This document shows, one piece after another, positions 1 through 35,880 of a stretch of DNA of 35,880 nucleotides. Numbering within the stretch: the stretch's first letter is position 1; each line of letters opens with the position of its first letter. Position numbers and translations under genes: made by a program. The stretch lies in NCBI GenBank assembly GCA_016124575.1, contig WGNM01000009.1, positions 1 through 35,880 on the forward strand, read 5' to 3'. Source of the stretch: Cryomorphaceae bacterium (GTDB lineage: Bacteria; Bacteroidota; Bacteroidia; Flavobacteriales_D; Sanyastnellaceae). The notes below the pieces were generated by a model, which saw only the letters and a program-made list of their open reading frames with translations, did not search any database and was not told the DNA's origin.

Positions 1-71
1 CGTTCCTTAAGGGCTTCAATGGCCACTTGGGCCTTGAATTTTGCAGTGAATTTTCTTCGTTTCATTCTCAT
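1..71 (-). CDS. IS3-family transposase OrfA, N-terminal fragment (runs off the window)
   Basis: Reading the minus strand from the ATG at 71 gives 23 residues beginning MRMKRRKFTAKFKAQVA. This is the typical start of the helix-turn-helix OrfA protein of IS3-family elements: a basic start, then KFKxQVAIEAL. The rest lies outside the window, so completeness and the OrfA/OrfB frameshift cannot be judged. The start codon is 37 bp inside the left terminal inverted repeat at 109-140, the normal arrangement for IS3 elements. The family call rests on the N-terminal motif plus the matching repeat and the OrfB end at the other edge of the window. Confidence 0.8.
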   Translation of the reverse strand, partial: MRMKRRKFTAKFKAQVAIEALKE

Positions 72-108
72 GACTTCATTTGTTTAAGTTATTAAATTCT
101 ATTAACTT

Positions 109-140
109 AACCAATGGTCGAGATTTTGGGGAGTACTACA
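109..140 (-). repeat. Left terminal inverted repeat (IRL) of the IS3-family element
   Basis: Read on the minus strand from 140 inward, this begins TGTAGTACTCCCC and ends GACCATTGGTT. It matches the repeat at 35740-35771 at 25 of 32 positions, and both begin with the 5'-TG typical of IS3-family ends. It lies just upstream of the OrfA start. The element's outer edge is therefore at 140/141, and window DNA from 141 on is flanking sequence. Confidence 0.8.
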
Positions 141-160
141 GTGCGCACGGCACGGATGTG
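141..160 (+). repeat. Copy 1 of a short GC-rich intergenic repeat (GGCACGGATGT family), abutting the IS end
   Basis: The sequence GTGCGCACGGCACGGATGTG matches the reverse complement of 26339-26368 closely (18 of 20 bases). It shares its GGCACGGATGTG core with 25592-25603. It begins exactly where the IS terminal repeat ends. The remainder of 161-253 shows no gene or other structure I can identify. Confidence 0.6.
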
Positions 161-253
161 GAACTGAACTATGCAGAAAAGTGATGCCCCGACAAGAATG
201 CACTTCATTTTCAGTGCAATCAAACAAACGTCTAATAAAGACTGCCGCAGCTT

Positions 254-289
254 TAAAAAAAAGCGACAACTTCAAAAGAAGTTGTCGCT
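254..289 (-). terminator. Intrinsic terminator of the giant FG-GAP gene
   Basis: A perfect 12-bp stem (262-273 paired with 278-289) has a 4-base AAAA loop. On the minus strand it is followed by a run of eight Ts (254-261). It lies about 30 bp past the stop codon of the minus-strand gene ending at 320. Confidence 0.9.
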
Positions 290-319
290 AAGTAGGACAA
301 ATTTTAATCGAACTGGTAG

Positions 320-3300
320 TTAGTTACAAGATTGTCCGTATTGACTTAAGAACAGTATAAAATCGGCGCTATTTACCACATCATCGCCGGTCAAATCAAC
401 GGTGCAGTTTGAAGAACATCCAAAATCAGAAATAAAGAAGATAAGATCAGCAGAATTGACCACAAAGTCGCCATTCAAATCACCCAAGCACGAGATAACT
501 GTCACGGTTGCGGTGCATTGAGCAACATTTCCAAGGTTATCAGTAACCGTCAGTACAACAGCATTCTCACCTATATTGGTGGCATCAAAGGTGTCGATAT
601 CAACCGTGATCGAAGACACTCCACCTTCGGCGGTTGAACCACCATCTAACTCAGATGCGGCAATAGTTACCGAATTGCTGCTAGACAAGCCAACGGTAAT
701 ATCTTGACAAACAGCAATTGGTAGATCAGGGCCGACAGTATTTTCATACCACGATATCTCATCGATATTTGAAGAAGTTGAGAGTATATCGAGGTCACCA
801 TCACCATCGAGATCTGCCGTATTCACACCCCAGCTATTGCTGTAAGTGGTCGTCACCTCGATTTGTTGTTCAGTAAAGTTTCCTGCACCATCGTTATCAA
901 ACCACAGCAATTGTTCTCCTCCTCCTGATTGTGCGAAACGTAGAATAAGGTCGAGATATCCGTTACCGTTCAAATCGCCAACAGCTATTCCTTTTACTTG
1001 TAGGGTGTTATCTTGAATAATCTGTCGGGGTCCAAAAGCTCCCGTACCATCGTTAGCGAACCAAGAAACAATACCATCCAACTGAGCCAACGAGATAACA
1101 TCAGTATCGCCATCACCATCTAAATCAGCCACTTCAAGTCTGAAAGCTCCATTTTCCTGTGTAGAGATTACTTGCTGCGCTCCAAAACTTCCAAACCCGT
1201 TGTTTTCATACCAGGCAATCTTGTCGTCGTTGCTTGATGCAGAAATAACGTCAAGATCTCCATCGTTATCAAAATCTGCGGCCAAAACATCTCTTGGAGT
1301 ATTTACCTGAGATGAAATTATTGCTTGAGTAGAAAAAGACCCTTCCCCTAAATTCTCGAACCACACAATGAGGTTACCTGTTTTGGAACATGAAACTAAA
1401 TCCAGCTCTCCATCCCCGTTCAGATCCGCAGCAAAAACTCCCTCAGCACCATTAAGAGTTCCAATAATGATTTGGGGACCGAAATTTCCAACTCCATCAT
1501 TTTGATACCATGCCAATTTATTATCCAACTGAGAAGTAGAAATCAAATCCATATCGCCGTCTTTATCGAGGTCAGCTGCAAGCACATCGTTGGCATTTCC
1601 TGCCGTTGAGGTTACAATAGCGTTTGAGGTAAATTGTCCCGTCCCATCATTTGAATGCCATTTGATGTCGTTACCAAAAAAATTCGCTGATACGATATCC
1701 AAATCACCATCACCATCAATATCCGTTGAAATGATCTCGTATGCACCGCCATCAGAGGTAGAAACTATGTTTTCAGTTTCCATAAACACACCCGGACTGT
1801 TTATACTCACACCAACCCTGAAACTAAAAATATAAGGTTGGTTTATACCAAATTCTTTGGTAATAGTAACTGTTACTTCCTCTCCAGGTTTGAAATCACT
1901 AAGAGGATCAAAGGTTACTTCAATACCCGCAATGCTTAATGTTCCTTCTATGTAACCTGATTGGGAGCCATGAACCAAAATGGACGTTGGATCAATGGTT
2001 TCAGAAGACAAAGCCTGATTCAAAGTGAGAACAATATTTGAGTTTAAAACTGCATCATGGGAATTCGCAGTTGGATAGCTAGAAACTATGTATACGTTAA
2101 TTACATTTTCGAACCATTGGAATGTATCGGTCCAGAACGAACCTGAGAGAATATCTAAATCATTGTCTCCATCCAAATCAGCTGCAAATAGAGTTGCAGC
2201 ACCAACAGCTGTAGTCAATACATTTTGTTCGCCAAAGCCTCCTACCCCATTATTCAAGTAAAACGCCACTTTTCCATCTCCGAATGATGCAGAAATGACA
2301 TCCGGCATTTCGTCACCATTCAGATCAGCAACATAAACGCTTCTCGCACCTATTGCTTCAGTAGTAATAATCTGTTGAGCGCCGAAATTCCCTTGTCCAT
2401 CGTTCGCATACCATGCCACTTTATTGTCGTCGGATGACGATGACACAATGTCCGTAAATCCATCCCCATTAAGATCTGCAGGATAAATGCTCGTCACAAA
2501 ATCCGCCTCCGTTGAGATGATCTGCTGAGCACCGAAATTACCGTTTCCGTCGTTGGGATACCAAGCTATTTCATCGTCTACTGACGAGCCTGCTAATACA
2601 TCTAAATCGCCATCACCATCAATATCTGCAGCGCACACCGTTCTTGCTCCCAATCCCATAGTAGAAATGATCAATCGCGGGCCAAATACACCTTGTCCGT
2701 CGTTTTCAAACCAAGCCACTGTATTGTCGTTGATGGATGCTGTGATTATATCTTGATCTCCGTCTCCATCGAGATCAGCATTTACAAAGTTATTGATTGC
2801 CTGAAACGCCGTACTAATCGTTTGTGCTGAGCCAAAAGCAGACTCTCCGAGGTTTTCACACCAAGCTAGAATGTTGTTTTGAGCAGAGCAAACAACGATA
2901 TCTAAGTCCGTATCACCGTCTAAATCACATGCTCTTACATGCTGTGGCGATAAAATTCCCGTATTAACCATTTGGGGACTACTTAGACTACCGGTGCCAT
3001 CATTGAAATAGATAGAAACCGAAGCTTCTGATTGAGAAACAGTTAGAACATCCAAATCACCATCACCATCCATGTCGGCAGAGAAAAGACATCGCGGTCC
3101 GTCAGACGAAGAAGTAATAATCGTAGCTCCGTTATCGAATTTACCCGGACTCAATGGATCAACGCCGACTGTTAAGACAGAGTGAACCGAATGGTTTATT
3201 CCGACTTGATCCTTCACAAGAACCGAGACTCTCTCTCCAGGTTTTAGTCCTGTGAGCAGTGTAAGTTCAATATTGGCATTTCCCAAGCCTGCTATTTCGT

Positions 3301-6300
3301 AGTCTATTTGACCAGATTGTTCACCGTACACAACAATATTGTCTTCATTTAAAAGTGCAGGATCAGGATCTTCATTAAAATTGATGGCTATTGATGATTC
3401 GATGGTAATCTCAGTGTAAGAGGTTTCGGTTGAGATGTTATCCAGAACCAAAAGTTCTCTATTCTCTAACCAAGCCAATTTATGATCGTTATATGAAATA
3501 TAAACGACGTCCAAATCGCCATCGTTATCCATATCTCCCAAACGAATTCCAGTAACAGCAGTGCAAATGGTAGAGATCGTCAACTGAGGACCAAAGGACG
3601 CATCCCCGTTGTTAGCAAACCAGCCAATGGTATTATCGAGTTCTGAGGAAAAAATAACGTCCATATCACCATCACCATCCATATCTGCCGCCTGCACATC
3701 GACAGTGCCAAGGGTAGCATTTGTGAGAATTTGTTGTGAGCCAAAAGTTCCTACACCTAGGTTTTCGTACCACGCGATTTTATGATCACTTTTTGACGCA
3801 GAAAGCAAGTCTAAGTCGCCATCGTTGTCTAAATCTGCAGCGAATATGCTTTGAGTCCCATTAATTGATGTGGTGATATTGATCGGAGCTCCAAAGTCAC
3901 CGTTTCCATTGTTCGCACTCCACTGTATGCTGCCATTAAAACCAACGATTGCATCGAGGTCTCCATCGTTGTCCAAATCTGCCAGGTAAACCTTCTTTGC
4001 AAAACTGTTAGAGTTAACTGTCTCAGCATCAGCAAATGGCCAATTCACGTTATAATCAAGATCATCGGACTGATACTCATTCCAAAAAACATAATCTTCG
4101 TTTATTCCGACAATATCCTCTTCACCATCACCATTTATATCACCATTGAATACTTCCGTTGGTTGTTCATCTGGTTCAATTACTTGTGTGATGCGCTGAA
4201 AGGGCATAGAGAGATAAGAACCTGTAGTATTATTTTTTGAATATAAAATTTGGTACGTATTAGGTGTTGTCCCTCCCGTTTGATTATTGGGTGAAAGAAA
4301 CCATGATGCAAGGCTGAGGTCTAGTTTACCATCTAGGTTGAAATCCGCAGTATGAATTCCATACGTTCGATGATATCTTTGATAGTTTGAATAAAAGCCA
4401 TTGATCGCAAAGGTTCCATTTCCGTTATTTCGCCATATATTCATGGCCATTGTGTCAACACTTCCAACGAAAATATCAAGGTGATTACTGCTGCCAAAGT
4501 CACCCAAAACAAAATCTACCGGATTAAAATAGTACGTATTTATTGTTTTGGGATAGCTAAACGTAAGAGGACCGTCAGATCCTGTAGCTGCTGTGAAGCT
4601 AAATACACGCTTTTGCGGCGTTGCGAGCAGGTTGTGTGTTGTGAGTGTAATGATTTCACCACGCTTGAAATCTCTGGATGGATTGAAAACGAGTTGATTG
4701 GTTCCAAAACCGGTTAACGTGCCTGGGAAATACCCGGATTTATCGCCTATCAGCGACATGGACTTAACATCAATGAATTCGTCCACGACGAGGTTATCGA
4801 AAGTAAATACAATGTTCTCATCGACAGGAACACTCGTAGCGTTTGCCTCAATGGATACGTCAACTATTGAAACTGGAAATGCGTTTCGAATCCATGATAA
4901 ACTACCAGGCCCAATAGTAACTATATCCAGATCGTTATCACCATTCATGTCTAAAGCTTGGAGTTGTTTTACTTGGCTCGGAGTTGTCGTGATGTAATTT
5001 TCAGCGCTGAAACCACCTTCACCATTGTTGGTGAACCAAACCACTTGCTTGTCAGTTTCAGATGATCCAACAATATCAAGGTCACCGTCACCATCAGCGT
5101 CAAATATGACAAGCGCATTAGCGCCGATGGCAGTAGAGCTGAGGACATTTTGGACACCGAAAGTACCTGTTCCATCATTTTCATACCAAGCAAACTTATT
5201 ATCACCTACAGAAGCAGAAATCAAATCTAAATCACCATCACCATCTAGGTCAGCAGTTTCGACATCTCTAGGTGAAATCACTTCATTGGTTACGAGTTCA
5301 GGTAATCCGAAATTACCCAATCCGTCATTTCGATACAAAGAGATGGAGCTTGAAGATCCATTGTTTGTTGAAAACAAATCCATGTCTCCATCGTTGTCGA
5401 TATCTGCAGAATGGAGTGAAAAGATACTCGTAGCTGACGTCGAAATAATGTTCTTAGGGCCGAAATTACCCAATCCATCGTTTGCACACCAAACCATCTC
5501 GGCAACACCGAATTTCGTCGCAATAACATCTAAGCTTCCATCACCATTGACATCAGCGGTAATTACATGTGTGCAATAAGTAACGTTGTCGGCGATCAGA
5601 ATCTCTGTTCCGAACTCGCCATCTCCTAAATTTGGAACCCAATAGACTTTTCCAGCATCGAATACGGAAACAACAATATCTACGTCACCATCATTATCTA
5701 TATCGCCAGGCACTATGTTCGGCACCGTACCTGCGAAAAAACCGATTGTTGTATAATTATATTCACCGAATAGACTATATTCTTTATAGTTTGGGTCATT
5801 AACATTTTCAAACAGTCTCAAACCCGGTGTCCCACCTATACCTATCATTGCATCAAAAAGACCATTTCCCGAAAAATCGGCCAAGAAACCGCTCCAAATT
5901 AATACCACTGCCCCGCTAATGTGATCTCTATTTTCAAAAAAGCCGCCCGCACTTTCCTCACTAACAGCACAATTGAAACTAAAATTGATTCCTTCGGTTT
6001 GCGTAAGATCAGAAGAAACAGCAACTGAGATCTTATCCCCTACTTTAAAATTATTTGTAGGATTAAAGGTGATTTCGTTGGTACCACCTCCTGTAAACGT
6101 TCCATTGACTCTTCCATAGACATTGCTCATGATGCGGATGTTCGTATTGTTCACAAGACTTATATCTGTCGGTCCACTAAATGTGAGGACAATATCGGCA
6201 TCTATGGGTACACTTGTAGCATTGGCCGCAGGACTAGAAGCCACAAAGCCAATTGGAGGGAGCATGTTAGAAGTGGATACTACATTTGTCTCTGAAGTTG

Positions 6301-6373
6301 CGGATGCCTGCAAAAGAAAGAAGAAACAAAGGGCTAAAGCGCATGCTTTGAAAAGGTTATCAGTTGGTTTCAT
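320..6373 (-). CDS. Giant secreted protein: four FG-GAP/VCBS seven-repeat propellers, Ig-like linkers and a dockerin-like tail
   Basis: This is a 2017-residue exported protein. Residues 1-25 form a signal peptide (hydrophobic LALCFFFLL ending QASA). Four Ig-like, Big_5/SbsA-like domains (about 42-140, 505-600, 990-1080 and 1430-1525) each precede an FG-GAP/VCBS block (about 145-505, 600-985, 1085-1425 and 1530-1870). I count seven Ca-binding DxDxDGDxD-type repeats in every block (28 in all), each followed by a W-[FY]-x-N-[DN]-G stretch, as expected for integrin-alpha-like seven-bladed propellers. A HYR-like domain (about 1885-1960) follows. Two dockerin-like EF-hand loops with paired cysteines (about 1961-2017) end the protein. 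There is no T9SS sorting domain. It is probably a cell-surface or secreted adhesin or binding protein; the ligand is unknown. A LuxR-type gene lies upstream in the same orientation, and a terminator follows. Confidence 0.9.
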   Translation of the reverse strand: MKPTDNLFKACALALCFFFLLQASATSETNVVSTSNMLPPIGFVASSPAANATSVPIDADIVLTFSGPTDISLVNNTNIRIMSNVYGRVNGTFTGGGTNEITFNPTNNFKVGDKISVAVSSDLTQTEGINFSFNCAVSEESAGGFFENRDHISGAVVLIWSGFLADFSGNGLFDAMIGIGGTPGLRLFENVNDPNYKEYSLFGEYNYTTIGFFAGTVPNIVPGDIDNDGDVDIVVSVFDAGKVYWVPNLGDGEFGTEILIADNVTYCTHVITADVNGDGSLDVIATKFGVAEMVWCANDGLGNFGPKNIISTSATSIFSLHSADIDNDGDMDLFSTNNGSSSSISLYRNDGLGNFGLPELVTNEVISPRDVETADLDGDGDLDLISASVGDNKFAWYENDGTGTFGVQNVLSSTAIGANALVIFDADGDGDLDIVGSSETDKQVVWFTNNGEGGFSAENYITTTPSQVKQLQALDMNGDNDLDIVTIGPGSLSWIRNAFPVSIVDVSIEANATSVPVDENIVFTFDNLVVDEFIDVKSMSLIGDKSGYFPGTLTGFGTNQLVFNPSRDFKRGEIITLTTHNLLATPQKRVFSFTAATGSDGPLTFSYPKTINTYYFNPVDFVLGDFGSSNHLDIFVGSVDTMAMNIWRNNGNGTFAINGFYSNYQRYHRTYGIHTADFNLDGKLDLSLASWFLSPNNQTGGTTPNTYQILYSKNNTTGSYLSMPFQRITQVIEPDEQPTEVFNGDINGDGEEDIVGINEDYVFWNEYQSDDLDYNVNWPFADAETVNSNSFAKKVYLADLDNDGDLDAIVGFNGSIQWSANNGNGDFGAPINITTSINGTQSIFAADLDNDGDLDLLSASKSDHKIAWYENLGVGTFGSQQILTNATLGTVDVQAADMDGDGDMDVIFSSELDNTIGWFANNGDASFGPQLTISTICTAVTGIRLGDMDNDGDLDVVYISYNDHKLAWLENRELLVLDNISTETSYTEITIESSIAINFNEDPDPALLNEDNIVVYGEQSGQIDYEIAGLGNANIELTLLTGLKPGERVSVLVKDQVGINHSVHSVLTVGVDPLSPGKFDNGATIITSSSDGPRCLFSADMDGDGDLDVLTVSQSEASVSIYFNDGTGSLSSPQMVNTGILSPQHVRACDLDGDTDLDIVVCSAQNNILAWCENLGESAFGSAQTISTAFQAINNFVNADLDGDGDQDIITASINDNTVAWFENDGQGVFGPRLIISTMGLGARTVCAADIDGDGDLDVLAGSSVDDEIAWYPNDGNGNFGAQQIISTEADFVTSIYPADLNGDGFTDIVSSSSDDNKVAWYANDGQGNFGAQQIITTEAIGARSVYVADLNGDEMPDVISASFGDGKVAFYLNNGVGGFGEQNVLTTAVGAATLFAADLDGDNDLDILSGSFWTDTFQWFENVINVYIVSSYPTANSHDAVLNSNIVLTLNQALSSETIDPTSILVHGSQSGYIEGTLSIAGIEVTFDPLSDFKPGEEVTVTITKEFGINQPYIFSFRVGVSINSPGVFMETENIVSTSDGGAYEIISTDIDGDGDLDIVSANFFGNDIKWHSNDGTGQFTSNAIVTSTAGNANDVLAADLDKDGDMDLISTSQLDNKLAWYQNDGVGNFGPQIIIGTLNGAEGVFAADLNGDGELDLVSCSKTGNLIVWFENLGEGSFSTQAIISSQVNTPRDVLAADFDNDGDLDVISASSNDDKIAWYENNGFGSFGAQQVISTQENGAFRLEVADLDGDGDTDVISLAQLDGIVSWFANDGTGAFGPRQIIQDNTLQVKGIAVGDLNGNGYLDLILRFAQSGGGEQLLWFDNDGAGNFTEQQIEVTTTYSNSWGVNTADLDGDGDLDILSTSSNIDEISWYENTVGPDLPIAVCQDITVGLSSSNSVTIAASELDGGSTAEGGVSSITVDIDTFDATNIGENAVVLTVTDNLGNVAQCTATVTVISCLGDLNGDFVVNSADLIFFISDFGCSSNCTVDLTGDDVVNSADFILFLSQYGQSCN

Positions 6374-6392
6374 AATTAATTGATTAGGTACA

Positions 6393-6400
6393 CAAATTTA
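6393..6400 (-). promoter_or_regulatory. Putative -7 box of the giant FG-GAP gene
   Basis: The minus-strand sequence TAAATTTG is a perfect match to the Bacteroidota -7 consensus TAnnTTTG and lies 19 bp before the ATG at 6373. No good -33 TTTG lies at the usual distance; only TTTC is present. Instead, the dyad at 6422-6441 occupies the position where an activator would sit. Confidence 0.55.
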
Positions 6401-6421
6401 GCTTTACAAAAAGTGTCATGA

Positions 6422-6441
6422 AATACGTATACCTACGTATT
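6422..6441 (-). promoter_or_regulatory. 20-bp dyad operator, site 1 (upstream of the FG-GAP gene)
   Basis: The minus strand reads AATACGTAGGTATACGTATT, two perfect 8-bp inverted arms around GGTA. It is separated by exactly 21 bp from the -7 box at 6393-6400 and overlaps the last codons of the LuxR-type gene. Site 2 at 6718-6737 matches at 18 of 20 positions with the same 21-bp spacing. LuxR/NarL-type HTH proteins bind dyads of about this size, so the neighbouring regulator is the obvious candidate; that link is inference. Confidence 0.65.
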
Positions 6442-6684
6442 AAAACATTGCGGATTTTGTACAATCCACACCAACAGAGCGTTCTGAGACGGTTGAAGCT
6501 GAAGCTTCTTCATAATATTGCTGCGGTGTTTTTCTATAGTTCGAGGTGAACATTTACGGATATTCGCAATCTCTTTTGAGATATATCCTTCTCTGATAAG
6601 GCGCAAAATCTCCATTTCTACTGCAGAAAGCAATGGTTCTTCTCGTGAGCTATCTGAATGCGGATCATTTTTATAAATATCCAT
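6433..6684 (-). CDS. Small LuxR/NarL-type HTH regulator (no receiver or sensor domain)
   Basis: This 83-residue protein is almost entirely a GerE/LuxR-type DNA-binding domain. LSAVEMEILRLIREG starts helix 1, and KEIANIRKCSPRTIEKHRSNIMKKL is the helix-turn-helix with the expected T-[IV]-xxH and KL positions (written here as two separate motifs). It has no response-regulator receiver, PAS or ligand domain, only about 17 polar residues in front. Stand-alone GerE-type proteins of this size exist, but the input signal is not visible. The ATG at 6684 is only 4 bp after a TAnnTTTG-type box, so the message may be leaderless; a TTG at codon 18 is an alternative start. Matching dyads upstream of this gene and of the next gene suggest that it controls itself and the giant surface protein. 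Confidence 0.85.
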   Translation of the reverse strand: MDIYKNDPHSDSSREEPLLSAVEMEILRLIREGYISKEIANIRKCSPRTIEKHRSNIMKKLQLQPSQNALLVWIVQNPQCFNT

Positions 6685-6688
6685 GCCC

Positions 6689-6696
6689 CAAAACTA
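6689..6696 (-). promoter_or_regulatory. Putative -7 box of the LuxR-type gene
   Basis: The minus-strand sequence TAGTTTTG fits TAnnTTTG and ends only 4 bp before the ATG at 6684, so transcription could begin at or next to the start codon. It is exactly 21 bp downstream of dyad site 2, the same geometry as at the FG-GAP gene. Confidence 0.5.
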
Positions 6697-6717
6697 CTTG
6701 GAGACAAACTCATAAAA

Positions 6718-6737
6718 AATGCGTAGACCTACGTATT
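6718..6737 (-). promoter_or_regulatory. 20-bp dyad operator, site 2 (upstream of the LuxR-type gene)
   Basis: The minus strand reads AATACGTAGGTCTACGCATT, with 8-bp inverted arms carrying one mismatch. It matches site 1 at 18 of 20 positions and sits 34 bp upstream of the regulator's start codon, which suggests autoregulation. Between here and 7037 I see no gene and no clear terminator for the operon ending at 7038, only a weak resemblance to the CACAG-type intergenic repeats near 6908-6938. Confidence 0.6.
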
Positions 6738-7037
6738 GATGTCATCCAATGATAAGAAGCAATAAAATCAGGTTTTAAAAAGCTCCGCTGCTAAAGTGAT
6801 CTGCTGATTCGAGTAATAAATCGTAACAGCAAGTCTGATTACCTGATCGCAACAAAATTCATGGTTCGGTTCGGAAGGAAAGTATCCATTCTTTCTAAGC
6901 GTTAATTAAAACCACAGTGAGCCAAGGATACAAAGTTTCAGGGCATTGAATCTACCGCAGGCGATTTCCATGCGCTGTCGCTTTGTAATCCTCAGTCAAT
7001 GTGTTTATTATCTTTACTTTCTCAGACCTGGAGATTC

Positions 7038-8225
7038 TCAACATTCCAACCTGTGATACTCAGGCTTGAAGGTTTTCTGAGTCAAATCTTTGCCAACGAC
7101 AAAGACACTTGCCTCCCCTGAACGGACGTTCGGTATGCGCGCCAATTCATTCAAACAGCACCGCAAGCGGTAGAAACGTTGTCCGCTTTCTACCCAACTT
7201 TCAATGGTCTCAGCATCTGTAAGTTCAGAGCGGAAATCGTTGCCAGTGCGGACAATCACTTCTTCTATTTCGGGTGTCGACTTCGCCTTTGCGAGTTTTC
7301 GTTTTTTGTACCGAAATCCTTGTGACCATGCTTCTAAATCATTGAACAATGCCGTCCCCGTTGGCTGTTTTCCAGCGCCCTTGGCCTTGAAGAAATAGCT
7401 CTCCCCTCCTCTATCAGTTATCGAAACAGCATTTTCCTCATTCAAAACCTTGGCAAACGGATGTTCCGCCGCCACCAATTCAGGGGCCACGCGGGCTGTG
7501 ATTTTACCATCTTCAACAGTGGCAGTGGCTATGTAGCGCACGACGAGATTGTTGCGACGTATAAATTTCACATCGACATCGTTGAAGCCTATAAGCGGAA
7601 ATACAGATACATCATCCGCGTGTAAGCGCAAACCAAATGCGTGTCGACATAAAATCCGCAACTTGGTCGCCGGATCTCCTCCATCCAAATCCAACCGTTC
7701 GTCGGCCTCTACAAATCCTGCTTCTTTGGCAATCAACAAGCCGTCGTTGAATGTAAAACCATCGACAAATATGCGGGTCAGAATATAGTTCGTGCTGCCA
7801 TTCAACACACCTCTTATCGACGAAACACCATGAGGGAAACATGTTTCGAGCAGACGAACGATCGGCAATGCGCCGCCGCACGACGCTTCGTAAAGCAGAT
7901 TTTGATTGCCGAAAGCATTCAACTGCGAGACCAGTTGCTTGTTGGCCGTAACAAACACTTGCCGATTTTTGATCGTCGCATCGTACCAAAGTTTGGCTTC
8001 TTTCACGTTTCCTGTGGCCTCTACAACGACATCCACAGTGGGATCATTGATGAGGCCAAGAACATCTGTTGTGGCATTCAAATGAAGTCCGTAGCGCTCT
8101 TTCTCTCCATCTTTCACGGCAACGCCGTGGATGTTAAAGCGGGTAGTTCCCAATTGTTGCCATGCTTCGTAAAACCCTCTACCTGCGGTTCCGAAGCCGA
8201 TCAATGCGATGTTTAACTTCTTCAT
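7038..8225 (-). CDS. Homoserine dehydrogenase
   Basis: This enzyme reduces aspartate semialdehyde to homoserine with NAD(P)H, the branch point towards methionine and threonine. The N-terminus is a Rossmann fold (IALIGFGTAGRGF). The conserved catalytic region follows as GVLNGSTNYILTR and LDGGDPATKLRIL, including the active-site Asp and Lys of the family. At about 395 residues it is monofunctional, with no aspartate kinase domain. I chose the ATG at 8225, which overlaps the upstream stop in an ATGA arrangement; the alternative at 8231 is a TTG. This 4-bp overlap implies translational coupling to the cystathionine-synthase-family gene, and both lie under the SAM-I riboswitch. No terminator is obvious after the stop. 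Confidence 0.93.
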   Translation of the reverse strand: MKKLNIALIGFGTAGRGFYEAWQQLGTTRFNIHGVAVKDGEKERYGLHLNATTDVLGLINDPTVDVVVEATGNVKEAKLWYDATIKNRQVFVTANKQLVSQLNAFGNQNLLYEASCGGALPIVRLLETCFPHGVSSIRGVLNGSTNYILTRIFVDGFTFNDGLLIAKEAGFVEADERLDLDGGDPATKLRILCRHAFGLRLHADDVSVFPLIGFNDVDVKFIRRNNLVVRYIATATVEDGKITARVAPELVAAEHPFAKVLNEENAVSITDRGGESYFFKAKGAGKQPTGTALFNDLEAWSQGFRYKKRKLAKAKSTPEIEEVIVRTGNDFRSELTDAETIESWVESGQRFYRLRCCLNELARIPNVRSGEASVFVVGKDLTQKTFKPEYHRLEC

Positions 8226-9415
8226 TTCCAATTGATATTTGCAGGGTTAGTCACTTTTTTTCTTTGGCGAACAAATGCTTGATCGAGGTCATCGATGAGG
8301 TCGTCGCCGTTTTCGATGCCACACGACAATCGAATTAATCCATCAACTACGCCGGCTGCTTCGCGGACATCACGCGGCGTGCTTTTGTGCGTCATGGTCG
8401 CCGGATGACAGAGCAAACTCTTCACCCCGCCAAGACTTTCTGCTAGTTTGAACAGCTTTGTTGAAGTCACAAAATCGGTAGCATCATCGGTATTTCCATT
8501 TCTGATGACAAACGATACCACGCCCCCAAAGTACGCCTGTTGTTTTGCAGCAATGGCGTGGTTAGGATGGCTGGAAAGTCCGGGAAAGTGCACCCGTTCA
8601 ACCTCTTCCCTGCCTTCCAACCATTGTGCAACAGCAAGGGCATTTTCGCTTTGACGCTGCAACCTAAGCTCGAGTGTTTCTATGCCGCGAATGGTCAACC
8701 AGCAATCAAACGGTCCAAGCACAGCACCCGTTGCATTTTGGATGTATTTGATGCGCGCTGCTACTTCTGGGTCTTTGGCTATTACCGCCCCTGCGATGAC
8801 ATCTGAATGTCCGGCCAGGTACTTCGTCGCACTGTGAATCACAATATCAGCACCCAAAGCAATGGGCTGCTGACCAATCGGCGAGGCAAAGGTATTGTCG
8901 ACCACCAACAGCGCATCGTGAGCGTGAGCAATATCGGCCAAAAGTGCAATGTCACTGATCTTCAGCGTCGGATTGGTAGGCGTTTCCAGCCAAATAAACT
9001 TCGTTCGCTCAGTGATTGCCTCCGCTACCTTTTCAGGTTTCGACGTATCCACGAACGTGATTTTAACGCCGAATTTTTCGTACACCCCAGCATAAAGTCG
9101 GAATGTACCGCCGTAGATGTCGTCAACAGCCACCACTTCATCACCCGATGAAAGCAGTTTCACTACCGCATCTACTGCCGCTAATCCGCTCGAAAACGCG
9201 AAGCCTCCTGCTCCACCCTCCAGCTGAGCAAGCAAGTCTTCAAGCACCTTACGGGTTGGATTGTTGGATCGCGAATAGTCGAACCCTTTGTTTACGCCAG
9301 GGGCATCTTGGACAAAAGTTGACGTTTGATGAATAGGAACACTGATGGAACCTGTAGCCGCATCAACAGGAACGGCATGGATTAATAAAGTACTGTTTTT
9401 CATGGTGTTACGCAT
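8222..9415 (-). CDS. Cystathionine gamma-synthase / trans-sulfuration PLP enzyme
   Basis: This 397-residue member of the Cys/Met metabolism PLP-dependent family makes or uses cystathionine or a homocysteine precursor. Visible family features are YSRSNNPTR near the start, the phosphate-binding FSSGLAA, the Asp of VVDNTFASP, and the PLP lysine in SATKYLAGHSD (about residue 197). Sequence alone does not separate gamma-synthase, O-acylhomoserine sulfhydrylase and gamma-lyase. The SAM-I riboswitch and the coupled homoserine dehydrogenase argue for methionine synthesis. It is the first gene of a two-gene minus-strand operon. ATGs at 9415 and 9403 are both possible starts. Confidence 0.9.
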   Translation of the reverse strand: MRNTMKNSTLLIHAVPVDAATGSISVPIHQTSTFVQDAPGVNKGFDYSRSNNPTRKVLEDLLAQLEGGAGGFAFSSGLAAVDAVVKLLSSGDEVVAVDDIYGGTFRLYAGVYEKFGVKITFVDTSKPEKVAEAITERTKFIWLETPTNPTLKISDIALLADIAHAHDALLVVDNTFASPIGQQPIALGADIVIHSATKYLAGHSDVIAGAVIAKDPEVAARIKYIQNATGAVLGPFDCWLTIRGIETLELRLQRQSENALAVAQWLEGREEVERVHFPGLSSHPNHAIAAKQQAYFGGVVSFVIRNGNTDDATDFVTSTKLFKLAESLGGVKSLLCHPATMTHKSTPRDVREAAGVVDGLIRLSCGIENGDDLIDDLDQAFVRQRKKVTNPANINWK

Positions 9416-9474
9416 GTTTTAAAAATTAAACATTCGCACCACTCAACGAGAATCCACTTCCGGAAACAGACTTC

Positions 9475-9513
9475 TTGAAAAAAGAAATCCCTTCCGGATA
9501 AGCCGAAAGGGAT
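9475..9513 (-). terminator. Riboswitch-controlled intrinsic terminator (expression platform)
   Basis: On the minus strand, ATCCCTT plus CGG pairs with CCG plus AAGGGAT (10 pairs, one mismatch; 9487-9513) around a 5-base loop. It is followed by TTTCTTTTTT. It lies between the SAM aptamer and the first gene, where SAM-I switches place their terminator. Confidence 0.85.
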
Positions 9514-9547
9514 GTATATCTCGAGAATTATATATCTACCTTACGCG

Positions 9548-9647
9548 CTTATCTTCCCTCTTGCGAGGTAGGAGTTGGCACCTTAATCGTTTCCGACCAG
9601 GTTGCCAAGGTTTCACAGGGCCTAATCCCTCCACCTTTCGTGATAAG
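9548..9647 (-). ncRNA. SAM-I (S-box) riboswitch
   Basis: The minus strand begins CTTATCACGAAAGGTGGAGG and continues with the highly conserved GATTAGGCCCTGTGAAACC and TTGGCAACC segments. It closes with GAAGATAAG, so that the ends pair as a 6-bp P1 (CTTATC/GATAAG). These are the hallmark conserved positions of the SAM-I aptamer. High S-adenosylmethionine should favour the downstream terminator and shut off the trans-sulfuration / homoserine dehydrogenase operon. The identification is from primary-sequence motifs, not a covariance search. Confidence 0.95.
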
Positions 9648-9670
9648 TGTTGCATTAAAAAGAACTGCCG

Positions 9671-9703
9671 CAAAGGTATTTCAAAAAGCAACATGAAATC
9701 CAA
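9671..9703 (-). promoter_or_regulatory. Promoter of the SAM-riboswitch operon
   Basis: The minus strand has TACCTTTG (9671-9678), a perfect TAnnTTTG, preceded 22 bp upstream by TTG (9701-9703). Transcription would start near 9660-9665, just before the aptamer at 9647. Confidence 0.6.
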
Positions 9704-9950
9704 GTCTTTTTGAAAATAAATTTTATTTCATTGATATACAGATATTTAGATCGAATAACATTTTGTTAAATCATCTCATTTTTACTCCATAAGTGCGAAA
9801 GCTGTCGCCTCGGTGTTGCAAAAAACAGCCGACCATTCGGTTATGGATGAGTCTGGATTATAGCAACAGTTTTAGTCTTCGTTTTTTCTCCACAAAAACA
9901 GCAGAAAATGCGCATCTACAAAGTTTTCATCAACACTCACAAAGTGCCTA

Positions 9951-9981
9951 TTGACAAGTTTTTCCAGAGAGCTTACCTTTG
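9951..9981 (+). promoter_or_regulatory. Strong consensus promoter without a recognisable gene
   Basis: TTGACA at 9951 and TACCTTTG at 9974-9981 are separated by 20 bp from the end of TTG, an almost ideal Bacteroidota housekeeping promoter. It points into 9982-10216, which holds no convincing coding sequence and no tRNA or rRNA I recognise. The stretch 9704-9950 otherwise shows nothing I can name. Confidence 0.55.
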
Positions 9982-10003
9982 CAGTGCACGGTGTTGACGG
10001 CGC

Positions 10004-10025
10004 GGGGGAGGGAGGGCCCGCAGGG
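10004..10025 (+). other. G-rich tract with G-quadruplex potential at the start of the orphan transcript
   Basis: Four G-runs of 5, 3, 3 and 3 bases, separated by A, A and CCCGCA, lie about 20 bp after the expected start site of the promoter at 9951. The surroundings are AT-rich, so this island stands out. A G-quadruplex or a GC-rich hairpin with the CCCGC/GCGGG-like segments are alternatives. I could not recognise it as a known ncRNA. Confidence 0.4.
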
Positions 10026-10216
10026 CGCAAACCATTGAATTTCAGGGACTTAAAAATAGCTCCCAATCTCTGTCAAAAACATGGACTTAACGCACAGGAA
10101 AAAACATCAAATTTTCCTGAAAAAAGAGATCGACAATGGCAATCGCCTGAATGCACACAATCAATACCAATGACTATAATTTTTGAAATGTAAACCCAAG
10201 GAGCGAAGTCCAAAAC

Positions 10217-12535
10217 TCATTTCTGACTTCTGTTGTACCGCTGCATTTCATTCTCTTCGCTGCCGCCTTGGCGTTGTTTGAAAAGTTCGAAACGTGTTGG
10301 TTGTTGCACTGGTGGCCAGTTGTTGTTGCTCATATCGACATCGGCGATCTCCATATATGGGTCTAGTGCGATGCTTTCGACTTCTTTTTCGGTGATGAAG
10401 ACTTTGGTGATCGTCTTTTCAGACATTCTCCAAACTTCTACAGGTATCTTCCTGATTTCCTCTGTGCCATCCACATAAGTGAATTTAAAAATCAATGGCA
10501 TCACCAATCCGCCGAGATTCTCAACCGTAACCTCGTAAAACTGCTTGCTGCTCTCTATTAATCTGCGCTCTTCGTCGGTGAGTTCGCCCATGTAACGCTC
10601 GAATTCTTGGGTATCAAGGGAGAGTACTTCATACTTGTTGCGGGTTGTATAAAAATCGTTCAAGCTTGGGTCAGCTTCCAACATGGTTTGTACGATATAT
10701 TGCTTGTCTCTTTCGAGGGAGATATCGGCTGGTTTGGCTTCATCCTGCGCTTTATTAAATGCCATTTCCTCCTGTGGATTCTTGGTGTCCATTTGGAACC
10801 AACGCACCTTTTTCAAGCCCATATCTACGTGGTCGTTGCTGTAAAACCATCCCCACCAAAACCAATCGAGATCAACAGCGCTGGCGTCTTCCATCGTCCT
10901 GAAGAAATCAGCAGGAGTTGGATGCTTGAAAGCCCAACGGCGTGCATATTCTTTGAATGCATGATCAAACAATTCACGTCCCATAACCGTTTCACGCAGA
11001 ATGTTCAACGCTGTTGCTGGCTTGCCATACGCGTTGTTTCCAAATTGGTATATCGACTCTGAATTGGTCATTATTGGAGAGATCTTCGATTTGTCTCCAC
11101 CCATGTACTCAGTAATATTGCGCGCAGGACCTCTCCGGGTTGGGTAGTTTCTATCAAACTCTTTTTCAGTGAGGTACTGACAAAACGTATTCAATCCTTC
11201 ATCCATCCATGTCCACTGACGTTCGTCAGAATTGATGATCATCGGGAAGAAATTATGTCCCACTTCGTGGATGATAACACTGATCATTCCTGTACGTGTC
11301 CGCTCAGAATACGTCCCATCTGGTTCCGGTCGTCCACCGTTGAAACAAATCATCGGGTACTCCATCCCTATCCACTTCGAATGCACAGAAATGGCTACTG
11401 GGTAGCTGTAATCGATGGTGAATTTTGAATAGGTCTTCAGCGTTTGTGCAACCGCTTTGGTGCTGTATTGCTCCCAAAGTGGATTTCCTTCTTTCGGGTA
11501 AAACGACATCGCAAGCGGACGGTTTTTACCGACCTCAACGCCCATGGCATCCCAAATGAATTTGCGGCTTGATGCGAAGGCAAAGTCGCGGACATTCTCT
11601 GCTTTAAAGACCCAGGTTTTACGACCTTTCTGTCTGTTTTTCTCTTTTTCTCTTGCCTCTTCTTCTGTTACGATGATAACGGGCTGATCAGCATTCTTTG
11701 CTTGGTCGAAGCGTTTCTTTTCAGTAGCTGTGAGGACATCATTTGGGTTTTGAAGGACACCAGTTGATGCTACAATATGATCAGAAGGAACAGTGATCGA
11801 GACATTGTAATCGCCGAAGTTGAGCGTAAATTCACCTCGTCCTAAAAATTGCTTGTGTTGCCATCCCTCATTGTCGCAATACACCACCATGCGCGGGTAG
11901 AATTGAGCAATTGTATAGAGGTAGTTGCCATCTTCTTCGAAAAACTCATAGCCTGAACGTCCACCCACTTTCATGCGGTCGTTGACATTGTACCACCACT
12001 TGATAGAGAAGGTCGTTTTCGCTCCAGGCTTCAGCGCTGCGGGAAGATCGATGCGCATCATGGTTTTGTTAACCGTATACTTCAAATCTTTGCCACTGCC
12101 ATCCTTTACCTCTTCCAACTTGAAACCTCCGTCGAACCATGGCTCCATCCCAAGCACCGACCCGAAGTCCATGCGCGAATCCATTGTGCTCTGTTCAATC
12201 AAGTAAGAGTCAGAATCCAATGCCCTAACGTTCTGATCCAACTGCAACCAAAGGTATTGAAGAGCATCGGGAGAATTGTTCGTATAGGTTATCGTTTCAT
12301 AGCCTCTCACCCGCTGCAGATCATCATCCAACTCAATCTTCATCACATAGTCAGCCTTCTGCTGCCAGTATTCATGTCCGGGTGCCCCCGAAGCTGTGCG
12401 ATACGTATTTGGAGTCGGCAATTGAGTGCCCAATTGCTTGAATTTGCTGTGATCACCATCTACCTGGCTCCATCCGGCAACAGCCGTAAATATTGAAATA
12501 GCAGTTAAAAACTTCTTCATCATTTCTCGAAACAT
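10217..12535 (-). CDS. M1-family zinc metallopeptidase (aminopeptidase-like), secreted
   Basis: This protein is up to 772 residues. The zinc site is HEVGH (about residue 420) followed 18 residues later by the second ligand Glu in WMDEGLNTF, i.e. HExxH-x18-E. A GMEYPMICF segment upstream corresponds to the GxMEN substrate-binding region of M1 aminopeptidases, here altered as in many Bacteroidota homologues. An N-terminal beta-rich domain precedes it. A hydrophobic signal peptide (MMKKFLTAISIFTAVAGWSQ) indicates export, so ATGs at 12523 or 12520 are as likely as 12535. It probably trims peptides in the periplasm or at the surface; specificity is unknown. It is divergent from the GNAT operon, and the 127-bp gap holds both promoters. 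Confidence 0.92.
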   Translation of the reverse strand: MFREMMKKFLTAISIFTAVAGWSQVDGDHSKFKQLGTQLPTPNTYRTASGAPGHEYWQQKADYVMKIELDDDLQRVRGYETITYTNNSPDALQYLWLQLDQNVRALDSDSYLIEQSTMDSRMDFGSVLGMEPWFDGGFKLEEVKDGSGKDLKYTVNKTMMRIDLPAALKPGAKTTFSIKWWYNVNDRMKVGGRSGYEFFEEDGNYLYTIAQFYPRMVVYCDNEGWQHKQFLGRGEFTLNFGDYNVSITVPSDHIVASTGVLQNPNDVLTATEKKRFDQAKNADQPVIIVTEEEAREKEKNRQKGRKTWVFKAENVRDFAFASSRKFIWDAMGVEVGKNRPLAMSFYPKEGNPLWEQYSTKAVAQTLKTYSKFTIDYSYPVAISVHSKWIGMEYPMICFNGGRPEPDGTYSERTRTGMISVIIHEVGHNFFPMIINSDERQWTWMDEGLNTFCQYLTEKEFDRNYPTRRGPARNITEYMGGDKSKISPIMTNSESIYQFGNNAYGKPATALNILRETVMGRELFDHAFKEYARRWAFKHPTPADFFRTMEDASAVDLDWFWWGWFYSNDHVDMGLKKVRWFQMDTKNPQEEMAFNKAQDEAKPADISLERDKQYIVQTMLEADPSLNDFYTTRNKYEVLSLDTQEFERYMGELTDEERRLIESSKQFYEVTVENLGGLVMPLIFKFTYVDGTEEIRKIPVEVWRMSEKTITKVFITEKEVESIALDPYMEIADVDMSNNNWPPVQQPTRFELFKQRQGGSEENEMQRYNRSQK

Positions 12536-12661
12536 TGTGTGTGCTAATATAAGACTTCGAAATCGTTGAAAACAAAAAGAGATTACAGATGGAAAATGTA
12601 GCCTATGAAAGGCAATAAACGGTTGCTATTTTTCTTAGCAAAGCTTACCGATTCGATCTAA

Positions 12662-12682
12662 AATGCAAAATAAATTTGCATT
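12662..12682. promoter_or_regulatory. 8-bp perfect inverted repeat, operator-like, before the GNAT-racemase operon
   Basis: AATGCAAA (12662-12669) and TTTGCATT (12675-12682) form a perfect inverted repeat with a 5-bp spacer. The right arm contains the TTTG (12675-12678) that would serve as the -33 box of a promoter whose -7 is TTATTTTG (12697-12704, one mismatch). A repressor bound here would block it. The binding protein is unknown. Confidence 0.4.
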
Positions 12683-12725
12683 ATTCAGCAAAAAGGTTAT
12701 TTTGTCCTTCACCAATCTTTATAAA

Positions 12726-13175
12726 ATGACAGAAACAGCCATTTACAACACCACAAATCGACCCAGTCAGCTATCGAAGAAACAGCTTATCGATTTTCTA
12801 TACGAACACCTGCAGGAGTACGGTGACCCCAGGGCAGACATAGAGAAAGCGGTCAATTATGCTTTGAAAGAAGTCCCTTCGTTTGGTGGATTCATCGTCG
12901 TTTCTCGCCAAGACAAACAGTTGACTGGCGCTGTTGTGGTGAATCAAACGGGTATGGTAGATTATATACCAGAAAACATTTTGGTTTACATCGCTACCCA
13001 CAAAGCCCATCGTGGAAAAGGTATAGGAAAGGTGTTGATGCGCAAAACCATTGAAATGGCGAAAGGCGCAATCGCTTTGCATGTAGAACCCGACAATCCC
13101 GCTCGCCGACTGTATGAAAAAATGGGATTTGGCAGTAAATACATCGAAATGCGATACAAGAAAGAGGAGAACTGA
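12726..13175 (+). CDS. GNAT-family N-acetyltransferase
   Basis: This is a 149-residue GNAT acetyltransferase. The acetyl-CoA motif A is HKAHRGKGIGKVLM (about residues 92-105), and the C-terminal PDNPARRLYEKMGF is the typical motif B. The substrate is not evident. I chose the ATG at 12726 because an earlier in-frame ATG at 12663 would place the predicted promoter and inverted repeat inside the gene and add an unusual 21-residue leader. The stop codon overlaps the ATG of the next gene by one base (TGATG), so the two products are probably made together. A D-amino acid or related product of the racemase is a possible acetyl acceptor, but that is inference. Confidence 0.85.
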   Translation: MTETAIYNTTNRPSQLSKKQLIDFLYEHLQEYGDPRADIEKAVNYALKEVPSFGGFIVVSRQDKQLTGAVVVNQTGMVDYIPENILVYIATHKAHRGKGIGKVLMRKTIEMAKGAIALHVEPDNPARRLYEKMGFGSKYIEMRYKKEEN

Positions 13176-14248
13176 TGGCTTTTATAACTCTTGACGTCAA
13201 AAAACTGAAGTCGAATTTTGATTTTTTAGACAAGCACTTTCTCAGCAAATCAATTGAATGGTCGGTCGTATCGAAAATACTTAGCGGAAACAAAGAATAC
13301 CTTACTGAACTCTTAAAATTCGACATCCGGCAGATTTGCGACTCCCGCGTGTCGAACCTGAAGATGATCAAATCCATCAATCCGAAGATTGAGACCATCT
13401 ACATTAAGCCTCCTGCCAAACGATCAATTGCTAGTATTGTTCAATATGCCGACATCAGCATGAACACAGAGATTGAGACCATCAAAATGCTCTCAGCAGA
13501 AGCGAAAAAGCAAGACAAAATCCACCAAGTCATCATCATGATCGAATTGGGTGAGCTGCGAGAAGGGGTCATGGGCGACGATTTTATGTCGTTCTACGAA
13601 CGCGTTTTCCAACTTGAAAACATCAAGGTTGTGGGGGTTGGTGCGAATTTATCTTGTCTGTACGGTGTTTTACCTAATCACGACAAACTCATTCAACTCA
13701 GTTTGTACGAGCAACTCATTGAGGCTAAATTCAATCGCCAGATTCCTTATGTGTCAGGGGGGACATCGGTTACCATTCCATTGATGTTTCAAAACTTGCT
13801 CCCAAAAGGAGTGAACCATTTTCGAGTTGGTGAAACCTTGTTTCTCGGGACAGATGTTTACAACGACACAAAGCTTGAGGACATGCACAACAACGTCTTC
13901 AAGCTTTATTCAGAAATCATTGAATTGATAGAAAAACCTTCAATACCACGAGGCGAATTGGGAACGAATTTGGAAGGCGATAGTTTTAATTTTGATCAGA
14001 CGAATGGTTCCGATTTGTCTTACCGTGCTTTGATAGATATCGGCCTATTGGATGTGGAAATCTCTCATCTCCACTTTGTGGATCCTGATTTAACAATGGC
14101 TGGGGCCAGTTCAGACATGATCGTGGTCGACCTCAAAGAGAACGATAAAAAATACAAAGTTGGCGACCTCCTGGAGTTTGATCTCGATTACATGGGACTG
14201 CTGCGGATCATGAATTCAAAGTACATTGAGAAGAAAGTGAAGGACTAG
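13175..14248 (+). CDS. Alanine/ornithine racemase family PLP enzyme
   Basis: This 357-residue fold-III PLP protein belongs to the Ala-racemase N-terminal family that includes ornithine and other amino acid racemases. The PLP lysine is Lys34 in WSVVSKILSGN. Downstream are IELGELREG (substrate and PLP contacts) and VSGGTSVTIP with FRVGETLFLG near the phosphate site. It starts with ATG after a good Shine-Dalgarno (AGAGGAG), unusual for this window, and overlaps the GNAT stop by one base. The racemised amino acid cannot be read from the sequence; a role in D-amino acid supply or catabolism with the GNAT partner is inference. Confidence 0.85.
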   Translation: MAFITLDVKKLKSNFDFLDKHFLSKSIEWSVVSKILSGNKEYLTELLKFDIRQICDSRVSNLKMIKSINPKIETIYIKPPAKRSIASIVQYADISMNTEIETIKMLSAEAKKQDKIHQVIIMIELGELREGVMGDDFMSFYERVFQLENIKVVGVGANLSCLYGVLPNHDKLIQLSLYEQLIEAKFNRQIPYVSGGTSVTIPLMFQNLLPKGVNHFRVGETLFLGTDVYNDTKLEDMHNNVFKLYSEIIELIEKPSIPRGELGTNLEGDSFNFDQTNGSDLSYRALIDIGLLDVEISHLHFVDPDLTMAGASSDMIVVDLKENDKKYKVGDLLEFDLDYMGLLRIMNSKYIEKKVKD

Positions 14249-14276
14249 CAACGATGATGAATAGACTGGATTCGAC

Positions 14277-14310
14277 AAAAAAAAAGGCAATCTTTCCAGA
14301 TTGCCTTTTA
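14277..14310. terminator. Bidirectional intrinsic terminator
   Basis: A perfect 12-bp stem (14282-14293 with 14298-14309), loop TTCC, is flanked by A-rich sequence on the left and T-rich sequence on the right. It therefore works for the racemase gene on plus and the T9SS cargo gene on minus, which converge here. Confidence 0.9.
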
Positions 14311-14339
14311 TATGCTCTATTTCGGGAACGCATCTGAAA

Positions 14340-16424
14340 CTATTCCTTGATAATCTTTTTACTTGCCAATAGTCCGTCGAAGTCGATGTTCAACATATAC
14401 ACGCCACTTGCCAATTTCGAAAGATCCAACTGTACAGTTGTTTGGCCATTCATGCGTTGTTTTTGATTCGATAAAACCAATTGCCCTGAGATATCTGTTA
14501 CGGTAATCGAAATATCTTGTGCCTTTGTTAAGTCGAAATTGATTGTTAAAACTTCGTCTACAGGGTTTGGGTAGATGTTGAAAGCTGCCTCTAGTTCAGA
14601 AACATTTTCGCATATCTCCACTGTTACAAAAGTGTTAGTTTCGAATTCCCATCCGAATTCATCGGTAAAAGCATAGGTAATTTGAACGGGACCTACACCA
14701 GCGTCGGCAGGGAAGAATTGACCTCCTATAACTCCAAAACCTGAAAAAACACCTCCTGAAGGAGTGCCTAACATGTTGTATGCGTTGGCGTCTTGTATGC
14801 AATAAGGATCGCTACTTAAACCAACAATACCCAACAATACTTCTGGATGCACGGTAACTGTAACTTCTCCGTTTGCTGAGCAATTGAACTCATTTGTTAC
14901 CTCAACAGCATAAACTGTATCTTCTTCTGGACTCACTGAATGCTCTGCTCCTGCTCCAACGCCTTGATCCCACAAATAGGTAGCACCACCTGAAGCGGAA
15001 ATGGTTGTCGATTCACCAAAACAAATCACCACGTCATCGCTCACCGTTGCTATTGGAGTCGGATTCACTGCTATCGTCACGGTATCCTGCGATGAGCAGC
15101 CAAAATCACTGCTCACTGTAACGAAGTAATCTGTTGTTTCTTCTGGGGCAACAGTTTGTGCTTGATCTTCATTGAAAAAGCCTGTCCATTGGTAATTGGC
15201 ACCGCCGCTTGCTGTGATCTCCGTGCTTTCACCAAAACAAATTGTCTGATCTGGTCCAGCATCGGCTATCGGAACTTCATATACCACAATCAATACCTCA
15301 TCGCTGCTTGCACATCCGTTCTCTCCTGTAGCTGTCAAATTGAATGTTGCAGAAGCATCAAGATCAAACATTTGAATAAGTGATTCACCGGGGAATTCGA
15401 GCCACTCTACAGTGCCTTCGCCAGAACCAGAAATGGTGACCGATTCTCCAGCACATATTTCAACATCCGCGCCAGCGTCAACAAGCGGAAGTGGCAAAAC
15501 CTCTACCAATACTGCTGCTTCGGTAGTGCAGTTGAACTCGTTTGTAAGCGCCACTGAGTAATCAATTGTGAACTCAGGATCGACTACCACAGATGAAGTG
15601 GTGCCGAGTCCATTGCTCCATAAAAAATCTCCAGTACCTAAAGCTTCGAGGGTTATTGGAAATGCGTCAGCACAAAGTGAAACATCATCAGACACTGTGA
15701 GTTCAGGAGATGGATTTACTTCAATATCAAAAGAAGTAGTCGATGTGCCGACAATATTGGTAACTGTTAGAGTTACCGTTTTCGTTCCTGGTGTGGAATA
15801 GCTAACATTTTTATCCCCTCCTGTGTTGGATGTCGCTGGTGAAGCGCCTGCTCCAAAATTCCACGAATAGGTGAGCCCTGTTCCAGTTGTGAGATCTTCA
15901 ATCACCAAATTCTCGTCTTCACAAACGAGAACGGAACTTGGGTTGGCGCTAGCTTGTGGTGCGACAATTTCTACATAGTCGAAATTTACAGATGCATTGA
16001 TGCACGGATCGCTGACACCGCTGCAACCAACACCACCCGGACAAGAATCGGTGATTACAACGCGAAAGCGAATAAACCCACCAACAGGATCTATGGAAGA
16101 ATTCCACTCGTTTGCTGTTATTACATCTGTATCGGTGACCCATGAACAGCCATTCCCTGAATTGCTCTTATTGAATAGGTCAACCCATGTTCCGTTTTGC
16201 AAAACGTCTACGTTGAGCGATCCTGAATTGCTACTGCCCCACGGACCGCAATAAATCCACTGAGCAGTCATGGTAATACTCGAAGTTAGGTATGGTGCAT
16301 TGTCGAATTGCCATTCTCTGTAGGTGTAGGCTTGACAAACTTGTCCTGATGTGGCGGTGTAATTCTGCCCAATCATGGAAGTAGATATCCACAACAAAAG
16401 GAGAGTAAGAATAAAGTTGCGCAT
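14340..16424 (-). CDS. T9SS cargo protein with PKD and Ig-like repeats
   Basis: This is a 694-residue exported protein. The signal peptide is MRNFILTLLLLWISTSMIGQ; I chose this ATG (16424) because the 22 residues in front in the longer frame do not look like protein. An N-terminal cysteine-containing beta-sandwich-like region (about 20-150) resembles domains that bind ligands on secreted proteins. A PKD domain (YSWNFGAGASPATS, TPGTKTVTLTVTN) follows. Several roughly 80-residue Ig-like repeats of the type DAGxDxxICxGExxxIxAxG come next. The C-terminal 75 residues form a type A T9SS sorting domain (FNIYPNPVDE, LDLSKLASGVYML, KKIIKE), so it is probably anchored at the cell surface. Binding partner unknown. 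Confidence 0.9.
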   Translation of the reverse strand: MRNFILTLLLLWISTSMIGQNYTATSGQVCQAYTYREWQFDNAPYLTSSITMTAQWIYCGPWGSSNSGSLNVDVLQNGTWVDLFNKSNSGNGCSWVTDTDVITANEWNSSIDPVGGFIRFRVVITDSCPGGVGCSGVSDPCINASVNFDYVEIVAPQASANPSSVLVCEDENLVIEDLTTGTGLTYSWNFGAGASPATSNTGGDKNVSYSTPGTKTVTLTVTNIVGTSTTSFDIEVNPSPELTVSDDVSLCADAFPITLEALGTGDFLWSNGLGTTSSVVVDPEFTIDYSVALTNEFNCTTEAAVLVEVLPLPLVDAGADVEICAGESVTISGSGEGTVEWLEFPGESLIQMFDLDASATFNLTATGENGCASSDEVLIVVYEVPIADAGPDQTICFGESTEITASGGANYQWTGFFNEDQAQTVAPEETTDYFVTVSSDFGCSSQDTVTIAVNPTPIATVSDDVVICFGESTTISASGGATYLWDQGVGAGAEHSVSPEEDTVYAVEVTNEFNCSANGEVTVTVHPEVLLGIVGLSSDPYCIQDANAYNMLGTPSGGVFSGFGVIGGQFFPADAGVGPVQITYAFTDEFGWEFETNTFVTVEICENVSELEAAFNIYPNPVDEVLTINFDLTKAQDISITVTDISGQLVLSNQKQRMNGQTTVQLDLSKLASGVYMLNIDFDGLLASKKIIKE

Positions 16425-16558
16425 AATAAATCTTGGTTGTAGGTGACTAAATCGTATGCAAAAATCGACTTTTTTTTCGGTTAAGAACAAATTGTTAGTT
16501 AGGCATATCTTAACGGCAGCGCCACATTTCTGATTATTACAATCGGTATATTTCGCTC

Positions 16559-17860
16559 ATGAAAAGCATATTAATAATCTTGGCGTTCATTTTTCCAGCT
16601 ATCGCGCATTCACAAATCGAGGCAGGACCAATGATTGGGCACACCAGCATGACCGAAGTAACCATTTGGGTGCAACTTCAAAGTGAGAAAACGGCGACGC
16701 TTTGGTATGGGCCACAAGGTGCTGATACCATCCTGCACACGGCAGGGATAGAACCTGATTTGGATGACCTGCTCATCGTGAAATTTGTCTTGACCGATTT
16801 GCAGCCAGGTACTACCTACACCTATTCTCTTCAACAGGGCGATAAATCATCGCCTGGATACCAATCTAAAAGCTATACGTTCAGCACCCAAGAGCTGTGG
16901 CAATGGCGCACCGAACCTCCAGCTTTCACTCTCGCAACGGGCAGTTGTGCCTACATAAACGAGGAGCGATTTGATCGCCCTGGAAAATCCTATGGTGGTG
17001 ACTATCAAATCTTTACCTCAATAGCCGATGATCAGCCTGATATGATGCTGTGGTTAGGCGACAACACGTATTTGCGAGAGGCCGATTACGGCAGTCGCTC
17101 AGGTGTCATGCACAGATACAGCCATACCAGATCTTTGAAAGAACTGCAACCGCTGTTGAGCTGTTGTCCGAACTATGCCATTTGGGACGACCACGACTTT
17201 GGTCCCAATGATTCCGATCGCAGCTTCGCGAATAAAGGGTGGACCAATGAGGCCTTCGATTTATTCTGGGCGAATCCAGGCTGTGGCATCCCCGCCGTTG
17301 GCGGGATTGGTACTTCGTTTACGTTCAACGATATTGATTTTTTCTTGTTAGACAACCGTAGCTTTAGGACCCATCCTGAGATCCAAGGCGAGCGACAGAT
17401 TTGGGGAAAAGCGCAGTGCGATTGGTTGATTGAAGCCTTGAAGTTTAGCAATGCCAGTTTTAAGATTGTGGCCAGTGGCGGACAGTTTTTGAGTGATGCG
17501 CCATTGTACGAAAACCACGTGCGGTGGCAAGAAGAGCGCGACTACGTTATCAAGAGATTGAGTGATGAAGGCATAAAAAACGTTGTTTTCTTAACTGGCG
17601 ACAGACATCACAGCGAATTGAGTGCGTTGAAGTTAGACTCAGGCTATGTGGTGCACGATTTAACAGCATCGCCACTTACTTCAACCGCTTATGACCACAG
17701 CAAAGAGCCGAATACGCTACGTGTCCCTGGAAGTATTTTCGGACAACGCAACTATGCTCTCCTTCAGTTTTCTGGCGCGTTGAAAAAGCGAAATCTCACT
17801 TTTGAACTATACGATAGCAATGGCGCGAAGCTGTGGGATTATACTATTGAGCAGCAATAG
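16559..17860 (+). CDS. PhoD-like metallophosphatase / alkaline phosphatase D family
   Basis: This 433-residue exported protein has a signal peptide MKSILIILAFIFPAIAHS. It has an N-terminal fibronectin-like PhoD domain (about 20-115; TDLQPGTTYTYSL). The catalytic domain carries the metal motifs of the calcineurin-like PhoD family: WLGDNTYLRE (about 165), IWDDHDFGPND (about 210) and LTGDRHHSE (about 345). It is expected to release phosphate from phosphomono- or diesters outside the cytoplasm. It is divergent from the T9SS gene upstream, and its stop codon touches the convergent Gre-like gene with no gap and no terminator. Confidence 0.93.
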   Translation: MKSILIILAFIFPAIAHSQIEAGPMIGHTSMTEVTIWVQLQSEKTATLWYGPQGADTILHTAGIEPDLDDLLIVKFVLTDLQPGTTYTYSLQQGDKSSPGYQSKSYTFSTQELWQWRTEPPAFTLATGSCAYINEERFDRPGKSYGGDYQIFTSIADDQPDMMLWLGDNTYLREADYGSRSGVMHRYSHTRSLKELQPLLSCCPNYAIWDDHDFGPNDSDRSFANKGWTNEAFDLFWANPGCGIPAVGGIGTSFTFNDIDFFLLDNRSFRTHPEIQGERQIWGKAQCDWLIEALKFSNASFKIVASGGQFLSDAPLYENHVRWQEERDYVIKRLSDEGIKNVVFLTGDRHHSELSALKLDSGYVVHDLTASPLTSTAYDHSKEPNTLRVPGSIFGQRNYALLQFSGALKKRNLTFELYDSNGAKLWDYTIEQQ

Positions 17861-18304
17861 TTATTCAACCTCAAGGATTTGAAATTCGCGCATATTGAAA
17901 GAGAATTTGTCGCCCTTTTTTAAACCATTCATCAACGCTCCTACTGGCGATTCCAGTGAGAGCACGAAAACAGGGTCGTTCCCAATCATCACTTTCCCAT
18001 GAGCAAAGGCAACGAAGTATTTGCCTGTGCTGGTTGTAACCAATGAACCTTGTCTAACACAACCATCGGTCTCCACCAACGACATTTTCGCAAGTTCAGA
18101 TAGGTTATTCAGACACATAGTAAGTTGACCTTCAAGCTTATTGATCTCTTGCTGTGTCATTTCCCGCGACGTTTCGAATTTATCGCCAGCACTGCTTTTG
18201 GTGTCTTCAGCAAGCGATTCTTGCAATGAACGCAGTTCGACATTGAATTCATCAAGTCGTGCATTGAGTTGGTGAGATAGTTCGGCGATTACCTGTTTTT
18301 TCAT
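17861..18304 (-). CDS. GreA/GreB-like transcription elongation factor family protein
   Basis: This 147-residue protein has an N-terminal coiled coil (about 1-75, rich in Leu, Glu and Lys) followed by a GreA/B C-terminal-like fold ending SPVGALMNGLKKGDKFSF. That resembles the SPxGxALxGxxxGD signature of Gre factors. It is shorter and more divergent than true GreA, and homologues in Bacteroidota are often mislabelled 3-oxoacyl-ACP synthase, which nothing here supports. The coiled coil lacks an obvious acidic tip (D-E pair) that I can assign, so cleavage stimulation is uncertain. It is convergent with the PhoD-like gene with zero spacing. The 130 bp upstream hold only weak promoter-like sequence. 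Confidence 0.75.
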   Translation of the reverse strand: MKKQVIAELSHQLNARLDEFNVELRSLQESLAEDTKSSAGDKFETSREMTQQEINKLEGQLTMCLNNLSELAKMSLVETDGCVRQGSLVTTSTGKYFVAFAHGKVMIGNDPVFVLSLESPVGALMNGLKKGDKFSFNMREFQILEVE

Positions 18305-18436
18305 GTTGGTTGTTACAGGTGGCTAAGGTAAATAACTTCAGACAACTGTATTTTGAAATGCCGAAAATGAATTATCCGCATTCTTACAACACCAGTAAAA
18401 TCAGGCTTTTGCCAACTACCGTAAATTCAATCGATG

Positions 18437-18836
18437 TTAAAATGAATCGCCACAACCGAGCCCAAATACCGAAAGGAAGGTCAATAAATCGACTACATTC
18501 ACCTCACCATCGCCACTGAGATCTGCAGTACAATTTGAAGCATACCCAATTTCGCTCAACAAGGTCAGCAAGTCCGATGATTTTCGCGAACTATAATCGT
18601 TGTAATCTCCACGCATCCACATTGCGATGGAATCGCAATTATGCCGACTTTAAGAAACGCAGCCTGATCATTGGCCCCTTCTGCAACCCAAATCTTTTCC
18701 GTTCCTTAGAAAGCATCCAACCCGTTTTGGACTAAAGTGAATGCATTCGCCCAGGAACTGCCATCATTCAAGCCAACTGCGTCCTTATCGACATAAATGA
18801 TGCTAGACTGTGCACGAAAAACTGGACATAATGACT
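18437..18836 (-). pseudogene. Remnant of a beta-helix/dockerin-tail protein (relative of the next gene)
   Basis: Reading the minus strand from about 18836, a frame gives FRAQSSIIYVDKDA, then GLNDGSSWANAF, then an in-frame TAA, then GTEKIWVAEGA. This is the start of the beta-helix module seen three times in the adjacent 1222-residue protein (IYVDADAAGSNDGTSWLNAY...LWIAEGTYKP). After a frame change near 18622 it continues as an intact dockerin-like tail (GDYNDYSSRKSSDLLTLLSEIG, here named in parts, then CTADLSGDGEVNVVDLLTF). The whole beta-helix body between is missing. There is no signal peptide. It is a deleted and frameshifted copy, probably left by duplication or recombination next to the functional gene. 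Confidence 0.8.
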
Positions 18837-18905
18837 GTTATCCGAGTAATAAAGTGAAGTCAGACACTTAACTTGTGTTTTAATTTGATTTTACCGTTTC
18901 TTATC

Positions 18906-21900
18906 TTAATCGCAATTTCCTCCGAAAAAGGAGAAGAATGCCAGCAAATCACCTATCGACACGCTTCCATCGTTATTGATATCTGTAAAGCACCCTGCTG
19001 AACAGCCCAACTCACCTATGATTAATAACAAATCTACAGAGGAGAAAGACCCGTCGTTATTGAAGTCTGCCTGACAACCGACATCCAAAGACTCAATTCT
19101 AATGTCGAAGAACCCTATCTGCTGATCGACCCCTTCGATTCTGATTCTAAAAGGGGTACCTGGTTGCACGCCTAGTACATCTAGTGTTTCCGACAATCCA
19201 GATCCACTCGAATTCTCACACGATATCTCCTCTAGGTTCGAGCAGTTGTTATCGAACAAACCAATTTTCACGTTGAAGCTATTCGAAATGGGTATAACAT
19301 TGTCTACAATAATACGCACAGCTCCCTCCGCAGGGGCGGTAAATCCATACCATACTGAATTCCCATTTGATTGAGAGCATGACAATAGTTGATCATTACC
19401 TGCAGAAGCGCATTTGTTCGTACTAAACAATGGTTCTTCGTTAACATTCAAGATAATTAAACCGGTACATTCGTCATTTACCGAAGCACATGAGCTAGAT
19501 TCAAAACATCCTAAATCAGGCAGCAATCCTTGTACTGCTGGATTGTTCGCGAGATCAAAATCAAGTGTTGGCGCATCTAAACCAATATCAATTCCCGGTG
19601 ATTCTGGTAAGAGTGTGAAGTCGTTAGCTGCGGCATCACTGAACAAGGGGTCAATGTCCAAAACCAAACTACCTGATCCCCCTCCTTGTATAATGCAGTG
19701 ATCAAGCGATGGTCCGTTCACATTCTCGAAATTGATGTTGTCCCAAAAAATGGTATTAAAAGCACTCGCCGTAGACCCTGAATATACATGTACTTCGTGA
19801 CCGGCTTGGTCGTCATGTGTGTTTTTTGAGAATGTTGAATTCCGAATAGCAATATCAACCGGTGATGTAATTGATGAAATCTGCCCTCCCTCAGCTATGT
19901 GATTATCGAAGAGTAAACAATTGTCAATTACCGCTGTCCCATTTGAAATCGCTAAAGCGGATGCCGCAAAACCTGTGTTCAAATTGAAGTTGCAATGACG
20001 TATTGAAAGGTCTCCTTCTTCACAATGGATGGCTCCTCCAACGTAGCCTTCACCTTCAATGCTGTACACTCTTCTGAACTCAAATCCATCGATCAATACT
20101 TCACTGCCTGCATCTAAAATATGGATGAGCTTTTTCGAATTGTCTGTGATATCGGTTTGATTTCCTATAGCTCCGGAAAAGATTGTCTTATTCAATGCCC
20201 AATTTCGCTGTGTTCTCACAGTCTCTGTACCATCAAAACCACCAAAAATCTTTGTATCGGCAGGTACCTCGAAAGCGATATCTCGGTCATTCGTTGTCGT
20301 TGGCTTGTACAATCCCTCTGCTACCCAAATCTCTGCCATGCACTCTACCGAATTCAATGCAGTTTGCAAATCGGTGTAGGCATTCGCCCAGCTTTTTCCA
20401 TTGTTATTTCCAGTTGCATCCTGGTTAACGTAAATAAGGATTTTGTCGTTCTCATCGGTCTCAAATGCTCCGATTTCCAATCCCGCTCCAAGCTGACGTG
20501 CAGTTCCATTTAGGTCATGAGTGGATAAAAGTGGATAAGAAGCTCCTGCATCGATTCCAACTGAATTCAAACAAAGTCTGTAATCATTATTCAACTCAGA
20601 AATAAACGTTGGAATTTCTGTTATGCAGTCTATTGAATCGATTCCAGGAAAAAGGTACTCTGGTTGGACGATGCAATTCAACACACTTGATGGTGCATCA
20701 AAAAAATAGCCAGAGGCGATTTGATTGCCATAAAAAAGTGAATTTTGAATCGTACATGATCCATTGCTATGGATCAAATTTCCTGGATTCAAAGTAATGG
20801 ACGAATCATATGAAGTATTGTCAACAAAGGTACAATTCAAGATGTCTACATCCAGGCCATACAATGCTAAAACATCAACCTTTGAAGTATTATTGATGAC
20901 CAAACATCCTTCCATGTAAAATTGATAGTCAGCCTTGAGGGCAGAACCTTGAATGGCTGTATTGCCAATCAATTCGCAATTGATCATATTCAATGGTCCG
21001 ACAATCAACAGTCCACCTCCATCTGAATGGGCAGCATTTTGAGCAATCACACAATTTGAAAGGTTTGTAACAACATTCAAATAGTAGTTAGGCAAGTAGA
21101 ATCTACAACCAGCACCCGATCGTAAATCATAAGTATCACCGCTTGTGGCAGTGGAATCGAATGCATGCCCGTCTCGTATTATTAATCCATCCAGTGAGAC
21201 TTGATAAATGTGATTTGCTACACGCTGCACGAGGGTAACAACATGAATTGAGTTGTCTGTCGAGTCGTTCAAATTCCCAATATTTCCAGACAGGGTTGTT
21301 TTGTGCGATTTCCAATCTCGTTGCGACAAATTTGTCTCTGTGCCATCAAAACCGCCGAAAAGAGATACGCCAAGTGGCAATTCGAAAGAAGTATATCGAT
21401 CCGATAGACTGGGTTTGTATGTACCTTCTGCTATCCAAAGCGTATCTTCTTCACTTGCGTTCAAAAGGGCGTTGTTCAAATCTGAATAAGCATTGAGCCA
21501 CGATGTTCCGTCGTTTGAACCTGCTGCATCCGCATCCACATAAATCCTACCTCGATAGTGTTTTTCGTAGGCTCCGAGATCAACAGATTGACCGTAAATT
21601 CGACCTAATCCTCCTAAATCTTTACCTGCTGTTATAAATGAATCATCTCCAGCATCCATGGCCGCTGAGCCAACTTTTAACCGCTGATCGTTGGGTCCGG
21701 CAAACATTGGATCTCCACTAACAATATTTGAAATGCCTGTTCCTGTATACGGTAGGTCGATGAGGACGTGAGACCCTGTAACATGAGAAGGTAGAGAAAT
21801 CGACATATCGTTTCCGTATACTATTGAATTGTAGATCTCTACTGTAGGCAAATCACCAGTATTCCCAGCTATTCCAGCAGTCAAACCTGTTGCTGAGTTG

Positions 21901-22574
21901 TTCGTAAATGAGCAGTTTTCAATGCGCAGGTGATGATCTGATTGGACTTCAATCATGTGATTATTCCCTGAACCGTTGTTCTGAAATGCGCAATTTATAA
22001 ATTCAAGATCCCCATCAAAATCCCATGCAATGGCGCTGTATCCTGATATGTTATTCTCAAAAATACAATGGCGAATAATCGCATCAACATTGTTCGGTTC
22101 AACGGCACGAAATACCCCTGCTGTCGTATATTCTGCTCCAAGGACTTCTGAGTAAGTGTTGGTAATGGTAAAGCCATCAATTACAATCCCTGAACCTTCT
22201 AAGTTGAACAAGGTGTGGAAATAATCTTCCTGATTCAACACTCCCGGATTGCCAGAAAGCGAGGTAACATTATTCGCCCAATCTCGCTGATTTCTGAGTG
22301 TCTCCGTACCTTTAAATCCACCGAAAATCTTCAAGCCTTGTGGTAATAAAAAACCATCATCATTCGGATCTCCGAAGTAAGGTGGATGGGCTCCTTCTGC
22401 TACCCAAATCTCATCGTTCGCAGAAGCATTGTCAATCGCTTCATACAAAAATGTATATGGTGAAGACCAAGATGTACCATTCCCTGATGGGAAAACTTGG
22501 TTGTTTACATAAATAATGGCGGATTCTCCTCGGAATGCGAGAATAAGAAATACCAGAGCAAAGACAAAACGCAT
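18906..22574 (-). CDS. Secreted right-handed beta-helix protein with three modules and a dockerin-like tail
   Basis: This 1222-residue protein has a signal peptide MRFVFALVFLILAFRGESA. Three related modules start at about residues 20, 341 and 710. Each opens with IYVxxxAxGxNxGxSWxNAYxxLxxAL, then IWVAEGxYKP, then KIFGGFxGTET, then hydrophobic right-handed beta-helix rungs (IDGFTI, NCxFxNN patterns), and closes with LGAYE, IGAFE or LGCFE. Residues about 1025-1150 form a beta-sandwich with VWYGFTAP, similar to pre-peptidase-like C-terminal domains. The last 60 residues are a two-loop dockerin-like tail with cysteines (DFNNDGSFSSVDLL, DINNDGSVSIGDLL). There is no T9SS sorting domain. It is probably a surface or secreted adhesin or glycan-binding protein; no catalytic residues are evident. 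A decayed relative lies just downstream. Confidence 0.88.
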   Translation of the reverse strand: MRFVFALVFLILAFRGESAIIYVNNQVFPSGNGTSWSSPYTFLYEAIDNASANDEIWVAEGAHPPYFGDPNDDGFLLPQGLKIFGGFKGTETLRNQRDWANNVTSLSGNPGVLNQEDYFHTLFNLEGSGIVIDGFTITNTYSEVLGAEYTTAGVFRAVEPNNVDAIIRHCIFENNISGYSAIAWDFDGDLEFINCAFQNNGSGNNHMIEVQSDHHLRIENCSFTNNSATGLTAGIAGNTGDLPTVEIYNSIVYGNDMSISLPSHVTGSHVLIDLPYTGTGISNIVSGDPMFAGPNDQRLKVGSAAMDAGDDSFITAGKDLGGLGRIYGQSVDLGAYEKHYRGRIYVDADAAGSNDGTSWLNAYSDLNNALLNASEEDTLWIAEGTYKPSLSDRYTSFELPLGVSLFGGFDGTETNLSQRDWKSHKTTLSGNIGNLNDSTDNSIHVVTLVQRVANHIYQVSLDGLIIRDGHAFDSTATSGDTYDLRSGAGCRFYLPNYYLNVVTNLSNCVIAQNAAHSDGGGLLIVGPLNMINCELIGNTAIQGSALKADYQFYMEGCLVINNTSKVDVLALYGLDVDILNCTFVDNTSYDSSITLNPGNLIHSNGSCTIQNSLFYGNQIASGYFFDAPSSVLNCIVQPEYLFPGIDSIDCITEIPTFISELNNDYRLCLNSVGIDAGASYPLLSTHDLNGTARQLGAGLEIGAFETDENDKILIYVNQDATGNNNGKSWANAYTDLQTALNSVECMAEIWVAEGLYKPTTTNDRDIAFEVPADTKIFGGFDGTETVRTQRNWALNKTIFSGAIGNQTDITDNSKKLIHILDAGSEVLIDGFEFRRVYSIEGEGYVGGAIHCEEGDLSIRHCNFNLNTGFAASALAISNGTAVIDNCLLFDNHIAEGGQISSITSPVDIAIRNSTFSKNTHDDQAGHEVHVYSGSTASAFNTIFWDNINFENVNGPSLDHCIIQGGGSGSLVLDIDPLFSDAAANDFTLLPESPGIDIGLDAPTLDFDLANNPAVQGLLPDLGCFESSSCASVNDECTGLIILNVNEEPLFSTNKCASAGNDQLLSCSQSNGNSVWYGFTAPAEGAVRIIVDNVIPISNSFNVKIGLFDNNCSNLEEISCENSSGSGLSETLDVLGVQPGTPFRIRIEGVDQQIGFFDIRIESLDVGCQADFNNDGSFSSVDLLLIIGELGCSAGCFTDINNDGSVSIGDLLAFFSFFGGNCD

Positions 22575-22659
22575 AAACTGTTGGTTAAAGGTTGATGCGA
22601 AATTGCTGTTTTACTGTCACCCGCTCCTCACCCAAAAAGGTGATTTTGGAGGTGCTCCT

Positions 22660-24036
22660 CTACTTCTTCTTCAAAAATTCCAATGCCTTTTCTAAGCCTA
22701 CATCGCGATTTTTCTGGTAATCGTCTATTGTAGTCTCCACCAATATATCCGGCAATATGCCAACCCCCACAAACTCTCGTCCGTCAGGATAACGGTCTTG
22801 CTTGGTGCAAATGCGCGCAGTTCCACCACCTGGTAAATCGATCAGCATGGGCTGTCCGGTGCTGCCAAATGTCGGCTCCCCTATCTTGGTCATGTGCTTT
22901 TGTCCGTCTGCCCATATCAAAAAATCTTCTGCCGCAGAGGCGGTGTTGTGTCCAATCAACAAAACGGTTGGCAACACCAAGCGCTCCACTTCGCCGTAAA
23001 TTGTATCGGGTGAATATTCGAAATCATAGTACATTTCATCTCGATACGCTAGGTAAGATTTCCGAGCCCACTCGTTGCCAACTGTATCGGCAGCTTCTAC
23101 CCAGTTTCCCCACGCTTTGTATGATGGTATGTGCTGTCTGCTCCGCATGGTTGATCCAAAAAGGACACTGTCGTTGGTGAGGTTCTTTAATATCTCTCCG
23201 CCAATTTCAGAACTTCCACCTCCGTTTAAACGCAAATCGATGATTAGCTTTTTCGCTTTCCTAAGCTCGGGCATGATGGCGTAAAACATCGAATCGATGG
23301 CTGGGTCGCTAAATGAATTCAGCTTTAAATGCGCAACGCCCTTTTCTGGCCATGTTAGCTGCAGCAGTTGCCAGTCGTCCCAGGTCGGGTATACGTCTTG
23401 TTCTTGGGTTCTCTGGTGCGTCAATTTCAATCTCTTCTTTTCGCCTTTTGGTGTAACGATGTCGACGTCAAAAACTGTCCCCTCGGGTGATTCAAACATG
23501 CTCATTACCGACCAATCTTCCAATATATGCGCCGTTGATGAAGAAATATAGGGTTTAACATAAAGCGATCTATAAGTCGTCGCAGACATTCCATTCACCG
23601 CTACGATCTCCGTTCCTATCGGTATCTCACTTTTCTTACTCGGATTCACTCGCGTTATGATGGCCTTCCCGTCTATGTTCGTTAAAAACAATCTGTACTC
23701 TCCAAAATGGGTGTTGAACAACTTTTCTTGAATCTGCTGCGGAAAGTATACGTTGGTATGTCCGTCGCTCAGCATTGCACAAAATGCTTGCAGCAATCGG
23801 TAATACTGGTAGTCGTCTTCTGTTTCTTGCACTTCATCTATCAATGCGCGGTAACGTGTGTTCCACGCTTCTCTGTCGACTTTGCTCAAATAAACGAAGT
23901 TGTAATTCACTTCTTGCCAAAAAAGCGATAGTCCATATACTTTTTCAGATTTGCTCAACGTATTCGGCATCTGCGCTAAAGCGGATGTTGCAAGCAGAAA
24001 CCCAAAAATTGTAATTGCAAATGATAGTTTCTTCAT
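22660..24036 (-). CDS. S41-family peptidase, secreted
   Basis: This 458-residue protein has signal peptide MKKLSFAITIFGFLLATSALA. An N-terminal helical region with MLSDGHTNVYF, a PDZ-like middle and the S41 catalytic core follow. The core has IDLRLNGGGSSEIGG, the nucleophile Ser in GHNTASAAEDFLIW (about residue 365) and the downstream GEPTFGSTGQP region. This architecture is typical of C-terminal-processing or tricorn-like peptidases of Bacteroidota. It shares the family with the gene at 30022 but not close identity. Located 85 bp upstream of the beta-helix gene on the same strand, it could be co-transcribed; a role in processing that protein is only a guess. Confidence 0.92.
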   Translation of the reverse strand: MKKLSFAITIFGFLLATSALAQMPNTLSKSEKVYGLSLFWQEVNYNFVYLSKVDREAWNTRYRALIDEVQETEDDYQYYRLLQAFCAMLSDGHTNVYFPQQIQEKLFNTHFGEYRLFLTNIDGKAIITRVNPSKKSEIPIGTEIVAVNGMSATTYRSLYVKPYISSSTAHILEDWSVMSMFESPEGTVFDVDIVTPKGEKKRLKLTHQRTQEQDVYPTWDDWQLLQLTWPEKGVAHLKLNSFSDPAIDSMFYAIMPELRKAKKLIIDLRLNGGGSSEIGGEILKNLTNDSVLFGSTMRSRQHIPSYKAWGNWVEAADTVGNEWARKSYLAYRDEMYYDFEYSPDTIYGEVERLVLPTVLLIGHNTASAAEDFLIWADGQKHMTKIGEPTFGSTGQPMLIDLPGGGTARICTKQDRYPDGREFVGVGILPDILVETTIDDYQKNRDVGLEKALEFLKKK

Positions 24037-24154
24037 TGGTTAACTTATTGGTTGCTGTAATGACATAAAAAATTCTTATTTGCTGCACCTCACATTCATT
24101 TTCTCTATTCTTTTTGCATTTTTACGCAGCTTTAAAGACAATCAACAGCAGAAT

Positions 24155-24514
24155 ATGGATACAAAGCTAACTTCAGTTGATGCCTACATTTCTTCTTTCC
24201 CTTCTGAGGTTCAAGAGAAGCTAAAAGCTATGCGCACTGCGATTCTAACCAACGCTCCCTTGGCAACTGAAGGCATCTCTTACGGAATGCCAGCATACAA
24301 ATCAGATGGTAAACCGCTGGTGTATTTCGCGGCTTTTAAAAATCACGTTGGGTTTTATGCAACGCCAACCGGACATGCGGCATTCAGTTCGGATCTGTCG
24401 AAATACAAGCAAGGAAAAGGGTCTGTTCAGTTTCCTATAAATGCTGATCTTCCGCTCGAACTAATCGCACGCATTGTAATGTTTCGTGCTGAAGAAAATA
24501 GAGGTAAGAAGTAA
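24155..24514 (+). CDS. DUF1801 / YdhG-like small protein
   Basis: This 119-residue protein of the DUF1801 family (related to YdhG/FraH-type proteins with an iron-chaperone-like fold) has SVDAYISSFPSEVQEKLKAMR at the start, then ATEGISYGMPAYK, then YFAAFKNHVGFY. These are the family's signature blocks. I chose the ATG at 24155; the earlier frame start at 24080 adds a hydrophobic, Phe-rich stretch from the promoter region and does not fit the family length. The biochemical role is not established. It ends 13 bp from the convergent methyltransferase. Confidence 0.85.
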   Translation: MDTKLTSVDAYISSFPSEVQEKLKAMRTAILTNAPLATEGISYGMPAYKSDGKPLVYFAAFKNHVGFYATPTGHAAFSSDLSKYKQGKGSVQFPINADLPLELIARIVMFRAEENRGKK

Positions 24515-24527
24515 ATCATCAAGCGGT

Positions 24528-25307
24528 TCACCCACATACCATAAACATGTAATCTCCTCCCCGATTTTCATACCGCTGCTTGAACTTCCAAAACTGTCCG
24601 CGATCTATGTCATCACTCAATTGGGTCAGTCCGCTCTCCAACTCTTCAGCCGCAGCCATTGAAAATGACGAGATTCCTTTTCTTATTTTTTCGTCGAAAT
24701 ACAATTCTGGATTGTGTTTGCCGACATACAAAAAATGATCCTGCAAATTGGCTGTTACGGTGTAGTTTTCTTGTCCAATTACGCTCATACCAGCCGATTT
24801 GATGAGGTTGTGCAACGATAGCTTGGTCGACATCTGAAGCATCGCCAACTGCATCATAGTAGGAAAATAATGGTTCAACCAATATCCTTTCATCTGCTCC
24901 GGGGTGCTGGTGAAAATTACAATTCGTCCTCCCGGCTTCACCACTCTCCGCAATTCCTTCAATCCTTGCTGCACATCCGTCCAATGATGCGTTGTCAACA
25001 TGGCTATGGCCCCATCAAACTCTCCTTCTTCTGCAGGTATGCTCTCGGCACTCCCCAATCGCCAATCTAGGTCCGAACCATTCGCGCGGGCCTGCTGCAG
25101 CATTGTTTCCGATGGGTCAACACCCACCATGCGAAATCCTTTTTCTGTGAAATGCATTGCGTAATTACCGGTGCCACACCCAAGGTCCAAATAATGCCCT
25201 CCTGCATGCATTTCTGCCAATGTTTGCAGGCGTTCAGCTATAAATGGGTCGGCTTTTCGGGTGTTGTTGTAAGAAGCTCCGAGGTCGGTGTAATCTGGTT
25301 TAGACAT
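24528..25307 (-). CDS. Class I SAM-dependent methyltransferase
   Basis: This 259-residue methyltransferase has SAM-binding motif I LDLGCGTGNYAMHF (about 42-55), the acidic ribose contact VGVDPSE, then GAIAMLTTHHW and LRRVVKPGGRIVIFT (motifs II/III), as in the ubiquinone/arsenite-type Methyltransf_11 group. The substrate is unknown. The start is the ATG at 25307 (MSKPDYTDLG); the longer frame upstream overlaps the YjdI gene and is spurious. The start overlaps the YjdI stop by 8 bp, indicating a coupled operon. Confidence 0.9.
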   Translation of the reverse strand: MSKPDYTDLGASYNNTRKADPFIAERLQTLAEMHAGGHYLDLGCGTGNYAMHFTEKGFRMVGVDPSETMLQQARANGSDLDWRLGSAESIPAEEGEFDGAIAMLTTHHWTDVQQGLKELRRVVKPGGRIVIFTSTPEQMKGYWLNHYFPTMMQLAMLQMSTKLSLHNLIKSAGMSVIGQENYTVTANLQDHFLYVGKHNPELYFDEKIRKGISSFSMAAAEELESGLTQLSDDIDRGQFWKFKQRYENRGGDYMFMVCG

Positions 25308-25515
25308 CAGTATTGTGGGTGTATGTAAGTGCGCCAGACGGACATCTGTCGATTTGTTCAATGAGTTCAGCGGTGCTAGCCTGATCAATGGTAATCCATG
25401 GCACTTCTCGTGGATGATACACTTTTGGTAATGCTCGCACGCAAACTCCTGAATGAATGCACTTTCCGGGTTTCCAATGTATGGTGATTTCTCCGTTGGT
25501 ATAGTTTTTTTCCAT
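25300..25515 (-). CDS. YjdI-like (4Fe-4S) mono-cluster protein
   Basis: This 71-residue protein has CIHSGVCVRALPKVY near the middle and IDRCPSGAL near the end. It matches the Fer4_19/YjdI family of small divergent ferredoxin-like proteins with three or four cluster cysteines in a CxxxxxC...C pattern. The role is probably electron transfer or Fe-S carrying, with no demonstrated partner here. It is the first gene of a minus-strand pair with the methyltransferase, starting with ATG at 25515 and divergent from the VOC gene. Confidence 0.88.
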   Translation of the reverse strand: MEKNYTNGEITIHWKPGKCIHSGVCVRALPKVYHPREVPWITIDQASTAELIEQIDRCPSGALTYTHNTDV

Positions 25516-25582
25516 GGCTATATTTTATTCGTTAAGCACCCTGAACTCTCTGTAAATGTATATGTTTCAAACGTTTTTTCTT

Positions 25583-25609
25583 CGTGCCAGCGGCACGGAT
25601 GTGAAAGCG
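25583..25609 (+). repeat. Copy 2 of the GGCACGGATGT intergenic repeat (left flank of the VOC-VF530 pair)
   Basis: CGTGCC-AGC-GGCACG forms a 6-bp hairpin (25583-25597), and the repeat continues GGCACGGATGTGAAAGCG (25592-25609). The last 18 bases match the reverse complement of 26341-26358 at 17 of 18 positions. Confidence 0.7.
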
Positions 25610-25639
25610 TTGTTTTCTTTTTATAACTTCTTAAATTTC
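25610..25639 (+). promoter_or_regulatory. Putative promoter of the VOC-VF530 genes
   Basis: TTG (25610-25612), 19 bp, then TAAATTTC (25632-25639; one mismatch to TAnnTTTG). It begins immediately after the repeat and ends 4 bp before the ATG, so the message may be near-leaderless. Confidence 0.35.
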
Positions 25640-25643
25640 GAAC

Positions 25644-26069
25644 ATGAATAAAAACACCCCAAAGGTAACAGGTATCGGCGGTATCTTTTTCCGTTCTAAA
25701 GATCCGTTGGCTTCTCGCACGTGGTACGCAGAACATCTTGGACTGGCTGTCAACGACTATGGCTCGAGCTTCGAATTCAGAAATGCTCACCGCCCAGATG
25801 AAATCAACTACCTGAGCTGGTGTCCTTTCGATGAGAATACCGACTATTTCGATCCGTCTAAAAAGGAGTTTATGATCAACTACCGTGTCCAAAACATCGA
25901 GGCGCTGGTCGATCAATTAAAGGCAAAAGGCGTTTCTGTTGTTGATGAAATAACAACCTACGAATACGGCAAATTCGTCCACTTATTGGATTTAGAAGGA
26001 AATAAAATAGAACTTTGGGAACCCGTAGATCAGGTTTTTACTGAAATGGGCGGTGAAACAACAAAATAG
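25644..26069 (+). CDS. VOC-family (glyoxalase/bleomycin-resistance fold) protein
   Basis: This 141-residue protein has the two beta-alpha-beta-beta-beta units of the vicinal oxygen chelate fold: [26 protein letters not shown], cited here as two motifs (GIGGIFF and WYAEHLGL), and [16 protein letters not shown] at the end. The terminal Glu in KIELWEP is the usual metal ligand position. Substrate is not assignable. It is followed 29 bp later by the VF530 gene on the same strand, and the pair is bracketed by inverted copies of an intergenic repeat. Confidence 0.88.
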
Positions 26070-26098
26070 GTAGACTCAACTCGCTGTATTATCAAAGT

Positions 26099-26338
26099 AT
26101 GGAGAATAATGAATTGAACACTCAACCAAACAATCCGTTGCATGGTGTAAAACTGGCCGATGTGCTAAATGTATTGCTCGATGTCTATGGTTGGGATGAG
26201 TTAGGCCGTAGAATAAACATTCGTTGTTTCAATTTCGACCCGTCTATCAATTCTAGTTTGAAATTTCTGCGCAAAAATCAATGGGCACGCGATCAGGTAG
26301 AAGCATTGTATTTGCGGACAATAGCGCATAAAAAATAA
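26099..26338 (+). CDS. VF530-family DNA-binding protein (DUF2132)
   Basis: This 79-residue protein has the family core [14 protein letters not shown], then [15 protein letters not shown], then [12 protein letters not shown] and VEALYL. It closely fits the VF530/DUF2132 family of small helical proteins named after a Vibrio fischeri protein of known structure and described as DNA-binding. The cellular role is unclear. It starts 29 bp after the VOC stop and probably shares its transcript. Confidence 0.9.
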
Positions 26339-26340
26339 AC

Positions 26341-26368
26341 CGCTTTAACATCCGTGCCGTGCGCATGA
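26341..26368 (-). repeat. Copy 3 of the GGCACGGATGT intergenic repeat (right flank of the VOC-VF530 pair, inverted)
   Basis: The minus strand reads GCGCACGGCACGGATGTT and then AAAGCG. The inner 18 bp (26341-26358) match copy 2 at 17 of 18 positions in inverted orientation. The outer part matches copy 1 at 141-160. It starts 2 bp after the VF530 stop codon. Confidence 0.7.
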
Positions 26369-26456
26369 AAACACATTTTTAAGGACGCACCGCGAATTAT
26401 ACGCATACTTGCAAAACGCAGTAAAATAGGGCTTTTCAGGACGATTTCTCTTTATT

Positions 26457-26789
26457 TCAACCGACCTTTTTTTTCTTTTTAGGCTTCGGCGGTGGCAGTT
26501 CACTCACTGTAATTTTCACCAATTCACTCAACCATTCGCGGTTTTCGATTTGATCTTCAACCAGGAGGTTGTTTTTTGCCCCTGTGTAAGGCGGTGCTTC
26601 GGCAATTTCTGGTGCAAATGCCCTGCCCCCAGCAGTGGGTTTTATAAATAGCTTGTTGTCGCAAATCGAGCCGAATATTTTATCGTCAACATACAGGCCG
26701 TATTCACCAAACATTTTCTTTGCTGATACCGCTCCTGTGCTGTCTATCTGCTCCAACACGAAGTCTACAAATTGTTGATCCGATGCCAT
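26457..26789 (-). CDS. TfoX/Sxy N-terminal domain protein
   Basis: This 110-residue protein has VSAKKMFGEYGLYVDDKIFG followed by ICDNKLFIKP. This is the TfoX N-terminal domain known from the competence regulator Sxy/TfoX. Only the N-terminal domain is present, so it is a stand-alone TfoX-N protein rather than a full competence activator. It ends in a lysine-rich tail (PPPKPKKKKK) that may bind nucleic acid. It is convergent with VF530. Confidence 0.88.
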   Translation of the reverse strand: MASDQQFVDFVLEQIDSTGAVSAKKMFGEYGLYVDDKIFGSICDNKLFIKPTAGGRAFAPEIAEAPPYTGAKNNLLVEDQIENREWLSELVKITVSELPPPKPKKKKKVG

Positions 26790-26808
26790 GTGTTTTTTGT
26801 CTAAATAA

Positions 26809-26838
26809 CAAAAAAGGCTGCCTAGTCAGACAGCCTTT
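26809..26838 (-). terminator. Intrinsic terminator of the small T9SS gene
   Basis: AAAGGCTG pairs with CAGCCTTT (26813-26820 with 26831-26838) around an inner TCT/AGG-type helix and a small loop. The minus strand continues as TTTTTT. It lies 20 bp after the stop codon at 26858. Confidence 0.85.
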
Positions 26839-26857
26839 CTCAACTTGTTTAGGTAAA

Positions 26858-27826
26858 TCACTTTCCTACTACGATGTTCATCGCGTTTGTGAAAGTAGAA
26901 GTCGTTATCGACACGGTGTAAACACCCGCAGCCAAGCTGTGCTCCAACACTGCTCTGTTGCCGTTTACAATCATGCTGTTCGTTATGCGATGCGCCATTA
27001 CGGTTTTTCCGCTCTGGTCATATACTTGAACGATCAATGGTTCTTTTGTTAAATCCAACGCTTCGTTGAACTGGAAGTTGATGATCCCATCCATTACTGG
27101 ATTCGGAAATATCTCAACCGCCGCTTTGTCTGCTGCCAATTCACCAACGGTTAATGCTGTGCCCGATTCGTTGAACAGACAAGATCCGTCGTTAAAAGTA
27201 GCTGTTGCATTGTAGTTAGATGCATCAGACATTGTGCAGCCAAATACTTGCGCGTTGTTTGTGCTAAATGTCAAATTACGAGCTTGCCAAACGCTGTTTT
27301 CAGCTTCCCAGCCCTGCATGTTCAATGTCCCGTGCGCCTCACCTGTTGTAGTGAACTGCATCAAAAGCACCAAGCCGTTGTTTGATGTGGTACGCTCGTC
27401 GGTTGGAATCAAAAACCACGCTCCGTTGTTCGAAGTGATGGCTCCGCCGTTTGTAAAGGCTTCAAAATCAATACCGATGTTCCACAAGTTGTTTTCAAAG
27501 CTGTTTTCTGCTCCAATGGTCACCCATGAATCAAAAGCGAGCGATGGCTCAATATTTACAACAGATGGCTGAATGTCTACACTCTGGTAACCACCCAAGG
27601 CATGCTGGAAAAATCCGTTTTGAGATACAATCTCCATTGGCGACTCATCGTCTGCAAATACTGCATGAATACTCTGGTCTGCAGATGGCAATTGTGCGTA
27701 AACACGATATGTATTGCCCATTACCACACCATTGTTAGGTACCGATTGTACCACCAGTTGAACGTCACTAGCAGATGAGAAAAGGTAGACTCCCATCGCC
27801 AAAAAGGTCATTGTAAGGTTTTTCAT
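26858..27826 (-). CDS. Small T9SS cargo protein
   Basis: This 322-residue exported protein has signal peptide MKNLTMTFLAMGVYLFSSAS. The beta-rich body is of unknown function. A CTMSDASNYNATATFNDGSC segment matches the short GCTD-xxAxNYNxxAxxxDGSC module often found in Bacteroidota secreted proteins. A T9SS type A sorting domain (VEIFPNPVMDG, VYDQSGKTVMAH, SLAAGVYTVSI) completes it. It is probably displayed or released by the T9SS. A terminator follows; it is divergent from paaZ. Confidence 0.88.
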   Translation of the reverse strand: MKNLTMTFLAMGVYLFSSASDVQLVVQSVPNNGVVMGNTYRVYAQLPSADQSIHAVFADDESPMEIVSQNGFFQHALGGYQSVDIQPSVVNIEPSLAFDSWVTIGAENSFENNLWNIGIDFEAFTNGGAITSNNGAWFLIPTDERTTSNNGLVLLMQFTTTGEAHGTLNMQGWEAENSVWQARNLTFSTNNAQVFGCTMSDASNYNATATFNDGSCLFNESGTALTVGELAADKAAVEIFPNPVMDGIINFQFNEALDLTKEPLIVQVYDQSGKTVMAHRITNSMIVNGNRAVLEHSLAAGVYTVSITTSTFTNAMNIVVGK

Positions 27827-27914
27827 AGTTTCTAATTATTGGACATTTATACTCTAAACTAATAAAAAGGTTGCAGCAAAATGTGCGATTTCGGTTAAGT
27901 TACAAAAACATAAC

Positions 27915-27963
27915 GGTTTGGCAATGACAGGTTGGTCAAACCAATCGGTTTACTGTAATTTAG
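27915..27963 (+). promoter_or_regulatory. Candidate promoter and operator of paaZ
   Basis: TTG (27932-27934), 21 bp, then TAATTTAG (27956-27963, one mismatch to TAnnTTTG), 19 bp before the ATG. The spacer holds AAACC-AATC-GGTTT (27938-27951), and GGTTTG (27915-27920) is inverted relative to CAAACC (27937-27942). This is repressor-site-like, but no regulator gene is nearby. Confidence 0.35.
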
Positions 27964-27982
27964 CCGGACAAGGTTGAATGAT

Positions 27983-30025
27983 ATGAAATTTAAAAATTAC
28001 GCCCTCGGTGAATGGGTTGCTGGAAGCGACGAAGGACAAACTTTATTCAATGCCATAAACGGTGAGGTCATCGGGACCGCGTCGTCATCAGGTTTGGATT
28101 TTGGTGATATGTTCACCTATGCGCGCGACAATGGGTATCACTTGCGGAACATGACGTTTCATGAACGCGGACGCATGCTAAAGGCGCTCGCACTCTACCT
28201 GAACTCGAAGAAGGAAGATTTTTATAAAACAAGCTGGGCCACAGGTGCTACGCGGGTCGATAGCTGGATCGATATCGAAGGAGGTATCGGAAATTTATTC
28301 GCCTATTCTAGTCTGCGCCGGCAATTCCCTAATGAGACGTTCTATGTAGATGGCGATCTGGTTGGTTTGAGCAAAACGGGCTCTTTCATCGGTCACCACA
28401 TCGCTGTACCTAAAGAGGGTGTGGCCGTGCACATCAATGCTTTCAACTTCCCGGTGTGGGGCATGCTCGAAAAAATTGCAGTGAACTTGCTCGCAGGGGT
28501 GCCGGCAATAGTGAAACCTGCAACCATCACTTCATACCTTACTGAACATGTGGTGCGCGAAATAGCAGCCAGCGGCATTCTTCCAAAAGGTTCGCTGCAA
28601 CTGATCTGCGGCTCTGCTCGCGGCATCCTCGATCATGTTGAATCGCAAGATGTGGTTACGTTCACAGGGTCTGCCTCAACCGGCAGGATGTTGAAGTCGC
28701 ACCCGCGTTTGATCGATCATTCGGTTCCGTTTAACATGGAGGCCGATTCGCTGAATGCCTGCATTCTCGGACAAGATGCAGTGCCTGGAACGGAGGAGTT
28801 CGATCTGTTCATCAAAGAAATTCGGAAGGAAATGACGGTGAAAGCCGGACAAAAATGTACGGCGATTCGTCGTATCATGGTGCCCGAAAATTTAATGGAG
28901 GATGTCCAAATAGCTATCGGACAAGCTTTATCTAAAACCACCATCGGTGATCCGCAAATTGAAGGTGTACGCATGGGCGCTCTGGCCGGTAAAGAACAAG
29001 TAGCCGAGGTAAGTAGCAAGGTTTCTGAACTGCTTAAATCGAGCCAGCTGGTATACGGCAGCCTCGATCAGTTTGAAGTTGTTGGCGGTGATAAAACGAA
29101 GGGGGCTTACCTCTCTCCTCTCCTGCTGCGAAATGATGCTCCGTTTGAAAATATGGCTTCGCACAATGTAGAGGCCTTTGGTCCGGTAAGCACCATAATG
29201 CCGTACAAAGAGCTGTCGGATGCTGTTGCTCTTGCTAAGCTGGGCTTGGGTTCTCTGGTGTGCTCTTTTGTGAGCAACGACAGAAAGGCGGTGCGCGATT
29301 TTACCATCGGCGCTGCCTCGCATCACGGTAGAATTCACATCTTAAACAGAGAGTCTGGAAAAGAATCTACGGGTCACGGTTCGCCAATGCCGATGCTGGT
29401 GCATGGCGGACCAGGGCGCGCAGGGGGCGGTGAAGAAATGGGTGGAAAACGTGGTGTTGCACACTATATGCAACGCACCGCCATTCAAGGATCACCGTCG
29501 ATGATAACGGCCATCACCAACCAATATCAATACGGTGCTAAGCAGGTTGAAAGCGAACCGCATGTGTTCAGAAAGCATTTCGAAGATCTGGTGGTTGGCG
29601 ATACGGTGACAACGCATAAGCACTCGGTAACTGAAACAGACATTACCAACTTCGCCAATGTGTCAGGCGATAATTTCTACGCACACATGGATGCCACAAG
29701 CCTCGAGGGTACTATTTTCGAACAGCGCGTGGCACACGGCTATTTCGTGCTATCCAAGGCTGCTGGCTTGTTCGTAGATCCCAAAAAAGGTCCGGTACTG
29801 TTGAACTACGGTATCGAAGAGGCGCGCTTTACGAAACCTGTTTACCCGGGAATGACGATTGGTGTGCGTCTGACAGTGAAAGAAAAAGTAGATCAGGAAA
29901 AACGAAGTGAAGACGATATCGCAAAAGGCATCGTTAAATTCTTGGTAGATGTGTACGATGAAACGGGTGATACGGTAGCCATCGCAACCATTCTTACCAT
30001 GGTGAAAAAAAGAAATCAAGATTGA
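27983..30025 (+). CDS. paaZ: PaaZ: bifunctional oxepin-CoA hydrolase / semialdehyde dehydrogenase
   Basis: This roughly 680-residue two-domain enzyme of aerobic phenylacetate degradation hydrolyses the oxepin-CoA ring and oxidises the resulting semialdehyde. The N-terminal aldehyde dehydrogenase (about 1-520) carries the catalytic Glu in FNMEADSLN (about 252) and Cys in AGQKCTAIRR (about 291). The C-terminal MaoC-like hydratase (about 530-680) carries FANVSGDNFYAHMD with the active-site Asp/His. I chose the ATG at 27983; a TTG three codons earlier is less likely. No paaABCDE, paaG or paaK gene is visible here, so the rest of the pathway must lie elsewhere, or the enzyme serves another acyl-CoA. 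Its stop codon overlaps the next start. Confidence 0.92.
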   Translation: MKFKNYALGEWVAGSDEGQTLFNAINGEVIGTASSSGLDFGDMFTYARDNGYHLRNMTFHERGRMLKALALYLNSKKEDFYKTSWATGATRVDSWIDIEGGIGNLFAYSSLRRQFPNETFYVDGDLVGLSKTGSFIGHHIAVPKEGVAVHINAFNFPVWGMLEKIAVNLLAGVPAIVKPATITSYLTEHVVREIAASGILPKGSLQLICGSARGILDHVESQDVVTFTGSASTGRMLKSHPRLIDHSVPFNMEADSLNACILGQDAVPGTEEFDLFIKEIRKEMTVKAGQKCTAIRRIMVPENLMEDVQIAIGQALSKTTIGDPQIEGVRMGALAGKEQVAEVSSKVSELLKSSQLVYGSLDQFEVVGGDKTKGAYLSPLLLRNDAPFENMASHNVEAFGPVSTIMPYKELSDAVALAKLGLGSLVCSFVSNDRKAVRDFTIGAASHHGRIHILNRESGKESTGHGSPMPMLVHGGPGRAGGGEEMGGKRGVAHYMQRTAIQGSPSMITAITNQYQYGAKQVESEPHVFRKHFEDLVVGDTVTTHKHSVTETDITNFANVSGDNFYAHMDATSLEGTIFEQRVAHGYFVLSKAAGLFVDPKKGPVLLNYGIEEARFTKPVYPGMTIGVRLTVKEKVDQEKRSEDDIAKGIVKFLVDVYDETGDTVAIATILTMVKKRNQD

Positions 30026-31476
30026 AGAAGTTCGCACTGCTGTGTTTCTTTGTGGGGCTGACGTTTGTTAGCGCTGCTCAAATGGCTTTGGAAACAAGAC
30101 TAACGGCCGACCAATGCTCTGAAGATTTGAAGCAACTCAAATCAATCATCCTCCAAGCACACACCAACCCATACACGTATTGCACCAAGGAGCAATTCGA
30201 TGCGTCGTTTGATATGGCGCTTGATGGTGTGAAAGAGGGTGCTACCTACAGTGAATTTGTGAAAATCGTTGGTCGCACGGTTCGCATCATGCGCGATAGC
30301 CATACTTCGGTGAATTTTCGACAGTCTATTGCCACCTACCGCGAAGAAGGTGGTCTGTTTTTTAACTTTCGAATATGGAGCGTTGGTGATGATCTGGTGG
30401 TGTCTGAAGACCGCGAAGATCGCTTGCCACCGGGAACCATCATTGAACGCATCAATGGTGTAAATGCAAAAGCCATCTACCACGCTGTTTCTGATGTGAG
30501 TGTTTTTGAAGGTGCTTCAATCTCGAGCTTTATCCGCATCACCGATGCGCTGTATCCGCAGTTGCTCTGTTTGAACATAAATATTAAATCGTGGAATGAC
30601 ATTCAGGTACGCCGACCTGGCGATAGCATTTCGACGGTGGTGAGATATCCGGGACGTACGTCGAAGCAAATAGAGAAGTTCAACAAGAATAAAATCACGC
30701 ATCCGGTGTATGATTTGAATATTGATGTGGAGAACGATTTGGCGGTTATAAAAATTGGTTCTTTCTTTTATGGTGGCGGTGGCAAGTACTATCGTTTTCT
30801 TCGCCGTTCGTTCAAGGAGATAAAAAAATCAGGGGTGCAGCGCCTAGCGGTTGATCTTCGCTACAACACGGGTGGAAATTCGGGCCGCATGAAATCGCTG
30901 CTATCTTATGTTGCGAACGATAGTGTACTGATTCCTTCCAATATTATCGCGAAGCAAAGTGCCACGTCGATAGAATACTTTAACCGCAGCTTCGGTGGCT
31001 TGGCGAGGTTCTACATCCGAAATTTTAAACGGAAATCTGTTGATGCTCAGAATTATCTGCGCATTGCTGAAAATCCGAAGGGTATGCAAGACACTGTGTT
31101 CTTTTACGAGCGAAGTCCGCTCAACAAGGCTGCCCACTTCAATGGTGAGCGTTTTTTGTTTATCAATGGCTTGTCTGGCTCAGCTAGTGTCAACTTTGCA
31201 GCGGCTTTTCAATCCAATGGTATCGGCACTGTGGTGGGTGAACCGTGCTTGGGTCCGCTCGATGGTACGTGGGGAAACCCCTCTCCGGTGAAACTAAAGC
31301 ACTCAGGTTTGGCGCTGGTAGTTTCTACAATTCGCTTCAATACCAACAACAATTTTCAGGTGTCTGCTCGTCCAATCATCCCCGATGTTTCCATCCGCGA
31401 AAGCGTAATCGATCTCACAAATGAGGTCGATCCGTGTGTGGAGTATGTGAAGCAGCGCAAGCGATTGACTGAGTAG
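30022..31476 (+). CDS. S41-family peptidase with a TTG start, coupled to paaZ
   Basis: This 484-residue exported protein has signal peptide (M)KKFALLCFFVGLTFVSAAQ. That peptide is complete only if translation begins at the TTG at 30022, which overlaps the paaZ stop (TTGA). The first in-frame ATG (residue 21) would remove it. An N-terminal helical domain with RIMRDSHTSVNF, a PDZ-like segment (LPPGTIIERINGV) and the S41 core follow. The core has VDLRYNTGGNSG and nucleophile Ser in NGLSGSASVNFAAAF (about residue 384). Substrate unknown. Its stop lies 3 bp from the convergent TraB/GumN gene. Confidence 0.9.
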   Translation: MKKFALLCFFVGLTFVSAAQMALETRLTADQCSEDLKQLKSIILQAHTNPYTYCTKEQFDASFDMALDGVKEGATYSEFVKIVGRTVRIMRDSHTSVNFRQSIATYREEGGLFFNFRIWSVGDDLVVSEDREDRLPPGTIIERINGVNAKAIYHAVSDVSVFEGASISSFIRITDALYPQLLCLNINIKSWNDIQVRRPGDSISTVVRYPGRTSKQIEKFNKNKITHPVYDLNIDVENDLAVIKIGSFFYGGGGKYYRFLRRSFKEIKKSGVQRLAVDLRYNTGGNSGRMKSLLSYVANDSVLIPSNIIAKQSATSIEYFNRSFGGLARFYIRNFKRKSVDAQNYLRIAENPKGMQDTVFFYERSPLNKAAHFNGERFLFINGLSGSASVNFAAAFQSNGIGTVVGEPCLGPLDGTWGNPSPVKLKHSGLALVVSTIRFNTNNNFQVSARPIIPDVSIRESVIDLTNEVDPCVEYVKQRKRLTE

Positions 31477-31479
31477 TTG

Positions 31480-32358
31480 TCAGTACTTGACAGGTGTGAG
31501 GGTGTATCCTGCTACATCCAATTGGTCTATCAATCCCATGTACCGCGGTAAATGAAGGGCGCCCACAGCACAAAAAACGGGTGCTTTGTCTTCCAATTTC
31601 TCCAATAGCCTCTCGCCCATCCGCAAATTGCGCATTTCAATAAGCGCCTCTTCGGCAGATGTTGATAGGGTGTGCTCTTCATACACGTCTACCAAGCAAT
31701 TCAAGTCGTGCGATTGATAACATTTCTCAAGCAGCTCTTGTGGATCGATGCCTTCTTCATGCATGCCAACGACTTCAAGCAATGATTTGGCTTGATCCGC
31801 TAGGGGAATAGAATTCACGGCGTCCATTTGTTCGATGGGGGTCTCTAGCGGACGAATCGGCATGCCCATGCTCATAGCTTTGTTGCACAATAAAACATCC
31901 AAAATCAGCGCTACTTCGCGGACGTTGTCATCCGCCGCAGGCGACTGCATGGATTTTATGTTTTCTGCCATTATCATTGCCCAAAAAGGTTTTAGCAGAT
32001 ATACTGATCCGCGCATTGCTCCTATCTGTTCGGTGAAATATGCATCGATAACAACCCATTCGTCTTCGGTATACAATGAATTCAATCCTTCCATGAACAT
32101 CATCATTGGAGCGAGCTCAGCAGCCATCTCTTCGGCTTTGGTCAAGTCCAATTCGGGAATGAATACTGAACACTCTTCCATCCTATCGAAAAGAAAGGTT
32201 GAATCTGAATTGGCAAAAGATGCCGAACTGTGATAGGTTCCAAACAGGTAGCCCTCAAATTGCCCGTCTTTCTCAATGCGCCACAATAGCGATGATTCTT
32301 GTCCGTAAACTGCCGCACTTGCAAGAAATAACCCGAATGAAATAAGCTGTCTAACCAT
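31480..32358 (-). CDS. TraB/GumN-family protein in the vitamin B12 uptake operon
   Basis: This 292-residue exported protein has signal peptide MVRQLISFGLFLASAAVYG. The TraB/GumN family features are visible: LFGTYHS near residue 38, ELDLTKAEE, then VGALHLPRYMGLID at the C-terminus, with the His positions expected for the metal site. The family belongs to the EreA/ChaN-like superfamily and includes the Tiki metalloproteases; bacterial functions are mostly unknown. It starts 2 bp after the BtuG-like stop codon, so it is the third gene of the riboswitch-controlled operon. A direct role with corrinoids is inference from position only. Confidence 0.88.
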   Translation of the reverse strand: MVRQLISFGLFLASAAVYGQESSLLWRIEKDGQFEGYLFGTYHSSASFANSDSTFLFDRMEECSVFIPELDLTKAEEMAAELAPMMMFMEGLNSLYTEDEWVVIDAYFTEQIGAMRGSVYLLKPFWAMIMAENIKSMQSPAADDNVREVALILDVLLCNKAMSMGMPIRPLETPIEQMDAVNSIPLADQAKSLLEVVGMHEEGIDPQELLEKCYQSHDLNCLVDVYEEHTLSTSAEEALIEMRNLRMGERLLEKLEDKAPVFCAVGALHLPRYMGLIDQLDVAGYTLTPVKY

Positions 32359-32360
32359 GT

Positions 32361-33434
32361 CTAATCTCTGTAATAAAATGTCCGCGGCGCCACACCAACC
32401 TCATGTGTCTCAAGCATTTGTCCGCTCGCACTGTACAAATATACGTTATCGTTATCGATGTAATTTGGCACCGATGTGAGCAAAAACTCACCGGTCGCGG
32501 GGTGTACAACCATTGCGCCAAACTCTCCAGTTATGAGATCTGAAACGAATGTACCAACTGCAATGGGCATGCGCATGATGCCGTGGTTCAGCACGTACAA
32601 TTCATCTTTCTCTGGGTTCATTTCGAGGTAACGGGGGTGGTCACCTGCTACGCCTACGTTGAGTATAGCTGTTACGATGAGTGCTTCGCGATCGATGCGG
32701 TTGAGCTGGGGCACTGATTCAGATACGATGTTCCAGTCGGCATCAAATAGGGTTTGTCCGCCTCCCAATACCCATACATTCCCTTGGTAATCGACTTCCA
32801 TAGCAACAGGATTTAGTGTTACATCAATGGTTTCTACTACGCTGTCGGTCAAGGGGTCAATAACGGTAACGGTTTGATCGTAATCCCACCCTCCGCTGTT
32901 GCACACAAATACGTACTGTCCGTTGTAAACAATTTCTTCTGGTCCGTAACCTACTGGTATCGAGCCTATTATTTGGTTACTAGACAAGTTCACGATCATC
33001 AATTCTCCGTCTATGCTGCCGTTCGACAAGTAGGCTTTTTGCTCTGAAACAGGCAACAGATGGCGGGGATAGTCGCAACCGGTAATAACGGCCAATTCGG
33101 TAGTGGATGTGGCATCGGTAATTACAACTTTCTGGCTGTTGTTCATCACCAAATAGCCTTTGCCTTCATACTCGGTGTACGATTGCATGACGTCGCCTGG
33201 TCCGTAACCGTTGGCTGCTGAAAAGGTGTTGCTCCGCAAGGTGCCGTCGTCGGCTAACCAAAATAATTCGGCGTTGTTGAATCCAAAGGTTCCTTCGCAG
33301 CCTATCACAAAGCCCGATTTGACGGTGGTAGTGATCTCTTCTTCAGGAGTTTCTTCTTTCTTACATGATGTAAATGCTACGACTGCTGCCATTGCAAGCA
33401 TCGCCACTCGTTTGTTTATCTTTTCCATTGCCAT
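32361..33434 (-). CDS. BtuG-like surface lipoprotein (YncE-like beta-propeller, DUF5074 type)
   Basis: This is a 357-residue lipoprotein: MEKINKRVAMLAMAAVVAFTSC with lipobox AFTSCKK. The body consists of YncE-like propeller blades (VVITDATSTTELAVI, LMIVNLSSNQIIGSIPVG, VTVIDPLTDSVVETIDV, DELYVLNHG). In gut Bacteroides, BtuG proteins of this architecture sit on BtuB and capture cobalamin at the surface, and they are encoded next to it. Here the gene overlaps the end of the TonB receptor gene and lies under the same cobalamin riboswitch, which makes the BtuG assignment strong. ATGs at 33434 and 33428 are both possible starts. Confidence 0.85.
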   Translation of the reverse strand: MAMEKINKRVAMLAMAAVVAFTSCKKEETPEEEITTTVKSGFVIGCEGTFGFNNAELFWLADDGTLRSNTFSAANGYGPGDVMQSYTEYEGKGYLVMNNSQKVVITDATSTTELAVITGCDYPRHLLPVSEQKAYLSNGSIDGELMIVNLSSNQIIGSIPVGYGPEEIVYNGQYVFVCNSGGWDYDQTVTVIDPLTDSVVETIDVTLNPVAMEVDYQGNVWVLGGGQTLFDADWNIVSESVPQLNRIDREALIVTAILNVGVAGDHPRYLEMNPEKDELYVLNHGIMRMPIAVGTFVSDLITGEFGAMVVHPATGEFLLTSVPNYIDNDNVYLYSASGQMLETHEVGVAPRTFYYRD

Positions 33435-35284
33435 TGTATTGATAGGTTCAGGGTGCGCCCGGGTGATGCGATGGTTGTCATCCGATAATCCATCACATTC
33501 CCGATGTTAAACACGCCGAAACTATAGTGTATGTTATTGTTTTTCAGTGTCTTTTGTCCGTTCAAAACGAGGTCAAAAACCAAAAGTGCGTCTTGCCTCC
33601 CTTGGTTCACATTCAAATTTTCAGGCTGCATGTGCATCGATGTGTAGCGCGAAATCATGGAGATCCGCCAATTGTTGATTCCTCCACTCAGTTTCAAGCG
33701 GAGGTTCATGGCTGGAAAAAGTCCTGCATGGACTTCAGATAACCCGCTGACATTCTGAATATTAACACTCACATCTTCACTTATTACTGCACGATTGATT
33801 TGTCCGCTATTCTCGATTCGCATCAACAAGCCATTCATTTTCACACTGTTAGCATTGTGTGCTGCATAGTGTCCAATCGCCGGTTCCCAAACGATCAGCG
33901 ACTCCATGGCTTTTACAAAAGGAGCTATGGTAAATGTCGCTTTCTGTTGGTTGAAGCTTTTGACGAGGTAAGCGTTAAACGTCACACCCAGTTCTGGCGC
34001 GAGCTGTTGGTTTCCTCCTGGTTGCCAGAAGAGCTCATTCAGGTCGGGATAGCGAAATATACGGGCAGCGCCTGCTCCCACTTCCCAGGCAGAGCGGATA
34101 AAAGCCAGCGAGAAATCGGGGACGAAGACATTAGCTCCTGGACCGAAATCGTAGCGAGCGCCGACGTTTACTTTCCACGATTTTGGTTGCCAAATGAAGT
34201 GCGAGTCAGGTCCGTACAGCAACCGCGACGACGTATGCGATTGGTAGTTGTCTGACCGTGCCGATTCGCGATTCACCACAAAAGCAGCATTCAAAACCCA
34301 CGTCTCACCAAAATGCCGGTATTCTGCCTTGCCATACCATCTTTCAGATTGAATTTTTGAATCAATGAGTGGCACTTCATCGCCGGCTACCCTATCTGTA
34401 TAGTGTTGATTTTCATTAAAGTAAGCACCATCTACAGCTATCACACCGCGTTTAAAGCGCGACGATAGCTTGGCAACCAAACGCACACTGCTATCGCGTT
34501 GTGTGGCCAACGAGGCACCGTAGCTTCCAAGTGGTTCGGGCAGCTCCAACGCACTGCTTTGCAGCCAGGCATGCACCTCTGCTTCTATCCGCTTTTGAAC
34601 ATGGGAATAAAATCCAATTCGCACGGCGCGACGTGAAAAATCATTGTGCTGCTGCACCGCTGTTGGAGTGCCACGTTTGAAAGGATCGCTGTATGAAAAC
34701 TCGTTGGCCAAATGTTCCCATTGCACATTTCCATCTAAAAAACATTTCCCTGCGGGGATGTTGAAGCCAGCGCCAGATCGAACGTTCATGAATTGATTGA
34801 ACGAAACTCCTGCTGATACCGATGGCTTGCTATCTCTGCCATTTTGTAATGATAAAACACCTGAAGCACCGCCGGGATGCGGACTTTTAGACACCCCATC
34901 ATTGAACTTAATCGAGGAGAAAAAACCAGCAGGCAGGGTTGAAAGATCGGTCATTCCGAGTGTCGGACTGTTTAGGGGCACTCCCTGCCACAATACCAAC
35001 AAATGATCTGGAGACAGTCCACCAGCCAAACCTGATATCAAACTCCCCGGCGCGCCGTAGGTCCGCAAATTCACTACCGACCCCATGCTGAGCTGCTCGC
35101 CAACCGAAGAAAATGGCAACGCAATATTTATCAGACTGTCGATGTGATAGTGTGCACCCATCCCCCCTTCAGAAACGGCTATGGTAGCGGCCGACAGCGA
35201 TACGAAGGGAATCGAGTCGTTGCTGCTCGCCTTGCACAACTGTGGCAGCAGTGCACATAAAAATACGATACATGAATATCTCAT
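33416..35284 (-). CDS. BtuB-like TonB-dependent outer membrane cobalamin receptor
   Basis: This 622-residue protein has signal peptide MRYSCIVFLCALLPQLCKAS, then a plug domain (VVNLRTYGAPGSLISGLAGGL, cited as VNLRTYG and SPDHLLVLWQGVPLNSP). A long beta-barrel rich in alternating aromatic strands follows, with DLNELFWQPGGNQQLAPE as a typical barrel motif. It ends SIQWQWKR rather than in Phe. The annotated start is the ATG at 35284, because the 31 residues in front in the longer frame are the translated riboswitch. Under the cobalamin riboswitch, it most likely imports vitamin B12 or other corrinoids with TonB energy. The next gene's start overlaps by 13-19 bp. Confidence 0.88.
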   Translation of the reverse strand: MRYSCIVFLCALLPQLCKASSNDSIPFVSLSAATIAVSEGGMGAHYHIDSLINIALPFSSVGEQLSMGSVVNLRTYGAPGSLISGLAGGLSPDHLLVLWQGVPLNSPTLGMTDLSTLPAGFFSSIKFNDGVSKSPHPGGASGVLSLQNGRDSKPSVSAGVSFNQFMNVRSGAGFNIPAGKCFLDGNVQWEHLANEFSYSDPFKRGTPTAVQQHNDFSRRAVRIGFYSHVQKRIEAEVHAWLQSSALELPEPLGSYGASLATQRDSSVRLVAKLSSRFKRGVIAVDGAYFNENQHYTDRVAGDEVPLIDSKIQSERWYGKAEYRHFGETWVLNAAFVVNRESARSDNYQSHTSSRLLYGPDSHFIWQPKSWKVNVGARYDFGPGANVFVPDFSLAFIRSAWEVGAGAARIFRYPDLNELFWQPGGNQQLAPELGVTFNAYLVKSFNQQKATFTIAPFVKAMESLIVWEPAIGHYAAHNANSVKMNGLLMRIENSGQINRAVISEDVSVNIQNVSGLSEVHAGLFPAMNLRLKLSGGINNWRISMISRYTSMHMQPENLNVNQGRQDALLVFDLVLNGQKTLKNNNIHYSFGVFNIGNVMDYRMTTIASPGRTLNLSIQWQWKR

Positions 35285-35329
35285 ACCTTGCAGCGTGTTT
35301 GCACCGAACACACTTAAAAGCGTTAATGC

Positions 35330-35482
35330 TAAAGGCAGGTCTTCTGACTTGTTCCGTTGTTGCGCCTTCCCAATCAATGATCAGTGGCAAAGAATACAAC
35401 AACACAAAAGGAACTTACAGCTGCGGGCACAGTTCCGGACTTTTACCGGATTCCCTATTAAACTCTTGCGAGTACCAAAAGC
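35330..35482 (-). ncRNA. Cobalamin (adenosylcobalamin) riboswitch
   Basis: The minus strand contains GGGAATCCGGTAAAAGTCCGG, cited as GAATCCGGTAAAAGTCC, then AACTGTGCCCGCAGCTGTAA, then GCCACTG, GGGAAGGCGC, and the B12 box AAGTCAGAAGACCTGCC. All conserved blocks of the cobalamin riboswitch are in order. It is followed by a hairpin-forming segment without a U-run before the receptor ATG at 35284, so control is probably translational. It governs the BtuB-like, BtuG-like and TraB/GumN operon. Confidence 0.96.
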
Positions 35483-35486
35483 GGGA

Positions 35487-35514
35487 CAAAAGTACATAAA
35501 AATCCATTGTGCAA
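35487..35514 (-). promoter_or_regulatory. Promoter of the cobalamin uptake operon
   Basis: The minus strand has TACTTTTG (35487-35494), matching TAnnTTTG, and TTG (35512-35514) 17 bp upstream, just before the riboswitch. Confidence 0.55.
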
Positions 35515-35593
35515 GCTTTCCTTGCGAATACTCCACAGAAAGGTGTATTCGTTGTAAATCCTTTGAAGTCGTCTAAAATGCGATTGTTTGTTT

Positions 35594-35739
35594 AACCACA
35601 GATTTACACTGATTATCGATCTATGTTTTCTGTGGTGGTGGTGTTTGATTAACCACAGATTTTCACAGATTAACACGGATTATTGATCTAGGCTTTCTGT
35701 GGTGATTTTCTTTGTTTAACCACAGATTTACACAGATTA
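35594..35739. repeat. Three CACAG palindromic intergenic repeats, the third truncated by the IS
   Basis: Units begin AACCACAGATTT at 35594, 35651 and 35718. In units 1 and 2, ACCACAGA pairs with a downstream TCTGTGGT (35595-35602 with 35629-35636; 35652-35659 with 35696-35703). Unit 3 has only the left arm (35719-35726) and CACAGATTA before the IS terminal repeat begins at 35740. Similar AACCACAGATTNACACAGATT arrays are scattered in intergenic regions of many bacteria; function unknown. Confidence 0.8.
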
Positions 35740-35771
35740 TGTGCTACTCCCTAATCTTCCGACCATTGGTT
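35740..35771 (-). repeat. Right terminal inverted repeat (IRR) of the IS3-family element
   Basis: Read on the plus strand inward from 35740, it starts TGTGCTACTCCC and ends GACCATTGGTT. It matches the left repeat at 109-140 (read on minus) at 25 of 32 positions. It lies 17 bp beyond the OrfB stop codon. Confidence 0.8.
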
Positions 35772-35788
35772 CTATGACCTAAGTTATT

Positions 35789-35880
35789 TTAGGCGGCATT
35801 TTGGTACAAGTTAATCGGTTTATTTCGATTAATCCCTCGATGATTGCGTCGGTTGTATTTTTCCATGAACTGAGCAACAC
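35789..35880 (-). CDS. IS3-family transposase OrfB, C-terminal fragment (runs off the window)
   Basis: The minus strand from the window edge reads VAQFMEKYNRRNHRG then INRNKPINLYQNAA and a TAA stop. This is the usual end of the DDE integrase-type OrfB of IS3 elements (YNxxRxHxGI...P...Y). The catalytic DDE residues lie outside the window. It sits next to the right inverted repeat, and its partner OrfA start is at the opposite edge of the window in the same orientation. Confidence 0.75.
   Translation of the reverse strand, partial: VAQFMEKYNRRNHRGINRNKPINLYQNAA

Follow-up and report, generated by a model that had tools for sequence, protein, structure and literature searches.

Candidate string of four integrin-type FG-GAP propellers, each behind a Big_5 domain, encoded by a Cryomorphaceae bacterium

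Do the many FG-GAP repeats of a single bacterial gene form complete, separate propellers, and what might a string of such propellers do? This question is raised by a gene on contig WGNM01000009.1 of a Cryomorphaceae bacterium (assembly GCA_016124575.1), of which a stretch of 35,880 nucleotides (referred to here as the window) was analysed. Positions 320–6373 on the minus strand were shown to constitute one uninterrupted ORF of 2017 aa, with the following parts:

320..6373, minus strand: whole gene (signal peptide, four times a Big_5 domain plus seven FG-GAP blades, HYR-like stretch, GC-type dockerin-like tail)
6296..6373, minus strand: N-terminal signal peptide, approximately aa 1–26 (by eye: basic start, hydrophobic core, ASA/T)
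5951..6256, minus strand: Big_5 domain 1, aa 40–141 (Pfam and profile)
4889..5947, minus strand: FG-GAP block 1, seven repeats, aa 143–495, first repeat degenerate
4577..4876, minus strand: Big_5 domain 2, aa 500–599 (Pfam and profile)
3464..4579, minus strand: FG-GAP block 2, seven repeats, aa 599–970, repeats 1–4 divergent
3149..3454, minus strand: Big_5 domain 3, aa 974–1075 (Pfam and profile)
2108..3151, minus strand: FG-GAP block 3, seven regular repeats, aa 1075–1422
1796..2098, minus strand: Big_5 domain 4, aa 1426–1526 (Pfam and profile)
743..1801, minus strand: FG-GAP block 4, seven repeats, aa 1525–1877
494..736, minus strand: HYR-like stretch, approximately aa 1880–1960 (Pfam HYR on aa 1926–1959, 12.3 bits, below the cut-off of 21.7)
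323..493, minus strand: GC-type dockerin-like C-terminal tail, aa 1961–2017, with two Asp-rich loops and four cysteines

Judged from its N-terminal sequence, the protein is probably secreted. On the side that lies within the contig, the gene is neighboured by genes for a homoserine dehydrogenase and a Cys/Met PLP enzyme, while the other side lies beyond the contig end. In a genome of the same genus, only 117 bases of contig follow the point at which the alignment of the homoserine dehydrogenase gene ends.

To establish the number of repeats, Pfam searches were combined with dedicated profiles. FG-GAP_3 scored 570.5 bits over 23 stretches (cut-off 26.9), FG-GAP 117.2 bits over 21 stretches (cut-off 22.1) and Big_5 96.5 bits over four domains, above its cut-off. 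Calcium-type loops numbered 7, 7, 7 and 7 in blocks 1 to 4, and each of the four Big_5 domains precedes one FG-GAP block, as placed by a profile trained partly on the window's own four domains. A blade profile built from 400 of the 1064 blades of relatives, with the window excluded, returned exactly 28 stretches in the protein, 26 of them at 8.2 bits or more, compared with a top score of 7.3 bits in 200 whole-protein shuffles. The weak pair comprised the opening blade of block 1 (B1_1, –3.8 bits) and that of block 2 (B2_1, –2.4 bits); the B1_1 region by itself scored 2.9 bits and was exceeded by one of 1000 shuffles of its own letters (3.4). When each block was in turn left out of training, 27 of the 28 blades were recovered at a domain E-value of ≤0.01 in a one-sequence search, B1_1 being missed, although the underlying alignment had itself been built with all 28 blades. 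The proposal of the first-pass annotation, i.e. 28 FG-GAP repeats in four sets of seven, each behind an Ig-like domain, was thus upheld, with two weak profile stretches.

The same annotation had described the loops as being of the DxDxDGDxD type, which is accurate for 26 of 28, where Asp, Asp/Asn, Asp/Asn and Asp are retained at positions 1, 3, 5 and 9. The label is loose for B1_1 (DFSGNGLFD) and B2_1 (DFGSSNHLD), as these have lost ligand positions. Blocks 1 and 2 were confirmed to be more degenerate than blocks 3 and 4, with a mean blade identity inside the block of 0.265 and 0.271 versus 0.376 and 0.375, respectively; the repeats of block 2 are also longer.

The protein was folded with AlphaFold2 as two halves (units 1–2 and units 3–4), and the structure matches reported below rest on these predicted models, the coordinates of which were not inspected. 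In the model of units 3–4, the propellers mostly reached a pLDDT of ~90 or above. Block 3 (model residues 108–456) matched 1tye_A with Z 34.3 and an rmsd of 2.4 Å over 326 aligned residues, block 4 (559–912) matched 3fcs_A with Z 34.4 and 2.6 Å over 332, and block 2 (567–940 of its own model) matched 3zdz_A with Z 31.0 and 3.5 Å over 343. Integrin alpha chains were matched from residue 1 to ~452 by blocks 3 and 4, one chain per block, and block 2 behaved likewise. The matches of blocks 2, 3 and 4 are separate domains in the predicted models, and none runs across the Ig-like linkers. By eye, the block 3 model contains 28 strands with an FG-type strand first, and for block 4 likewise 28 strands are listed, of which one is divided into two pieces, the final outer strand being absent. 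From sequence and models together, every block opens with a lone FG-type strand and stops three strands into its final blade, the pattern predicted for a ring whose last blade is completed by its own N-terminal strand. The models therefore support one closed seven-bladed ring for each of blocks 2, 3 and 4. Structure prediction, which had been put forward as the test that could overturn the propeller assignment, yielded no blade number other than seven in these three blocks and no packing across the Ig-like linkers. The pTM values of the two half-models (0.49 and 0.50) do not fix the orientation of the domains, so that the term 'rod' describes a presumed arrangement.

Block 1 requires separate consideration, as its model displayed six confident blades, with the first blade (model residues 113–180) below a pLDDT of 50, and none of the 50 structure matches listed for the units 1–2 model covers this block. 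In the alignment used for that model (A3), relatives begin at their second blade, leaving B1_1 without relatives. It could be argued that block 1 forms an incomplete or six-bladed ring, its presumed first blade being no blade at all, in line with the lack of a confident model, the score of B1_1 with the relatives' profile, which is hardly above that of shuffles, and its loss when block 1 was left out of training. We consider this quite improbable: unit 1 has 83 aa between the end of its Big_5 domain and the second loop, compared with 78, 75 and 75 aa in units 2 to 4, so that a first blade can be accommodated; a Dx..D loop and an FG-type strand are present where expected, and the relatives' blocks comprise 58 sevens against two sixes. 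Of the four complete seven-bladed propellers that had been proposed, three (blocks 2, 3 and 4) are therefore supported by end-to-end alignment with integrins, and the fourth is only consistent with the data.

The regular order of the units had also been read as duplication of a whole Ig-plus-propeller unit. In agreement with this, the four Big_5 domains of the window are homologous to one another, and a unit of Big_5 plus seven blades is present in other genomes too. However, the four window units formed a clade in 0 % of 200 bootstrap trees, a forced clade not being rejected (p-AU 0.156). Blade-position signal across all blocks was weak (p 0.09); among the six block pairs, some was observed for 3–4 (0.7 % of permutations) and 1–2 (2.7 %). 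Tandem Repeats Finder (periods up to 500 bases) reported no repeats in positions 1–7000, and comparison of the gene's DNA with itself produced 116 off-diagonal matches, the longest being 195 bases at 68 % identity, indicating that no near-identical unit copies remain. Recent duplication, whether blade by blade or by unit, is ruled out by the repeat finder, the self-comparison, the blade identities and the tree; the duplications behind the four units are old.

With aa 970–1526 as query and at most four candidates scored per genome, 295 further genomes of the phylum contained no near-identical copy at E≤1e-60. Within 114 genomes of the family, the source genome included, ten others matched at E≤1e-20 with three candidates scored per genome (best 3.5e-70), all partially. 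The 100 plasmid records with matches were all below 60 % identity, and none covers 80 % of the query. The 76 related loci contain 116 complete repeat blocks, preceded by linkers of several types, and in 100 of these blocks the repeat number is divisible by seven. The predominance of sizes 7, 14 and 21 in proteins that otherwise differ greatly, and after dissimilar linkers, offers a clear natural test for seven blades as the structural quantum of this FG-GAP subfamily.

With regard to attachment, the C-terminal tail scored 27.3 bits against the GC-type dockerin model NF041540 (cut-off 29) in the whole-protein scan and 34.7 bits in the genome search. In the source genome, 26 reading frames terminate in such a tail, which is present in 90 of 114 family genomes and absent from 24. 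A sequence search of the PDB returned only dockerin chain 2y3n, which matches the tail (E 3e-4), and TcdB1 (E 0.53). Dockerin_1 scored 15.0 bits, below its cut-off of 22.9, and no PF00963 cohesin match was obtained in the source genome at E≤10, for which reasons a cellulosomal dockerin was rejected. Within the family, cohesin was detected in 12 of 114 genomes at E≤0.01, five of them over the cut-off, and several of these genomes also carry the tail. Neither Pfam (scanned to E 10) nor NCBIfam (to E 1) showed a Por_Secre_tail (T9SS type A) at the C-terminus, and a literature search returned no paper on 'GC-type dockerin'. It is a rather doubtful proposal that, in the surface display of this family, a cysteine-bearing two-loop dockerin-like tail would replace the T9SS tail without cohesin, the protein being an anchored calcium-dependent adhesin with its outer two propellers diverged for binding and its inner two kept regular. 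The tail raises the question of how dockerin-like tails work where cohesin is not found.

Our preferred reading, with a probability of roughly 0.58, is that the protein is secreted, attached to the surface and built as a string of four seven-bladed beta-propellers of the integrin alpha type, with a Big_5 Ig-like domain carrying each of them, and it is likely a calcium-stabilised surface adhesin. The N-terminal strand of each block would close the last blade of its own ring, and the approximately 26 predicted calcium loops may make the rings more rigid, by analogy with other FG-GAP propellers. In the resulting rod, the Ig-like domains would serve as spacers, and the dockerin-like tail may keep the protein on the cell surface or as part of a matrix complex. 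At the far end, propellers 1 and 2, the more divergent ones, would carry putative ligand surfaces (for glycan or protein); propellers 3 and 4, near and regular, would chiefly lengthen the rod.

Two other functions were weighed against this reading. The propellers may instead be lectins that bind several sugars per ring between the blades, as in the fungal PVL family; repetition would then provide avidity towards a surface of glycans, in place of a single protein ligand bound at the tip. We regard this as a tentative possibility. Foldseek matched PVL, PAL and Agrocybe lectin at 19–20 % identity, the highest among the 50 matches listed, with a modest TMt of ~0.55 and an rmsd of 13–16 Å for the multi-domain model, and VCBS-like propellers are described as typically tied to carbohydrate recognition, and also to protein–protein interactions, in PMC9218822. 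However, integrin alpha and aldos-2-ulose dehydratase head the structure lists, with no PVL-type lectin among the 50 entries shown, and the visible neighbours, on one side of the gene, are not sugar genes. Alternatively, the protein could be a passive rod or a component of a matrix, its propellers being spacers that calcium makes rigid and that lack any specific ligand site. Such a role is compatible with how regular blocks 3 and 4 are (identity within the block ~0.38) and with the linkers of unrelated kinds seen by eye between propellers in other bacteria. Yet the diverged blocks 1 and 2, with the longer repeats of block 2, are unlike a plain spacer, and proteins with a single Big_5-plus-seven-blade unit exist alone (L087 and L168), which renders a passive rod unlikely.

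Under the preferred reading, integrin-type heads have been multiplied into long strings in bacteria, which may be of use to adhesin biology and propeller design. Among the nearest counterparts is L087 (Flavobacteriales CG_4_9_14_3_um_filter_40_17), which shares Big_5 plus seven blades and is the highest-identity row to each window unit W1–W4 (39, 36, 46 and 47 %), but contains a single unit and, by eye, a T9SS-tail-like C-terminal sequence. A Cyclobacteriaceae MAG (L101) also encodes more than one such unit in one protein (two), with an extra domain between them and on a small contig of 4079 bases. Seven-blade strings with one linker each occur in Runella defluvii (L063; 7,7,7,7), Ignavibacteriales (L078; 7,7,7,7) and Planctomycetaceae (L088; five sevens and a cut block), but their linkers are not detected by the Big_5 profile. 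GC-type dockerin (NF041540) proteins likewise end in a tail that bears cysteines and two Asp-rich loops, a likeness that concerns the tail only and not the propellers. The Tc toxin family PF12256, which covers the propeller-like midN stretch of the TcB component, scored 33.6 bits (cut-off 24.8) over three stretches, the best at aa 1830–1875 inside block 4; with no other Tc domain among the eight Pfam families listed, a TcB toxin was rejected in favour of a shared propeller.

The best-ranked fold is the propeller of fungal aldos-2-ulose dehydratase (4a7y, 4a7k, 4a7z), with Z 36.0 for block 3 and 35.1 for block 2, above the best integrin matches (34.7 and 31.7, respectively); this protein differs in being an enzyme and in its identity of 12–15 %. 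The integrin alpha head is matched end to end in propeller fold by the predicted models (Z up to 34), at 9–16 % identity in the structure alignments, and the window protein has four units in a row. The integrin alpha propeller is followed by an Ig-like thigh domain, and an Ig-like domain after a propeller is common to both proteins. Integrin alpha subunits end in a transmembrane helix and a KxGFFKR-type tail, a motif that was absent on reading the C-terminus of the window protein, where the dockerin-like tail is located instead.

Among the papers listed for FG-GAP propellers, for dockerins and for adhesins and Ig-like surface proteins, titles and abstract openings revealed nothing on this architecture, save for PMC3192720 and PMC9218822, which deal with the propellers. 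Seven-bladed integrin-type FG-GAP propellers in bacteria, including tandem pairs, were reported in 2011 (Chouhan et al., PMC3192720), and sequences with 14 signatures were interpreted there as tandem copies. The bacterial propellers of that paper resemble those predicted here in having seven FG-GAP repeats per domain and a calcium-type loop in (nearly) every repeat, whereas integrins carry three or four calcium loops per ring, compared with one calcium-type loop per blade here. Relative to those proteins, the window protein is distinguished by four copies, Big_5 domains between them, a dockerin-like tail and the decay of two of 28 calcium-type loops. The type of part is thus already known, and the window protein is an unusually long, regular example of it.

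The analysed features are both located on the reverse strand:
320-6373 (-), propeller gene, one complete open reading frame encoding 2017 aa
320-493 (-), GC-type dockerin-like tail of the propeller protein, whose C-terminal 57 residues are matched by the GC-type dockerin family of NCBIfam

The contig carrying the propeller gene constitutes the entire window. By eye, the first ~26 residues of the deduced protein look like a signal peptide. Pfam identified four Big_5 domains and many FG-GAP stretches, both families above their cut-offs. A blade profile built from the protein's own repeats placed 28 blades, seven to each of four groups; as such a profile is circular, the count was subjected to two further checks. 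With each block in turn excluded from the profile, 27 of the 28 blades were still detected. A profile of 400 of the 1064 blades of relatives, with the window left out but the blades originally located with the window's profile, gave a total of exactly 28 stretches; 26 of these scored at least 8.2 bits, compared with a top score of 7.3 bits among 200 whole-protein shuffles. Both checks agree with the seven repeats per block claimed in the first-pass annotation. The two weak stretches are the opening blades of blocks 1 and 2. Only these two lack the full Asp/Asn ligand set, which is kept in 26 of 28 loops. The greater degeneracy ascribed to blocks 1 and 2 was likewise borne out, with mean within-block identities of 0.265 and 0.271, compared with 0.376 and 0.375 for blocks 3 and 4.

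Relatives were examined at 76 loci from genome records (L058-L133, the best 80 of 195 confirmed stretches), which were picked by short peptides from the window protein's blades and represent its own subfamily, not all FG-GAP proteins. Among reading frames of 300 codons or longer, 101 showed blade matches, and the 99 with at least four blades were counted. At a threshold of 5 bits, and with 19 blocks truncated by locus ends excluded, blade number was a multiple of seven in 100 of 116 complete blocks (58 with seven blades, 41 with fourteen and one with twenty-one); the corresponding values were 97/120 at 0 bits and 99/115 at 10 bits. The 16 exceptions include the low-scoring, different-looking proteins L085, L109 and L130, while clear exceptions are 15 blades in one run (L067), six in L105 and six in one of the five L121 blocks. 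These sequence comparisons argue that seven is a unit in this subfamily, not a coincidence. In PMC9218822, highly repetitive VCBS-like propellers have a median of 6, and WD40 shows peaks at 7 and 14, so this rule is not to be extended to all VCBS propellers. Very similar-looking propeller strings were also seen on several contigs of one Phaeodactylibacter xiamenensis genome (L060, L061, L066, L079 and L089); several reach contig ends, and assembly repeat collapse is possible.

AlphaFold2 models were obtained for two halves of the protein (aa 36-975 and aa 970-2017). In the model of units 3 and 4, the propellers mostly reached pLDDT values around 90 or more, and second-look structure alignment matched block 3 to integrin alpha 1tye_A (model 108-456, Z 34.3, rmsd 2.4, 326 aligned) and block 4, as a separate match, to 3fcs_A (model 559-912, Z 34.4, rmsd 2.6, 332 aligned). 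Block 2 matched integrins at Z about 30-32 (rmsd 3.0-3.7). Since each aligned block matches a whole integrin ring alone, the models suggest no superhelical packing across the Ig linkers, the arrangement that the first-pass annotation had set against its own reading. Some rows cover block 3 plus the next Big_5, aligned with the integrin propeller and its following part (9e8b_A, rmsd 4.5 over 366; others up to 8.2), a hint that the order of parts may be the same as in integrin. Counted by eye, the block 3 model has 28 strands; it opens with an FG-type strand and finishes with strand three of a blade, an order in which the N-terminal strand would close its own ring. In block 1, blades 2-7 were confidently predicted and the first blade (model residues 113-180) fell under pLDDT 50, in a stretch over which the alignment relatives were cut off; none of the 50 structure rows listed for the units 1-2 model covers this block. 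The proposal of four complete seven-bladed propellers is thus supported by the models for blocks 2, 3 and 4, and is merely consistent with block 1, where six blades were confident. Residues 1881-2017 were also under pLDDT 50. At pTM values of 0.49 and 0.50, the two models do not fix domain orientations, and a rod shape is therefore one that we infer.

The tail scored 27.3 bits against the GC-type dockerin in the protein scan (cut-off 29) and 34.7 bits in the genome search. A profile started from it covered 27 distinct reading frames among the loci fetched from the same genome by tail searches (L002-L038 and the window), the domain ending no more than 15 residues from the stop codon in 26. Cys predominates in four columns (20, 22, 26 and 22 of 26). 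Of the 26 frames, three are less clear-cut: the 70-codon frame L017, and L037 and L038, in which just one loop is visible. The GC-type dockerin search returned 19 matches in this genome, 12 above cut-off, and matches in 90 of 114 family genomes (81 above cut-off); a profile search of the same genome identified no recognisable cohesin. The NCBI family name contains 'anchored', and the tail may anchor the propeller protein. T9SS type A tails number at least 150 in this genome (150 of 212 candidates scored) and are borne by two proteins on the same contig (14340-16490 and 26858-27826, both (-)), showing that both tail kinds coexist side by side. On this contig, the 1222-aa product of 18906-22574 (-), which contains choice-of-anchor Q repeats, also ends in a GC-type dockerin-like tail, and a 70-codon frame just beyond that gene (18452-18613 (-)) contains a second tail copy that looks partly decayed.

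We favour, at a probability of roughly 0.58, a surface-attached adhesin stiffened by calcium and bearing four integrin-type heads, of which the outer two have diverged and perhaps bind; its surface attachment, head order and binding are what we infer. Confidence was slightly lowered because the best-ranked fold is an enzyme propeller, not an integrin: aldos-2-ulose dehydratase scored Z 36.0 for block 3, above the integrins, and Z 35.1 for block 2. The propellers may alternatively act as lectins or, somewhat less probably, as plain spacers.

Regarding the origin of this adhesin candidate, its four Big_5 domains are mutually homologous, and the same composite unit occurs singly in L087 (Flavobacteriales) and as a pair in L101 (a Cyclobacteriaceae MAG), making whole-unit copying the sensible reading. 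By eye, inter-block linkers in many relatives are quite unlike Big_5. A Big_5 profile whose training set comprised the four domains of the window protein plus L168 and L101 matched the window protein, L058, L059, L087, L101, L168 and L169, and beyond these seven proteins gave just near-noise fragments in L074. The copying is not recent, as DNA matches within the gene reach at most 195 bases, at 68 percent, and each unit is most similar to L087, not to a sister unit (39, 36, 46 and 47 percent for units 1-4). The duplication of a whole Ig-propeller unit was only partly upheld: the four units formed a clade in 0 percent of 200 bootstrap trees, and a forced clade was not rejected (p-AU 0.156; Big_5 part alone, 0.080). 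Blade-position signal across blocks was small overall (p 0.09); among the six block pairs tested, it was clearest for 3-4 (0.7 percent of permutations) and for 1-2 (2.7 percent), which would fit, weakly, two pairs of sister units.

Elsewhere in the window, a protein at 32361-33434 (-) matches other beta-propeller families (PQQ/YVTN-like repeats) below their cut-offs and adjoins a TonB-receptor-like protein (33416-35377). In the same-genus genome G045, contig C35 (L179) ends 117 bases beyond the point where alignment of the homoserine dehydrogenase gene stops, exactly where the propeller gene would come next.

Bacterial seven-bladed propellers of the integrin type, carrying one calcium loop in each repeat and occurring in tandem, were described in 2011 (PMC3192720). 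Compared with the propellers reported there, the window protein is a longer string whose spacer is a defined Ig-like domain; the kind of part is already known, and the window protein adds length and the Big_5 spacer.
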